In this document: one piece after another, positions 1 to 46,100 of the stretch | Layout: each line of letters opens with the position of its first letter | Numbering within the stretch: position 1 is the first letter of the stretch | NCBI RefSeq assembly: GCF_003633715.1 | Contig: NZ_RBIE01000006.1 | Location: 1 to 46,100, forward strand | Source of the DNA: Thermovibrio guaymasensis | Lineage (GTDB): Bacteria; Aquificota; Aquificia; Desulfurobacteriales; Desulfurobacteriaceae | Length of the DNA stretch: 46,100 nucleotides | Direction: 5' to 3' | Made by a program: the position numbers and the translations under genes | Notes under the pieces: model-generated | Told to the model about the DNA's origin: nothing | Databases searched by the model: none | Seen by the model: the letters and a program-made list of their open reading frames with translations, nothing else

Positions 1-95
1 AGTGATTGGAGGGAATCCAACTTGCATGGTCGCATTTTGCGGTTCAGCGCCAACTGATTCTGGAATAATGTTTTTATCGCCATTTTCAGCGAACG
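1..95. repeat. 95-bp terminal direct repeat, left copy
   Basis: Positions 1-95 are identical to 46006-46100, and the match stops exactly at base 95. The tailspike reading frame continues without a stop from one copy into the sequence beyond the other. The simplest reading is that a circular or circularly permuted genome was linearised here with an assembly overlap. A genuine short terminal redundancy is possible but less likely, because it would cut the tailspike gene. Confidence 0.9.
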
Positions 96-123
96 AGGTT
101 GTAATGAGTGATGGATTGGTCAT
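1..123 (-). CDS. Tailspike N-terminal end (continues at 46005 across the circular junction)
   Basis: This is the first part of the tailspike gene whose body lies at 44128-46100. Reading leftward from the ATG at 121-123 the frame is open through position 1. It encodes MTNPSLITTSFAENGDKN and onward, placing 32 residues before the Met at 25-27 (equivalent to 46030-46032). The joined protein is 666 residues. This N-terminus is the short conserved anchor segment I associate with Acinetobacter phage tailspikes that attach to the baseplate. The gene starts 1 nt after the stop of the preceding fibre gene (125-976), so the two are probably translated together. Confidence 0.85.
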   Translation of the reverse strand, partial: MTNPSLITTSFAENGDKNIIPESVGAEPQNATMQVGFPPIT

Positions 124-124
124 A

Positions 125-976
125 TTAGTATCCTATTGCGAGCCATGAAATACCAACATTCTGTGTTGTTGGTGTGTATTCATATAAATAAGCGGTAAAT
201 CCTGTTCGACTTTTTGTTAAAACCGATGCAAATGCATTTGGATTGGTGCCGCCAGTTGCGTCTGGTGTTAATTGTAGGTTTAAGCATGCATTCGGGAATG
301 CTGTTGCAAATGATACACTAACAGGCGATCCACTTGAGGGAACATCTTGATTTGGGGTTTTCCCCCATTTAGCAACAAATGTCAAATTACCAATAGGTAT
401 TTTCAATTCTCCATTTGTTCCAGTATTAAGCGAAAACTTATCAAAGATGTCTTTCAAAGCTTTGCCTTGAGCAGCACTTAAAGCAGATCCAACATCATTA
501 CTATTTAAGACATTTAAAACCTTCGTAATGCCTGCGGTTGTACTTGTTGCAGTCGGAATGCTTCCTTGCCCGCTATAAACATCCCAAGCTCCACCAAGCC
601 CATTATTCGGGTTTACTGTGTTGTTAGCTACAAGGCTTCTAAATTCTTTTGTTGTGTCATTGGATTGAACAATTGCTCCCAATGCGTAGCCACCAAATTC
701 ATCCACAACATCTTGCGACCATATATAACGGTTGCCATTTTGACCATAGATGACATGCTCAGACAGGGCGTTAAGAACACCATTTACATCTTGACCTTTT
801 GGCGCTTTACCGCCATCTTCGATTTTTGTCATAGTAATTAAGGGCGCGCCTTCATTCCATGTAAAATCTTCTGGATCTTGTCCGACTTGCCGAACCTTTT
901 GAATAAGATTCTTAATTCCGTTAGCAGCAAATGCTATCGGGATAAATATAGGATTAGCCACTATAGAAAACTCCAT
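125..976 (-). CDS. Tail fibre / receptor-binding protein with gp53-like C-terminus
   Basis: A 283-residue structural protein. Residues 1-115 resemble the N-terminal attachment region of the neighbouring tailspike: both have a Phe-Ala-x-Asn-Gly segment, then GG-x-(I/A)-P, then a Tyr-x-x-(D/S)-Q stretch, GGY and a closing NNxxNPN. The middle (about 135-175) carries an Ala-rich segment ending in SAAQGKALKD, typical of fibre connectors. The C-terminal 85 residues resemble the gp53-like fibre C-terminal domain, with a run of hydrophobic beta strands ending in WLAIGY. It follows the DUF2612 baseplate gene with a 23-nt overlap. Likely role: a short side fibre or adhesin carried beside the enzymatic tailspike. 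Confidence 0.75.
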   Translation of the reverse strand: MEFSIVANPIFIPIAFAANGIKNLIQKVRQVGQDPEDFTWNEGAPLITMTKIEDGGKAPKGQDVNGVLNALSEHVIYGQNGNRYIWSQDVVDEFGGYALGAIVQSNDTTKEFRSLVANNTVNPNNGLGGAWDVYSGQGSIPTATSTTAGITKVLNVLNSNDVGSALSAAQGKALKDIFDKFSLNTGTNGELKIPIGNLTFVAKWGKTPNQDVPSSGSPVSVSFATAFPNACLNLQLTPDATGGTNPNAFASVLTKSRTGFTAYLYEYTPTTQNVGISWLAIGY

Positions 977-1580
977 TGTTAAAGTTGCTCAACTCTGAGC
1001 CATTAAAGCCAAATGTCCTATCCACATCAATCTCTTTGTATGATATTCCAACACCTGAAGGCATTGGTAACATTTTAAGAGTGTAGACAATAAGTCGATC
1101 AAATGGAGTTAATGCAAACTCAAAAACATATTCGGCTGACATATGACCTATAATATCGTAATAAGCCTTGCGACCATCAAAAACCATTAGCAAGAACTTG
1201 TTAATATTCCATGCAGTTGCATAGAGGATATTTGAAGCTGCCTTGATGATGATTAGTTTTCTTAGGTCTGCATCGGTTAAGCGATAAGAGGCAAACGCAC
1301 CGCCATCAGAAAAAGGATAGGTATTAAATGGCTGATAATCTGGCTGGAAGCCAAATGTCTTAGCATTGGGATCGGCGGTTTTGGCAAAACGAGATACACC
1401 AACTTTATCTGCCCAAATATCTAAGCCAAAGCCTTCTGCACTAGACAGTCGGTAAACCTTTTCATAAAAATCATCAATAAAATATTGAGGATCGATTACT
1501 TCATTAATGCCATCAATAAGTGCCAATATTGTAGGGCTATGTGCGTACTGCGACATTATCGTATCTTTAATATTCTCCAT
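954..1580 (-). CDS. DUF2612-type baseplate/tail protein
   Basis: A 208-residue protein with the layout of the DUF2612 family: an N-terminal helical segment, a Tyr-rich region with FGLDIWADKVG, then LRKLIIIKAASNILYAT and a C-terminal FGFNGS motif. In myophages of this type the family sits between baseplate J and the tail fibres, matching its place here, and is thought to belong to the outer baseplate where fibres attach (the gpI position of P2). It overlaps baseplate J by one nucleotide through the shared base at 1580. Confidence 0.75.
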   Translation of the reverse strand: MENIKDTIMSQYAHSPTILALIDGINEVIDPQYFIDDFYEKVYRLSSAEGFGLDIWADKVGVSRFAKTADPNAKTFGFQPDYQPFNTYPFSDGGAFASYRLTDADLRKLIIIKAASNILYATAWNINKFLLMVFDGRKAYYDIIGHMSAEYVFEFALTPFDRLIVYTLKMLPMPSGVGISYKEIDVDRTFGFNGSELSNFNNGVFYSG

Positions 1581-2764
1581 TAGCTTTCCTCAATAGAAAT
1601 CCTGAAAGAATTTAAAGACGGAAATTGATCAATGCCAATAGGAATTTCATTAACCCATGTGGCATTATCTGTGCTTGCTACAATTCCCTTTAATCCGATT
1701 TTTGGCATACCGCAAATATAATCGGCTGGGATAAAATCCTTGCCAATGCGAACCTTATTTTCACCAGAAGCGGCGCTAGTCAGAATATGATTAATGACTT
1801 CTTGCTCAATAGTGTAAGAAATCGCATCTTTATCTTTAACAATAACTTTTACCCAAATATCAAGAAAATCAGGACGTAAAATCTTAATTGGATATTGTGG
1901 CGGGTTAGATGGATAATCCTCAGCAATTACTGTCACGTCTGTATTGCCATTCCAAGAGCAGCCAGTACCAGCTTTAATAAAAGCGGCTTTTGCTACATCA
2001 TAATCATTGCCACCAACAACAGAAACACAAATAGAATTGCGGATTAACGGATAATTTGTTGAGCCTACTGTTACAGTAGCATCAGTTGGATTTGAAATTA
2101 CATAAGCATCTACAACATCACGAACTGCCAGAACTGCGCCAAGTGTAGCTGAATCAGTCATTTTAGAATTGATTGCTACAGACTCTTTTCGGCGCACCTC
2201 AAAATCAACACGACTCTCTTCGTCATACCCCATTACCGCACTATCTTCATTGTAAACACGGTCAAGACCATTAATGGATGTTGGGATAACAACAATAGAG
2301 TTTGGTAGTGCTTCAATAGCTCCAGCCTCATCACAAGTTACTGTAATCGTCACTTTGCCATTTGAACCAATATTATAAGTCCCATTAGTTCGCCAAGTTC
2401 GACCAGACAAATCCTGAACAGCAAAACCTTCTGGAATAGGAGCGCCAGACAAGCCCTCAAACACAACAGGGCATTGAGAACGGGTAGCAAGCTTTCTTGT
2501 TAAAAAATAAAGCTCACCAATAGCATCTTGAAAAATACCTTGCGCGTAACGTGGGTCATATTGATTGGCCAAATAAACAAGCTTGTCGTAACAATCTTTA
2601 ATTACAGCAGTCCATGAAGTGTTTAATTGGTACTGAGGCGAACCTTGAACACGAGAAACATTACCCCCAAAGGAGTCATCAATCATTTCCCATGTGCCAT
2701 TGTTGATTTGTTCGGTATCTGGAACCGAGTAACCAACATCAGTTATTTCTATCTTTGGGATCAT
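1580..2764 (-). CDS. Baseplate J-like wedge protein
   Basis: A 394-residue Baseplate_J family protein (gpJ of P2, gp47 of Mu). Visible features are the N-terminal DDSFGG start of the fold, the central PNSIVVIP / INGLDRVYN region and the DEESRVDFEVRRKES segment, which corresponds to the family's E-(T/S)-(D/E)-xx-(F/L)-R-x-R motif. It forms the arms of the baseplate wedge that hold the fibres. Its ATG at 2764 overlaps the stop of the gp25-like gene (ATGA), so the wedge proteins are coupled. Confidence 0.88.
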   Translation of the reverse strand: MIPKIEITDVGYSVPDTEQINNGTWEMIDDSFGGNVSRVQGSPQYQLNTSWTAVIKDCYDKLVYLANQYDPRYAQGIFQDAIGELYFLTRKLATRSQCPVVFEGLSGAPIPEGFAVQDLSGRTWRTNGTYNIGSNGKVTITVTCDEAGAIEALPNSIVVIPTSINGLDRVYNEDSAVMGYDEESRVDFEVRRKESVAINSKMTDSATLGAVLAVRDVVDAYVISNPTDATVTVGSTNYPLIRNSICVSVVGGNDYDVAKAAFIKAGTGCSWNGNTDVTVIAEDYPSNPPQYPIKILRPDFLDIWVKVIVKDKDAISYTIEQEVINHILTSAASGENKVRIGKDFIPADYICGMPKIGLKGIVASTDNATWVNEIPIGIDQFPSLNSFRISIEES

Positions 2765-3114
2765 AAGCCCACTACTCCGCTAAGATTTTTATCATTCGTA
2801 AACTCAATAGATCCAGACGCTACACGATCTTTATCCAAAGCCAATTTTACATTAACTGATACTACACCAGAAACAAGCAGGGATCTTTCTTGTAAATGGC
2901 GTTGATATAAAGATATTGGATAGCCAAATTTGCCCATGATTGACTCTAAATAAGGGATGCCATCATTCTTATTGTAATAGTCATCTCCAAGAAAAACACG
3001 ACATGAACACGCAATGTCTTGTGCTTGTTGATACTCTTCGGTAGCTACGGCAATATTTCCTTGTGTGTCTAAAGCTAAATCCCAAGTTTTCGGATTTAAG
3101 AACATTGTTTTCAT
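2761..3114 (-). CDS. gp25/gpW-like baseplate wedge protein
   Basis: A 117-residue protein of the size and position of the small lysozyme-like wedge subunit (gpW of P2, gp25 of T4). The segment KTWDLALDTQGNIAVATEEY followed by AQDIACSCRVFLGDDYYN matches the pattern in which the wedge subunit places an early W-D and a later FLGE/FLGD motif. In contractile systems this subunit contacts the sheath and starts its polymerisation. It lies directly before baseplate J and is coupled to the 48-residue membrane protein upstream by an ATGA overlap. Confidence 0.7.
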   Translation of the reverse strand: MKTMFLNPKTWDLALDTQGNIAVATEEYQQAQDIACSCRVFLGDDYYNKNDGIPYLESIMGKFGYPISLYQRHLQERSLLVSGVVSVNVKLALDKDRVASGSIEFTNDKNLSGVVGL

Positions 3115-3257
3115 AAAATATTCACCCCCATGATATTTAGTACGATCAACAAGGTGAAAAATGCCGCCACTGCATAAGCAATACTTCTTGCTGAATGCAA
3201 AACAATAAATGCTGCCACAAAACCAATAAAGAACCAGAATAACTCATGTAATTGCAT
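3111..3257 (-). CDS. Small two-helix membrane protein in the baseplate operon
   Basis: A 48-residue open frame starting MQLHELFWFF and ending VNIL. It has two hydrophobic stretches (about residues 5-21 and 27-46) separated by HSARS, which predicts a two-span inner-membrane hairpin. The ATG lies 2 nt after the spike stop and its TGA overlaps the ATG of the gp25-like gene, so it fits the operon exactly. No function is recognised. Holin-like, injection-related and superinfection roles are all possible, and nothing distinguishes them. Confidence 0.6.
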   Translation of the reverse strand: MQLHELFWFFIGFVAAFIVLHSARSIAYAVAAFFTLLIVLNIMGVNIL

Positions 3258-3259
3258 AA

Positions 3260-3904
3260 TTAAGCCTTTGGACCATCTGTATCGCTAGAGCCTCTTTGAA
3301 CTCCACCATGTTTATGAGTAAACAAACTAATACCTTTAGTGATTATATCAGTTAAAGATTCAATTATGCCTGATACTGTTAATTTTCCTGTTATGCTAAC
3401 TTCAGGAGCATCAAGAACAATTTTTGAATTTGCCTTGATATGGATTTCATCACCCTTAAACCAGATATATTGTTCAGCTTCTTCTTTGCTCCATGTCATT
3501 GTTAAGAATGCGTCCGACTGGTCGCAAATGCGATTTACGTTTGGGCCGACTCTTGAGCGAGTTCGCTTTAACAATGATGTGTCACGAGTCGCAAATACGC
3601 AAAATCCTATGTCGCCTTTTTGTGGGTCACATATAACTGCATTCTTTCCACCTTGTATTCGGTAATACGGCACATTATGGATTTCTCCTAGCTCTAGATT
3701 GTTGTTATCCGCACCAATACGATAAAGCATAGGTTTAACAGAAACAAAACCGACTGGACCATTGTCATTTGAATAAACTTCTGTTATCTCTACAACTTCA
3801 CCAGTGTTTAGTTCACTAGATAGAATTGAGAGAATATTTGCTTTAAATTCTTTAGCCCCACCAAGATTATTGATGTTAAAGCCACTAGCGTTGGACTGCT
3901 GCAT
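3260..3904 (-). CDS. Baseplate central spike (Gp138-like)
   Basis: A 214-residue spike protein from the Met at 3904, which has GGAGG about 10 nt upstream; the in-frame Met at 3928 lacks such a site. The N-terminal half has the OB-fold-like Gp138_N pattern (GEVVEITEVYSN, then ICDPQKGDIGFCVFA). After about residue 140 there is a repetitive beta region (HIKANSKIVLDAPEVSITG). The tip carries THKHGGV; such His-x-His apex motifs bind iron in P2 gpV and related spikes. It overlaps the hub gene upstream by 20 nt, and probably trimerises to pierce the outer membrane. Confidence 0.8.
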   Translation of the reverse strand: MQQSNASGFNINNLGGAKEFKANILSILSSELNTGEVVEITEVYSNDNGPVGFVSVKPMLYRIGADNNNLELGEIHNVPYYRIQGGKNAVICDPQKGDIGFCVFATRDTSLLKRTRSRVGPNVNRICDQSDAFLTMTWSKEEAEQYIWFKGDEIHIKANSKIVLDAPEVSITGKLTVSGIIESLTDIITKGISLFTHKHGGVQRGSSDTDGPKA

Positions 3905-4775
3905 CTTTTGAGTTCCTCCAAGTTGCATTCACATTCATTTGCCACTTGCCTTGCGGGATATTTGCCTCAAGTGTAGCAACAAGACCATATACACGCCAAT
4001 CTTGATTGACAACATCACCTATAATGCTCTCTCTGATTTGCACAATACCACCAAATCTAACAAGCGGATCATACGCACAACTAAATGTTATCCCTCTTTG
4101 ATCTGGTGCAGGGTAGCCAATTAATCCCGTCTTAGGTGTAATTACTGGGATTTTAACTTCCCTATCTCCACCTTTTTTGCAAATAACAATCAATCTTTGT
4201 TCGATGTACAAATCAAAGTCGCACATTTGAGCTAACTTCTCAATTTTTTCTATATTTGAGCCGTTCAGTGTGGTGTCTGTTAAGATATGAGTAACCCCGT
4301 AATTTTCAAATTCATACTGCATATCTTTTGCTAAGAATTTAACAATATCAGCCGCATCAACTTCTTCACCTTTTGGAATGGTAAATGGATCAGTGGGACG
4401 CATTTTTTCAACTACAGCCATTTGACTAGTAATAACTAATGGTGGGTTTGGTGCGCCATCCATATTGATTGTTGCAAAGGTAATATTCCCTTCATAAGCA
4501 ACTTTTAATGGCTGTCCTTGCTCCCCAACTTCAATCTTGACCATGTTTAAAATAGCTTGCATGGTATTCCATTGAATACGCATAAGCTTATTCATTGTAG
4601 AAAGGGGGAGGCCGTAAGCAGTGATTTGAGCAGTCGGTGAAATCGCCCCATTACCATATGTGATATTTGTGGATATGGCTAATCCAGTAGACGACAATCG
4701 GTTGTCACCTTCGGCTGTAAAAGTTTGAACGCCATCTTGCAATGTTAGCGTTATTTTAATGACCTTTTTCTTCAC
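3885..4775 (-). CDS. Baseplate hub protein (gp44/gpD-like)
   Basis: A 296-residue protein with the composition and order of baseplate hub proteins: N-terminal beta domain (KITLTLQDG), a central helix region with a NIEKIEKLAQMCDFDLYIEQ segment typical of hubs, and a C-terminal beta domain. The start is GTG at 4775. Its ribosome-binding GGAGG lies inside the terminator hairpin of the methyltransferase gene just upstream, so that hairpin may also affect hub translation. The adjacent spike gene supports the assignment. Confidence 0.65.
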   Translation of the reverse strand: MKKKVIKITLTLQDGVQTFTAEGDNRLSSTGLAISTNITYGNGAISPTAQITAYGLPLSTMNKLMRIQWNTMQAILNMVKIEVGEQGQPLKVAYEGNITFATINMDGAPNPPLVITSQMAVVEKMRPTDPFTIPKGEEVDAADIVKFLAKDMQYEFENYGVTHILTDTTLNGSNIEKIEKLAQMCDFDLYIEQRLIVICKKGGDREVKIPVITPKTGLIGYPAPDQRGITFSCAYDPLVRFGGIVQIRESIIGDVVNQDWRVYGLVATLEANIPQGKWQMNVNATWRNSKDAAVQR

Positions 4776-4776
4776 A

Positions 4777-4801
4777 ATAAAAAGCCTCCGTATTGGAGAC
4801 T
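4777..4801 (-). terminator. Intrinsic terminator after the cytosine methyltransferase
   Basis: On the minus strand AGTCTCC, loop AATAC, GGAGGCT form a 7-bp stem followed by TTTTATT. It lies 10 nt past the methyltransferase stop. The GGAGG of the stem is also the Shine-Dalgarno sequence of the hub gene. Confidence 0.75.
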
Positions 4802-4810
4802 AGTTTAACA

Positions 4811-5716
4811 CTAAATATGTTTTAAGATGTGAGATATAACATCAATAGTCCAACCATTCCCAATAGACTTATAGCGCTGAGTTTTAGATAAACATTCAGT
4901 CCAATTGTCGGGAAGTGTTTGCAATCTTTCACACTCTAATGGTGTTAGCTTTCTGTATCCTTTATTACTTATGAGAATTTTTGGCTCATGATTCCCGCCA
5001 CTACAAGACTGCAATGTTGGGGATTTTCCATTAATGCTGTAAACCCTTTTTCTTTGCTCATGTCCGTTAATGTCTGTCGCATTGCCAACATGTTTTAATC
5101 CTACACTAGAGGAGGATGAATTTATTCTAATGTTGCAAGGTCTTTCAACTGGATTAGTAATATGTTCAACAACATCTATTAGCATAATAGACCTATTTTC
5201 TGGTTGATTAACTTTGAAGTTGGTCCAATAATACCTTTCTCTATTTTGAGCTGAAACCAATGCTGAATTAATTAATATTTTTTCAACATAACCTAGAGCT
5301 TGTTCTGTGTGATGCGTGATGTATTGTTCAAAATCTTTCTTCATCTTGACATTTTCCATCAAGAATTTCGCATTTGGATTGTGTTTTAAAACGTGAGCAA
5401 TAATATCAAGTGTTGTCCAAAACAACATTCCACGCTCATCTTTATCACCTAGTTGTTTACCTGCGACACTCCAAGCCTGACAAGGGAAACCAGCTCCAAC
5501 TAGATCAATGCTAGACCAGTCAATGTCCCAATCCTTCCATTTTGTTACATCACCCAAAGCAATGTCATTTGGATAATGCTGTTCAGTTACTTTATTTGCG
5601 TATTTATCAATTTCAGAATAATAGCAAGTATCAACCTTAATTCCTGCTCTATCGCATGCCAAATGCAAGCCACTAATACCATTAAATAAACTTAAAATAT
5701 TCACATTAATCTCCAT
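4811..5716 (-). CDS. C5-cytosine DNA methyltransferase
   Basis: A 301-residue S-adenosylmethionine-dependent cytosine-5 methyltransferase. In order it has motif I (LSLFNGISGLHLA, 9-20), motif IV with the catalytic Cys (GFPCQAWS, 76-83), motif VI ENV (121-123), motif VIII QNRERYY (157-163), a short target-recognition region (about 180-255), motif IX (LTPLECERLQTLPDNW) and motif X (GNGWTIDVI). All key residues are present. The target site cannot be read from sequence. It interrupts the baseplate operon with its own promoter and terminator and has no visible partner nuclease, so protection of phage DNA from host restriction is the likely role. Confidence 0.93.
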   Translation of the reverse strand: MEINVNILSLFNGISGLHLACDRAGIKVDTCYYSEIDKYANKVTEQHYPNDIALGDVTKWKDWDIDWSSIDLVGAGFPCQAWSVAGKQLGDKDERGMLFWTTLDIIAHVLKHNPNAKFLMENVKMKKDFEQYITHHTEQALGYVEKILINSALVSAQNRERYYWTNFKVNQPENRSIMLIDVVEHITNPVERPCNIRINSSSSSVGLKHVGNATDINGHEQRKRVYSINGKSPTLQSCSGGNHEPKILISNKGYRKLTPLECERLQTLPDNWTECLSKTQRYKSIGNGWTIDVISHILKHI

Positions 5717-5720
5717 TGTT

Positions 5721-5810
5721 TTATTTATTATATATATTTACTATTGAGAATGCAATAACCAATTTAAATGATTTTGGTGTGCCACGTGAATAGGCTATCT
5801 TCACTTTCAC
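5721..5810 (-). pseudogene. Possible remnant ORF overlapping the methyltransferase promoter
   Basis: A GTG-started 29-codon frame encoding KVKIAYSRGTPKSFKLVIAF and then quickly stopping inside the methyltransferase promoter. The first 20 residues look more protein-like than the AT-rich tail. It may be the stump of a gene cut by insertion of the methyltransferase cassette, or chance. Confidence 0.25.
5727..5755 (-). promoter_or_regulatory. Promoter of the cytosine methyltransferase with embedded early motif
   Basis: On the minus strand TTGCAT (5750-5755), a 17-bp spacer and TATAAT (5727-5732) form a strong sigma70-type promoter just upstream of the methyltransferase. The spacer contains the recurrent motif, read as CTCAATAGTAAAT on the gene strand, which suggests an operator between the two boxes. 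Confidence 0.75.
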
Positions 5811-5834
5811 CCCGTCAGGCTAGGCACTATAAAA

Positions 5835-6110
5835 TCATACTTCGTCTGTCCATATAAGTAAATAACGAGTGCCTAAGCCTGTGTATTCAGGATCACTATT
5901 TCCATCTATGTCGACAAAGATAAAACCATGCCCTAAGTAGGTTTGGTTTAGGCATATGCGATTTAATAATACATCGCCATCATTGTTATTAGATAAACTG
6001 ATATATAAATTATTTAATCGAGTTTCTAGCGTGATTGCCCAAGTAACGCCATTTAGTGATGTGGTGAAAAATTGGTTCGGGACTTGTGCTAAAGGAACTT
6101 GATAAATCAT
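5835..6110 (-). CDS. Baseplate plug-like protein
   Basis: A 91-residue protein resembling the small baseplate plug family (gp18 of cyanophage Pam3): an N-terminal QVPLAQVPNQFFTTSLNG, then WAITLETR, a LLNRICLNQTYLG segment and a C-terminal YTGLGTRYLLIW. In that model it closes the lumen between tube initiator and spike. It overlaps the upstream baseplate gene by 4 nt (ATGA) and is the last gene before the methyltransferase cassette. Confidence 0.6.
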   Translation of the reverse strand: MIYQVPLAQVPNQFFTTSLNGVTWAITLETRLNNLYISLSNNNDGDVLLNRICLNQTYLGHGFIFVDIDGNSDPEYTGLGTRYLLIWTDEV

Positions 6111-6724
6111 AATCCGAAAATTCCTCTTACTGCATTACCAATTGCATTATTGCCACCAAGAACACTAACAGATTGTTTAGCTCCACCATCTACTGTTTTG
6201 GAGTCGCTAGGCGCTTTTACTTCTTCAATAGAATATTCCACTTTAGCTTCTAGCACTTCTTCAAGGTCAATGTTTGCTGTAATCATTGTTGCCCCATCTT
6301 GAGCAGAGCGGGCATGATTGATACCAACAATCTGATAATTTAGATAAACGTATTCAGGGGTAATAATATGAAAGCTTACAGTTGATTTTAGTAGAGCTTC
6401 AATCTGAGCTAATAAACCACCTCTTTCTTGTGGGCCGCCACTACCCTTCGCCATTGAAACAGTAGCCATAGAAGGAGCATTAACTTTGTTGTATGAAGCA
6501 AATGAACCTTGCTCTACTGGATATTTTGAAATGCTAGATCCAGCATCGTAATTCATGCTTACGACAGTATCAGCTAAAACAATAGGTATGCCAAATTGAT
6601 TGACAATCCCCCATGTTTTGCCGAATACACCATTGATTAAAGCAGCGCCACCTAATGAAAGACCGACATTTGTCAAAGCTTCCACTGGTATAAAGTCGGG
6701 TACAGAAGGCATTCCAGCTAACAT
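6107..6724 (-). CDS. Baseplate/tail tube initiator-like protein
   Basis: A 205-residue protein between tape measure and plug. It is rich in small residues, with a central beta-rich stretch (VSFHIITPEYVYLNYQIVGINHARS) of the kind seen in phage baseplate proteins that cap the tube, and a Gly/Asn-rich C-terminus. By position it is probably the inner baseplate ring. No catalytic motif is seen. The exact family is not certain. Confidence 0.5.
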   Translation of the reverse strand: MLAGMPSVPDFIPVEALTNVGLSLGGAALINGVFGKTWGIVNQFGIPIVLADTVVSMNYDAGSSISKYPVEQGSFASYNKVNAPSMATVSMAKGSGGPQERGGLLAQIEALLKSTVSFHIITPEYVYLNYQIVGINHARSAQDGATMITANIDLEEVLEAKVEYSIEEVKAPSDSKTVDGGAKQSVSVLGGNNAIGNAVRGIFGL

Positions 6725-6731
6725 ATATCAC

Positions 6732-8780
6732 CTAATTAAATGAATTTCGGAATTGATAGAATTGATCTTTAACAGCGCCCATTGCGTCTTGAACATTACC
6801 AGTTACAGTGCTTGATGAAGTCTGAATATTAATATCTCCTACATTCACCTGAACTTCATTGGCTTTGTTTGCAGCAGATTGATTCTGTCTAGCTTTGGTT
6901 AAGTCAATAAAATCACCTTGACGAGTGGATTGAAGTGCGGCAGCAACAGCTTGATTTCCAATTGTAGCCTTATTAAATCCAGCCGCATCATGAACGCCGC
7001 CACCAGTAGTTTTCTGAATAGAAGCCCAACGAGCCGCAAGTACGTTATTCTGGAATTGCTCAGGGGTGGCCTTGCCAGCACGTACCGCATTTAATCCATA
7101 CTTACCCTTGCTTAAGATTGCCATAGCCATAGCATCCTGATTTTCAGGGCTAAACATGTCTTTATCGCTTAATCCAGCAGCACGGATATAGTCATCAAAG
7201 CCAGAATAAATAAACTGATAACGACCCATTGCCGAGGATCTGCGGTTAGCAGGAATACCCCTAGATTTCTGTTCATTTAGATTAGCCTTTTGCAATTCTT
7301 TAACTTGCCCAATTGTTAATTGAGATAAGTCTTTACCAAATTTTTGTTGTGCGGAGATTCGGGCCCCGCGATAAGCCACGTTGTAGCCACTTGCGCCAGT
7401 GGTTCCAACTTCACCTTTTGCAATCAAGTCTAAAATTGCATTACCGCCTTTTGATGTTGCGCTTGCAATTGATGGAGAAGAAGGGGAGGGGGTGTTTGGA
7501 TTTACAAGATTGCCAACAGCATTAGCTAGTGTTCCTTGTGCTTGGCCTGTTAAATCATCAACAACACCAGCAACGTTTGCACCAAATTGTTTAATCATTG
7601 CCCAAGCTTGAGCGCCAGCGCCTCTGAAGTCGCCACTCAATAATTTTTGAATTACTTCAGCATAGCCTTGCAAAGTAGGCATTGCGCTACTCATGATTTC
7701 TTTGGTTAAGTTTTTAAATGCATTTTTAAGATTATCAGTCGATAAGGTTGAGTCATCAATATACTTTCTGAATGCGCCCCAATCGAATAAAGACTTACCA
7801 CCTTCTGCCCAAGTTTTATAGTCATCATATAGCAAGCCAAATGCCGCACCTAAAGCACCTACAACTAAAATAAATGGAGCGAATGGAGCGATAAACGCTA
7901 AAGCCGCAATTGTAGCCTTTGCCAGAATTGGGATGAGAATAGCGCCAACTACAAATGATATTCCTTTGAATACCGCCTGTACTGCTTGTTGGTTTTCTTG
8001 AAGATATTCAAATATACCAAGCGCAACCTCGCTAAGCTTCACAAATAACGGGATGATAGCATTTGCCATCATTGTTTTAAGTGATTCCCAATGCTGACCA
8101 AGCAAAGCACGGTTTTGCGCTAATTGACGAGATGCTTTTAATTCTTCTTCGGAGGACTTGTACATCTTAGATTGATATTCAAGCATCTTCTCCATTTCTT
8201 TACGCCCTTGTACAAGCGTATTGAATGTGCCTTCATCAATTCCCATTTTTGAGGCAATAGAAAATGCTTGCTCACGGTCCATTTTAGAGAATGAATCCGC
8301 AAGGTCTAACATCACATCATCAGTTTTTCTTAGTTTGCCTTGAGCATCGACCATGCCAACACCCAAAGCATTCATGAATGGCAATAGGGTAGTATCGCCC
8401 ATTGTGACAAAATCGTTCATTCCCATGTTTAGGGATTTGATTGATTCAGTCATGCCCTGAGCAGAACCACCCATTGCACCAGCAGCGCCTTGCCAGTTCT
8501 TGATAGTATTTGCTGACATTCCTAAATTGCGCTCAAGATGATAAAGCTCGTCATTAAGCTTTTGAACTTGATCAACCATTCTAAGAATACCAGTAGCAGC
8601 GGCAGCTACACTAAACCACCGCGCTAAAGTCTTTGTTACGTTGCCAACGATCTTATCTGTTTCACTGACAGACTTATTCAGCTTGTCATTATTTGACTTG
8701 GCTTTTTCGGCTTCACGATTATATTGTGAGCCGTCTAACCCAAGTTTTACAATTATCGACTCGACAATATTTTCAGCCAT
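6732..8780 (-). CDS. Tape measure protein with embedded muralytic domain
   Basis: A 682-residue tape measure protein. The N-terminal half is helical and polar (residues 1-250), followed by a hydrophobic membrane-active block (about 270-325: VVGAILIPILAKATIAALAF) that usually inserts in the inner membrane. Residues about 450-625 look like a lysozyme/transglycosylase domain: AKGEVGTTG with a candidate catalytic Glu, then SSAMGRYQF, FSPENQDAMA and ARWASI, the order seen in lambda-type muramidases. This would open peptidoglycan during injection. It follows the tail chaperone pair, the usual place. Confidence 0.85.
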   Translation of the reverse strand: MAENIVESIIVKLGLDGSQYNREAEKAKSNNDKLNKSVSETDKIVGNVTKTLARWFSVAAAATGILRMVDQVQKLNDELYHLERNLGMSANTIKNWQGAAGAMGGSAQGMTESIKSLNMGMNDFVTMGDTTLLPFMNALGVGMVDAQGKLRKTDDVMLDLADSFSKMDREQAFSIASKMGIDEGTFNTLVQGRKEMEKMLEYQSKMYKSSEEELKASRQLAQNRALLGQHWESLKTMMANAIIPLFVKLSEVALGIFEYLQENQQAVQAVFKGISFVVGAILIPILAKATIAALAFIAPFAPFILVVGALGAAFGLLYDDYKTWAEGGKSLFDWGAFRKYIDDSTLSTDNLKNAFKNLTKEIMSSAMPTLQGYAEVIQKLLSGDFRGAGAQAWAMIKQFGANVAGVVDDLTGQAQGTLANAVGNLVNPNTPSPSSPSIASATSKGGNAILDLIAKGEVGTTGASGYNVAYRGARISAQQKFGKDLSQLTIGQVKELQKANLNEQKSRGIPANRRSSAMGRYQFIYSGFDDYIRAAGLSDKDMFSPENQDAMAMAILSKGKYGLNAVRAGKATPEQFQNNVLAARWASIQKTTGGGVHDAAGFNKATIGNQAVAAALQSTRQGDFIDLTKARQNQSAANKANEVQVNVGDINIQTSSSTVTGNVQDAMGAVKDQFYQFRNSFN

Positions 8781-8782
8781 TT

Positions 8783-8995
8783 TTACCTCTGTTCTTGACT
8801 AGCAAAATACTTAATTTTTGCTTCGTTGTAGTCGGCGACTTGCTTAACCTCAATCATGTTTAGCGCACCCTCAAGACCGATACAAGTGTTTAGCTGGTGA
8901 TAATTACACATTCCAGTCAATAATGCCCTATACACTGTTTCAGACACATTTAGAGGGTTAGCTAAAATACCTTCTTTTAAATCCTGATTGCTCAT
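8783..8995 (-). CDS. Tail assembly chaperone, frameshift extension
   Basis: Seventy residues from the internal Met at 8995. The frame is open upstream without a stop to the slippery site at 9043-9049, adding RTRRSLILDYSYRKDA before the Met, so it is probably expressed as the C-terminal part of a -1 frameshift product of the gene at 9025-9450 (gpG/gpGT arrangement of lambda). Independent initiation at 8995 cannot be excluded. It lies directly before the tape measure gene, as expected. Confidence 0.75.
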   Translation of the reverse strand: MSNQDLKEGILANPLNVSETVYRALLTGMCNYHQLNTCIGLEGALNMIEVKQVADYNEAKIKYFASQEQR

Positions 8996-9024
8996 CGCGT
9001 CCTTGCGATAAGAATAATCAAGTA

Positions 9025-9450
9025 TTAAGCTTCGCCTTGTTCTAAAAAATCAATATGAATCCCAATTGCATGAGCAGCCAGAATTGTAAAGTTTTTAAAA
9101 TCCTTAATCTCTTGATCCCACATGCAAATACGCGGTTCGCCAGATTTAGGAACAATCTGTACACAGCGATCAAGCAAATCAAATTTTAATTCTCGTGAAA
9201 TTTCATGTGGAATACGACCCAGCACGGTAAACACTGCCGCGCCAATTTCAATCATTCCAGCCATTGATTTTGTATCAAGATTCAACACATCAACATCTTT
9301 TAAGTTAACACCACTATTTGCCGCTTGTTCTAAAAGACGATGCGCCCACTCATCTGCTTGAATCGCTGGCATTTCCGTGATTTTAAATACTTTGCCTTTA
9401 TCACGACCATCTTCAATAGTAACTGTTTTTGTCTTTAAGCCTTCAGACAT
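9025..9450 (-). CDS. Tail assembly chaperone (gpG-like)
   Basis: A 141-residue acidic helical protein between tube and tape measure genes, the position of tail assembly chaperones. It starts SEGLKTKTVTIEDGRDKGK and ends IDFLEQGEA. Near its 3' end, codons GAT TTT TTA contain the heptamer T TTT TTA, a canonical -1 slippery sequence that leads into the downstream frame. These proteins coat the tape measure while tube subunits polymerise. Confidence 0.78.
   Translation of the reverse strand: MSEGLKTKTVTIEDGRDKGKVFKITEMPAIQADEWAHRLLEQAANSGVNLKDVDVLNLDTKSMAGMIEIGAAVFTVLGRIPHEISRELKFDLLDRCVQIVPKSGEPRICMWDQEIKDFKNFTILAAHAIGIHIDFLEQGEA
9043..9049 (-). promoter_or_regulatory. Programmed -1 frameshift site T TTT TTA
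   Basis: The minus-strand heptamer TTTTTTA sits in the correct phase (T TTT TTA) six codons before the gpG-like stop. The -1 frame then stays open through 8783. A strong downstream pseudoknot is not obvious; a GCGA...TCGC pairing of about 30 nt span is possible. Confidence 0.75.
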
Positions 9451-9463
9451 GATTTTAGCCTCT

Positions 9464-9491
9464 AAAAAATAGAAAGGGGATTTCTCCCCTT
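9464..9491 (-). terminator. Intrinsic terminator/attenuator after the tail tube gene
   Basis: On the minus strand AAGGGGA, loop GAAA, TCCCCTT form a 7-bp stem followed by TCTATTTTTT. It lies between the tube gene and the chaperone gene, so it probably lowers expression of the genes beyond the abundant tube. Confidence 0.75.
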
Positions 9492-9495
9492 ATGG

Positions 9496-9945
9496 TTAGT
9501 TAACTTCGATTAAGCCTTCTGAAATGCCTTCAATGCGGTATGTGCTACCAGCTAATAAAGCCCCTACACCAGTACCACCAGCCTTGCCCACAAAACAACC
9601 TTTGATTGTTTGAGAGCGCTTAACAGAAGGATAGTAAGCACGAAGCTCAATCGGTAATACGTCCATCATCTTAATAAAGTTTTTGTAAATGTTTTCAAAA
9701 ACCATGACAGATCTGCTGTTAGGAGCTAGAGAAATTGTACTGTTGGTTTTGTGTGGAATGAAGCCCATTGACAATTTACCATCTACACCCACTTCAGTTT
9801 GTGCAAACGTCACATCTTCAAATGATAAAAACGCATCTGTTTGCGCTCCTTCAAGCGTAATCCAGTCATCATAAATTCCAGCACAGCGCATTGATATGAC
9901 CGTATTGGCGGCTGTAATTGTGTTCGGATTAAGACCCATTGCCAT
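9496..9945 (-). CDS. Tail tube protein (DUF3277-like)
   Basis: A 149-residue protein directly after the sheath, with DUF3277-type features: an N-terminal NTITAANTVISM, a DFLSFEDVTF-like stretch (DAFLSFEDVTF), GFIPHKTNSTISL and a C-terminal YRIEGISEGLIEVN. Sheath then tube is the usual order in contractile phages. It forms the inner tube through which DNA passes. It starts 12 nt after the sheath stop and is followed by a strong hairpin terminator. Confidence 0.82.
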   Translation of the reverse strand: MAMGLNPNTITAANTVISMRCAGIYDDWITLEGAQTDAFLSFEDVTFAQTEVGVDGKLSMGFIPHKTNSTISLAPNSRSVMVFENIYKNFIKMMDVLPIELRAYYPSVKRSQTIKGCFVGKAGGTGVGALLAGSTYRIEGISEGLIEVN

Positions 9946-9957
9946 AAGTTAATCTCC

Positions 9958-11421
9958 TTACTGAACGTTGGTAGCTGTCATTTCTAAACGTTGCATGCTA
10001 GAGCCGTCCGTATAGAATAACTTGATAATAAATGATTCACGAGCCACGCGAGTTTGCGAGTCTGGCAAAGTAATAGATAGTGCCCAACCTTGTGCGAATA
10101 ATTGACTAGCAGCATCAAAACCAGCCTCTTGGTTCACTTGGAATTTTTGAGCGTTAGACAAGTTCACGCCAGCGCGGATGCCACCAAAGTTGATACCTTG
10201 ATCGATTGGATCTTGTGAGTATGCACGAACTGTAGCAATACCTTGATCATTGTATGGGATTGTCTTTTGAGCTTGGAACATATTCATATACGCAAGCTGT
10301 AATTGAGTACGCAAGAACACTTGGAAGTCAAAGTTATCAATCCATTTATATTGACCTGTCACAGAGCCATTGCCAGCAAACTGGAATCGGTCATTAGCAG
10401 TCGCCCAAGCGCCATAGAATGAATAACCGTTTTTAACTAATGTTTCTGCATCAGCTTCATTGGTTACGTCTGGAACTAAACCATCTTGACTACGGAAAGC
10501 AGTAGTTGTGCGCCCGTTAGTTTCTTGATAGTTAATTGAACCAGAAACACCGCATAAGAAAGCAGTTTTGTCAAAAGTTCCGTAAATTGGTGTTACGCCA
10601 CTTGTGTTTGCTACTGCCCATTCGCCAAATGAAGCGCCACTTTGACCAAGTGCAACAGGGTCAAGACCCCATGTGTAAAGCTTGAATCGGCTATTTTGTT
10701 GAGTGATCCAAGTGGCAAAAGCTTTTAGAGCATCATCATCAAATACGCCATCTGCATAAGTAAAATTCACAAAGTTGCTGCTAAACTGAATTGCATTCAA
10801 TGCGGCAGTTTCAGGCGTATCTTGCGTTGTGTGGTTGTTTAGGATTGCGCCAGTGTCTTGAGTTAATTTTAACTTATCAGCCACAGTACCAGTCGCAAAG
10901 CTAATAGTTGAGCCTTCGCCTGTAGTGCCTGATTGAATTACAAAACCTTTGGTTGTGGATTGGTAAATACAAGTCAAAGTTAGTGCTGTACCAATTAAAG
11001 CCGCTGCATCGCTATATGAGTTTGCAGTGCTTAAATCAACAGTAACGTTCTTTGATACACCATCAACAACGATATTCAAGCTACCATTGATCAATTTAAG
11101 GTCAGCAATGCTTGTACCTGTAATATCACCGCCGATAATAGTGGCAGGGTATTCATCTGAATTATATGTCGCAATGAATAGCGAATTTGGTCGAGTAGTT
11201 GCGTTTGTAAAGCCGTTAAAGTAAACGGTCGCAAACTTGTAAACATCACTTTCTAGACCGTAGTGCTGACCTACCAAAGTATTGGAAAAATATTCATAGT
11301 TTGGATATACAGCTTCATTTACAAATAAAGTTGTGTTTAATCCTAGTGGATTGCCACCGCCACCAATTACGGCAGGGTAGACAGCAGCAATATTACTTGC
11401 TGGGATTGAGTTAAACTGCAT
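9958..11421 (-). CDS. Tail sheath protein (DUF3383-like)
   Basis: A 487-residue sheath subunit. The start is the Met at 11421 (MQFNSIPASN), with GGAG 7 nt upstream; the frame is open further upstream only because it overlaps the neck gene. The N-terminal IPASNIAAVYPAVIGGGG motif, the central protruding beta domain and the C-terminal region with DAASQLFAQGWALSI followed by strand-rich SFIIKLFYTDGS are consistent with DUF3383 sheaths. It contracts to drive the tube through the envelope, and identifies the phage as a myovirus. Confidence 0.88.
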   Translation of the reverse strand: MQFNSIPASNIAAVYPAVIGGGGNPLGLNTTLFVNEAVYPNYEYFSNTLVGQHYGLESDVYKFATVYFNGFTNATTRPNSLFIATYNSDEYPATIIGGDITGTSIADLKLINGSLNIVVDGVSKNVTVDLSTANSYSDAAALIGTALTLTCIYQSTTKGFVIQSGTTGEGSTISFATGTVADKLKLTQDTGAILNNHTTQDTPETAALNAIQFSSNFVNFTYADGVFDDDALKAFATWITQQNSRFKLYTWGLDPVALGQSGASFGEWAVANTSGVTPIYGTFDKTAFLCGVSGSINYQETNGRTTTAFRSQDGLVPDVTNEADAETLVKNGYSFYGAWATANDRFQFAGNGSVTGQYKWIDNFDFQVFLRTQLQLAYMNMFQAQKTIPYNDQGIATVRAYSQDPIDQGINFGGIRAGVNLSNAQKFQVNQEAGFDAASQLFAQGWALSITLPDSQTRVARESFIIKLFYTDGSSMQRLEMTATNVQ

Positions 11422-11908
11422 TGATAGACTCCAAATCGATTTGAGAAACGCCTTCCAGTATATTAACTGTTTTTTCGTACTTTGTATTGTATTGCAAGTC
11501 GGCTTCAATCATAAAGCGCAATTCATACATTCCAGCCTCATTAACGAAAGATAAATCACGTATACGCGAAGGATTCCCTAGCGGTACGCAATTAATTAGC
11601 GTATCAGTAGTATAGGGACTATTCCAGAGTGTTAGTATTTCTTGTGCTCGATCCATTGAGTTGTCACCGTAAAAATCCAATTGCATTGTGCCTTTCATAG
11701 AGTTGAAGATGATTTGCTTGTTGCCACTATAATCAACCGACTTTTGATCTAAAGGCGGACCTTGCATAAAAGTCATGATGATAGCGTTTTTGGGGATTGG
11801 GTTTAGGCTGTTATAACCCCTAATAACTGTTGTATCATTTGCAGGCAGATTAAAGGTTTCAAGCAGATACTGGCGCATATCTGTGTAAAGGTCGGTTAAT
11901 ATACTCAT
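11411..11908 (-). CDS. Neck/tail terminator protein (gp12-like)
   Basis: A 165-residue protein immediately before the sheath. It has the pattern of the phage neck terminator family: an N-terminal helix (LYTDMRQYLLETF), an IIMTFMQGP strand, a long middle beta strand with MQLDFYGDN, then a helix (RAQEILTLWNS) and a closing YELRFMIEADLQYNT strand. The protein caps the tail end for joining to the head. It overlaps the sheath gene by 11 nt and the upstream gene by 4 nt. Confidence 0.65.
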   Translation of the reverse strand: MSILTDLYTDMRQYLLETFNLPANDTTVIRGYNSLNPIPKNAIIMTFMQGPPLDQKSVDYSGNKQIIFNSMKGTMQLDFYGDNSMDRAQEILTLWNSPYTTDTLINCVPLGNPSRIRDLSFVNEAGMYELRFMIEADLQYNTKYEKTVNILEGVSQIDLESINAV

Positions 11909-12318
11909 TCACTCACCTTATATATCACTTCAGCAACAAATGGGTCGCTAACAAATCCATCATCACCATGAGGGTCATGATATGGGAATCCGTTATTGTA
12001 AATAACAGCGTGATCATTACCTCTTTTTGATGTACCGCAGACTATATAAAAGAAGTTCTCATCACTATGAAAAGGCAGGTATTCATCTTTGTTGCCATAG
12101 TGATACCGCGCCATAGCATAGCCATTATCATTTAAGAAACTAAATATTAGCCTGTAAAATTCATTTGCCTTTTCTTGATAAGGCTCAATCCCTTCCACTA
12201 GATCAATAAATCTAGGAACCTCATTAAAATCAATTTGCAAAAGAGATGCTATACATGCTGTTACGCAAGTTCCCTTTTTTCCAAAAGAATCTTGAAAAAC
12301 TTTGTTGCATTTATTCAT
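11905..12318 (-). CDS. Cysteine peptidase-like accessory protein (C39/papain-like)
   Basis: A 137-residue protein with FGKKGTCVTACIASLL near the N-terminus, then a central YIVCGTSKRGNDHAVIYNNG and HDPHGDDG. The order Cys (in a G-x-C-x-x-A-C-x-A-S-L-L pattern), His (DHAVIY) and Asp (HDPH) is that of papain-like/C39-like folds, and similar small proteins occur in phages and bacteria. It sits between two neck genes with ATGA overlaps on both sides. Its target is unknown: virion processing, a host protein or only a fold relic are possible. Confidence 0.5.
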   Translation of the reverse strand: MNKCNKVFQDSFGKKGTCVTACIASLLQIDFNEVPRFIDLVEGIEPYQEKANEFYRLIFSFLNDNGYAMARYHYGNKDEYLPFHSDENFFYIVCGTSKRGNDHAVIYNNGFPYHDPHGDDGFVSDPFVAEVIYKVSE

Positions 12319-12818
12319 GGCGCAAATACTCCTTGATTAAAGGGCTTGGCATCAGATCCAGCAAAACCAAAATAGCGGGCATCATGTGGCGATTCCTTGC
12401 CAGTGTTTTGAACTAGCACTTTCACCCAACCACTATAATTGTTTTCACCTTCAACGGCGATTTCATCACAATACGACTCAAGAACAGCTTTAACTTGCCA
12501 TTCAGTAGGGAATGCTTCACCATATGGATTCATAACAATAATAGACGTACCTTTTTGCATGGCGCGTCTGATCGCTGGAATCATGCCATCAGCATAGATA
12601 GATAAGAATTGCCCTTGCTGGTTAGCAAATCCAAGATGCTTCAAATCCTCCACGCTCATTGACTGAGCTTGCACGACTTTAGGCTGTACAATGTATTGTG
12701 GAACTTGTGTTCCATCTGGCGTGACAGTAAAACCTTCAGCAACTTTCAATAGTGCTTCTGTATTGCTATTTACTGCCGTTGTGATGCTGTTAGCTATACT
12801 TCTTAATCTTAGACTCAT
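12315..12818 (-). CDS. Neck/head-tail region protein of unknown function
   Basis: A 167-residue protein in the head-to-tail joining gene cluster. It has an N-terminal helix (SLRLRSIANSITTAVN), a TEWQVKAVLESYCDEIAVEG segment in the second half and a GWVKVLVQN beta strand. No family is recognised with confidence. Its start overlaps the terminator of the Dam-like gene upstream and its 3' end overlaps the peptidase-like gene by 4 nt. Confidence 0.6.
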   Translation of the reverse strand: MSLRLRSIANSITTAVNSNTEALLKVAEGFTVTPDGTQVPQYIVQPKVVQAQSMSVEDLKHLGFANQQGQFLSIYADGMIPAIRRAMQKGTSIIVMNPYGEAFPTEWQVKAVLESYCDEIAVEGENNYSGWVKVLVQNTGKESPHDARYFGFAGSDAKPFNQGVFAP

Positions 12819-12819
12819 T

Positions 12820-12846
12820 AAAAAAGCCCCATCGTTTGATGAGGCT
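12820..12846 (-). terminator. Intrinsic terminator after the Dam-like methyltransferase
   Basis: On the minus strand AGCCTCATC, loop AAAC, GATGGGGCT form a 9-bp stem with one G-U pair, followed by six T. It begins 10 nt after the methyltransferase stop and ends 2 nt before the next ATG. Confidence 0.8.
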
Positions 12847-12855
12847 ATTTTATCA

Positions 12856-13557
12856 TTAATAAACTCTAAATAGTTTTTCTACTGCATTATGAGTTGCTTT
12901 CTTTCTTGTACTTGCAAAATTTGTTTTTACTTCACCACGCCAAACTTCAGTAAAATCATCTGGTGCATTATATTCAGAAACAAAAACAATATTTTTCTTT
13001 GCTTGATTGCGACACCAATCGAAGAATTTTTCATGGTCAAAAGCACCTGTTTTGTATCCGCTTGTGCCTTGATATGGCGGGTCACAGTAAATTAGGCAAT
13101 TTTCAAAATCTAGGTTTTCATATGAATCGCAAATAAAATCCACATTTTGAATTTTTGGTGATTGTCTTAAGGCATTCCGCTTTGCTTCTTGGGCGTAATT
13201 TCTTAAACCCGTCTTATCGGCTGCCAATTTACTCTCAAATATACCACCAAAAGAACAAGCTATACGAACCCATGATCCTATCGTACAAGGCGGCAATCCT
13301 TTTAATTTATTATACTCACTCTCATTTAGATTATCTGGAAATTGTTCAACATTATCCCTAATGCCAATTAATGCATGAATGGCATGATCATTGAAATCAT
13401 ACCCGACACGTTTGTAGGTATCTGGAACTTTATCAATCATGTTTGCACCACCAACAAAAGGCTCTACCCATGTGGTTATATTATTTTTTTCAGCTTCAAC
13501 GAGCATAGTTGGCAATAAGTGTTTGGCTATGCGATTCTTGCTACCCATATATTTCAT
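12856..13557 (-). CDS. Dam-like N6-adenine DNA methyltransferase
   Basis: A 233-residue D12/Dam-class adenine methyltransferase. It opens with MKYMGSKNRIAKHLLP (motif X), then motif I WVEPFVGGANM (30-40) for S-adenosylmethionine and motif IV DPPYQGTSGY (159-168) for catalysis. Dam-type enzymes usually modify GATC, but the target cannot be read here. The gene has its own promoter and terminator and splits the neck gene cluster. No partner nuclease is present, so anti-restriction or regulatory methylation is likely. Confidence 0.9.
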   Translation of the reverse strand: MKYMGSKNRIAKHLLPTMLVEAEKNNITTWVEPFVGGANMIDKVPDTYKRVGYDFNDHAIHALIGIRDNVEQFPDNLNESEYNKLKGLPPCTIGSWVRIACSFGGIFESKLAADKTGLRNYAQEAKRNALRQSPKIQNVDFICDSYENLDFENCLIYCDPPYQGTSGYKTGAFDHEKFFDWCRNQAKKNIVFVSEYNAPDDFTEVWRGEVKTNFASTRKKATHNAVEKLFRVY

Positions 13558-13582
13558 GTTTAAGCCTCTAACGGTTTTGATA

Positions 13583-13611
13583 ATTACATTTATTTACTGC
13601 TCAGAATGCAA
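13583..13611 (-). promoter_or_regulatory. Promoter of the Dam-like methyltransferase
   Basis: On the minus strand TTGCAT (13606-13611), a 17-bp spacer and TGTAAT (13583-13588). The spacer, TCTGAGCAGTAAATAAA, is a diverged copy of the spacer in the cytosine methyltransferase promoter, with the same -35 box and length. Confidence 0.65.
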
Positions 13612-13623
13612 TAGGTGTTTTAA

Positions 13624-13809
13624 TTAATCTATAACTTTTGTTGTAAAGAGTGTTTGATCAAATATCAGTAACGCCTTAATGTAATCATCCGAACATTTAC
13701 CAAGATCAACATTGTTCAGTTGTCTTGATTCTGCATCCTTGAAATATTCAATAGCTTTTTCAATCTTTTGGTAAAGACGCTCTGAGTTCACTTTTATTGA
13801 TACTTTCAT
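13624..13809 (-). CDS. Small hypothetical protein
   Basis: A 61-residue, mostly helical, charged protein (starts KVSIKVNSERLYQKIEKAIE). It overlaps the gp10-like gene upstream by 4 nt and is the last gene before the Dam cassette. No family recognised. Confidence 0.55.
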   Translation of the reverse strand: MKVSIKVNSERLYQKIEKAIEYFKDAESRQLNNVDLGKCSDDYIKALLIFDQTLFTTKVID

Positions 13810-14243
13810 AGCTTACCCTCAACGATTTCGTATTTGATTGAGTCGTGCATCAACATGGTATCCCTTAACGGCGAATTTTGCCCTTTCTTTTTAATAGTAT
13901 ATGGCGCGTTTGGAGGTTGCGACCATATCATAATGGAATACTGAATCTCATTCTGCATACTCAACCCAACCAAATTAAGAGTATGCTCTAATGTGTAGCC
14001 AGCTTTAATGCCTTTCTTGGTTAGCTCTACCCAAGCTTCCTTTTGCTCTCTTACAGTGGTTCTCATAAATGGACGACTTGGAATGTTCTTAAACCCGTAC
14101 TCGTTCTTATAAGCCACAGTAGCAACGCTGGTGCCGTCTGGATATTTAGACCCTTCTAAGACACCAGCCTTCACATACTGATCATTACTAGAGATTAAGC
14201 GGTTTAATGCTTGGTCTAGTGAGCCTGTGCGTTTTATTGACAT
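13806..14243 (-). CDS. Neck/tail completion protein (HK97 gp10-like or Mu gpG-like)
   Basis: A 145-residue protein with features of the HK97 gp10/virion morphogenesis type: KAGVLEG, AYKNEYGFKNIPSRPFMRTT in the middle and a C-terminal PPNAPYTIKKKGQNSPLRDT, the common 'P-L-x-D-T-x-x-(L/M)' ending. Such proteins join head completion to tail. It is positioned after the DUF4054 adaptor and before the tail terminator. Confidence 0.65.
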   Translation of the reverse strand: MSIKRTGSLDQALNRLISSNDQYVKAGVLEGSKYPDGTSVATVAYKNEYGFKNIPSRPFMRTTVREQKEAWVELTKKGIKAGYTLEHTLNLVGLSMQNEIQYSIMIWSQPPNAPYTIKKKGQNSPLRDTMLMHDSIKYEIVEGKL

Positions 14244-14275
14244 AAAAAAGCCCTATGTTGCATATGGATAGTATA

Positions 14276-14404
14276 TCATCTTGGCATTTGCCCGATAGGT
14301 GTATTCTCGCAATTAATGCACCATGTACTCCAAATTGGAGTTATTTTATTGAATTGCTCTTTTTCTTTTAATTTTCCGCATCTATGGCATCTTATGTATT
14401 TCAT
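14276..14404 (-). CDS. Zinc-ribbon microprotein
   Basis: A 42-residue frame starting MKYIRCHRCGK with a GGAAG ribosome site 5 nt upstream. Two CxxC pairs (Cys 6/9 and Cys 29/32) 20 residues apart indicate a zinc ribbon. It lies just past the terminator at 14422-14447 and before the gp10-like gene. Function unknown. Confidence 0.6.
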   Translation of the reverse strand: MKYIRCHRCGKLKEKEQFNKITPIWSTWCINCENTPIGQMPR

Positions 14405-14421
14405 AACACTTCCATTATAGT

Positions 14422-14447
14422 AAAAACCCCGTCAATCGACAGGGTTT
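14422..14447 (-). terminator. Intrinsic terminator after the DUF4054 gene
   Basis: On the minus strand AACCCTGTC, loop GATT, GACGGGGTT with one G-U pair, followed by TTTA. It separates the head adaptor gene from the zinc-ribbon microprotein. Confidence 0.7.
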
Positions 14448-14476
14448 AAATGTGAAATCAATATTTTTGATATGGG

Positions 14477-14521
14477 TTAACCATCCCAACCTTCTGAGCT
14501 AATACCATAACCTTCTTTCAT
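14477..14521 (-). CDS. Possible 14-residue peptide
   Basis: ATG at 14521 is preceded by AGGAG at good spacing and encodes MKEGYGISSEGWDG before a stop. The ribosome site is better than expected by chance, but so short a frame cannot be shown to be a gene. Confidence 0.25.
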   Translation of the reverse strand: MKEGYGISSEGWDG

Positions 14522-14530
14522 TATCATCTC

Positions 14531-14983
14531 CTAATAATTACCCCACCCAAAAGGATAAGGTCCCTTAGTTCGTTTAACTGGCATTGGGGCGGTTGCAGCA
14601 ACCCACAATACTTTGCGATATGGTGCTGTCATTGCATAAAATTCAGCGCCATAAGGCGTTTGTTTGAGCCACTGCTCCAAAGCACCGCTACCCATAGAGT
14701 AATCAGTGCTAATAGATACAGAGCCTTCTGTAGCAGAGCTAATGCGACCAACCAAGCCACTGTTTCCGCCATTGATCCTGTTTTGCAATTCTGCCTTGTG
14801 TGCAACAAGTAAGTAAAACCAAATTTCACGGTCATCTAAACTGAGACAATATGATTCAGTATTATCTACAATTCTATTTTCAACAGACTTGAAAAAGAAA
14901 TTTAACTGCTCATCAGTGAACTTTGCAAACTGCGGATAAGCAAGCTTAAACGCAGCAGGATCAAAAACGAAAACGTTAGACAT
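14531..14983 (-). CDS. Head-tail adaptor (DUF4054-like)
   Basis: A 150-residue protein with the DUF4054 opening (FDPAAFKLAYPQFAKFTDEQLNFFF, abbreviated here to its start FDPAAFKLAYPQF) and the following helix that includes LLVAHKAEL. The C-terminal third has a GALEQWLKQTPYGAEFYAM segment, common in head completion proteins. It sits after the capsid cluster, where the first connector below the portal is normally encoded. Confidence 0.75.
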   Translation of the reverse strand: MSNVFVFDPAAFKLAYPQFAKFTDEQLNFFFKSVENRIVDNTESYCLSLDDREIWFYLLVAHKAELQNRINGGNSGLVGRISSATEGSVSISTDYSMGSGALEQWLKQTPYGAEFYAMTAPYRKVLWVAATAPMPVKRTKGPYPFGWGNY

Positions 14984-14985
14984 GC

Positions 14986-15336
14986 TTACACCTCGTCAGA
15001 GTCTTTTTTAGCACCAGTAGCTTTGTCTAACTCTTGTGTGGTTTTTTGATCAAGACCAGATTTAACGCCCTTCAATTCCTTGGCTTGAGCTTTTGCCGAG
15101 CTTTCAGATTTGGTTTCGTAAATATACTGATTGGTGCAGATTCGGTAATCCTTGTAAGTCTCACGCCACTTATCCCAAAATGATTTGTCAACATCTTCGG
15201 TGATACCAATTTTATTGTGCTCTCCAACAATTAAAGATGATGCAACCGAGTTGTACCCATTAATTGTTTTTTTAACTCCGTCAACTTCCAAAGTTAAACC
15301 ATTGGGAAGTCGGCAAGCGATTGTTACTGTAGCCAT
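14986..15336 (-). CDS. Head cluster protein of unknown function
   Basis: A 116-residue protein. The first 45 residues form a beta-rich segment (TVTIACRLPNGLTLEVDG), then come FWDKWRETYKDY and a Lys/Glu-rich, probably disordered tail. Similar proteins sit between capsid and DUF4054 genes in related phages. It starts 3 nt upstream of the 41-residue gene stop, in the same operon. Confidence 0.6.
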   Translation of the reverse strand: MATVTIACRLPNGLTLEVDGVKKTINGYNSVASSLIVGEHNKIGITEDVDKSFWDKWRETYKDYRICTNQYIYETKSESSAKAQAKELKGVKSGLDQKTTQELDKATGAKKDSDEV

Positions 15337-15339
15337 TGT

Positions 15340-15465
15340 TTAGTCTCCTAAATATGCAAAATCTGCAAGTTTTTTAATCTCAGCTAACACTTCGTCACTC
15401 GGGTATTCACCGTTATCCTCAATGTAGTTAAGAATAAGCTGCGCTTTAAACTGCTCGTAACTCAT
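15340..15465 (-). CDS. Small acidic helical protein
   Basis: A 41-residue frame beginning MSYEQFKAQLILNYIEDNGE, with AGAGG 9 nt before the ATG. It lies between the capsid terminator and the 116-residue gene, which starts right after it. No function recognised. Confidence 0.55.
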   Translation of the reverse strand: MSYEQFKAQLILNYIEDNGEYPSDEVLAEIKKLADFAYLGD

Positions 15466-15483
15466 TTATAAAGCCTCTTATTT

Positions 15484-15495
15484 GATAACGTTATC
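15484..15495. repeat. Perfect 12-bp palindrome GATAACGTTATC
   Basis: A perfect dyad between the capsid terminator and the 41-residue gene, extended by imperfect flanks (TT...TTAA). It could be a protein-binding site, but no promoter can be assigned with confidence. Confidence 0.45.
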
Positions 15496-15502
15496 TTAAC
15501 TT

Positions 15503-15530
15503 AAAAAAAATGCTACCGCTAGGGTAGCAC
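15503..15530 (-). terminator. Intrinsic terminator after the major capsid gene
   Basis: On the minus strand GTGCTACC, a short loop and GGTAGCAT followed by a run of seven T. It probably reduces read-through from the highly expressed capsid gene to the neck genes. Confidence 0.85.
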
Positions 15531-15544
15531 TTTCTTGTTATTGA

Positions 15545-16537
15545 TTAGGGCGTATTGGTTGCCAATTGGTTAGCAATCAAGAATGGGCGATAAATGATAG
15601 CTCCTAATGTAGATTGAGAACGTTTTTGATACCAAGAAGATGTGCGAACATCAACGGCGTGAACACGTAGTTTCTCAACAAAAGCAAGATCAAGTGTGTC
15701 TTGACCCATAAAGCTGTTTACAACTAATTGGATCTTTTCACCCGCATCAGTTGAATACTGAGGAACGCCAATAACTTCTAAGTTAGGGAAGTTCTCTTTA
15801 ATAGTCTTCCAGGCATTCAATCTAAATTGGTTGACCGCGTGTAATTTAGCTTTCATCACTGGCGACATGATTAATGTCATCTTCGCATTCTGGTCAGCAA
15901 ACACACCATTAGACTGTTCAACTAATTGAGTGTATAAGCGCAACACTTCGTTATAAAGCTGTTCAGAAGTTAAGTTATACCAGTTAACACCAACAGAGTC
16001 AGGAAGCAAGCTAGGGTCGTTTAACAAACCGTAGTTCTTAAGACCAGCTACGCCATAAATGTAAATGTAGTTCTGAGTTTGATTAAGGGTTAATGTAGCC
16101 GCCTTAATCTTTTGCTCTGCTAATGGAATACGTGCTTGTGCAGCACGTTCTTGCTCAAGTTCACCAATAGTAATGTTTGTTTGATAACGGTAAGGCTGGC
16201 GGTATTCCCAGTTTACGTTATTTTCAGACATACCATTGTCGTTATAATCGCCGTAGCTAGACGTTTGACCGTAAAGCTCAGAGATAGCCACAGTGATTTG
16301 CATATCAGCACTTGAACCCATTTGACGCTCGCCAAATGTTTCGCCCAATACCATAGGCGCGGTTAAGGTTTCAATGAAGCCCGGAACAATGAACGTACTT
16401 AAAAAAGCCGGTACACCACTGTTTGCAATAGTTTGTGCTACACCGCCATTAATATCATCCATCGCTAACACTGTAGAGTTTGGATTCAAGTTCATGTTGT
16501 AGCGTTGGTTTAATACATGAATGTCGTATGAATTCAT
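15545..16537 (-). CDS. Major capsid protein (DUF2184-like)
   Basis: A 330-residue capsid protein of the HK97 fold, DUF2184 type. Features are the N-terminal arm (residues 1-45), FIETLTAPMVLGETFGER, the GQTSSYGDYNDNG loop region, YRYQTNITIGELEQERAAQA with the spine helix, and a C-terminal SSWYQKRSQSTLGAIIYRP. It sits between the cement protein and neck genes and is followed by a strong terminator, as usual for this abundant protein. Confidence 0.88.
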   Translation of the reverse strand: MNSYDIHVLNQRYNMNLNPNSTVLAMDDINGGVAQTIANSGVPAFLSTFIVPGFIETLTAPMVLGETFGERQMGSSADMQITVAISELYGQTSSYGDYNDNGMSENNVNWEYRQPYRYQTNITIGELEQERAAQARIPLAEQKIKAATLTLNQTQNYIYIYGVAGLKNYGLLNDPSLLPDSVGVNWYNLTSEQLYNEVLRLYTQLVEQSNGVFADQNAKMTLIMSPVMKAKLHAVNQFRLNAWKTIKENFPNLEVIGVPQYSTDAGEKIQLVVNSFMGQDTLDLAFVEKLRVHAVDVRTSSWYQKRSQSTLGAIIYRPFLIANQLATNTP

Positions 16538-16547
16538 TATCTACCCC

Positions 16548-17042
16548 TTAAAATGCTGAAATCTTGATGATTGAATTTGCTTGACCCGGAGTAGTAACAG
16601 AGAACGGAGTTTCTGTATAACCCTCAACAGTAGCACCAGCCGCTCCAGTCTGGATGGTTCCATCTGTGTCAGACGCAAAAATCTTTTGACCAACGGTAGC
16701 AGCAGTCTTTGTCACCGCATAGAAGTCACCACGATCATGAAGCGTAACTTCGAGACCAGAAGGAATTAAATTTGATGATTGACCTTGCCATTGAGTAATA
16801 ACCGCAATATTTGAGTTACGGCTAACAAAGCCCAATGAATGATTGGTTGTATCGGCTGGTTTTGCGTTGGTTGTCTTACCATCAACCAAAGATCCCCAAG
16901 CAAATGCCGCGATTGCTAATCCAGCATCACCAGCAACAAACTGAAATGCACCAGCAATTACAGAATGATAAGGACCAATAGAAGCAAATGCACCCGGAAT
17001 ACCAATCGGGTTATATAAGTTTACGCTAGTTTGAAAACCCAT
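16548..17042 (-). CDS. Capsid cement/decoration protein (Gp24-like)
   Basis: A 164-residue Gly/Ala-rich beta protein (PIGIPGAFASIG, GAFQFVAGDAGLAIAAFAWG, then DGTIQTGAAGATVEG) that matches the structural cement family found just upstream of DUF2184 capsids. It probably binds capsomer junctions and stabilises the head. It shares its first base with the last base of the protease gene's stop. Confidence 0.75.
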   Translation of the reverse strand: MGFQTSVNLYNPIGIPGAFASIGPYHSVIAGAFQFVAGDAGLAIAAFAWGSLVDGKTTNAKPADTTNHSLGFVSRNSNIAVITQWQGQSSNLIPSGLEVTLHDRGDFYAVTKTAATVGQKIFASDTDGTIQTGAAGATVEGYTETPFSVTTPGQANSIIKISAF

Positions 17043-18394
17043 TATTTAAGCCCTCGTAATGCTTTAAGTGTAGTTTCAGAGAGTTTACCAGCTTTAGGCG
17101 CTGAATCCATCGCAACGGCTGGAGTTTTATGCGTCTTAACAAGAGCAGCCAAACCAGCAGTATTAATACCAGTAGTATCCACACCTTTTTGTTTAAGCGC
17201 ATAGGCATAAACTTCATGGTCAGAGTTAAAGCCATCAAGAGCAATAACACCAACTAAAGGCTCCACTTCACGACCAGCCTTAAAGATGTTCATAATAGAG
17301 CCGCGAACTTCTGCCGCATCCATCGCTTGTTTCTTATCTTCGTCACGGTCTTTTTCTTCACGCTTTTCGCGTGCTTTAAGACGCATAGCTTCAGATTCAT
17401 TATCTTTGTCGGCTTGAGTTTGTTTATCCTCATCCTTCGCTTTTTTGTCATCATCTTCAGAATCTTCAACGATTTCTACATCGTCCTCATCTTCTGCTTT
17501 TTTGTCCTCTTCGTCCTCGGCTTTCTTGTCATCTTCATCAAGAGCAAGCGAACCATGAACCGCCAGAATAACTTTCTTCAAATCTTCGGCAGAGTCCATG
17601 CCTAACTGCTCACGCAATTTGGCAAGGCTGCCCTTTTTTAAAACAACATTTTTAGCCATTAATTGACCCTCTATTGAATCTGCGATAATCGCGTCACTTC
17701 CAATCCTACCACGTTCAACGATAGCAACGTGATTACCATGAATATTTGTCATAATACCATCATAAGGCACACCATTAAAAGTACCCGACTTCATGACAGC
17801 ATCATAAGCATAACCAGCGCTTAATTCTCCTAATGCCTTACTTTCGATATAGTCAATCCCTTCTTGGTCAAATACGCGCAATGATGACCAGACACGGCCA
17901 TCTTCATCCATTGTTATATCTGTACCAATAGAGCCAATAGTTGACTCTTTTTCTGGTTGAGATGCGTCAACAGGGATATGGCGTTTAAGAAGCTGCAATC
18001 CTTTGAATGTGTCTAATGACTTACGCAACTCTTCAGGATCACGCAGTAGCATGTATTCTTTGTTTGGGTCTAAGCCTAATTCCTTCCAGCGCGGGATAGA
18101 ATCGCCACGATAAGGATTTACTGCGGCTTTCGTGATAATGGTTTTATCAACAATTAGATGGCCATTGCGGTCATAGCTACGTGCCGACTTATCCATTGCA
18201 TGTTCTGGCTCTTGCTTTTCTTCCTCAAGCCATTGATCAAACAATTCTTCCAACTTATCAAAGTCGGTATCATTCGCCATGCCCGCCTCACGATAGGCAA
18301 TAGCAATCGCTTGATCTTTCGGTTTTCCTGAATCAATTAGCTCACGAATGTTTTTATGAATAACATCCTGTGAACTACCTTTAATTAGAGGCAT
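17042..18394 (-). CDS. Prohead protease fused to scaffold (DUF2213-like)
   Basis: A 450-residue protein started at 18394, where GGAGG lies 9 nt upstream; an ATG three codons earlier overlaps that site. Residues about 8-38 form a small helical unit (KNIRELIDSGKPKDQAIAIA), also found as a separate domain. Residues about 75-235 are the DUF2213 protease region, with HIPVDASQPEK, GELSAGYAYD and NHVAIVERGR (candidate catalytic His/Ser). Residues about 285-365 are an extremely charged Asp/Glu/Lys stretch, fitting a scaffold core removed by self-cleavage. Confidence 0.82.
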   Translation of the reverse strand: MPLIKGSSQDVIHKNIRELIDSGKPKDQAIAIAYREAGMANDTDFDKLEELFDQWLEEEKQEPEHAMDKSARSYDRNGHLIVDKTIITKAAVNPYRGDSIPRWKELGLDPNKEYMLLRDPEELRKSLDTFKGLQLLKRHIPVDASQPEKESTIGSIGTDITMDEDGRVWSSLRVFDQEGIDYIESKALGELSAGYAYDAVMKSGTFNGVPYDGIMTNIHGNHVAIVERGRIGSDAIIADSIEGQLMAKNVVLKKGSLAKLREQLGMDSAEDLKKVILAVHGSLALDEDDKKAEDEEDKKAEDEDDVEIVEDSEDDDKKAKDEDKQTQADKDNESEAMRLKAREKREEKDRDEDKKQAMDAAEVRGSIMNIFKAGREVEPLVGVIALDGFNSDHEVYAYALKQKGVDTTGINTAGLAALVKTHKTPAVAMDSAPKAGKLSETTLKALRGLK

Positions 18395-18569
18395 GATTAA
18401 CATCCTCCACTTTAATTTTCAGTCTTTTTATTAAATATTCTGCTACTTTATCGTCTGACCAAAACTTCAAAAAAACCATGAATTTACAGAAATTCAAAAC
18501 AAATTCGGTTCGCCATGTTTTTTCATAGCTAAGTTTTACCTCTATGTCTGCGATATTCATATCACTCAC
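18381..18569 (-). CDS. Small hypothetical protein
   Basis: A 62-residue protein (MSDMNIADIEVKLSYEKTWR) with a hydrophobic aromatic centre (FVLNFCKFMVFLKFW). Its 3' end overlaps the prohead protease start by 14 nt. No family recognised. Confidence 0.5.
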   Translation of the reverse strand: MSDMNIADIEVKLSYEKTWRTEFVLNFCKFMVFLKFWSDDKVAEYLIKRLKIKVEDVNHASN

Positions 18570-18595
18570 CTATATCAGTTTTTCTTATTATGCAA

Positions 18596-18621
18596 TAAAA
18601 AAGCCACTGGTTAAAGTGACT
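18596..18621 (-). terminator. Intrinsic terminator after the GATH-family gene
   Basis: On the minus strand AGTCACT, loop TTAACC, AGTGGCT, then TTTTTTATT. The stem overlaps the last codons of the gene at 18611-18817 and isolates the small-gene block from the protease gene. Confidence 0.75.
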
Positions 18622-18817
18622 TTATTCTAAAGAAGTCGCGCGGCTTGCAAACACAACCCTGCCATCGTTTACCATCCCAAAAATCATAAGCATAAATATA
18701 TCCGCAATAGTAAGCACTATCCTTTGGTGTATTATCTCGTAAGTTTTTTATGTAAATTCTTCCTGCTTTATGTGTCGCCCCATCAGGCGCATTCCTCTTA
18801 ATCTCGTCAATGTTCAT
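18611..18817 (-). CDS. GATH-family small protein (paralogue 1)
   Basis: A 68-residue protein from the Met at 18817, which gives MNIDEIKRNAPDGATHKAG. This opening matches three other small proteins in the window (26404, 26621 and 27600). The C-terminal half has aromatic and basic residues (YAYDFWDGKRWQG) and ends in a short basic tail. Function unknown. It overlaps the zinc microprotein upstream. Confidence 0.65.
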   Translation of the reverse strand: MNIDEIKRNAPDGATHKAGRIYIKNLRDNTPKDSAYYCGYIYAYDFWDGKRWQGCVCKPRDFFRIKSL

Positions 18818-18902
18818 TCTCAACCCTCATCTTGTCGCAATGTATGCATAAATAAGCTTTGTAGATCCAGCAATATTGATATTCATGGTTGCATTCAGTC
18901 AT
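18807..18902 (-). CDS. Small Cys/His protein
   Basis: A 31-residue frame MTECNHEYQYCWIYKAYLCI and onward, with C-x-H early and C-x-x-C late, suggesting zinc binding. Its ATG overlaps the end of the 54-residue membrane protein and its end overlaps the GATH-family gene. A longer in-frame extension upstream exists but runs through the neighbour gene. Confidence 0.5.
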   Translation of the reverse strand: MTECNHEYQYCWIYKAYLCIHCDKMRVENEH

Positions 18903-19059
18903 TACTGTTTCCCTGTGGACAAGATCTAGCTTTACCATAAACCATAACCATACTGGTTTTCTGCTCTGCACATTTCTCAAGTCTAAGTTTAGTGAAATAC
19001 TGATCCCACTTAAAAGCTGCAATCACCAAAATTATGAGTATTGGAATTAAATATTTCAT
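18895..19059 (-). CDS. Small membrane-anchored protein
   Basis: A 54-residue frame beginning MKYLIPILIILVIAAFKWDQ: one N-terminal membrane span, then a short polar domain with two Cys (KCAEQK and RSCPQG). The start overlaps the stop of the coiled-coil gene upstream, and the 3' end overlaps the 31-residue gene. Function unknown; it may be a type II membrane protein with a periplasmic domain. Confidence 0.55.
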   Translation of the reverse strand: MKYLIPILIILVIAAFKWDQYFTKLRLEKCAEQKTSMVMVYGKARSCPQGNSND

Positions 19060-19448
19060 CCTTCCCCCTTGAGCGCTTGCTCTGCATTATAGAAGCTCTC
19101 CCATGCATCCTCATAATCTGGCGGGAAATTTACATCATCGAGATGCCCTAGTGCCGCATCCACCCGCTTTTGCAGCTCATCTTCACGCCCACGAAGTTTT
19201 TGATTAAGTTGCTCTTTAATATCCAAAGCTTCATTTAGTAAGTTGATATTATTTTGCAGCTCCTCCACTTTCGCTTGCTGTTCTTGAAACATGCTCCATG
19301 CTGCGTTAAGTGCAACTACATCATTGTGATAAGCTGGATTAATTGAGTAATAGATCTCAGTTTTTTCATCAAACTCAATTTTCCATGATTTGCACAAATC
19401 ATAGGTTTTGGTCTGCTCAAACTGTTCTAATAGTGCTTTCTTATCCAT
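19056..19448 (-). CDS. Coiled-coil accessory protein
   Basis: A 130-residue protein from the Met at 19448. Residues about 15-55 include SWKIEFDEKTEIYYSINPAY, and residues 50-100 are a strong coiled coil (FQEQQAKVEELQNNINLLNE). The C-terminus is acidic and aromatic. Proteins of this build recur in Acinetobacter phage accessory regions but have no known role. It is coupled to genes on both sides by short overlaps. Confidence 0.6.
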   Translation of the reverse strand: MDKKALLEQFEQTKTYDLCKSWKIEFDEKTEIYYSINPAYHNDVVALNAAWSMFQEQQAKVEELQNNINLLNEALDIKEQLNQKLRGREDELQKRVDAALGHLDDVNFPPDYEDAWESFYNAEQALKGEG

Positions 19449-19449
19449 C

Positions 19450-19767
19450 TCAAACATCCTTTGATTTACACAGCGGGCTGATGCGGTTTTCTATGGGGAA
19501 GTCGTCGCCCATATCGTTGTCAATGCGGTGGCTTGCTGCTATTACCTTCAATTCCTCTATTGAAACTACCTTTCCATACTTACCTTTATATTTCTCAATT
19601 CCACGGTGGCTCCATGAAATATGCTTGCAATCACTTGGAAGAAATAACACCTTCACATTCGGGATGTACTTAAACTCAAGTCCGTTGTAGTAGCCCATTG
19701 ATTCAGCTAAGGCCATTACGCTATTGAAGTCTGATTCGTTGTTAACAGCGACTTTAAACTCACTCAT
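19450..19767 (-). CDS. Hypothetical protein
   Basis: A 105-residue protein from the Met at 19767, which follows GGAG by 6 nt; the longer open frame upstream overlaps the DUF1653-like gene. It reads MSEFKVAVNNESDFNSVMAL, then a basic central region (HISWSHRGIEKYKGKYG) and an acidic tail. It resembles small phage proteins of unknown function. Confidence 0.6.
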   Translation of the reverse strand: MSEFKVAVNNESDFNSVMALAESMGYYNGLEFKYIPNVKVLFLPSDCKHISWSHRGIEKYKGKYGKVVSIEELKVIAASHRIDNDMGDDFPIENRISPLCKSKDV

Positions 19768-19942
19768 GGCTGGCTCCTTGAACTGAAAAAGCATTGAAAA
19801 AGTCTTTGTAAGGTCTTGCGTAAATATTCCCGTCAGCCAAACTTTGATAGACAACCATCTTTGGGAATTTCTCGTTATCACACTTGTTTGCAGTAGCGAT
19901 AAGACAATAGAGATTCCCTGTTTTATTGTGCTTATAGATCAT
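19760..19942 (-). CDS. DUF1653-like small protein
   Basis: A 60-residue protein from the Met at 19942, preceded by GGAGG 6 nt upstream. The pattern MIYKHNKTGNLYCLIATANK ... MVVYQSL ... YARPYKDFFNAF fits the DUF1653 layout (an initial Y-(K/R)-H, a central VVYQ and a later RP-x-x-x-F). This is a small beta protein of unknown function. It overlaps neighbours on both sides. Confidence 0.55.
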   Translation of the reverse strand: MIYKHNKTGNLYCLIATANKCDNEKFPKMVVYQSLADGNIYARPYKDFFNAFSVQGASHE

Positions 19943-20345
19943 CCCCGCCTCCGTATATTGATTCGTGGTCGCGGATGGCTTGTTCAAATAAATCGAATTT
20001 AATGGCTTCTTTAGGTTTGCGCTGATTTCGCCCCAAAAGCTGTATTAATTTTTGATTTTCAGGATGTTGTATGAAATGAGTTGCTTTTTCATTTCTCAGT
20101 CTTTTTTGAAATGTGATTTTATTTGCGATAGCCAAACCACCGCAATTGTTAACCAACTCCACGCTATCAACTAGACGCTTGAGGTCTTCAACTAAGAACG
20201 ATGCATACCTAGGAGCTAGTACATAATCGTTTAACTCCTCTGACCAATACTTGAATAGTTCAGGCATGTACGCTTTGCTATGACCCTCAACCACCTCTCT
20301 CGCCTTCTCCACCCCAAACTCACGAATAAACTGTTCTGGTTTCAT
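19932..20345 (-). CDS. Hypothetical phage protein
   Basis: A 137-residue, mainly helical protein (MKPEQFIREFGVEKAREVVE) with a basic middle (NKITFQKRLRNEKATHFIQH) and an acidic end. Similar proteins are common in Acinetobacter phages and prophages. Function is unknown. ATGA overlap with the gene upstream. Confidence 0.6.
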   Translation of the reverse strand: MKPEQFIREFGVEKAREVVEGHSKAYMPELFKYWSEELNDYVLAPRYASFLVEDLKRLVDSVELVNNCGGLAIANKITFQKRLRNEKATHFIQHPENQKLIQLLGRNQRKPKEAIKFDLFEQAIRDHESIYGGGDDL

Positions 20346-20527
20346 TTCACATCCTCTATAAGACCAAGCTCTTTTGCTCTATTGATAATTCTGGAAACTT
20401 TCTTATCAACGTAACTAGGATTAAACATGTAATCTGTATGTGGTATTTTTTCTTTACTGCAAACCACCTTATCCAATAAATTTCTAGTATTTCCTTTTGA
20501 TTTTGAGACCACTTCTGCTTTAATCAT
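20342..20527 (-). CDS. Small basic protein, possibly DNA-binding
   Basis: A 61-residue protein from the Met at 20527, which has AGGAG at suitable distance. It is Lys-rich (MIKAEVVSKSKGNTRNLLDK) and ends in two helices (DKKVSRIINRAKELGLIEDV) resembling the end of a winged helix. Function inferred only weakly. Confidence 0.5.
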   Translation of the reverse strand: MIKAEVVSKSKGNTRNLLDKVVCSKEKIPHTDYMFNPSYVDKKVSRIINRAKELGLIEDVK

Positions 20528-20700
20528 TTCGGCATTACTCCTACGATGCAATAGGTTGATTTTACATTTCCTCTACTTGAATAGTATCTTGAATTAACTT
20601 CACACTGCTTAATGTTAGCCTGAGGTATGGATACTGCTGCACCAACACCATGATTGTAATTAGAGTGAAACACCAAAACCAAATAAACTACGTTAATCAT
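20524..20700 (-). CDS. Small secreted or membrane protein
   Basis: A 58-residue protein beginning MINVVYLVLVFHSNYNHGVG. The N-terminus is a short hydrophobic segment, possibly a signal peptide, followed by a polar region with two Cys (KQCEVNSRYYSS and YCIVG) that could form a disulfide. It is coupled to the two-span protein upstream. Function unknown. Confidence 0.45.
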   Translation of the reverse strand: MINVVYLVLVFHSNYNHGVGAAVSIPQANIKQCEVNSRYYSSRGNVKSTYCIVGVMPK

Positions 20701-20701
20701 T

Positions 20702-20908
20702 TTAATCACCAATCCAATGACCGAAATTTAACATTGATATAGCAATAATAATAAAAATTACCGAAAATACTAAAAATACTGGAAACCCAATAATCATCAA
20801 TCTTGAGTTTAGATAATCACTTGGCTTATATCTAAATAACCAAATGACAAAAACAACACTAAAAATTATGATTAAAATAGGTATTGCATACTCCAAAAAG
20901 CAAATCAT
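20702..20908 (-). CDS. Two-span membrane protein
   Basis: A 68-residue protein with two clear transmembrane segments (about 6-25, PILIIIFSVVFVIWLF, and 40-61, GFPVFLVFSVIFIIIAISML) joined by a short basic loop. It begins 1 nt after the upstream gene ends. Function unknown. Confidence 0.55.
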   Translation of the reverse strand: MICFLEYAIPILIIIFSVVFVIWLFRYKPSDYLNSRLMIIGFPVFLVFSVIFIIIAISMLNFGHWIGD

Positions 20909-20909
20909 T

Positions 20910-21311
20910 TCAAACCCCTTTTATTTCATCATGAACATTAATTTTGAATCCACTTTCTTCAATATGATCGGAACACAATTTCAAGAATAGCTTTGGATCT
21001 AGTCTCCTCTTAGAGAACCACATTGGAGCAAAAAATTGTGTTTTACACCACAACCCATCTCCAATACCTTTATTTGCTTCAGACGCATAACACCAGCCAT
21101 TTAAAACACTATCTCCAACAACTTCTTTTAGTGACTCAAGCATTGCATCTTCAAGATAAATCGGCTTTTCTTGAATATGATTTTTCTTGATGTTAAAGAT
21201 AATTAAATCCTTACATCTATCAAAAAGATCAATTGTGTTTGTCTTAGTCATCTTTTTAGCTAACTCGTGATTCTCTTTAATTTCGATTAACTCTTTTGCA
21301 AAATCTCTCAT
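20910..21311 (-). CDS. Hypothetical protein, first gene after the structured RNA
   Basis: A 133-residue protein with a helical N-terminus (RDFAKELIEIKENHELAKK) and a Trp/Phe-rich centre (GLWCKTQFFAPMWFSKRRLD). No family is recognised. Its own promoter (21339-21367) contains the recurrent early motif, so it is probably expressed early although it sits in the late region. It heads the accessory block 20.9-18.6 kb. Confidence 0.6.
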   Translation of the reverse strand: MRDFAKELIEIKENHELAKKMTKTNTIDLFDRCKDLIIFNIKKNHIQEKPIYLEDAMLESLKEVVGDSVLNGWCYASEANKGIGDGLWCKTQFFAPMWFSKRRLDPKLFLKLCSDHIEESGFKINVHDEIKGV

Positions 21312-21338
21312 TCCAAACCCCTTCTACTGAATAACTAA

Positions 21339-21367
21339 ATCATACCACTCTCAAATATAATTCTCAA
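21339..21367 (-). promoter_or_regulatory. Promoter with recurrent motif, upstream of the 20910 gene
   Basis: On the minus strand TTGAGA (21362-21367), 17 bp and TATGAT (21339-21344). The -35 box is part of the recurrent motif TTTACTATTGAGAAT (21360-21375 region). It lies just past the terminator of the structured RNA. Confidence 0.65.
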
Positions 21368-21390
21368 TAGTAAATATAAAATAGTTTAGA

Positions 21391-21414
21391 TAAAATAAAA
21401 CCACCGGAAGGTGG
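21391..21414 (-). terminator. Intrinsic terminator of the structured RNA
   Basis: On the minus strand CCACC, loop TTCC, GGTGG, then TTTTATTTTA. It directly follows the closing helix of the non-coding region, and the next gene has its own promoter beyond it. Confidence 0.85.
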
Positions 21415-21849
21415 CTCTATTGGCTTAACTAACACACTTTGCATTTTGCCTTATGCGCGAAAACCTTTTGTGTTTAAGGGCTAGCGATTGCACTTTCATT
21501 GATTCGCTTCGCAAGACGTAATATCCCTTTCGGGGTTGTGCTTTCGTCTGAATTTAAACTTAGGTGAAGTGAACAGGGAATAGTCCTACTATTACCATGT
21601 CTCGCCCTACTCTGTTAGAGACTTTAAATGCTCCTTCGGGGTCGTAGCTATTCACTTCTCTAAATTTGCTAGTCTTTCCTAGCAGTCAAACTTAACTTTC
21701 TATCTTCGCCAGTTGGCCTATGCGTACTCATTAAGTTGTTTATTGATCGGCAACGTGCGAATAGTTGCGGCTCTTGCCATAAACTCCGAAAAGCAAAGTT
21801 AATTGCTATTCATCTATGCTTACTGTGTCGCCCACAGATTCGACCAATA
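21415..21849 (-). ncRNA. Candidate large structured non-coding RNA (about 455 nt with terminator)
   Basis: No credible gene is found on either strand across this stretch. On the minus strand the segment begins at the predicted start of a promoter and ends in a terminator. TATTGG at the 5' end (21844-21849) pairs with CCAATA at the 3' end (21418-21423). Between them are many helices: CTGTG/CACAG, GCAAC/GTTGC, a GCTAG/CTAGC hairpin (TTTG/CAAA extension), GAAGTGAA/TTCACTTC enclosing GTCTC/GAGAC and AATAG/CTATT, AGACG/CGTCT, AGCGA/TCGCT, and CTTAA-ACACA/TGTGT-TTAAG. Size and setting recall ornate phage RNAs such as ROOL or GOLLD, but I cannot match it to either. Confidence 0.72.
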
Positions 21850-21854
21850 ATCAA

Positions 21855-21882
21855 ATAATACCAAACCAAACTAAAAATACAA
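21855..21882 (-). promoter_or_regulatory. Promoter of the structured RNA
   Basis: On the minus strand TTGTAT (21877-21882), 16 bp and TATTAT (21855-21860). The expected start, 6-8 nt downstream of the -10 box, falls at the first base of the closing helix. Confidence 0.6.
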
Positions 21883-21911
21883 ATCAGTTGTTTTGATATG
21901 GGTTATTGGTT

Positions 21912-22139
21912 TTACTCATCAATATCAATACCAGTTAAATTAAAGAACCTGATTTGAACCTTGCTTATATTCTTAATAAGAACCTCTTTTTCGCTGTCTG
22001 GTTCTGATTTTACAAGTTTATCAAAATCATTATATTTCAATATATCACCAAACATATTGACCAGTTCATCATTCCCTAGCTCAATCACGGATATTGAGAT
22101 AAGTTTACTATCAAGATAAATATTTAATCCTAGCTTCAT
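21912..22139 (-). CDS. Small hypothetical protein
   Basis: A 75-residue acidic protein (MKLGLNIYLDSKLISISVIE) with a beta-rich start and a C-terminal strand (KVQIRFFNLTGID). It lies between the head morphogenesis gene and the structured RNA promoter. No family recognised. Confidence 0.55.
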   Translation of the reverse strand: MKLGLNIYLDSKLISISVIELGNDELVNMFGDILKYNDFDKLVKSEPDSEKEVLIKNISKVQIRFFNLTGIDIDE

Positions 22140-22167
22140 AATTTAATGTCCAATTGTGGAACTTAAA

Positions 22168-22938
22168 CTATACCATAGAATCAGGAATTTCGATAATAAG
22201 CTTGGCTCTACATCGGCAATTGATCTTTTCTGCTGGCTGAATCAACTCTCCCCCAATAAAACAACCTTTGGCAATTTCATACCGTGTACCATTGGCCTTA
22301 ACATGGTCATGGCGATAAGTTTTACCTGCCGATGAGTGCAACCAGATAGCTTCTTTGACTCCTAGCTCTTCAGCGCGAGCCTTCTCAAAAGCCTGATTCA
22401 ACTTAGCAGTCTGATCCTTAGCAATATTCTTCGCTCTGCGATCTGTTACACCGTCAATCTCTTTGAGTTGCTTGATTAGCGATTCAACATCATAGCCATT
22501 CTTAACACTACGCCAAACAGCAGAACGAACTTTATCAAGATACTCATTGCCAATAGACTTGATCAAAGCAACGTTTTCACCTAGAGCAATTTGCGCTTGA
22601 TCTTCCACATATTGCGTATTGCGAAAATTAACAGTGAATCCACGCTTACGGAGAATTCCTAACAATCGTTTGTCGTAGTTGGTTTTAGCTTTGCTTACCA
22701 ACTCTTGCGCCACTTGAGTTGATAGCTTATCTAAACGATCTTGCCATCGACTAACCAATCCATCAATAACATGTCCCATCCAATCTAAAATGCCATCCAT
22801 AGCAATTTCAGACCGCATCGGCTTAACTACGTCCTGAATTAAATCAGAACGCATTTCATCCATCATGCCTTGCATTTGCTCCCTGTACCATTTGGTCAGG
22901 GATGCATTAGGCGCTATTGATTCAAGGGTTATTTCCAT
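22168..22938 (-). CDS. Head morphogenesis protein (Mu gpF / SPP1 gp7-like)
   Basis: A 256-residue minor head protein. It has a helical N-terminal two-thirds and the family's C-terminal region: RAKNIAKDQTAKLNQAFEKA, ELGVKEAIWLHSSAGKTYRHDH, then GGELIQPAEKINCRCRA, the usual closing P-x-x-x-x-x-C-R-C motif. These proteins bind the portal and are packed in the head. It follows the portal gene. Confidence 0.85.
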   Translation of the reverse strand: MEITLESIAPNASLTKWYREQMQGMMDEMRSDLIQDVVKPMRSEIAMDGILDWMGHVIDGLVSRWQDRLDKLSTQVAQELVSKAKTNYDKRLLGILRKRGFTVNFRNTQYVEDQAQIALGENVALIKSIGNEYLDKVRSAVWRSVKNGYDVESLIKQLKEIDGVTDRRAKNIAKDQTAKLNQAFEKARAEELGVKEAIWLHSSAGKTYRHDHVKANGTRYEIAKGCFIGGELIQPAEKINCRCRAKLIIEIPDSMV

Positions 22939-23109
22939 TTACACCCAGCCGAATTTTGATTCAGGTGGAGCTATTTTTATTTCATGCTCAAGCATGTAAT
23001 CACAACCAACCAAATACCAATCCCCGTCAATGCTGTTAATCAGGGCGATCAATTTCCTGCCCATCCCATCACTTATTAAAACCTTATCACCAATTTCAAA
23101 TCTGTTCAT
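22939..23109 (-). CDS. Small IGD-type beta protein
   Basis: A 56-residue protein from the Met at 23109 (GGAG about 9 nt upstream). It begins MNRFEIGDKVLISDGMGRKL, an SH3/KOW-like opening also seen in the genes at 27231 and 32441. It overlaps the portal 3' end by 14 nt. Function unknown. Confidence 0.5.
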   Translation of the reverse strand: MNRFEIGDKVLISDGMGRKLIALINSIDGDWYLVGCDYMLEHEIKIAPPESKFGWV

Positions 23110-24517
23110 TTTCATTCTCTCCGTAAGGGTCACGCTCAGGCGCATTACCCTCTAATTGATACCCACTATCTTCATCATCATTCAAAGCTTGACGTGCTTC
23201 TTCATTATCAATCACGCCTTCTTGAATGTAAATCTGAGCCGTTTGTGCTTTCTTCAAGTTTACATCTGCTTGCTCATTGTCGTCCAATTGATAAAGCGGA
23301 TTAAAGACAAATTTAATACTCTCATCAATATTTCCGAATAAGCTTAGCTGCATACAGTCAAGAATAACTTTGATCTGTGGCAAAATATACGCTTCTTGTT
23401 GCGCTGATACGCAATCGTAAAATACCCGTATTTCACCATCAGAAGTATTGCCAAGTCCAGCCGTTGGAGTTCCGAATATCTTTAATACTGGAATCTTAGA
23501 AGGGTAGGCAAGCATCTGTGTAAATTTGTCTAGCAATGTATCAAGGCTAGTTAAAGGGGTGTTGATTTGGAAAAACTCTTCTGTGGATTTGTCCAGCATA
23601 ACAATTCCATCGTTCTTCCGCATCAAAGCCATTGACTTGGCGCGCTCAATCAATTGATTGACACCGCCTTCAGAAGACTGCAAAAGCCCAGTCATATCTG
23701 TACTCAAGCCAGTCAAGCTAAACATTGTGATAACTTGAGCAACAGAATCTACAATAGATTGATGGCGCTGAACGTATGGCAACATCAATTGTGACATTGA
23801 CATACCATAAAAATTATAAGCTGGTCGCAACATTGTCCCAATTGGACGCATAACCAAAGTTAATAAGCGGCTCTGATGGACATTTTTACCCATTATCCAC
23901 CATTGCTTAGGAACAAAGAAATCGCTTTCTAAAGGGTTGCTTGCATTGTACACACTAGGCGTAGACCAAACAGGCTCAATAACTGTAAACCCTTTTAATG
24001 AACCTTTCTTGATGCCTTTCTCGTTAATCAATAAAGGTAAGTCAGTTTTATCCTCTTGACCTTCAATCTGAATGTATAACTGCGAACCGCCATAATAATA
24101 ATCATTTTCGATGTGCTTGCGGATAAGGTTGCGGATATCCAACCTATTAAACTCTTCCATAAGAATATCGACACGCTTCTGATCATCGCCCTTCACCTCA
24201 CCCCATTCGCGTGTCATCTCTTGAGCAAATGTTTCTGTAACTAAGCGATATTCAGTAGATTGCGCCAATTGAGTAAGTCTTTGATAGCCCAAAAACTCAC
24301 TATAAAACTGTGGCTCTAATCCAACATATTGCGAAGCCGTACAAAATCCATCCATTGCAATAATGTCATGCCCTTCTGGAACAACTCCAGCAGGTAAGGC
24401 GGGAGCAGCATAAAAGTTTGGCGGATGTTCTGCCGCATTCTTAATTGCACTGGTTAGCTTACTCCACTTAGGAATAGGCTTACTTACAACTTCTTTCTTT
24501 TTGAAAAAATCAAACAT
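23096..24517 (-). CDS. Portal protein (DUF1073-like)
   Basis: A 473-residue portal of the DUF1073 type: ASQYVGLEPQFYSEFLGYQ near residues 60-80, WGEVKGDD, NDYYYGGSQLYIQIEG, PVWSTPSVYN, YNFYGMSMSQLMLPYVQRH and the C-terminal IFGTPTAGLGNTSDGEIRVF segment that precedes the crown. It forms the dodecameric DNA channel. Standard order: small terminase, large terminase, portal, head protein. Confidence 0.88.
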   Translation of the reverse strand: MFDFFKKKEVVSKPIPKWSKLTSAIKNAAEHPPNFYAAPALPAGVVPEGHDIIAMDGFCTASQYVGLEPQFYSEFLGYQRLTQLAQSTEYRLVTETFAQEMTREWGEVKGDDQKRVDILMEEFNRLDIRNLIRKHIENDYYYGGSQLYIQIEGQEDKTDLPLLINEKGIKKGSLKGFTVIEPVWSTPSVYNASNPLESDFFVPKQWWIMGKNVHQSRLLTLVMRPIGTMLRPAYNFYGMSMSQLMLPYVQRHQSIVDSVAQVITMFSLTGLSTDMTGLLQSSEGGVNQLIERAKSMALMRKNDGIVMLDKSTEEFFQINTPLTSLDTLLDKFTQMLAYPSKIPVLKIFGTPTAGLGNTSDGEIRVFYDCVSAQQEAYILPQIKVILDCMQLSLFGNIDESIKFVFNPLYQLDDNEQADVNLKKAQTAQIYIQEGVIDNEEARQALNDDEDSGYQLEGNAPERDPYGENENEQI

Positions 24518-25955
24518 TTCTAATTCCTAAACTAGAATAAGCATCTTGCAATGCTGAAGAGTTTAAATTCATTGAGCGCTTAACAGGAGCATAAGCCATA
24601 ATAAACGCATCTGCTAAGTTTGGCGACTTAACATCACGCTTAGCTAAATCTTGTTTCGATTCTACCATAACACGCCCCAATCTATCTTCATCACGATGAG
24701 GAATGGATAGCTCAACTTTAAGCCTGTGTAAGTTTGGCATATCAGAACTAATAGATATTAAATCTTCTGGCTTATGCTTTGGAATTTCGGTTCCGTTTTT
24801 AATCGCTTGAATCACTTGATAGGTTAGACGGAATTTATCAGCAACAAGCCACCATGCCTGAGCCTTCGCATTAGCAAAGAAGTCTTTGTTTGTAATCTTT
24901 GGCTGGTAAAACTTATCAGGCTCATGAACACCACCGCCAGCAACAAACTTACTGTGCTGAACATTGGTTTTCTTCTCCCTGTTTAACTCATTAACTTTTG
25001 CACCAACACCAGCACCCACACCAGTCGAATCGTAATGAATCAACGCATTCAATCTAATCGCTTCGTTATAGGTTCTAGTTGCAGATTTGAGCAATTCATC
25101 TTCACGCGCCTTCCATTCATCAGACCAATAAGCAACGATGCCCTTGCGATGAACAAGAGCGCACTTGTCTTTACCAGCATCAGCAACGTCAAACCCTAGA
25201 TACGATCTACCAGTATCATCAAGATTAAGCAGCTTATGAGCATCTAAAGCAGCTTCAACCCATGAAGCTTTGATGATAGACATATCATCATCAGCGCGCG
25301 GCATGCCATCATAGATATGTGCAAATCCATCAGGATCACGCCGTTTTTTATCCGCAATTACATCAAGCGCCGTTTGGCTTAAGAATGGGTTCTCATTGTA
25401 GTTAATGTGGCGTATCAGCGTATTAGCTGGGGGATCTACAACAAAGTTTTGCCAAACAAAGTCAGACACTAAGTTTGGGTTAAAGATAATCCAACACTCT
25501 GAACCTTCTTTACGAATAGTCGGCTCTAATACTTCCCATTGCGCTTCGGTCAAAGCATGTGATTCTTCAGACCAAAGAATATCAATAGATTCGATAGACT
25601 TGATTTCCGTAATGTGTCGCCACAATCCATAAAACAGAAATTCAGATCCAGTGACCTTACTGATAATCTTGTTGTCTAAAATCCTAAAATTATCCTGAAG
25701 ACCAAATCGCTCAATCTGAATCTTAAGCAACGAATATACAGATTCTTCAATCTTGTTTTGCAATTGACGGACGCACAAAAACCTTAGCTTATAACGATTA
25801 GCCAAGAAAATAGCCATGCCAGCCGCATCCCAACTTTTCGAGCTTGCGCGGCCACCAAATAAGATTTTGTTACGCGCCTTAGTTGTCCAAAACGATCTTA
25901 ATACAGGATTAAGACTCGGCTTTGGTTTCGGCTTGGATGTCTGCATAGAAATCAT
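24510..25955 (-). CDS. terL: Terminase large subunit
   Basis: A 481-residue packaging motor. Walker A is FGGRASSKSWD (about 34-44), Walker B/catalytic is SIDILWSEESHAL with the Glu pair, and a C-terminal RNase H-like nuclease starts SYLGFDVADAGKDK (Asp residues) and includes IHYDSTGVGAGVG and LADAFIMAY. The sequence type is PBSX-like (Terminase_3). It overlaps terS by 47 nt and portal by 8 nt, so translation is probably coupled. This type is often associated with headful packaging, which would fit a circularly permuted genome. Confidence 0.93.
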   Translation of the reverse strand: MISMQTSKPKPKPSLNPVLRSFWTTKARNKILFGGRASSKSWDAAGMAIFLANRYKLRFLCVRQLQNKIEESVYSLLKIQIERFGLQDNFRILDNKIISKVTGSEFLFYGLWRHITEIKSIESIDILWSEESHALTEAQWEVLEPTIRKEGSECWIIFNPNLVSDFVWQNFVVDPPANTLIRHINYNENPFLSQTALDVIADKKRRDPDGFAHIYDGMPRADDDMSIIKASWVEAALDAHKLLNLDDTGRSYLGFDVADAGKDKCALVHRKGIVAYWSDEWKAREDELLKSATRTYNEAIRLNALIHYDSTGVGAGVGAKVNELNREKKTNVQHSKFVAGGGVHEPDKFYQPKITNKDFFANAKAQAWWLVADKFRLTYQVIQAIKNGTEIPKHKPEDLISISSDMPNLHRLKVELSIPHRDEDRLGRVMVESKQDLAKRDVKSPNLADAFIMAYAPVKRSMNLNSSALQDAYSSLGIRNV

Positions 25956-26349
25956 CTAAACTATTATTAACAGTAACATTTGAAACAACTTCTTGCTTTT
26001 CAGCTAGTCCTTCAATACGAGAAATAATATTAGCGCTCATATCTCCACTCGTTGCACCATCCACATTATGAGCCGTCATAATCGCGCATATACGCTTGAA
26101 CATAGCCGAATATTCTTCTCTTTGTCCATAATCCTTAAGCGTACTCAATCCAATGCCCATATGAGCAGCCAAGCCGTATTGCGTCATAGGTCGAGCATGA
26201 GGAACCTTCTCGTAGCTAATCGACCCTTGAAAAGACGCAGTAATCGTCTTCATAACAGGATTATTTTTTACCCACTCAATATATTCAAAAGCCAATTCTT
26301 CAAAATCCTCAGGGCTTTCAATAGCTCTAGGCTTACCAACACTAGCCAT
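25909..26349 (-). CDS. terS: Terminase small subunit
   Basis: A 146-residue protein just before terL. The central region (GLAAHMGIGLSTLKDYGQRE) is a helix-turn-helix with DNA-recognition features, preceded by EDFEELAFEYIEWVKNNP. The tail is acidic (DDFYADIQAETKAES). It would recognise the packaging site and regulate terL. First gene of the late leftward operon, with GAGAGG upstream of its ATG. Confidence 0.85.
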   Translation of the reverse strand: MASVGKPRAIESPEDFEELAFEYIEWVKNNPVMKTITASFQGSISYEKVPHARPMTQYGLAAHMGIGLSTLKDYGQREEYSAMFKRICAIMTAHNVDGATSGDMSANIISRIEGLAEKQEVVSNVTVNNSLDDFYADIQAETKAES

Positions 26350-26388
26350 AATATAAACCTCTCTTTAGCCTCCCAAAATAATACCACA

Positions 26389-26414
26389 AAAAGAAAAACC
26401 GCGTTAAAGCGGTT
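26389..26414 (-). terminator. Intrinsic terminator between early accessory genes and terS
   Basis: On the minus strand AACCGC, loop TTTAAC, GCGGTT, then TTTCTTTTT. It separates the early minus-strand arm from the late operon. Confidence 0.85.
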
Positions 26415-26631
26415 TTATTCTATGAACATAAAGACCGTCTGGATCGTTATACCACCAACCAAAAAGCCATTTAACACCAGAGAACTTATCTATTTTTCTC
26501 CATCCTTCACGGCTATCCAAGACAAGAATGTCCAGCCATTTTGCTTTGAAAAATATCACGCCCCTATTTCCCAGTTCAAGATAATGCGTAGCACCCTCTG
26601 GCTTATTCTTCCTAATTTCTTCAATATCCAT
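26404..26631 (-). CDS. GATH-family small protein (paralogue 2)
   Basis: A 75-residue protein opening MDIEEIRKNKPEGATHYLEL, clearly related in its first 16 residues to 26621, 27600 and 18611. The rest is Trp-rich (EGWRKIDKF, WLFGWWYND) and ends RIKPL. Function unknown; the shared N-terminus may be a binding module. Confidence 0.7.
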   Translation of the reverse strand: MDIEEIRKNKPEGATHYLELGNRGVIFFKAKWLDILVLDSREGWRKIDKFSGVKWLFGWWYNDPDGLYVHRIKPL

Positions 26632-26824
26632 AATGCAATCCTAAATTAAGTGGCTTAATAAACCTATTATGTGACCAACCAGTTATCCTCCACACACCAT
26701 TACAGTATTTTAAATTCATACCATATGGCGGTCTCATGTAATACTCAACTTCACGACCAGCTTTTATAATTCTGTAGTGCGTTGCACCTTTCGGAGCATT
26801 AGCTCTAATTTCTTCAATGGTCAT
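26621..26824 (-). CDS. GATH-family small protein (paralogue 3)
   Basis: A 67-residue protein opening MTIEEIRANAPKGATHYRII, with a variable second half (MRPPYGMNLKYCNGVWRITG) and RFIKPL near the end, like its neighbour. The two genes overlap by 11 nt. Function unknown. Confidence 0.7.
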   Translation of the reverse strand: MTIEEIRANAPKGATHYRIIKAGREVEYYMRPPYGMNLKYCNGVWRITGWSHNRFIKPLNLGLHYGY

Positions 26825-27018
26825 TCTTCAAACTCCCCCAAATAAGTCACAGATAAAAGATAAGTTTCTTCATCCATAGTATGTTGGATTGCTACACGTT
26901 TTATATCTGTTAAAACCTCTTCAGTATATGGAAATTCATGAATCGGCTTAGCAATGATCATTGATGATATTTTTTGCTTACATACCGTTCCGACTAAATA
27001 TTTGTGCTTAATGGTCAT
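26821..27018 (-). CDS. Small hypothetical protein
   Basis: A 65-residue protein (MTIKHKYLVGTVCKQKISSM) of mixed alpha/beta character with an acidic end. It overlaps the GATH gene by ATGA and the membrane protein upstream by 11 nt. Confidence 0.55.
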   Translation of the reverse strand: MTIKHKYLVGTVCKQKISSMIIAKPIHEFPYTEEVLTDIKRVAIQHTMDEETYLLSVTYLGEFEE

Positions 27019-27250
27019 TTATCAAATCCTCAATCCAAGAAGCCGACATAAACAAACATAAAATGTGAATCACACCTGAAATCAATCCATCAACATAATT
27101 GTGATTCACCACAATATTGTACAAAGCAATACCAAACCAGACTAAGCACCAAACCCAATACACACCAACAAATAGCATAAATCTAACCTTAATCTTGTAT
27201 ATTGATTCTGGATATAAAATATAATCCGTTTTATCTAAATTGAATTTCAT
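27008..27250 (-). CDS. Two-span membrane protein
   Basis: An 80-residue protein with a polar N-terminus (KFNLDKTDYILYPESIYKIK) and two hydrophobic segments (about 25-46, FVGVYWVWCLVWFGIALYNI; 55-73, LISGVIHILCLFMSASW). Function unknown. Confidence 0.6.
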   Translation of the reverse strand: MKFNLDKTDYILYPESIYKIKVRFMLFVGVYWVWCLVWFGIALYNIVVNHNYVDGLISGVIHILCLFMSASWIEDLINDH

Positions 27251-27401
27251 TATTACACCTCACGATTGGTTTAATTTCAGAATTAAACACCCAATTATTA
27301 TAGCCGTGAAGGCTAACCATTATTTCACCCATTCGGCTAATAAAAACTATCCTAACCTTCGTTTGTCGATAATAAACCCGATCACCAATTTTATATTTCA
27401 T
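27231..27401 (-). CDS. Small IGD-type beta protein
   Basis: A 56-residue protein starting MKYKIGDRVYYRQTKVRIVF, the SH3/KOW-like opening shared with 22939 and 32441. The ATG overlaps the Fis-like gene stop (ATGA) and its end overlaps the next gene by 20 nt. Function unknown. Confidence 0.6.
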   Translation of the reverse strand: MKYKIGDRVYYRQTKVRIVFISRMGEIMVSLHGYNNWVFNSEIKPIVRCNNEIQFR

Positions 27402-27598
27402 CGACTCACCCTCTTCAAAATACCACTCAACCCCGTTCGACTAATCCCAAGCATTTTGGCTGCCTCAGTTTGGCTGCCTCTAGTCTTAATCAAAGCCCTT
27501 TCCAAAATAGCTTTTTCAAAACGTTTTCTAATCTTGTAAAAGCTTTCACCTTTGGCTATAGCTTCGTCAATGTCTTGCTCTATGGTTATTTCTGTCAT
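27398..27598 (-). CDS. Fis-like HTH_8 regulator
   Basis: A 66-residue protein whose second half, FEKAILERALIKTRGSQTEA then AKMLGISRTGLSGILKR, is a Fis-type helix-turn-helix. The first 25 residues are acidic. Such proteins bend or bind DNA and may activate transcription. It is encoded close to the start of the late operon, so a role in the early-to-late switch is possible but not shown. Confidence 0.75.
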   Translation of the reverse strand: MTEITIEQDIDEAIAKGESFYKIRKRFEKAILERALIKTRGSQTEAAKMLGISRTGLSGILKRVSR

Positions 27599-27599
27599 T

Positions 27600-27815
27600 T
27601 CACCCCTCCTTACTTTCCGCTTTAACTTCTTTCAGTGATTCAATTGACTTAATCCAACTTAAAATGTGTGGCTTAGTTATTTCATCCTGACCGTGAAACC
27701 AGTAGAACTTTTTTTCTTTTTCAAGAACGTAATAAGGTTCACCAGATCCATTAGGCACAAGAAAATAATGGGTAGCATCTTTTGGTGCTGATTCAAGTAT
27801 TTCAAATTCACTCAT
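27600..27815 (-). CDS. GATH-family small protein (paralogue 4, diverged)
   Basis: A 71-residue protein (MSEFEILESAPKDATHYFLV) keeping the E-x-L/I-x-x-x-A-P-x-x-ATHY core. The rest is aromatic with a charged tail. It overlaps its neighbour by ATGA. Function unknown. Confidence 0.65.
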   Translation of the reverse strand: MSEFEILESAPKDATHYFLVPNGSGEPYYVLEKEKKFYWFHGQDEITKPHILSWIKSIESLKEVKAESKEG

Positions 27816-28021
27816 CCCTCAGCTCCCGATTCAACATCCAACAACATGCTGCCTTCCTCTGGATATTCGCTCATCCAAAAGTAATAGCCTTTGCCACTGT
27901 GCCCATCTTCAAAAAATTTAATAGTTAGTTCAGTTTCAAGTTGATCTAAATCATTTTCACCATCTGGATTTACAAATTCGAGAAGGCTTTTTAATTGGTG
28001 ACCATTAAGAGTTATGCTCAT
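27812..28021 (-). CDS. Conserved small phage protein
   Basis: A 69-residue acidic protein: NGHQLKSLLEFVNPDGENDL, QLETELTIKFFEDG, GKGYYFWMSEYPEEGSMLLD. I recognise this pattern as a widespread phage/prophage hypothetical with a fixed HSGKGYY and YPEEG core. Role unknown. Confidence 0.7.
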   Translation of the reverse strand: MSITLNGHQLKSLLEFVNPDGENDLDQLETELTIKFFEDGHSGKGYYFWMSEYPEEGSMLLDVESGAEG

Positions 28022-28428
28022 TGTTCAGCTCCCGATTCGCTTGGCACTTTATGAAAGTACATCCAATGAGTTGGTGGTTCTATCTCAAAATTTGCCCAAA
28101 TATGATTTAAGTCTTCATCACAGGTCATATAGTCAATTTCTGGTTGAACATCCGGTGAGTCTGACCAACAAATTAAAACCATAGTGTCTGTTGGTGGCTC
28201 TTCATCTTTAGCACTGATCCAAGTTGGCACCGCCTGAGCTTTGGCTTTTTGCCACAATTCCCATTTTTCTTGCATGAAACTATCAACATATCTCCCAATA
28301 TATGAATATTCATCTTCATCAAGGCTATCTTTCGTAAAAACTTCAAACAAACTTGCTTTTATTGCACATGGTTTTTTTGAATGTTCGTATGCCTCAAACT
28401 CACTTCTTAACTTATTAAGATCTGTCAT
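28018..28428 (-). CDS. DUF551-containing protein
   Basis: A 136-residue protein. The N-terminal 60 residues are helical; residues about 65-132 form the DUF551 module (TWISAKDEEPPTDTMVLICW ... THWMYFHKVP). A second DUF551 protein lies at 29090. The module is common in phage early regions and of unknown function. Confidence 0.75.
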   Translation of the reverse strand: MTDLNKLRSEFEAYEHSKKPCAIKASLFEVFTKDSLDEDEYSYIGRYVDSFMQEKWELWQKAKAQAVPTWISAKDEEPPTDTMVLICWSDSPDVQPEIDYMTCDEDLNHIWANFEIEPPTHWMYFHKVPSESGAEQ

Positions 28429-28754
28429 TAGTAAAACTCCTTAACATTAGCCGCACGTTTTTCTTCATCTTTGCAAATCTGGTATGACTCATTAGCAAAG
28501 TTTGATGCAATTATGGACTTATCCTCACCATTATAAACAGGGAATGAATAAGCCCAATCCACATTAGCATCCATTAAATTAGCTAATGTATTATCTACAC
28601 TGCGCATTTCCTCAACCACTTCTTTTGCTTGATACTTTGCATAGCCTTCTTGACGCATCAGCATAGTTGCTTCTGCAAAGTCATACACAGCATCACAAAA
28701 TCCAGCGTTTGCAAAACTTGGAACCATCAATAACGCAATTAATAATTTTTTCAC
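28428..28754 (-). CDS. Secreted periplasmic protein
   Basis: A 108-residue protein with a good signal peptide, MKKLLIALLMVPSFANAGFC, cleavage probably after ANA. The mature part is about 90 residues, charged and helical, with Cys near both ends (FCDAVYDF and YQICKDEE) that could pair. A phage-encoded periplasmic protein might act in superinfection exclusion or host envelope change; that is inference. Confidence 0.65.
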   Translation of the reverse strand: MKKLLIALLMVPSFANAGFCDAVYDFAEATMLMRQEGYAKYQAKEVVEEMRSVDNTLANLMDANVDWAYSFPVYNGEDKSIIASNFANESYQICKDEEKRAANVKEFY

Positions 28755-28969
28755 TTCAAAACCCCTTCTACACCTTTTAAAAACATCATCACATCACCCA
28801 TTGTTAAATTGCCTTCTTTATGTAAAGCCTTTAACGTCTTGATGTGGCCCGCAACATCATCAATCTTTTGTTGCTGGTGATTATAAATTTTCTCGCATTG
28901 CTTATATGCGCTTATATCAAATCTCTCACCCAAGCAAACCTTTCGATAGATTGCATTAAATTCACTCAC
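28751..28969 (-). CDS. Small helical protein
   Basis: A 72-residue protein with a GTG start overlapping the zinc-ribbon gene. It is helical (YKQCEKIYNHQQQKIDDVAG) and ends in a Leu/Met-rich helix. Function unknown. Confidence 0.55.
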   Translation of the reverse strand: MSEFNAIYRKVCLGERFDISAYKQCEKIYNHQQQKIDDVAGHIKTLKALHKEGNLTMGDVMMFLKGVEGVLK

Positions 28970-29084
28970 AATCCACCTCCTTCCAGCATTTACGGCAAAC
29001 TTTATAAGTCTCGCCAGTTAAATTACTTTCTTTTATTTCCCACTCATGTCGGCAGAATAGGCGTTTTAAAAATTTATAGATCAT
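28962..29084 (-). CDS. Zinc-ribbon microprotein
   Basis: A 40-residue frame from the Met at 29084 (AAGGA upstream): MIYKFLKRLFCRHEWEIKES then YKVCRKCWKEVDCE. One C-x-H and one C-x-x-C site suggest a zinc knuckle. Coupled to both neighbours. Confidence 0.6.
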   Translation of the reverse strand: MIYKFLKRLFCRHEWEIKESNLTGETYKVCRKCWKEVDCE

Positions 29085-29089
29085 TTCAA

Positions 29090-29308
29090 TCATCCTTGTT
29101 TTGGCGGTTCTGGTAGTGGCATCCAGTGGGTAGCATCTATATCAGCTACTTTTCTACGATATCCGTCATGACAATCTGCCCAGCAAATACCATCCACATT
29201 TGATATCCACTTCTTATTTATTCCATTTTTAATTGGATTATTCATTTTTAACCAAGCTACTAATTCATTAGGGCCCGGAAGCTTATCATCAACACTAATC
29301 CATTCCAT
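29090..29308 (-). CDS. DUF551 protein
   Basis: A 72-residue protein: MEWISVDDKLPGPNELVAWL at the start and DATHWMPLPEPP at the end, the DUF551 framework (W-I-S-V-x-x-x-L-P ... T-H-W-M-P-L-P-x-P-P). The start is the second of two adjacent Met codons. Function unknown. Confidence 0.7.
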   Translation of the reverse strand: MEWISVDDKLPGPNELVAWLKMNNPIKNGINKKWISNVDGICWADCHDGYRRKVADIDATHWMPLPEPPKQG

Positions 29309-29371
29309 CACTTACCCCTTAACCAATTAAATACGATCATTACAGCGTGATATGCAATCAACACCGACCCT

Positions 29372-29611
29372 CTAAGCAAATCTGTTACCGCGTACTTTAA
29401 TACCCTTAGATTTACCCTTAACTCTTTTTGGTGATCCATTTTTCAATACCTTGTATTTGCGCACCACAATTAATGGAAATAAAACCACACTTAGGATTAT
29501 AGATAAAACACCAGCTAAAGCCCAAAACAACTCAACCAACAATTTAGGCGCATGTTTAAACATCTTAGCCACATCAACAATTGCCAACCATAAAGCTTTA
29601 ACTAGAATCAT
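29372..29611 (-). CDS. Single- or double-span membrane protein with basic tail
   Basis: A 79-residue protein with hydrophobic residues about 28-50 (LFWALAGVLSIILSVVLFPL), preceded by an amphipathic N-terminus, and a strongly basic tail (SPKRVKGKSKGIKVRGNR). It is the first gene behind promoter 29637-29665 and is probably made early. Function unknown. Confidence 0.6.
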   Translation of the reverse strand: MILVKALWLAIVDVAKMFKHAPKLLVELFWALAGVLSIILSVVLFPLIVVRKYKVLKNGSPKRVKGKSKGIKVRGNRFA

Positions 29612-29636
29612 TTTATCTCTCCTCTTTATATTCTCA

Positions 29637-29665
29637 ATAGTAAATTATATTTATAATTAATGCAA
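29637..29665 (-). promoter_or_regulatory. Early promoter with recurrent motif
   Basis: On the minus strand TTGCAT (29660-29665), 17 bp and TACTAT (29637-29642), continued as TGAGAATATAA. The gene at 29372-29611 starts about 26 nt downstream after GAGGAG. Confidence 0.75.
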
Positions 29666-29676
29666 GAATTTTATGC

Positions 29677-29710
29677 AAAAAAAATCCGCATCTTGGGGTT
29701 AGATACGGAT
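29677..29710 (-). terminator. Intrinsic terminator after rusA
   Basis: On the minus strand ATCCGTATCT, loop AACCCCA, AGATGCGGAT (10 bp, one G-U) followed by seven T. It ends the replication/recombination segment before the next early promoter. Confidence 0.88.
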
Positions 29711-29747
29711 ATAAAAAGTTTTTCAGTTCGCTAACTATAGCAAATTT

Positions 29748-30110
29748 TTAGTTAATTGCAACATCCAATTCAAAAACTTTTATCTTGATTAAACCACCTT
29801 TAATAACTGACCCGCGTTCAATATGCAAAATATCAAACTGCTCATCATCATGACATAACCCATTTTTAACAAGACTATCGATAACCGATTTAAGCGAATT
29901 ATCGCAATCGCGCTTACGCTTATCTGGATAGCAAAAAACAATATCCAGTCTAAGCCGCTTATCACTCATCAATGGTTTTACCCAATGCGCCAAATCTTTT
30001 GTAAACTTAACTCCTTTTGGCGTGATAAACCTTCTATTTCCATTTGCCCGCCAATAAGTATTTACTGACGGAGCAACTAGCGGAACTTCGACATCAAGAA
30101 TTAACTTCAT
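29748..30110 (-). CDS. rusA: RusA-like Holliday junction resolvase
   Basis: A 120-residue RusA-family endodeoxyribonuclease. The sequence APSVNTYWR (13-21), YPDKRKRDCDN (61-71) and HDDEQFD (87-93) gives the conserved Asp residues for metal binding. RusA dimers cut four-way junctions and help resolve recombination intermediates before packaging, so it probably works with RecT and the exonuclease encoded on the other strand. It overlaps the gene upstream by 17 nt. Confidence 0.9.
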   Translation of the reverse strand: MKLILDVEVPLVAPSVNTYWRANGNRRFITPKGVKFTKDLAHWVKPLMSDKRLRLDIVFCYPDKRKRDCDNSLKSVIDSLVKNGLCHDDEQFDILHIERGSVIKGGLIKIKVFELDVAIN

Positions 30111-30624
30111 CTTCCTTTCTCATTTCCTCATATCTCAATAAAGAATCAATTGCCTCATGAACATCTTTATCCACATCTTTAACCCCGCGCCCACCAGCAC
30201 AAAGCAATTTCTTAACTGCATGCTGAATGCACGGATCCGTAACATCAAATAACTTCAATACACGGTAAACATCAATCTCAAGCAAATTAGATACATCTTT
30301 AAAATAATGAGAGTGTTTCTTTTCAGTGAAAAAATCAGCACCCACAACAGAATCATCTCCTGTTTGATGAGCTTTTCTATCCCAAACTAATTTATCAGCA
30401 TTTTTACTATTGATGGAAGTATATTTAACCCACCGTCCATTTGTGACAGTATTCATAAAACAGTTTTTATCGTTAACAAAATTAATCCCACCGCTTACAT
30501 TCAGTCGAGCTTCGATAGCATCTTCTGGAATTTCAATTTTCTCAACATACTTTGGGCAACAATCCATATCATCACGATAATAATGATACTTTCCATCTTC
30601 AGTTTTTAATAACCATTCTTTCAT
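30094..30624 (-). CDS. Conserved phage protein with C-terminal helical domain
   Basis: A 176-residue protein. The N-terminal third is a beta-rich region around DGKYHYYRDD and CCPKYVEKIEIPEDA. The C-terminal 60 residues, YFKDVSNLLEIDVYRVLKLF to GGRGVKDVDKDVHEAIDSLL, match a widespread phage module of unknown function that often sits near nucleases or nucleotide kinases. Coupled to rusA. Confidence 0.65.
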   Translation of the reverse strand: MKEWLLKTEDGKYHYYRDDMDCCPKYVEKIEIPEDAIEARLNVSGGINFVNDKNCFMNTVTNGRWVKYTSINSKNADKLVWDRKAHQTGDDSVVGADFFTEKKHSHYFKDVSNLLEIDVYRVLKLFDVTDPCIQHAVKKLLCAGGRGVKDVDKDVHEAIDSLLRYEEMRKEDEVNS

Positions 30625-30785
30625 TTCTCACCCTCACATAAAACATAATTACGTTCATCTTCACTTTTCTTAGCTTCTAGCTCAAGGTGAATCTTTTTCC
30701 ATTGCTCTATTAGCATTTCTTTCGTTTCGCCATCAATTAAAGGCTCAGACCCGTTAATCTTGTCGCGCAATTTCTTTAAACTCAT
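30621..30785 (-). CDS. Small charged helical protein
   Basis: A 54-residue frame: MSLKKLRDKINGSEPLIDGE then KEMLIEQWKKIHLELEAKKS, almost wholly helical and charged. ATGA overlaps with both neighbours indicate translational coupling. Function unknown. Confidence 0.6.
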   Translation of the reverse strand: MSLKKLRDKINGSEPLIDGETKEMLIEQWKKIHLELEAKKSEDERNYVLCEGEK

Positions 30786-31357
30786 CCCTCAACTCCCAAT
30801 CCAAATTCAGGATTCATTAACTTAATTGATTTAAACTCCATTTCATGTCTAAAGCTTTTGAATGTAGAAAAGCATGTTAAGCAACAATGATTAGTCTTAA
30901 CCACAAATTCACCATTACCCACTTCTTTCAAATAAGCCTCAAGCTCATGATTAAAGCCAAGCCATTTCTTTTTAAACCCACCATCATTGACATAAATGTC
31001 AGATTCAATGTCACCCAAGAACTGCCACAAATGCATAACGGTATCGGTAGCTAGTTGAAACTCACAATCAACCGTTTCGCCTGTTTTCTCATTAACCGCA
31101 TGAATTCGACTAACGATATGAAAACTTTGCTCTGCTGGGATGGTCTGCGTCTTTAATGCTAAAGCTAGATCACCCTTATGCGCCTTCATCCAGACTTTAA
31201 GAGGAGTATGGGTAGACTCTTGCGGATCCACACCATTAAGCAAGTGATGAAGCTCAATAATATTTTTAGTCTCATTAACTTCCCAAGTCATTTGAAACTT
31301 GTGAACCTTCTGCTTTACAACCTGCTTCCCGTTGTATTTTTTATTTCGCTTTTTCAT
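30782..31357 (-). CDS. Hypothetical early protein
   Basis: A 191-residue protein from the Met at 31357, which overlaps the upstream gene stop. It starts basic (MKKRNKKYNGKQVVKQKVHK), has HLLNGVDPQESTHTPLKVWM in the middle and a HCCLTCFSTF cluster near 155. No family recognised. Position within the replication region suggests a DNA-metabolism role, unproven. Confidence 0.6.
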   Translation of the reverse strand: MKKRNKKYNGKQVVKQKVHKFQMTWEVNETKNIIELHHLLNGVDPQESTHTPLKVWMKAHKGDLALALKTQTIPAEQSFHIVSRIHAVNEKTGETVDCEFQLATDTVMHLWQFLGDIESDIYVNDGGFKKKWLGFNHELEAYLKEVGNGEFVVKTNHCCLTCFSTFKSFRHEMEFKSIKLMNPEFGLGVEG

Positions 31358-31761
31358 ACAGCACCTTTGATTTTTCTTAGCTGCTCTACGACTTGCTTGA
31401 TCTCGTCTTCGGTTTTCCAAGCGCCAAATCTTTGAAAATATGAGTCGTTTTCATTTCCGCAAACACAAGCCCAATCATAATCTTTTCCACCAAGAAGCTT
31501 TAAATACCAATATTTTTCACCCACCTTAGGCTCAAAAGGCTTCGGCAGCTCAAGTTCAAGCTTGACGGTTTGGGGTTTTAGGCGGAATAGTTTTTCATTT
31601 AAATACTTCAAAAAAACATCAACCTTACCATCCATTGAGAGAAAGTACGTTTCAATTCCACTTGAAAACTTACCCTCAATTTCCTCTGGATTTACGCCAT
31701 CCGCCAAAGCTCGCAACGCATCCGCACCGCTAATCAAATCATTATCTTTTAAATCTTCCAT
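31354..31761 (-). CDS. Hypothetical early protein
   Basis: A 135-residue protein from the Met at 31761 (ATG overlaps the stop of the small membrane peptide). Residues LISGADALRALADGVNPEEI resemble the short helical opening of several phage proteins in which a substrate or DNA-interacting region follows; the second half has EPKVGEKYWYL and CGNENDSYFQRFGAW. No function assigned. Confidence 0.6.
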   Translation of the reverse strand: MEDLKDNDLISGADALRALADGVNPEEIEGKFSSGIETYFLSMDGKVDVFLKYLNEKLFRLKPQTVKLELELPKPFEPKVGEKYWYLKLLGGKDYDWACVCGNENDSYFQRFGAWKTEDEIKQVVEQLRKIKGAV

Positions 31762-31874
31762 CACACACCCCACACCATATTGTGAATTAACTTACTTAAC
31801 CCCATTACTGCAAAAATCACGATCAAATAAAACAAAACCATGACTTTTGCAAATTCTATAAACTCTTTGCTCAT
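31761..31874 (-). CDS. Small membrane peptide
   Basis: A 37-residue frame MSKEFIEFAKVMVLFYLIVI with one membrane span (about 10-29). ATGA overlap with the gene before and TGATG overlap with the gene after. Function unknown, perhaps linked to the immunity-like gene upstream. Confidence 0.5.
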   Translation of the reverse strand: MSKEFIEFAKVMVLFYLIVIFAVMGLSKLIHNMVWGV

Positions 31875-32082
31875 TTGTTGTTAATCTGGTTATTTACGAT
31901 TACTGTCTGGTTGCCGCCTTTATTTGACAATGACCAGAACAAGCTCCAGAACCAGAACAATACAGACCAACCTAAAAACAAATTCATTGCAAAGATTGAC
32001 CATTTACTTGCATGCCACGCATAAAACCAATAATACTAGGCGCGAAATACATAATTACTGTAAAAACTAAAACCAATTCCAT
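31871..32082 (-). pseudogene. Superinfection immunity-like membrane protein, split by a frameshift
   Basis: Frame one (31984-32082, 32 aa) begins MELVLVFTVIMYFAPSIIGF, matching the first span of the superinfection immunity family (Imm_superinfect). The second span, IFAMNLFLGWSVLFWFW, follows in another frame (31871-31987). One extra base in the four-T run at 32023-32026 joins them as ...PSIIGFYAWHASKWSIF..., which aligns with the family without gaps, including the conserved His. So this is a damaged gene, a sequencing error, or a case of slippage. The second part could also start alone at 31987, with ATGA coupling. Confidence 0.65.
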
Positions 32083-32112
32083 AATAAAACTCTCTGTTAA
32101 TTTATATTCTCA

Positions 32113-32141
32113 ATAGTAAATACTATCGAGAACAATTGCAA
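32113..32141 (-). promoter_or_regulatory. Early promoter with paired recurrent motif
   Basis: On the minus strand TTGCAA (32136-32141), 17 bp and TACTAT (32113-32118), then TGAGAATATAA. A second, inverted copy (GTTCTCGATAGTA) fills the spacer, making a 26-bp dyad centred at about 32119. This is the best operator candidate of the set. Confidence 0.75.
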
Positions 32142-32153
32142 CTGTTTTTTAAA

Positions 32154-32444
32154 TTATTTGCATGTGATTATGGGTTTAATCCTAAATCTCGCATCAAATA
32201 TATTTAAGATAACCTTGTTTGGATAATAACGCCGACGCAAGCCAGCCGGTCCCGCAGCAACAAATTCATAATTCGAAGTCATAAAATCACCATCCCGACA
32301 ACTCGAACTTATTAGAATAACCCTTGTTTTGTACTTAGAGTCATAAAAACATGTTTGACCAATAAATGAATCACGCATCATTTTGTCGAAATTATAAAAT
32401 CTATCATCTGATTTTCTAAACCAAGATTTTAGTATATTTTTCAC
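32154..32444 (-). CDS. Hypothetical protein
   Basis: A 96-residue protein (MKNILKSWFRKSDDRFYNFD) with a central FIGQTCFYDSKYKTRVILIS and a basic second half (GLRRRYYPNKVILN). It overlaps its neighbour by ATGA. Function unknown. Confidence 0.55.
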   Translation of the reverse strand: MKNILKSWFRKSDDRFYNFDKMMRDSFIGQTCFYDSKYKTRVILISSSCRDGDFMTSNYEFVAAGPAGLRRRYYPNKVILNIFDARFRIKPIITCK

Positions 32445-32710
32445 AATCTACACCCCTTCTCTATCTCTTCATCCGTTGCGTGACGTAAACATTTAGTACC
32501 TGCGCGCAAACTATCAATCTTGTGGATAACACTGTCTTTGCTATATTCCTCCTTAAATACAACAAGGTCGCCTATTTCAAAAATATTGTTTTGTCGGCGG
32601 TATTCGAGTAAAGCTGATTTTAATTCATCATAGTGCTTTTTTAGCCCTATTTGCGACATTTTTAAGCTTTTTGCTGCCCCATATCCACCCAATCTATCAA
32701 TTAAATTCAT
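32441..32710 (-). CDS. IGD-type protein with helical N-terminus
   Basis: An 89-residue protein. Residues 1-40 are helical (LKKHYDELKSALLEYRRQNN), then FEIGDLVVFKEEY and a beta-like region related to the small IGD proteins at 22939 and 27231. Function unknown. Confidence 0.6.
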   Translation of the reverse strand: MNLIDRLGGYGAAKSLKMSQIGLKKHYDELKSALLEYRRQNNIFEIGDLVVFKEEYSKDSVIHKIDSLRAGTKCLRHATDEEIEKGCRL

Positions 32711-32916
32711 TTAAAAATCCTCTTGGCTTTTTCTGTTACTTTGTAAAAATTACCGTCTTTTTCAACAAATCCAAGCTTAATAAACTCTCGAATAATTACG
32801 TTAGCTTGCGGTTGAGAAATCTCAAAGTATTCTTCAAAATCCAATCTACTAAAATACTTTTTTGCATAAAAACTTAAGTAGTGAAGCATCTCAATTCGTT
32901 TTTCAAATATTGACAT
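32707..32916 (-). CDS. Winged-helix protein
   Basis: A 69-residue protein from the Met at 32916: MSIFEKRIEMLHYLSFYAKK, then DFEEYFEISQPQANVIIREF (helix-turn-helix) and KLGFVEKDGNFYKVTEKAKR (wing). It lies behind the P-like helicase loader and probably binds DNA. A regulatory or replication role is possible. Confidence 0.6.
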   Translation of the reverse strand: MSIFEKRIEMLHYLSFYAKKYFSRLDFEEYFEISQPQANVIIREFIKLGFVEKDGNFYKVTEKAKRIFK

Positions 32917-32917
32917 A

Positions 32918-33622
32918 TTAATCACCTTTAATAAGTTGCAATGAAGCTTGCTGAACTGTCATTCCAGAGTCCACAAGGGCTTGCAATTTAGCTTTTGTTT
33001 CATCCCACTTTTCCTTTTGCTCTTCTGTTTCAAACTCTAAATAGTTCTTAGGAATAGCCTTATATTTTGGTTTATCAATTTTAGGCGGTTCAATCCAAAT
33101 AGATTGACTTTCACCTTTAGCAACAAACTCTTTTACCACCTCTACATAAGCATCTTTAAATGCCTCATAAGCATAATATTTTGCTTTCTCGTAATTATTA
33201 GCCCATTGCAACTGATTAAACATGCCGTAAACGCGATTGTAAGCCTCTCTCTCCGCGTTTGTGATCTTAGTTGTGCAATCTATCAACCAAGCCTCAATAT
33301 TCGCCAATGCGGCGTTTTTAGTGCGATATGACGCATGTATTGGGTCAATATCAGAAGTAAATCCCTTAATCCCAAGACACCATTTACGGAACATAGCTGG
33401 ATCTGGACAATACCCATTGTCGCGCACTTGAATCATTCCCTTTTCAATTTGATCTCGTGTTAAGCCATCAAGACACAACTTGAACGCATAGGCAATTTGT
33501 TCACTAGTCAGTCCAGCAAAGGTTTTTTCAAATGAACGTGGAGCAATACCCTTGATTGTTGCGGCTACGTTTACTGGATTGATTGGCTCAACTTGTTTTT
33601 CAGTATGGTGTGTAATTTGCAT
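32918..33622 (-). CDS. Replication protein P-like helicase loader
   Basis: A 234-residue protein similar to lambda gpP-type loaders: residues 40-85 contain LTSEQIAYAFKLCLDGLTRD, QVRDNGYCPDPAMFRKWCLG, a typical pattern of that family, and the C-terminal half is helical and charged. It would bring the host DnaB helicase to the origin bound by the O-like protein. It overlaps the O-like gene by 23 nt, as in lambdoid replication modules. Confidence 0.75.
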   Translation of the reverse strand: MQITHHTEKQVEPINPVNVAATIKGIAPRSFEKTFAGLTSEQIAYAFKLCLDGLTRDQIEKGMIQVRDNGYCPDPAMFRKWCLGIKGFTSDIDPIHASYRTKNAALANIEAWLIDCTTKITNAEREAYNRVYGMFNQLQWANNYEKAKYYAYEAFKDAYVEVVKEFVAKGESQSIWIEPPKIDKPKYKAIPKNYLEFETEEQKEKWDETKAKLQALVDSGMTVQQASLQLIKGD

Positions 33623-34370
33623 TTTCTAACTCCCATTGTTCGCTCAATTGTTGAAGTTCTTGCATTCGGTTGTTTTGTGGTTGACTGAAATGTTTATCTT
33701 GCTTTGGCATATAAACATCAGACCAACTTGAAACAATCGAATTTTCCAGTGCCTGTTTTGCATGAATACCAAAACCATCTAACTTCTTCAGAATCTTTTT
33801 TGCTGCCAATTCAGAAAGTGGTTTCTTGATTGATTTACGCATTTCAACAAAATCAATCCAATCTTTCTTTTCTACGTTTGAAGGTAGTTCACAATCAACA
33901 GGGTCAAATTTTTTTACTTCGCCCTTATTAATATTAGTATCTTTAATAGTTTCTTTTGATAGTTTCTTTTGTGTGTCAAAATTCTTTACCTTTAGAAGTA
34001 AAAATTCTTTACCTTTGATGTTAAAATTTTTTACTAGTAAAGATTTTTTACCTCTAAATTTTAAGAAAACACCATCATGAGAAAATGAAAGATTTAATTC
34101 ATATTCATTACCGTGTTTTGTAAATCTAGTCTTCTTAATAAGACCAAGATTTATTAACTCATCAATAGCTTTAATTACAGTTGGCTTTGACTTTCCTGTT
34201 AGTTCCATGAATTGACTAATTGCAATAGCATCACGTTTTTGATCCCATCCTTTTGTTTTGCGGATAAGAACAACATAAATCTTAAATGCTGAATCACTTA
34301 ACTTTGCCGCTAAATCATCAATTACAACATTAGGGACTTGCGTGTAGTTGGGCGCATAAACCTTACTCAT
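33600..34370 (-). CDS. Replication initiator O-like protein
   Basis: A 256-residue protein from the Met at 34370 (MSKVYAPNYTQVPNVVID). The N-terminal 100 residues are a winged helix typical of phage O proteins (SDSAFKIYVVLIRKTKGWDQ, then ELTGKSKPTVIKAIDELINL). The middle (about 105-135) is encoded by AT-rich repeats. The C-terminus would contact the P-like loader. In lambda the origin lies within O, and the repeats here fit that design. The longer frame to 34460 is an overlap with the Phd-like gene. Confidence 0.8.
   Translation of the reverse strand: MSKVYAPNYTQVPNVVIDDLAAKLSDSAFKIYVVLIRKTKGWDQKRDAIAISQFMELTGKSKPTVIKAIDELINLGLIKKTRFTKHGNEYELNLSFSHDGVFLKFRGKKSLLVKNFNIKGKEFLLLKVKNFDTQKKLSKETIKDTNINKGEVKKFDPVDCELPSNVEKKDWIDFVEMRKSIKKPLSELAAKKILKKLDGFGIHAKQALENSIVSSWSDVYMPKQDKHFSQPQNNRMQELQQLSEQWELENANYTPY
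33976..34057. other. Iteron array, candidate replication origin
   Basis: Four repeats of the form GTAAA(A/G)ATT(C/T)TTTAC on the plus strand, with the ATT(C/T)TTTAC cores beginning at 33981, 34004, 34026 and 34043. They are imperfect palindromes, located in the O-like gene like the lambda iterons, and lie in an AT-rich stretch. A further degenerate copy may lie at 33905-33917. Confidence 0.65.
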
Positions 34371-34674
34371 CTTTATCTGACTCGCACAAGTGGGAAATAT
34401 CATCAATGGCGCTTGCAATGTGAGACAAAACAACATCACCATAACCATACTTTGCTTCACGGATAGCTACTTGCAAATTTGATTTGCATGACTTAATTGC
34501 TTCCTGCAAAGTTTTATTATTTTCTTCACGTTCTAGCAATTGATTCATGCGCTTAGGTGGCAAAACATAAGCTAATGGGCTTCCATACTTTGTTATAATT
34601 GCCGGGCGAGCCAATCCAACCAATAAAGCTGGATCTTTCTTAATTTCACTTAGTTTTAAAATATTGGTAATCAT
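34363..34674 (-). CDS. Orphan Phd/YefM-like antitoxin or repressor
   Basis: A 103-residue protein whose first 50 residues have the Phd/YefM pattern (NILKLSEIKKDPALLVGLAR, IITKYGSPLAYVLP). The C-terminal half is helical without a known fold. No toxin gene adjoins it: the next genes are O-like and Rha-like. It may therefore be a regulator, or an antitoxin that neutralises a host toxin. A palindrome in its promoter suggests autoregulation. It overlaps the O-like gene by 8 nt. Confidence 0.65.
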   Translation of the reverse strand: MITNILKLSEIKKDPALLVGLARPAIITKYGSPLAYVLPPKRMNQLLEREENNKTLQEAIKSCKSNLQVAIREAKYGYGDVVLSHIASAIDDISHLCESDKDE

Positions 34675-34699
34675 TCAGTTCTCCTTAATTTGTTATTAA

Positions 34700-34729
34700 A
34701 ATATAGTACTAAATTTGGTACTTGTAAAA
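34700..34729 (-). promoter_or_regulatory. Promoter with palindromic operator for the Phd-like gene
   Basis: On the minus strand TTTACA, a 17-bp spacer and TATATT. The spacer is filled by GTACCAAATTTAGTAC (34706-34721), a near-perfect 16-bp palindrome, so binding would block RNA polymerase directly. Phd-type proteins usually bind such dyads in their own promoters. Confidence 0.65.
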
Positions 34730-34809
34730 TCAATAATTCAAATATAAAAAATCAGAAAAACTGATATATAAGTTAAAAAAATACGCCCAAAATTGAGCGC
34801 ATCTTGTGC

Positions 34810-35526
34810 TTAAACTATACCTTCACTGGTAAGCTTCTCTATTACCCATTGTTCGCCTTTGTTCGTGAAGCGTGACTGGTTATAGCCATTGTCAGTCTTT
34901 TTCATCACGCCCAAGCCCTTGTCGATAAACCATTGTTGAAATACTCGACCTGTCTTGATTGCTCGGTTATAAACATCGAACTGCTCTAACTGCTTATTCA
35001 ATGCTGTGCCACTCATGCCAAGCTTTTGACCTACCGTAGTGGCATTCATGTAATTATTCACATCCGCTACACGGTCAAAGTATTCAACCTTTGGAGCAGC
35101 AAGCTCTAATTGTTTTTGAGCAATCAGCTTTGCTTCAACTTCATCGGCCCAAGCTCTTGCAGCTTCAACTGGATTTGTGAAATCAGGTAATTGCGGTTTT
35201 GATAATTTATTTTCCAATTCTGTCATTCGATCAAAAACCAATGCCTGCAATTCATAACTGTAAGACATAGCCATAAGACACGCTTCACGCTTATAAAATA
35301 CATAACATGGCAATGATCGACCACTTGCATCTTTATACACTGAACGATAATTTTCGCTCAGCTCACCAAGAACCTTTTGAACTTTCGCCATAAAGTCTGC
35401 GTGGCGAAGCTGAATTGGTTGATCATCATTTTTTGCACGATATTCATTAATAAAATCCACGATTTCTAACGATGACATTTGTGGGATTTGCTTTGAAGTG
35501 GTATTAAGCACTTGTAGATTTTTCAT
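34810..35526 (-). CDS. Rha-like regulatory protein with C-terminal KilA-C/ANT-type domain
   Basis: A 238-residue protein. Residues 1-105 resemble the Rha family (SSLEIVDFINEYRAKND, KVLGELSENYRSVYKDASGR, FYKREACLMAMSYSYELQAL). After a linker, residues 140-235 resemble the phage antirepressor C-terminal domain (YFDRVADVNNYMNATTVGQK, LNKQLEQFDVYNRAIKTGRV, then SRFTNKGEQWVIEKL). This fits an antirepressor or lytic regulator. It is encoded before the Phd-like gene on the early minus-strand arm. Confidence 0.75.
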   Translation of the reverse strand: MKNLQVLNTTSKQIPQMSSLEIVDFINEYRAKNDDQPIQLRHADFMAKVQKVLGELSENYRSVYKDASGRSLPCYVFYKREACLMAMSYSYELQALVFDRMTELENKLSKPQLPDFTNPVEAARAWADEVEAKLIAQKQLELAAPKVEYFDRVADVNNYMNATTVGQKLGMSGTALNKQLEQFDVYNRAIKTGRVFQQWFIDKGLGVMKKTDNGYNQSRFTNKGEQWVIEKLTSEGIV

Positions 35527-35535
35527 TTTTAATTC

Positions 35536-35763
35536 TCACTGAATACGAGTTACAATTACATTGTTTCCAACTTGAGTTGTATTAAACTTTCGATCACCAT
35601 ATCGGCGAATAGCATCACGGACTTTTGTTCTCTTAGTGTTTTCAATAATCGTACTTTCAAGCAGCTTTAATTCGCCTAAAAATAAAAATGAAGTTGCTGG
35701 CTTAGACAATTCTAATCTCCTTTTGCTTTGTGTGATGTCATTATGTGATGTTTTATTAGTCAT
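35536..35763 (-). CDS. Small basic protein
   Basis: A 75-residue, Lys/Arg-rich protein (LELSKPATSFLFLGELKLLE, then TKRTKVRDAIRRYGDRKFNT). It is the first gene after the promoter at 35798-35826 and may bind nucleic acid. No family recognised. Confidence 0.5.
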   Translation of the reverse strand: MTNKTSHNDITQSKRRLELSKPATSFLFLGELKLLESTIIENTKRTKVRDAIRRYGDRKFNTTQVGNNVIVTRIQ

Positions 35764-35797
35764 GTCTAATAAATAATTTTTATCAATTAAATTAAAG

Positions 35798-35826
35798 TTA
35801 ATAATAAAAACTTATATAAATGGCAA
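35798..35826 (-). promoter_or_regulatory. Promoter candidate for the Rha-like/replication segment
   Basis: On the minus strand TTGCCA (35821-35826), 17 bp and TATTAA (35798-35803), 35 nt before the first ATG and next to the methyltransferase terminator. It would start the replication transcript. It lacks the recurrent motif. Confidence 0.45.
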
Positions 35827-35847
35827 ATAAAAAGCCCCGAAGGGCTT
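35826..35847 (-). terminator. Intrinsic terminator after the third methyltransferase
   Basis: On the minus strand AAGCCC, loop TTCG, GGGCTT, then TTTATTT. It starts 4 nt beyond the methyltransferase stop. Confidence 0.85.
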
Positions 35848-35850
35848 AAT

Positions 35851-36567
35851 TTATGCAGATTCAATCCTTTGTTTGGCTATATTGAAGTAATTTTCATCAA
35901 GTTCTATTCCTATAAAATTCCTGTTTGTATTCACGCATGCAACGCCAGTTGAACCGCTACCCATTGTGAAGTCCAGTACCGTTTCACCTTCCTGCGTGTA
36001 AGTTTTGATCAGGTATTCAAGCAAAGCTACAGGTTTTTGGGTTTTATGAAAACCACCTTCACTTTCTGCTGTTTTGAAATATTGAACACTTCTAGGAAAC
36101 CTAAGACCATCACTTTTCACCTCAACCTGATTAAACTGACCATAAACATCATTATTTGTTTGCTCTTTCCTAACACCCTTGTTATAAGCTTCACCTTTTG
36201 TCATTTGTGGTTTATATATTGGTTGTTTAGAGTAAAAAACTGATACCGTTTCATGTGCTCTTAAAGGTTGCCTTTTACTATTAAGGAATCCTGTAGCCTT
36301 TGATTTTTCCCAAATCCAATCATATCTGAACATTTTTAAATTGGAGCAACGCAGCAATGAGCTAAAAGGTTCTGAACCAAACAATACAATCGCACCATTA
36401 GGTTTGATAATTCGCTTCAATTCAGCCCACATCGGCTCAAACGGAATAACGCTATCCCACTTACATGCAGTTGTTCCATAAGGTGGATCTGTTAAAACCA
36501 TATCAACTGATCCATCTGGTATAGTTTTCATTAGTTCTAGGCAATCACCATGCATTAAATTAATCAT
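35851..36567 (-). CDS. Beta-class DNA methyltransferase (N6-adenine or N4-cytosine)
   Basis: A 238-residue enzyme from the Met at 36567 (GGAG about 9 nt upstream). Motif IV DPPYGTT lies early (about 29-35) and motif I, DFTMGSGSTGVA, late (about 203-214), the circularly permuted beta-class order. HKTQKPVALLEYL is the usual segment before motif I. Both N6-adenine and N4-cytosine enzymes have this layout; DPPY suggests adenine. No nuclease is adjacent. It belongs to the first minus-strand early transcript, so would act early against restriction. Confidence 0.9.
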   Translation of the reverse strand: MINLMHGDCLELMKTIPDGSVDMVLTDPPYGTTACKWDSVIPFEPMWAELKRIIKPNGAIVLFGSEPFSSLLRCSNLKMFRYDWIWEKSKATGFLNSKRQPLRAHETVSVFYSKQPIYKPQMTKGEAYNKGVRKEQTNNDVYGQFNQVEVKSDGLRFPRSVQYFKTAESEGGFHKTQKPVALLEYLIKTYTQEGETVLDFTMGSGSTGVACVNTNRNFIGIELDENYFNIAKQRIESA

Positions 36568-36806
36568 TTCTTGCTCTCCTTCCAGCAATCAAAACATTCA
36601 TTGTTATAAACACGTCTTAGTAATGAGCCGCATTTGCAAGGCTTGGTATGCTCATAAAATCTCTTGCCCATAGACCTAGCATTTGACCTTGCAATTACAT
36701 TTGGGCTTATATCCTTTCTAGGCTCTTTATCGCTAATCTTAAATGGTATAGCTGCATAGCCAAAACGGTCAGGGTTCATAAAGCCGTCATTAATTACGTG
36801 GTTCAT
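36564..36806 (-). CDS. Small zinc-ribbon protein
   Basis: An 80-residue protein with a basic N-terminal part (RSNARSMGKRFYEHTKPCKC) and C-x-C ... C-x-x-C sites (CKCGSLLRRVYNNECFDCW), consistent with a zinc ribbon. It overlaps the methyltransferase start by 4 nt (ATGA). Confidence 0.65.
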   Translation of the reverse strand: MNHVINDGFMNPDRFGYAAIPFKISDKEPRKDISPNVIARSNARSMGKRFYEHTKPCKCGSLLRRVYNNECFDCWKESKK

Positions 36807-36982
36807 TTCACATCCTTTTCATCAATCAAGATAAAGTTATCAATTGTAAAAATAATATCCTTATAGTTGGTACAACACTTTATCCATTGCTTTACATTTG
36901 GCGACCACATCGACACAAACCTATTACCAATGACTCGATAAAACATGTTGTTGTTTCTGTTTTTCAAATATTGAATTACCAT
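36803..36982 (-). CDS. Small hypothetical protein
   Basis: A 59-residue frame: MVIQYLKNRNNNMFYRVIGN, then FVSMWSPNVKQWIKCCTNYK. Coupled at both ends (TAATG and ATGA overlaps). Function unknown. Confidence 0.55.
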   Translation of the reverse strand: MVIQYLKNRNNNMFYRVIGNRFVSMWSPNVKQWIKCCTNYKDIIFTIDNFILIDEKDVK

Positions 36983-37221
36983 TATTTCTTCACCTCAATA
37001 ACTTTCTTGCAATCCAAACATCTGAGCGTAATTATCTCAGTTTGATTTAAATTGGTATCGAAAGTTGTAGTTTTATTAATTTGCTTGCATTGATCATGTG
37101 GGCATTTGTCTTGCTTTTCTTTATCTCGCTTAGCATGGTATTTATCGACAGCAAAGCATATTCCCCACATGATTATCAGGAAAACGACAAGCCTAGTTAA
37201 GTCTTCAAAAAAATAATGCAT
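36982..37221 (-). CDS. Membrane protein with cytosolic zinc-ribbon
   Basis: A 79-residue protein from the Met at 37221. One membrane span (about 8-25, LTRLVVFLIIMWGICFAV), then a basic linker and a domain with C-P-H-x-x-C ... C-L-D-C, suggesting zinc binding. An early protein placed just before the methyltransferase cluster. Function unknown. Confidence 0.6.
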   Translation of the reverse strand: MHYFFEDLTRLVVFLIIMWGICFAVDKYHAKRDKEKQDKCPHDQCKQINKTTTFDTNLNQTEIITLRCLDCKKVIEVKK

Positions 37222-37256
37222 AAACACCTCAAAATAAAACCAATCTTACCTAATTA

Positions 37257-37272
37257 ATTCTCAATAGTAAAC
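37257..37272 (-). promoter_or_regulatory. Recurrent motif copy upstream of the 36982 gene
   Basis: On the minus strand TTTACTATTGAGAAT, about 35 nt before the gene start. The TACTAT could be a -10 box, but no good -35 is seen at the right distance; TTTACT-17-TAAGAT is an alternative. Confidence 0.5.
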
Positions 37273-37281
37273 TATATATGC

Positions 37282-37305
37282 AAAATAAAACCCTCACTAG
37301 GAGGG
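37282..37305 (-). terminator. Intrinsic terminator after the Cro-like gene
   Basis: On the minus strand CCCTC, loop CTAGT, GAGGG, then TTTTATTTT. It isolates the small repressor gene from the next early transcript. Confidence 0.75.
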
Positions 37306-37322
37306 TTGATTGCTGTAAATTA

Positions 37323-37517
37323 TTAAATTTCCAAAAGTTTTTTTGTGTCTGGATGGAGCTTAACAATAGCCAAGCCCTTTTCAAAGCTTGGGTGCAGGCG
37401 TTTACCAGTTGCTAGACCGTGAATGTGAACGGTTGAAATTCCCGTCTTTCTTGCTAGTTCAGCTTGATTAATTTCACGATATTCTAAAACTTCTTCAATA
37501 ATTTGTTTCCAGTCCAT
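37323..37517 (-). CDS. Cro/CI-like HTH repressor
   Basis: A 64-residue XRE-type protein from the Met at 37517, preceded by GGAGG at 5 nt; the in-frame Met at 37529 overlaps that site. The helix-turn-helix is NQAELARKTGISTVHIHGLA. There is no C-terminal oligomerisation or LexA-like domain, so it is Cro-sized. It has its own promoter and terminator and lies opposite the plus-strand regulator, forming a control region. It is the natural candidate for the protein that binds the recurrent motif. Confidence 0.8.
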   Translation of the reverse strand: MDWKQIIEEVLEYREINQAELARKTGISTVHIHGLATGKRLHPSFEKGLAIVKLHPDTKKLLEI

Positions 37518-37537
37518 AAGACCCTCCATTTTTTGTT

Positions 37538-37566
37538 AGTTTAAATTATTAAATTAGCTATTGCAA
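37538..37566 (-). promoter_or_regulatory. Leftward control promoter
   Basis: On the minus strand TTGCAA (37561-37566), 17 bp and TAAACT (37538-37543), driving the Cro-like gene. The -35 hexamer is its own reverse complement and is also the -35 of the rightward promoter. Confidence 0.6.
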
Positions 37567-37588
37567 ATATTAAATAATAGTTTACTAT
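37561..37588 (+). promoter_or_regulatory. Rightward control promoter
   Basis: TTGCAA (37561-37566), 16 bp and TACTAT (37583-37588), continued by AGGGAATAT, a variant of the recurrent motif. It drives the HTH/membrane protein 29 nt downstream. Only one of the two divergent promoters can be occupied at a time. Confidence 0.65.
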
Positions 37589-37616
37589 AGGGAATATCTT
37601 AACAGGAGAAACAAAG

Positions 37617-38402
37617 ATGAAAATTAATGATTGTTTTATTGAATGCTTAACCAAAGAGTCAAGAAAAGATGTAGAGAGTATTTTAAAATCAAATGGTTTG
37701 AGATTTGTTGGAACTAGAGTTTCAGATTGTCTTGGAATTAATGTTCTTTCTGGAACATATACCCACACATATAAAAATGGAGTTAAAAAATTTACATGTA
37801 AAGAGTTTATTCAGAAGCATTCAGAAAATGAAATGATCAAAAAAATTCACCAAGCTAAAAAAGAACTTGGTTTAAACAATAGCGAATTGTCTTTAAGAAT
37901 GGGTAAATCTCGACCTTATATCGCTAAGATGCTTAACCAGCCGCAAAGTGAGAAGGTGCAGAATAAGGTTATTAAAGAAATTGACGAGCTTTTGGAATTT
38001 GATAAGCTTTGTAAAGCGAAAGAATATGCAAAAGTTATGAGTGGTAAGACGGAAATCACTATAGAAAATAATTCCAAAGAGGTTGAAATCTCAGCCCTTA
38101 AAAAGATCATCGAAAGTAAAGACTTGGCGATCAGTGGATTGATCAAGCAAAACGATGAGGCTAAGAAAATTCATGATAAGGATATTAATACACTGGTCGA
38201 GGTAGAAGGAAATCTTATTGGTGCAAAAATTGATTTGGATCGAACAAAAGTTGAATTGGATTACTTTGTTAATCAATACAAGCAATCTGAAGAAGATGTA
38301 AATAGCCTTAAATCGAAGATCAAGCGCGAACGAATCATCATTCTGATTGTTATTGTAATTCTAACAGCACTGTTCTTTTTGAAGGGTTCTATCGGTGGTT
38401 GA
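37617..38402 (+). CDS. HTH regulator with coiled coil and C-terminal membrane anchor
   Basis: A 261-residue protein with an unusual order. Residues 1-60 are a small alpha/beta region (VGTRVSDCLGINVLSG). Residues 72-110 are an HTH (IHQAKKELGLNNSELSLRMG, then KSRPYIAKMLNQP). Residues 145-238 are a long coiled coil. Residues 240-255 are a membrane span (IIILIVIVILTALFFL) that ends 6 residues from the C-terminus, predicting a tail-anchored protein with its DNA-binding domain in the cytosol. It may hold DNA or promoters at the membrane, or the anchor may control its release. Confidence 0.7.
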   Translation: MKINDCFIECLTKESRKDVESILKSNGLRFVGTRVSDCLGINVLSGTYTHTYKNGVKKFTCKEFIQKHSENEMIKKIHQAKKELGLNNSELSLRMGKSRPYIAKMLNQPQSEKVQNKVIKEIDELLEFDKLCKAKEYAKVMSGKTEITIENNSKEVEISALKKIIESKDLAISGLIKQNDEAKKIHDKDINTLVEVEGNLIGAKIDLDRTKVELDYFVNQYKQSEEDVNSLKSKIKRERIIILIVIVILTALFFLKGSIGG

Positions 38403-38472
38403 GTTTTGTAAGATTTGTTGCAAGTACAAATTGTTTTTAAATAATTGCTGTAGTGAGTGTGGAATGAGATGA
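38395..38472 (+). CDS. Zinc-knuckle microprotein
   Basis: A 25-codon frame with GTG start inside the end of the HTH/membrane gene, preceded by AAGG at suitable distance. It encodes MVEFCKICCKYKLFLNNCCS then ECGMR, with paired C-x-x-C sites (5/8 and 19/22). Its TGA overlaps the ATG of the serine-rich gene (ATGA). Size makes it uncertain, but the Cys spacing and coupling are good. Confidence 0.45.
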   Translation: MVEFCKICCKYKLFLNNCCSECGMR

Positions 38473-38816
38473 AATATTTAATTTACTGTAAAAGAACAAA
38501 TAGACATTTGGCGACATATACAAATGCCAAGACGCTAGAAACATTAGATACTTCTCGTTGTTATTTTGAGGAATATGATGAAAAGAAAGTAAATGAGCTT
38601 GTTAAAAAGTCAAAGGCAAAAAATGCAAAAACAAGCATTTCATTTAAATCTAAAAACAGTAGTGATGATTATACAAACATAATCAATACAACTGGATATA
38701 TTTTAACAATGTCTAGCCTTAATAGCTATAGCTCATCATCAAGTAGCTGCGACTCATCTAGTAACTCAAGTTATGATTCATCTAGTAGCTCATCCTGCGA
38801 CTCATCTAGTTGGTAA
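38469..38816 (+). CDS. Serine-rich tail protein
   Basis: A 115-residue protein from the Met at 38469. Residues 1-65 are an ordinary basic domain (MKYLIYCKRTNRHLATYTNA). The last 35 residues are a Ser-rich repeat with Cys-Asp and Tyr-Asp units (SSSSCDSS, SSYDSSSS, SSCDSSSW). A terminator follows 7 nt later. The tail may be flexible or modified. Function unknown. Confidence 0.65.
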   Translation: MKYLIYCKRTNRHLATYTNAKTLETLDTSRCYFEEYDEKKVNELVKKSKAKNAKTSISFKSKNSSDDYTNIINTTGYILTMSSLNSYSSSSSSCDSSSNSSYDSSSSSSCDSSSW

Positions 38817-38822
38817 AAAATT

Positions 38823-38844
38823 AGCTCCTTCGGGAGCTTTTTTT
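38823..38844 (+). terminator. Intrinsic terminator after the control operon
   Basis: AGCTCC, loop TTCG, GGAGCT, then six T. It ends the short rightward control transcript (37617-38816) before the next early promoter. Confidence 0.92.
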
Positions 38845-38855
38845 AACATTTACGC

Positions 38856-38884
38856 TTGACATTAATACTCAATTCATTTACTAT
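38856..38884 (+). promoter_or_regulatory. Strong early promoter with recurrent motif
   Basis: TTGACA (38856-38861), 17 bp and TACTAT (38879-38884), continued by TGAGAATATAA. Near-consensus. It drives the lipoprotein-RecT operon. CTCAAT in the spacer and ATTGAG after the -10 form an inverted repeat. Confidence 0.85.
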
Positions 38885-38911
38885 TGAGAATATAAACAAG
38901 GGGTAAACATT

Positions 38912-39244
38912 ATGAAAAATGCATTAATTTTAGCTGCTTCTGTTGCGTTAGCTGCATGTTCAGGTAAACCAGTTATTACTGGCCCATATGAAGTTGAGTC
39001 ATTAGATATGGAGCATAACGTAGCTGCCATTAAGTCTGGTGATTTGGTTTTAGAAGTTGAATTTGAAGGTCGATTCTTTAAAGATGGTAATGGATATACA
39101 TCATGGAATGATGTTGAAGTTAAGTCTGTAAATGACGTTAAAGTTTACAACGAAGATGGTGAAACAGAAGACTATGTTTTACCTAGCAAAGAAGTATCAA
39201 ACATTGTTCAAGTTATTGAGAATGAAATTGCGGAGAAAATGTAA
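38912..39244 (+). CDS. Phage lipoprotein
   Basis: A 110-residue protein with a lipoprotein signal peptide: MKNALILAASVALAACSG, lipobox LAAC with Cys16 as the acylated residue. The mature part is about 95 residues, acidic and beta-rich (DLVLEVEFEGRFFKDGNGYT). As the first gene of the strongest early promoter it would reach the envelope quickly. Phage lipoproteins in this position (for example T5 Llp) block receptors against superinfection; the same role is inferred here. Confidence 0.75.
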   Translation: MKNALILAASVALAACSGKPVITGPYEVESLDMEHNVAAIKSGDLVLEVEFEGRFFKDGNGYTSWNDVEVKSVNDVKVYNEDGETEDYVLPSKEVSNIVQVIENEIAEKM

Positions 39245-39426
39245 TGAGTTGGCTTGATGATGTGAAAGAACATGGTGCGGATGCTTACTTCTGGTCAATT
39301 GAAACAGCTTATCAAATGAATGTGATTGACTCTAAAGAGTACAGAAAACGCATGCATGAATATAGAGATATTCAGCACCAAGAAAGACAGGAAACATTAC
39401 TTAAATTATTGGAGATTTCTAAATGA
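39244..39426 (+). CDS. Small hypothetical protein
   Basis: A 60-residue protein (MSWLDDVKEHGADAYFWSIE) with a charged helical end (YRDIQHQERQETLLKLLEIS). TAATG overlap with the lipoprotein and ATGA overlap with the next gene. Function unknown. Confidence 0.6.
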   Translation: MSWLDDVKEHGADAYFWSIETAYQMNVIDSKEYRKRMHEYRDIQHQERQETLLKLLEISK

Positions 39427-39575
39427 GTGATTTAAATTATCTAAAAAAACAGTTAAAAAATGCGCAAGACTTGTACAAAACGTATGATCCGAATTCAATT
39501 ATGGGTTGTCATTATTCATCAAAAATAGCTCTCTTGAAAAGAGAAATAGCTAAAAAAACTGGAGTGGTAAAATGA
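39423..39575 (+). CDS. Small basic helical protein
   Basis: A 50-residue frame: MSDLNYLKKQLKNAQDLYKT, then KIALLKREIAKKTGVVK. It is coupled to both neighbours (ATGA overlaps) and immediately precedes recT. Function unknown. Confidence 0.6.
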   Translation: MSDLNYLKKQLKNAQDLYKTYDPNSIMGCHYSSKIALLKREIAKKTGVVK

Positions 39576-40471
39576 GCAACTTAACTCAACAGCAAAAACA
39601 AAATGCATTAGCGATTAAACAAACGCTTAGCAATCCATCGGTGATGAAGCGCATTGAGGAAATGATAGGGCGTAAATCTGATAGCTATATTACGTCTGTA
39701 ATGCAGGTTATTAATTCAAACGGATTACTGGCGCAATCAACTCCAGAATCCGTGATAGGCGCTGTTTATACGGCTTGTGCGCTTAATTTGCCACTAAATA
39801 ATAATCTTGGGTTTGCTTATATTGTTCCGTTCAAAAATCGACAAACTGGCAACCAAGAAGCACAATTTCAGATGGGGTGGAAAGGCTACTTGCAGTTAGC
39901 ACAGCGCTCTGGTCAGATTAAAAAGATTGCTTCAATTGCAGTTTATGACACCGATACAGAAGAAAGCGTAAAGGCTCGTTTAACTTCATTCATTCCACAA
40001 AAAGTTAGTGGTGAGGTTATTGGGTATCTAGCTTATCTTGAGACTGTGACAGGGTTTGAAGCTCATTTAACAATGACTAATGAAGAACTTGAGCAGCATG
40101 CAAGCAAGTATAGTCAGACGTATAAGACTGCAAAGTCGAAAGGGCAAAGCTATTCTGTATGGCATCAGAATTGGGATGCAATGTGTCAAAAGACTGTCAT
40201 TAAGTTGCTTATCTCAAAATATGCACCTATGTCGGTTGAGCTCCAACAAGCGATTGAATTTGATCAAGCTGTGATTAATGAAGATGGTGAAGCTTCATAT
40301 GTTGATAATGATCAAGAGAATGAAAAGCCATTAGCTCGATTGATTTCTGAGGATCAATTCCCGCAATTCGTGGCGGCTATTGAAGCTGGAAGTTTAACTA
40401 AAGAGCACGCTTTAAATCCAGATATTTACGCATTAAGCGAAGAACAAAAGAAAATAGTTGAGGCGTTATGA
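39572..40471 (+). CDS. recT: RecT-family single-strand annealing protein
   Basis: A 299-residue RecT/Redbeta-type recombinase. It has the family core: INSNGLLAQSTPESVIGAVY, ACALNLPLNNNLGFAYIVPF, QMGWKGYLQLAQRSGQIKKI, then the C-terminal AMCQKTVIKLLISKYAPMS. It anneals complementary single strands produced by its partner exonuclease, encoded directly downstream with an ATGA overlap. It probably serves phage recombination and replication. Confidence 0.95.
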   Translation: MSNLTQQQKQNALAIKQTLSNPSVMKRIEEMIGRKSDSYITSVMQVINSNGLLAQSTPESVIGAVYTACALNLPLNNNLGFAYIVPFKNRQTGNQEAQFQMGWKGYLQLAQRSGQIKKIASIAVYDTDTEESVKARLTSFIPQKVSGEVIGYLAYLETVTGFEAHLTMTNEELEQHASKYSQTYKTAKSKGQSYSVWHQNWDAMCQKTVIKLLISKYAPMSVELQQAIEFDQAVINEDGEASYVDNDQENEKPLARLISEDQFPQFVAAIEAGSLTKEHALNPDIYALSEEQKKIVEAL

Positions 40472-41223
40472 ATCTAATTTTTCGATGTTCTGAACTGCAT
40501 CGACTAATGGGAAATGCAAAGTCTATTGACTCTGCATTTCTCACAGAAGAAGTTCAAGCAATAAAGGCAAAGAAAAAGCGTACCGATGAAGAACAGAAGA
40601 TTTTAGATGATCTTTTGGATAAAACCTTATCGGCCACAGCTAAAACATTGGTTAAGGAAAAGGTTAGGCAGTTAAGACATAAAGCTCCAAGTAAGTTTAC
40701 TGGAAGTAAAGAGACAAGAAAAGGTAATTTGGTTGAAGATGACGCAATCTTGTTTCTAATGCAACAGAAGTTTATTAGTGCTGAAAAAAATACGATTCGC
40801 TTTACTAATGACTGGATTACTGGCGAACCAGACATTATTACTAACACAGCAATACGTGATACAAAGTGTCCGTGGTCATATTGGACTATGGAGTATTTTA
40901 AAGAAGATATTGAGAGTAAGGCTTTAGATGCTGGTTATGATTGGCAACAATTGGGGTATATGTGGTTATTAAGAGAGAATCACGATTGTGAGCCTAAAAT
41001 AATTAATGAGGCTTATCTTGATTTTATTCTAATGCCGACTCCAAAAGAGTGTTTAACTAGATATGATGATGAATACTTACATATCGATTATGTTTTAGAA
41101 ATGAGTCCTAGTGATCGTATTTCATCATATAAGGTTGAATATGATCAAAAGAAAGTTGATTTAATTAAACTAAAAGTCGAAATGGCTAGAGAATATGCCA
41201 AGACTTTAGTTTTTGGAGGATAA
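40468..41223 (+). CDS. Exonuclease of the RecT pair (PD-(D/E)XK, YqaJ/RecE type)
   Basis: A 251-residue nuclease. Catalytic residues are visible in RKGNLVEDDAI (Glu 90), TGEPDI (Asp 122) and IRDTKCPWS (Asp 131, Lys 133), the lambda exonuclease/YqaJ order. A helix with YDWQQLGYMWLL follows. It would degrade one strand of linear DNA to load RecT. Coupled to recT. Confidence 0.88.
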   Translation: MNLIFRCSELHRLMGNAKSIDSAFLTEEVQAIKAKKKRTDEEQKILDDLLDKTLSATAKTLVKEKVRQLRHKAPSKFTGSKETRKGNLVEDDAILFLMQQKFISAEKNTIRFTNDWITGEPDIITNTAIRDTKCPWSYWTMEYFKEDIESKALDAGYDWQQLGYMWLLRENHDCEPKIINEAYLDFILMPTPKECLTRYDDEYLHIDYVLEMSPSDRISSYKVEYDQKKVDLIKLKVEMAREYAKTLVFGG

Positions 41224-41517
41224 ATGAAAATTAAAGAATCATTGGTCTTTATGTTTGTTGTTTGGATGCAGAAAGGTGGGCATAACTTAAACGAGCGTAA
41301 AGGCAATATTGTTATGCGTAAAAATGGGAAGGTGGCTGAAATTTATTTTTCAGATGCTGATTATTATGAAATTAACGACTATTGCAAAGAACGATATGAA
41401 TTGTTTTTGACGCAATGGTTTAAATATGGAGTGGAATTTATCAAGAATTTAAACCGTGAAGGTGCGTTAGAAGTGATGCGTAATAGAGGGCAAAGATATT
41501 TGGAGTTGAAGAAATGA
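41224..41517 (+). CDS. Hypothetical early protein
   Basis: A 97-residue protein (MKIKESLVFMFVVWMQKGGH) with a hydrophobic N-terminus and a charged aromatic remainder (YYEINDYCKERYELFLTQWF). It begins 1 nt after the exonuclease stop. Function unknown. Confidence 0.6.
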   Translation: MKIKESLVFMFVVWMQKGGHNLNERKGNIVMRKNGKVAEIYFSDADYYEINDYCKERYELFLTQWFKYGVEFIKNLNREGALEVMRNRGQRYLELKK

Positions 41518-41705
41518 GTAAATATGATTGGTCGAATGTTCCTAAAGAGGTTAATTGGATTGCAACAGATTCGGACGGTTATACCTTTGGTTATGCGGAG
41601 AAGCCCTATAATGGTGGTTTTTGTTGGTATGCGTTGAATCCAAAACACACAAAACAAACATTTGAGGGGAATTGGAAAGATTCACTAGAGGAAAGGCCAA
41701 AATGA
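41514..41705 (+). CDS. Conserved small phage protein
   Basis: A 63-residue protein (MSKYDWSNVPKEVNWIATDS, then DGYTFGYAEKPYNGGFCWYA). I recognise the YDWSNVPKEVNWIATD-(S/A)-DG pattern from many Acinetobacter phages and prophages. Function unknown. Confidence 0.7.
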   Translation: MSKYDWSNVPKEVNWIATDSDGYTFGYAEKPYNGGFCWYALNPKHTKQTFEGNWKDSLEERPK

Positions 41706-41866
41706 ACCCAATAGCAATGATTTTATTATCTTTTGCATTGAGTTTTGTTTTTGTGGTTGTTTTATATTTATATGAGGCATATAAGCGGAAACGATACGTG
41801 CAAAGAAAACAAGATGATCAACGTAAATTTAATCCTATTCGTGAAAAAGTGTGGTGGAGAAAGTAA
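41702..41866 (+). CDS. Small single-span membrane protein
   Basis: A 54-residue protein from the Met at 41702: MNPIAMILLSFALSFVFVVV, one membrane span (about 5-26), then a strongly basic cytosolic tail (YKRKRYVQRKQDDQRKF). ATGA overlap with the previous gene. Function unknown. Confidence 0.6.
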   Translation: MNPIAMILLSFALSFVFVVVLYLYEAYKRKRYVQRKQDDQRKFNPIREKVWWRK

Positions 41867-42411
41867 TGGAACAATTAATTAAACAAATCGAACAATGGGC
41901 ATCAGACAGAAATATTATCAAAGGTTCAAAACCAATTGACCAAGCCATGAAGTTATTTAGTGAGTTCGGTGAGCTTGCGGATTCAATTGCAAAATCAAAT
42001 CTAAATGGAATTATCGATGGGGTTGGAGACTGTTTTGTTGTTTTAACAAACTTATGTAAAATGCATGGTCACAGCATAAGTGATCATATTGGGTCTTACG
42101 GGAGATCTACTAATCCAAAGAAAACCATAATTGATTTATCTGAATGCTTATACCAAATATCAGAAAGCAATGAACTAGAAGTTGATTTAGATGATTATAT
42201 TGCTCCAATAGATATGGCGGTAAGTCATCTTGATGCAATAGCATTACATTGTGACTTAACGTTAGAACAGTGTGTTGAGTACTCATATAATGAAATTAAA
42301 GATCGAGTTGGAGTACTTTGGAATGGAACATTCGTAAAAAGTACTGATGAAAATTACAATGATGTTTTAAAAATGTATCAAGACTCAATGGAGGAAAATT
42401 ACAGTGCTTGA
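41866..42411 (+). CDS. MazG-like NTP pyrophosphohydrolase
   Basis: A 181-residue protein from the Met at 41866. The segment QAMKLFSEFGELADSIAKSN ... DGVGDCFVVLTNLCKMHG has the E-x-x-E ... D-x-x-D metal-binding pattern of all-alpha NTP pyrophosphatases of the MazG type. The C-terminal half repeats helical character. It may lower ppGpp or unusual nucleotides during infection. Confidence 0.75.
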   Translation: MEQLIKQIEQWASDRNIIKGSKPIDQAMKLFSEFGELADSIAKSNLNGIIDGVGDCFVVLTNLCKMHGHSISDHIGSYGRSTNPKKTIIDLSECLYQISESNELEVDLDDYIAPIDMAVSHLDAIALHCDLTLEQCVEYSYNEIKDRVGVLWNGTFVKSTDENYNDVLKMYQDSMEENYSA

Positions 42412-42634
42412 TAAATTTGTAAAGTCATTGGGTTTTCTAGGTATTGATGCATCTAATATGAATTATCAAACTTGTGAAAAGAATCATTATAAGTTTGAAG
42501 ATGAAAATATAGATAAGCATTGGCGTTGTTTTTATGCTTTTTATAAAAATGGTTTTGAAGCAGGTCACAAGTTTGGATGGAATGCCGCTTGTGATGAATT
42601 TGGATCTACGGCAATAAGGTTGATTAAGAAATGA
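42404..42634 (+). CDS. Conserved small phage protein
   Basis: A 76-residue protein with GTG start. The second half, WRCFYAFYKNGFEAGHKFGW then NAACDEFGS, resembles a short module repeated in many phage small proteins (F-x-x-G-x-x-A/F-G-x-x-x-x-x-x). Function unknown. Confidence 0.6.
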   Translation: MLDKFVKSLGFLGIDASNMNYQTCEKNHYKFEDENIDKHWRCFYAFYKNGFEAGHKFGWNAACDEFGSTAIRLIKK

Positions 42635-42852
42635 AAGATTTTGATTTTGAGCAACTAAACGACGATACTAAAGTTTTGATTGTTAAGTTTAGTAATGATG
42701 ATTATGTAAATAATACAGATGTGATTTCAGGTTACTTTGACCAGATAAGATCTATTCTCTCAAAGAAGGATATTGAGGTTATATTTATTAGTGATCATTT
42801 GGAGTTGCTACACCTTTCAAAAACTGAAATGAAAGAATTGTTTAAAAAATAA
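42631..42852 (+). CDS. Small hypothetical protein, last early gene
   Basis: A 73-residue acidic protein (MKDFDFEQLNDDTKVLIVKF) with alternating strands and helices (VIFISDHLELLHLSKTEMKE), possibly a small thioredoxin-like or ferredoxin-like fold; no motif supports a function. It ends 4 nt before the terminator. Confidence 0.6.
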   Translation: MKDFDFEQLNDDTKVLIVKFSNDDYVNNTDVISGYFDQIRSILSKKDIEVIFISDHLELLHLSKTEMKELFKK

Positions 42853-42856
42853 AGAC

Positions 42857-42879
42857 AAGCCCCGTAATGGGGCTTTCTT
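42857..42879 (+). terminator. Terminator at the convergence of early and late transcription
   Basis: AAGCCCC, loop GTAAT, GGGGCTT, then TCTTAATT. The stem is symmetrical and could act on both strands, between the rightward early operon and the leftward late operon. Confidence 0.8.
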
Positions 42880-42880
42880 A

Positions 42881-42913
42881 ATTCACGCATTGAACGCAGA
42901 CTACAACGTGAAT
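42881..42913. repeat. Inverted repeat ATTCACG ... CGTGAAT
   Basis: Two 7-bp complementary arms 19 nt apart in the short gap between convergent operons, followed by a second dyad on the minus strand (GTGGGC/GCCCAC, about 42929-42946). They may help terminate the late transcript after endolysin. Confidence 0.45.
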
Positions 42914-42950
42914 GTTATTTTTGATTGAGTGGGCGGTGCAGCCCACCATA

Positions 42951-43463
42951 TTAACCGCTAGTGCCAAGCTTAAGATTATTCGCAACACGATTCATCCATC
43001 CCTTGCCAAAATTAGAGAATGAGCTTAATGACGTGTAAAAAGAAATACGAAAAGAATAGAACCTTAACAGTAATTCCTTTTCATCAATCGCTTTTATAGC
43101 TGCTAATGTGTTAGGGCCAATAATTCCATCATCTTTAACACCAGCAGCTTGCTGAAGTGTCTTGATACCACGACTAACACCACTATTTACCGATACATCA
43201 AAAACATGGAATTTTAAGCCTTCTGGCAATAAATCGCATTTTGCCTTATCCCAATAATCGCGCTTATAAATTGCCTTTGCTTGATCAAGAGTAAGATTTT
43301 TAATATCCAGATTTGGGTAGCTATTTGCGGCAATTCCGTACTTAGTGCCCTTTAACTGGCCAACTCCAACTTTGCCGCCTGTCCAGTTGCCAGCATCGTT
43401 TTTATTGAGTGTAAAGCCGCCCTCATGGCCGATAGTTGTATCAAATGCTTTGTCAAAGTTCAT
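42951..43463 (-). CDS. Endolysin, GH108-type muramidase
   Basis: A 170-residue lysozyme of the GH108 family: FDTTIGHEGGFTLNKNDAGN with the catalytic Glu (residue 14), KYGIAANSYPNLDIKNLTLD, AKAIYKRDYWDKAKC, and a C-terminal peptidoglycan-binding region (GVKDDGIIGPNTLAAIKAID). It breaks the cell wall at the end of infection. No signal peptide is seen, so it needs a holin, presumably from the genes upstream. Last gene of the late operon. Confidence 0.92.
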   Translation of the reverse strand: MNFDKAFDTTIGHEGGFTLNKNDAGNWTGGKVGVGQLKGTKYGIAANSYPNLDIKNLTLDQAKAIYKRDYWDKAKCDLLPEGLKFHVFDVSVNSGVSRGIKTLQQAAGVKDDGIIGPNTLAAIKAIDEKELLLRFYSFRISFYTSLSSFSNFGKGWMNRVANNLKLGTSG

Positions 43464-43725
43464 GTTTCTTCACCTTTAAGTATTCATGGATAAAACGGAT
43501 TGTTAAGCAACCAAGACCAAGACGGACCAATATTTCAGCATCTTGCATGTGTCCATATAAATCTTTGCCTTGTAATGTATTGATGAACATTGCAGTAACA
43601 CCGATAGCAAGGATGAACATGATTACGTCAACATGTACGGGAAAGCTAATCTTAGGATGGAACACCACAAACATTAAACTACCAGTAATCAAAAAAAAGC
43701 TTAGGTAATTAAGAAACGTCATCAT
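43453..43725 (-). CDS. Membrane protein of the lysis module
   Basis: A 90-residue protein with three hydrophobic stretches (about 5-22, 32-50 and 63-80: FLITGSLMFVVFH, VIMFILAIGVTAMFIN, LVRLGLGCLTIRFIHEYL), overlapping endolysin by 11 nt. It could be a holin, a second holin or a pinholin. The charged C-terminus (KVKKHEL) fits holin architecture. Confidence 0.6.
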   Translation of the reverse strand: MMTFLNYLSFFLITGSLMFVVFHPKISFPVHVDVIMFILAIGVTAMFINTLQGKDLYGHMQDAEILVRLGLGCLTIRFIHEYLKVKKHEL

Positions 43726-44044
43726 CTAACTTCACTCCCGTTTTAGATTCAATTTCTACCTTACTACGCTTTTCGATAGCTTTAATTAGCATTTTTGCTA
43801 ACGTAATGCCACCCATGCCATAAATAAAGCCGAAAACTTCAACATATCCACCGCCAGTTAGAAGGCCTGCTGTTGGGGTTGAAAGAGCTGCGCACAAGAT
43901 AACGCCAACAACCCAGCTAATAACTCGTTCGGCTAATGGCTTGCCAGAAGGCACTAGGGCGGTGACTGTTGCGCCAGCCACCCCCATAAATATGACGCCT
44001 ACATGAGCTTTTAGCCACTCCAGAATCATGTTAACAAAATCCAC
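43709..44044 (-). CDS. Holin-like membrane protein
   Basis: A 111-residue protein with GTG start at 44044. Hydrophobic segments lie at about 14-32 (VGVIFMGVAGATVTALV), 40-58 (VISWVVGVILCAALSTP) and 64-88, followed by a charged C-terminal tail (IEKRSKVEIESKTGVKLDDD). Layout and position before the endolysin suggest a class I-type holin. Confidence 0.65.
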   Translation of the reverse strand: MDFVNMILEWLKAHVGVIFMGVAGATVTALVPSGKPLAERVISWVVGVILCAALSTPTAGLLTGGGYVEVFGFIYGMGGITLAKMLIKAIEKRSKVEIESKTGVKLDDDVS

Positions 44045-44059
44045 TATAGATTCATCCTA

Positions 44060-44076
44060 TATAAGTTTTACTTATA
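44060..44076. repeat. Perfect inverted repeat TATAAGT-TTT-ACTTATA upstream of the holin gene
   Basis: Seven-base arms with a 3-nt centre, between the tailspike terminator and the holin start. It could be a binding site or a short mRNA hairpin in the leader that delays lysis gene expression. Confidence 0.5.
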
Positions 44077-44081
44077 ATAGC

Positions 44082-44102
44082 AAAAACCACCCGAGGGGGT
44101 TT
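44082..44102 (-). terminator. Intrinsic terminator after the tailspike gene
   Basis: On the minus strand AAACCCCCTCGGGTGGTTTTT forms an imperfect stem with a T run. It lies about 25 nt past the tailspike stop and before the lysis genes. Confidence 0.6.
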
Positions 44103-44127
44103 ACAATTCATTAAGTAGAAATATTAA

Positions 44128-46100
44128 TTATGTAGCTTGCACATTTCCTGTCGCAAAGATCTCCATTGCAAATCTACCAGAAGTGGAACCAACGGCAGTT
44201 GCAACCAACACGTCAGAGCTATTGATTGACCATGTGAATGATGGGCTGCTTGCGGATGCACCAGTTGTCAATCCAACACTTCCAATTTGTGTAATGTACT
44301 TGGTGCTCCCAATAGCTGTGACTAGCAACTCATATACGGCACTATTAGTACCTGAAGTTGCTGTAGTTCCAAAGATAGCATTGACTAAAAGTCTACCTCC
44401 GTAAGATGCACCAGAAATACTGGGGTGGGATAGGGAGGCAACACCCACAGAACTACCAACTGTAAAATCTCTATTGATAGTTTTTTTATAGTTATGTTTG
44501 TAGCTAGTCAGATTCGTGATTTTAGCTGCCTGAAAATTCCTGGAATCTGCATTAAATCCCGATGGCATTGTTAAAGTTCGGATGTCTCCGATAGAACCAC
44601 CTGTAGCCAGTGTAAAGTGGTTAGCTATAGAGTTTTCAATAAGCGCAACATCGTTTAACACACCTATACTACTTTCAACTATTGCACTGATTAACTGCCC
44701 GTAACACCCCTCAAAAATGTATTTCGGGTAGTTAGCCATAGTATTTTTTCCGATGGCGACAGAGCAAGGTCGGTTCATGTGTATGCCTTGAAACTTGATC
44801 AGAGGCACAAATCCAGTTGCACTATTACCCAACGTTTTAATCACGTATGGCGTACTGGTATTAGCCTCAATATAACCACCTATGAACATGATTGGGCTAG
44901 ATGCTGTACATTTAATCAAAGCTTCTGTGCAGAGATTTTGTTCTAAATCACATGCGAAGAAGTGCCATTGCGTACCGTAAGAGTCCCATTCGATCATACA
45001 ATCATCTGTACCCCTTCTAAAGATACAGTTGTAGAAAGTGTTGGCGTTTGGTTCTCGCGTACCAACTATACCAAGTGATCGAATAGCTTTAAATCCGACA
45101 GAGTTTGTGGTAGACATGTATGTTCCAAAATCACACTTTTGAAAATCACATAAGATTAAGTTAGCATCGATCCCGTAACGCAATGATCTGTCAAAAACAC
45201 AATGATCAAAAGTGCTTTGAGATAAATATCCATTGCTTGTGCTTCGAAACGCTGTAGCTGTTCCACCAGTGCTAGCTTTAAACATCAACTTACCGAAATA
45301 AGACGACTCAGAGCTAAACCCTGCTTTCACTGTAAATATTGGGATGTCAGCCGTAGCTGTAATGCTTCTGCTAAATTGAACTGCCCCACCATCACCTTCG
45401 ATTCTGAGAGTTGCGTCTAGTTCTGTAGTTGTGTTGACTTTTAGATCGAAATCTACAATCAATTTCACTTTTAACGCCGTTGCAATGTTTACAGCTAAAT
45501 CCAGTGCTGCGGAGTGGTCACTTGCAGACGGGTCTGCTCCACAAGCCGATACAGTCAGCACATTTGATGAAAACTGTTTTACCCAGCCATTAATAACTGT
45601 TACGCCGTTGTTTATTGAGGATTGCGTAGAGTCATATTTAAAATGATCGCCACCCAGATATTGCCCCACGTAATATCCAGTCATCAGTACAACTTGACCA
45701 TCACTGCCTGAAAGCCCTTCTAATTCTACTTTTGAGCTAACAACACCTTTAAGCTTCATCAACCAACCAGCCATGCCAATATTCGGATTATTGACATTAT
45801 TAGCAATTGTTGATTGAACAATATCACCATTATCAAGCATCAAACGAGCATTTAACGGATAACCACCTATCTTATCTGCATGCTCTTGATCGAACTCATA
45901 AGACATGCCGTTGTTAAGATGTACTAAATGTTGCGTAACTAGGTTGAACATTCCATTGAAATCATTTCGCTCAGGAGGAATACCCCCCTCAGAAATCTTT
46001 TGTTGAGTGATTGGAGGGAATCCAACTTGCATGGTCGCATTTTGCGGTTCAGCGCCAACTGATTCTGGAATAATGTTTTTATCGCCATTTTCAGCGAACG
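44128..46100 (-). CDS. Tailspike with beta-helix domain, probable capsule depolymerase (body)
   Basis: Six hundred and fifty-seven codons are in this part; the protein is 666 residues once the nine duplicated and 23 other N-terminal codons at 1-123 are counted. The anchor (1-130) includes GFPPITQQKISEGGIPPERN and a GGYPLNARLMLDNGDIVQST segment. The central part starts SACGADPSASDHSAALDLAV, matching the opening of pectate-lyase-3-type beta helices, and continues with repeated short strands up to about residue 520. A beta C-terminal domain (530-666) may trimerise. Such proteins cut host capsule and set host range. It follows the first fibre gene and ends before a terminator. Confidence 0.82.
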   Translation of the reverse strand, partial: FAENGDKNIIPESVGAEPQNATMQVGFPPITQQKISEGGIPPERNDFNGMFNLVTQHLVHLNNGMSYEFDQEHADKIGGYPLNARLMLDNGDIVQSTIANNVNNPNIGMAGWLMKLKGVVSSKVELEGLSGSDGQVVLMTGYYVGQYLGGDHFKYDSTQSSINNGVTVINGWVKQFSSNVLTVSACGADPSASDHSAALDLAVNIATALKVKLIVDFDLKVNTTTELDATLRIEGDGGAVQFSRSITATADIPIFTVKAGFSSESSYFGKLMFKASTGGTATAFRSTSNGYLSQSTFDHCVFDRSLRYGIDANLILCDFQKCDFGTYMSTTNSVGFKAIRSLGIVGTREPNANTFYNCIFRRGTDDCMIEWDSYGTQWHFFACDLEQNLCTEALIKCTASSPIMFIGGYIEANTSTPYVIKTLGNSATGFVPLIKFQGIHMNRPCSVAIGKNTMANYPKYIFEGCYGQLISAIVESSIGVLNDVALIENSIANHFTLATGGSIGDIRTLTMPSGFNADSRNFQAAKITNLTSYKHNYKKTINRDFTVGSSVGVASLSHPSISGASYGGRLLVNAIFGTTATSGTNSAVYELLVTAIGSTKYITQIGSVGLTTGASASSPSFTWSINSSDVLVATAVGSTSGRFAMEIFATGNVQAT
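46006..46100. repeat. 95-bp terminal direct repeat, right copy
   Basis: Identical to 1-95. The sequence reads on from base 46100 into base 96 without a break in the tailspike frame. Confidence 0.9.

What the first reader, a model, noticed from the sequence alone, without database searches (positions are those of the whole stretch)
21391..21882. Large structured non-coding RNA with its own promoter and terminator
Seen: no credible gene in about 600 bp; a minus-strand promoter (TTGTAT-16-TATTAT), a terminator (CCACC-TTCC-GGTGG-TTTTATTTT), and TATTGG/CCAATA pairing its two ends so that the transcript would begin at the closing helix. At least eight more helices lie inside, one of them an 8-bp long-range helix (GAAGTGAA/TTCACTTC) holding two smaller hairpins. 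Known: phages encode ornate RNAs of 400-800 nt such as ROOL and GOLLD, and phi29 has a packaging RNA. Inference: a roughly 455-nt multi-branched RNA gene beside the terminase-portal cluster, possibly a new class or a diverged known one.
Basis: partly seen in the sequence, partly recalled or inferred. Interest (0 to 1): 0.88.

Follow-up and report, generated by a model that had tools for sequence, protein, structure and literature searches.

The report
Swappable tRNA-like phage RNA cassettes
Next to its head genes this Acinetobacter phage carries an RNA-only locus built from several separate folded RNA pieces that unrelated phages swap like cartridges; the pieces resemble tRNAs whose business end has been replaced by ever-changing sequence, which points to an unrecognised phage RNA arsenal, though its function has not been tested.

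Summary
The structured RNA is real, but it is not one ornate molecule. Window 21391-21849(-) is the local version of a mosaic RNA locus found after the head-morphogenesis gene of Obolenskvirus phages. It has a conserved promoter, 3-5 self-contained modules and a terminator. No Rfam family matches.

Module A (21741-21849) is a covariation-supported scaffold: a closing helix plus two hairpins with complementary loops, around a hypervariable insert (about 23 insert families). The same scaffold occurs in unrelated Friunavirus podoviruses, beside an integrase (phage Alexa), and as a stand-alone ~150-nt gene. Modules reassort: 20 loci show 13 A inserts, 12 linkers, 9 B interiors and 4 3' modules. 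At this locus relatives carry a permuted tmRNA, a tRNA with a two-base anticodon, or tRNA-like domains.

A hairpin inside the window RNA (UGACnGC-stem-GAAAGW-stem-GCAA) is widespread in viral contigs. In 67 of 183 cases a tRNA fold starts just after it (controls 12/783). Of those 67, 41 are not callable as tRNAs and mostly have an enlarged, variable middle.

Best reading: a phage cassette array of tRNA-like RNAs with hypervariable anticodon domains, probably aimed at host RNA-targeting defences. The fold and mosaicism are shown; transcription and function are inferred. The packaging-RNA and GOLLD/ROOL ideas are not supported.

The parts
21877..21882 (-). -35 element TTGTAT of the locus promoter
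   Evidence: Exact position; conserved above module A in AP22, Cato, RM_A2, QH4, IME-Ap7, BUCT628, L097 while the spacer changes; below threshold of a simple sigma-70 scan
21855..21860 (-). -10 element TATTAT; predicted transcript start falls just before or at the first strand of module A
   Evidence: comparative conservation; start site inferred
21741..21849 (-). Module A: scaffold RNA. Closing helix 21841-21849/21741-21749, hairpin 1 21823-21837 (loop GGCGA), hairpin 2 21750-21768 (loop UAUUCGCAC), loops able to kiss GCGA/UCGC
   Evidence: Covariation: 8 pairs with changes on both sides, 19 such cells, 0/500 shuffles; fold z = -3.55; same scaffold in Obolenskvirus, Friunavirus, Alexa, L097, L444
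21769..21822 (-). Hypervariable insert of module A (54 nt here; 30-154 nt in relatives)
   Evidence: About 23 unrelated insert families; identical inserts shared by a myovirus (Abp95) and a podovirus (P2)
21689..21737 (-). Linker module closed by AACTTAAT/GTTAAGTT
   Evidence: Predicted helix; 12 linker alleles in 20 loci
21666..21688 (-). Separator hairpin UGACUGC-UAG-GAAAGA-CUA-GCAA
   Evidence: In viral contigs the free stem positions are complementary in 104/115 (3 nt) and 90/104 (2 nt) matches; followed by a tRNA fold in 67/183 versus 12/783 controls
21557..21664 (-). Module B: ~16-bp closing helix (21651-21664 with 21557-21573) around a variable interior (21574-21650)
   Evidence: 9 interior alleles in 20 loci; a tRNA lies inside this helix in IME-Ap7; compensatory pairs in L010
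21415..21556 (-). 3' module C (AGACG..CGUCU helix, AUCAAUGAAAGUGCAA); replaced in other phages by a tRNA-like module D or module E
   Evidence: 94-97% identical in AP22, fThrA; diverged copy with compensatory stem (UCUCG/CGAGA) in Ab15; fold alone is not better than shuffles, z = -0.5
21391..21414 (-). Intrinsic terminator CCACC-UUCC-GGUGG-U-rich tail
   Evidence: present with sequence variation in relatives; annotated as a terminator in phage fThrA

Best explanation
The locus is a cassette array of small structured phage RNAs expressed as one transcript from its own promoter to its own terminator. Each cassette is a helix-closed domain, several of them tRNA-shaped. Module A is read here as a tRNA-like elbow: an acceptor-like helix, a 5-bp T-arm-like hairpin flush with it, and a D-arm-like hairpin whose loop kisses the T-arm-like loop, with a hypervariable domain where a tRNA has its anticodon arm. 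Separator hairpins mark the 5' edge of tRNA-like units. The transcript is probably cut into units by host tRNA-processing enzymes such as RNase P. The variable domains most likely act as decoys or substitutes against host enzymes that attack tRNAs or other RNAs during infection; selection by changing host defences and swapping between co-infecting phages would explain the hypervariability and mosaicism. Shown: structured modules, covariation, mosaicism, sharing between unrelated phages, tRNA, tmRNA and tRNA-like occupants. Inferred: transcription, processing, kissing contact, tRNA-like shape of module A, anti-defence role.
For: Module A covariation: 95.8% of cells paired, 8 pairs and 19 cells changed on both sides, 0/500 shuffles, sliding controls 26-45% paired. 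Kissing pairs GCGA/UCGC kept in 20/20 although hairpin 1 and hairpin 2 stems change by compensation in L006, L123 and L444. Closing helix in the predicted MFE of 28/28 module-A RNAs, hairpin 2 in 23, hairpin 1 in 21. Reassortment: 13 x 12 x 9 x 4 alleles in 20 loci. The same 57-nt insert in Obolenskvirus Abp95 and Friunavirus P2, 1 mismatch in fThrA. Occupants: permuted tmRNA, 123.9 bits, tag ANDNVFGAKTLAA, in BUCT628; tRNA, 45.3 bits, two-base anticodon, inside module B of IME-Ap7. Friunavirus slot with a ~20-bp helix holding module A, another hairpin (P1) or a T-arm-bearing domain (D2). Separator hairpin followed at +2/+3 by a tRNA fold in 67/183 versus 12/783, 41 of them not callable as tRNAs. 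Stand-alone promoter-module A-terminator in L097. Literature precedent: phage tRNAs restore growth against retron-Eco7 and PrrC170 (PMC11555353) and are proposed to evade tRNA-targeting defences (PMC10264068, abstract).
Against: No transcript data. The phiAbp1 transcriptome paper has no mention of intergenic or non-coding RNA. The window's own alleles of modules B and C show no T-arm, and module C alone folds no better than shuffles, so the tRNA-like label rests on module A topology and on relatives. Most separator hairpins (116/183) are not followed by a recognisable tRNA fold; some stand before ribosome-binding sites or terminators. Hypervariability also fits neutral drift with recombination at conserved ends. 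No defence target is identified.
Confidence: 0.42

Rival explanations
1. One large ornate RNA (GOLLD/ROOL kind) whose domains fold together, perhaps into an oligomer or cage, with variable peripheral regions.
For: GOLLD and ROOL also sit near tRNA islands and have variable linkers that can hold tRNAs (PMC12286853); Ab15 has GOLLD close to copies of modules B and C; whole-region fold z = -3.6.
Against: No match to either model; modules are exchanged one by one and module A occurs alone; supported helices are local, and the proposed end-to-end helix does not covary.
Confidence: 0.15
2. A recombination hot spot or mobile DNA cassette system: the conserved flanking hairpins are DNA sites for strand exchange, and the RNA folding is a by-product.
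For: Conserved ends with swapped interiors; module A next to an integrase in Alexa; paired ends of ~20 bp in Friunavirus.
Against: G-U pairs and compensatory changes in short stems, a conserved promoter and terminator, orientation along the upstream gene in every annotated locus examined, functional RNA occupants such as a tmRNA.
Confidence: 0.13
3. Base-pairing regulatory RNAs: module A is a stabilising scaffold that presents a variable antisense guide against host or phage messages.
For: Conserved scaffold with an exchangeable 30-154 nt domain and a stand-alone sRNA-like gene with promoter and terminator (L097).
Against: Inserts are often themselves structured (window insert is paired in the MFE); complementarity to targets was not tested; tRNA and tmRNA occupants are not explained.
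Confidence: 0.12
4. RNA-processing or readthrough element of the late operon (RNase III site, attenuator or antitermination signal).
For: Friunavirus copies lie inside the late operon in a ~20-bp helix without an evident promoter of their own.
Against: Obolenskvirus and L097 copies have their own promoter and terminator; a processing site would not need about 23 different interiors.
Confidence: 0.1
5. Packaging RNA (phi29 pRNA analogue).
For: Near terminase and portal in Obolenskvirus and next to the portal in L097.
Against: The phage has ordinary small and large terminase genes; module A is elsewhere in Friunavirus and Alexa; content is hypervariable.
Confidence: 0.02

Closest known systems
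GOLLD RNA (RF02032) and ROOL RNA
   Same: Large phage RNA loci of unknown function near tRNA islands, variable regions that may hold tRNAs (PMC12286853); GOLLD lies close to copies of modules B and C in phage Ab15
   Different: No sequence or model match; here the domains are small, separately closed and exchanged one by one; the scaffold module also stands alone
Phage tRNA arrays and anti-defence phage tRNAs (T5 tRNA-Tyr against retron-Eco7, tRNA-Lys against PrrC170)
   Same: tRNA folds carried by phages; some occupants are recognisable tRNAs; the shared separator hairpin lies directly before phage tRNAs
   Different: Anticodon arm replaced by hypervariable domains; most units after the hairpin are not callable as tRNAs
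tmRNA (RF00023), permuted tmRNA (RF04321)
   Same: A permuted tmRNA occupies this locus in BUCT628
   Different: The window has no tmRNA; none was called there
Phage T4 stable RNAs of unknown function (species 1 and 2, from memory)
   Same: Non-tRNA stable RNAs encoded among phage tRNAs
   Different: Not compared here; no hypervariable cassette exchange known to me

Membership tests
GOLLD | Match to the conserved 3' domain (RF02032) | tested here: not met
   No hit in the window; positive control Ab15 scores 218.9 bits
ROOL | Match to the Rfam ROOL model | tested here: not met
   No hit at gathering score nor with E-value up to 10
ROOL | Forms a homo-oligomeric RNA cage | not testable with these tools
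   needs native mass or cryo-EM
tRNA | Canonical cloverleaf with anticodon (ARAGORN, RF00005) | tested here: not met
   No tRNA in the window
tRNA-like RNA | Acceptor-like helix with a 5-bp T-arm-like hairpin flush on its 3' strand and a D-arm-like hairpin | tested here: met
   Module A helices 1, 2 and 4 supported by covariation or conservation; calling this arrangement tRNA-like is an inference
tRNA-like RNA | D-loop/T-loop contact | tested here: inconclusive
   GCGA/UCGC complementary in 20/20 but almost invariant, so no covariation
tRNA-like RNA | Recognised by RNase P or aminoacyl-tRNA synthetases | not testable with these tools
   needs in vitro assays
tmRNA | tRNA-like domain plus tag reading frame | tested here: not met
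   Absent in the window, present in BUCT628
phi29 packaging RNA | Restricted to phi29-like packaging motors and conserved in position | tested here: not met
   Ordinary TerS and TerL; module in T7-like phages and hypervariable
Group I intron | Catalytic core (Rfam model), interrupts a gene | tested here: not met
   No match; intergenic

The most novel reading that the evidence does not exclude
Phages of very different families share a pool of small tRNA-shaped RNAs whose anticodon arm is replaced by a hypervariable domain, marked at the 5' edge by a common hairpin and traded between dedicated genomic slots. This would be an RNA counterpart of protein anti-defence islands, present across viral contigs and invisible to current tRNA and Rfam annotation.
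Probability: 0.4. Interest if true: 0.92.

Novelty: new variant of a known kind. Interest (0 to 1): 0.8.

Why it matters
Large phage RNAs of unknown function are a long-standing puzzle. Here the RNA locus falls apart into small exchangeable units, some of them true tRNAs, a tmRNA or tRNA-like folds. That makes function testable allele by allele, and in small phages of a well-studied host. The hairpin that precedes such units gives a search key: with it, tRNA-like RNAs that ARAGORN does not call, usually with an enlarged variable middle, were found in viral contigs. If they are anti-defence RNAs, a whole layer of phage-host conflict has been missed by annotation.

Tried and rejected
Rfam search of the window and of the region with relaxed threshold: only chance hits. 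Bacterial genomes and plasmids: 5 pattern hits in 257 Gb without the 5' half of module A, none in plasmids, so no prophage or plasmid home was found. First 5' motif pattern in IMG/VR was mis-spaced and gave chance matches. The whole-transcript closing helix TATTGG/CCAATA was rejected because the local helix is the one that covaries. Vibrio and Erwinia phage hits in the first BLAST that cover only the terminator were rejected. The Cellulophaga hit, 27 nt at E = 0.04, was at first taken for chance and then accepted, because it is the separator hairpin beside a tRNA-Cys. Papers: nothing found on Acinetobacter phage structured RNAs, on this hairpin, or on tRNAs without anticodon in phages in the open library; subscription literature was not searchable. 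Module B and linker covariation could not be tested well because alleles are too uniform.

Full report
Setting. The window is a 46.1-kb phage genome, the same sequence as IMG/VR contig IMGVR_UViG_2756170387_000001, with small and large terminase, portal, head morphogenesis, protease and major head genes on the minus strand. Its closest named relatives are Obolenskvirus phages of Acinetobacter such as AP22. The flagged region lies between a 75-aa ORF (21912-22139) just after the head-morphogenesis gene and a 133-aa ORF (20910-21311).

Observation. The region has no minus-strand ORF of 40 aa or more and folds better than 100/100 shuffles, z = -3.6. No Rfam family matches at gathering score in the whole window, and relaxed thresholds on the region give chance matches only. 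The terminator is present. The promoter hexamers are weak by consensus, but they recur upstream of the same RNA in many phages while the spacer changes. Its end-to-end helix TATTGG/CCAATA does not: the 5' strand belongs to a local helix.

Module A. Comparison with relatives shows a scaffold U-GAUCGAAUC-UGUGGGCGACACAG ... GCAACUAUUCGCACGUUGC-CGAUCA around an insert of 30-154 nt with no common sequence: about 23 families. With the insert removed, 20 distinct scaffolds align without gaps. The closing helix and the hairpins keep 95.8% of cells paired, with 8 pairs and 19 cells changed on both sides, 0/500 shuffles, and sliding controls at 26-45%. Examples are Friunavirus AGAUAUGAUC/GAUCAUAUC for the closing helix, L444 CCGUA/UACGG for hairpin 1, and L444 GCAAG/CUUGC for hairpin 2. 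The loops contain complementary GCGA and UCGC in all 20 (one as a G-U variant). Hairpin 2 is 5 bp and runs directly into the 3' strand of the closing helix, hairpin 1 follows the 5' strand after three bases, and the loops can kiss. This is the topology of a tRNA elbow with the insert at the place of the anticodon arm. That reading is mine; the pairs are measured.

Where module A occurs. It is at this place in Obolenskvirus; between capsid and tail tubular genes of Friunavirus (phiAB1, pB3074 and others); right after an integrase gene in phage Alexa; and in contig L097 as promoter, module A and terminator only, next to a portal gene. The 57-nt insert of Obolenskvirus Abp95 is identical to that of Friunavirus P2 and nearly so in fThrA. 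Module A was not found in 257 Gb of bacterial genomes with the pattern used (5 hits, all without the 5' half), nor in plasmids.

Mosaic. In 20 Obolenskvirus loci four slots could be delimited: A insert (13 alleles), linker (12), module B interior (9) and 3' module (4). They occur in many combinations. The flanking head-morphogenesis protein stays 69-100% identical in these relatives. Occupants include a permuted tmRNA in BUCT628 (RF04321, 123.9 bits; ARAGORN tag ANDNVFGAKTLAA), a tRNA with a two-base anticodon inside module B of IME-Ap7, and a tRNA-like module D with matching 7-bp acceptor strands and a T-arm in Cato, RM_A2 and L012 (read by eye; not called by ARAGORN or Rfam). In phage Ab15 (102 kb) copies of modules B and C lie beside 11 tRNAs and a true GOLLD RNA. 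In Friunavirus and Daemvirus a long (~20-bp) helix is a slot that holds module A, another hairpin (P1), a T-arm domain (D2) or another sequence (Acibel007).

Separator hairpin. The window hairpin UGACUGC-UAG-GAAAGA-CUA-GCAA (21666-21688) stands between modules in many relatives, sometimes twice. The free arms are fully complementary in 104 of 115 and 90 of 104 matches, where chance would give about 5% and 14%. In 28 of 190 cases an ARAGORN tRNA starts within 8 nt after the hairpin. With a looser test (T-arm followed at once by the acceptor complement) 67 of 183 have a tRNA fold starting mostly 2-3 nt after GCAA, against 12 of 783 shifted controls. Forty-one of these are not callable as tRNAs. 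They are 60-185 nt, mostly 100-125 against 64-93 for nearly all callable ones, typically with a tRNA-Leu-like D-arm, a T-arm and acceptor, and an unrelated middle. Another 116 hairpins precede other sequences, including terminators and ribosome-binding sites, so the hairpin is not exclusive to tRNA-like units.

Mechanism. Measured: structure, mosaicism, exchange between unrelated phages, tRNA, tmRNA and tRNA-like occupants. Inferred: one transcript, cut by tRNA-processing enzymes into units, acting on host RNA-targeting enzymes or as substitutes. Precedent is that phage tRNAs restore growth against retron-Eco7 and PrrC170 (PMC11555353), the proposal that phage tRNAs evade tRNA-targeting defences by anticodon-loop mutations (PMC10264068, abstract), and that Septu cuts the variable loop of tRNA-Tyr (PMC13096335, abstract). 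Large phage RNAs can be the most abundant transcripts, as in ICP1 (PMC7567579). I put about 0.9 on a real structured RNA locus, 0.85 on exchangeable modules, 0.6 on a tRNA-like nature of module A, and 0.3-0.4 on an anti-defence role.

Limits. There are no expression data. The window's own modules B and C show no T-arm and the fold of module C alone is unremarkable. The literature search covered open-access papers only.

Noticed in passing
L251 (MZ593728.1, phage BUCT628) 1420-1753: A permuted tmRNA with tag ANDNVFGAKTLAA sits between module A and module B of the homologous locus; the record does not annotate it.
   Followed up: partly
L043 (PP763259.1, phage Ab15) 2600-4700: GOLLD RNA (218.9 bits) and 11 tRNAs together with copies of modules B and C; the record annotates small ORFs in this stretch.
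   Followed up: partly
L262, L265, L270, L291, L294, L299, L305, L319, L363, L431, L456 (IMG/VR contigs): RNAs with tRNA-Leu-like D-arm, T-arm and acceptor (often AGTCAGG..CCTGACT) but a hypervariable middle and no callable anticodon, each directly after the separator hairpin.
   Followed up: partly
L286, L293, L307, L360, L375, L376, L377: Another recurrent RNA-like region: the separator hairpin followed by a terminator-like hairpin and several GGAAAGACCAAC-type hairpins.
   Followed up: no
L389, L398, L411, L424: The separator hairpin lies inside an outer GGGCC/GGCCC helix shortly upstream of the ribosome-binding site and start of a gene beginning MSFNV, possibly a translational control element.
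   Followed up: no
L250 (OR791279.1) 1552-1624 and L010 1278-1359: tRNA folds for which ARAGORN finds only a two-base anticodon, next to module B and separator copies.
   Followed up: partly
whole window (G000:C6): The window is an Acinetobacter-type phage genome in a 1.62-Mb, 99.98% complete assembly; its relatives are mostly 1.3-1.9 Mb and none of 40 tested has the RNA, so the contig is probably contamination or a co-sequenced phage rather than a phage of that species.
   Followed up: partly
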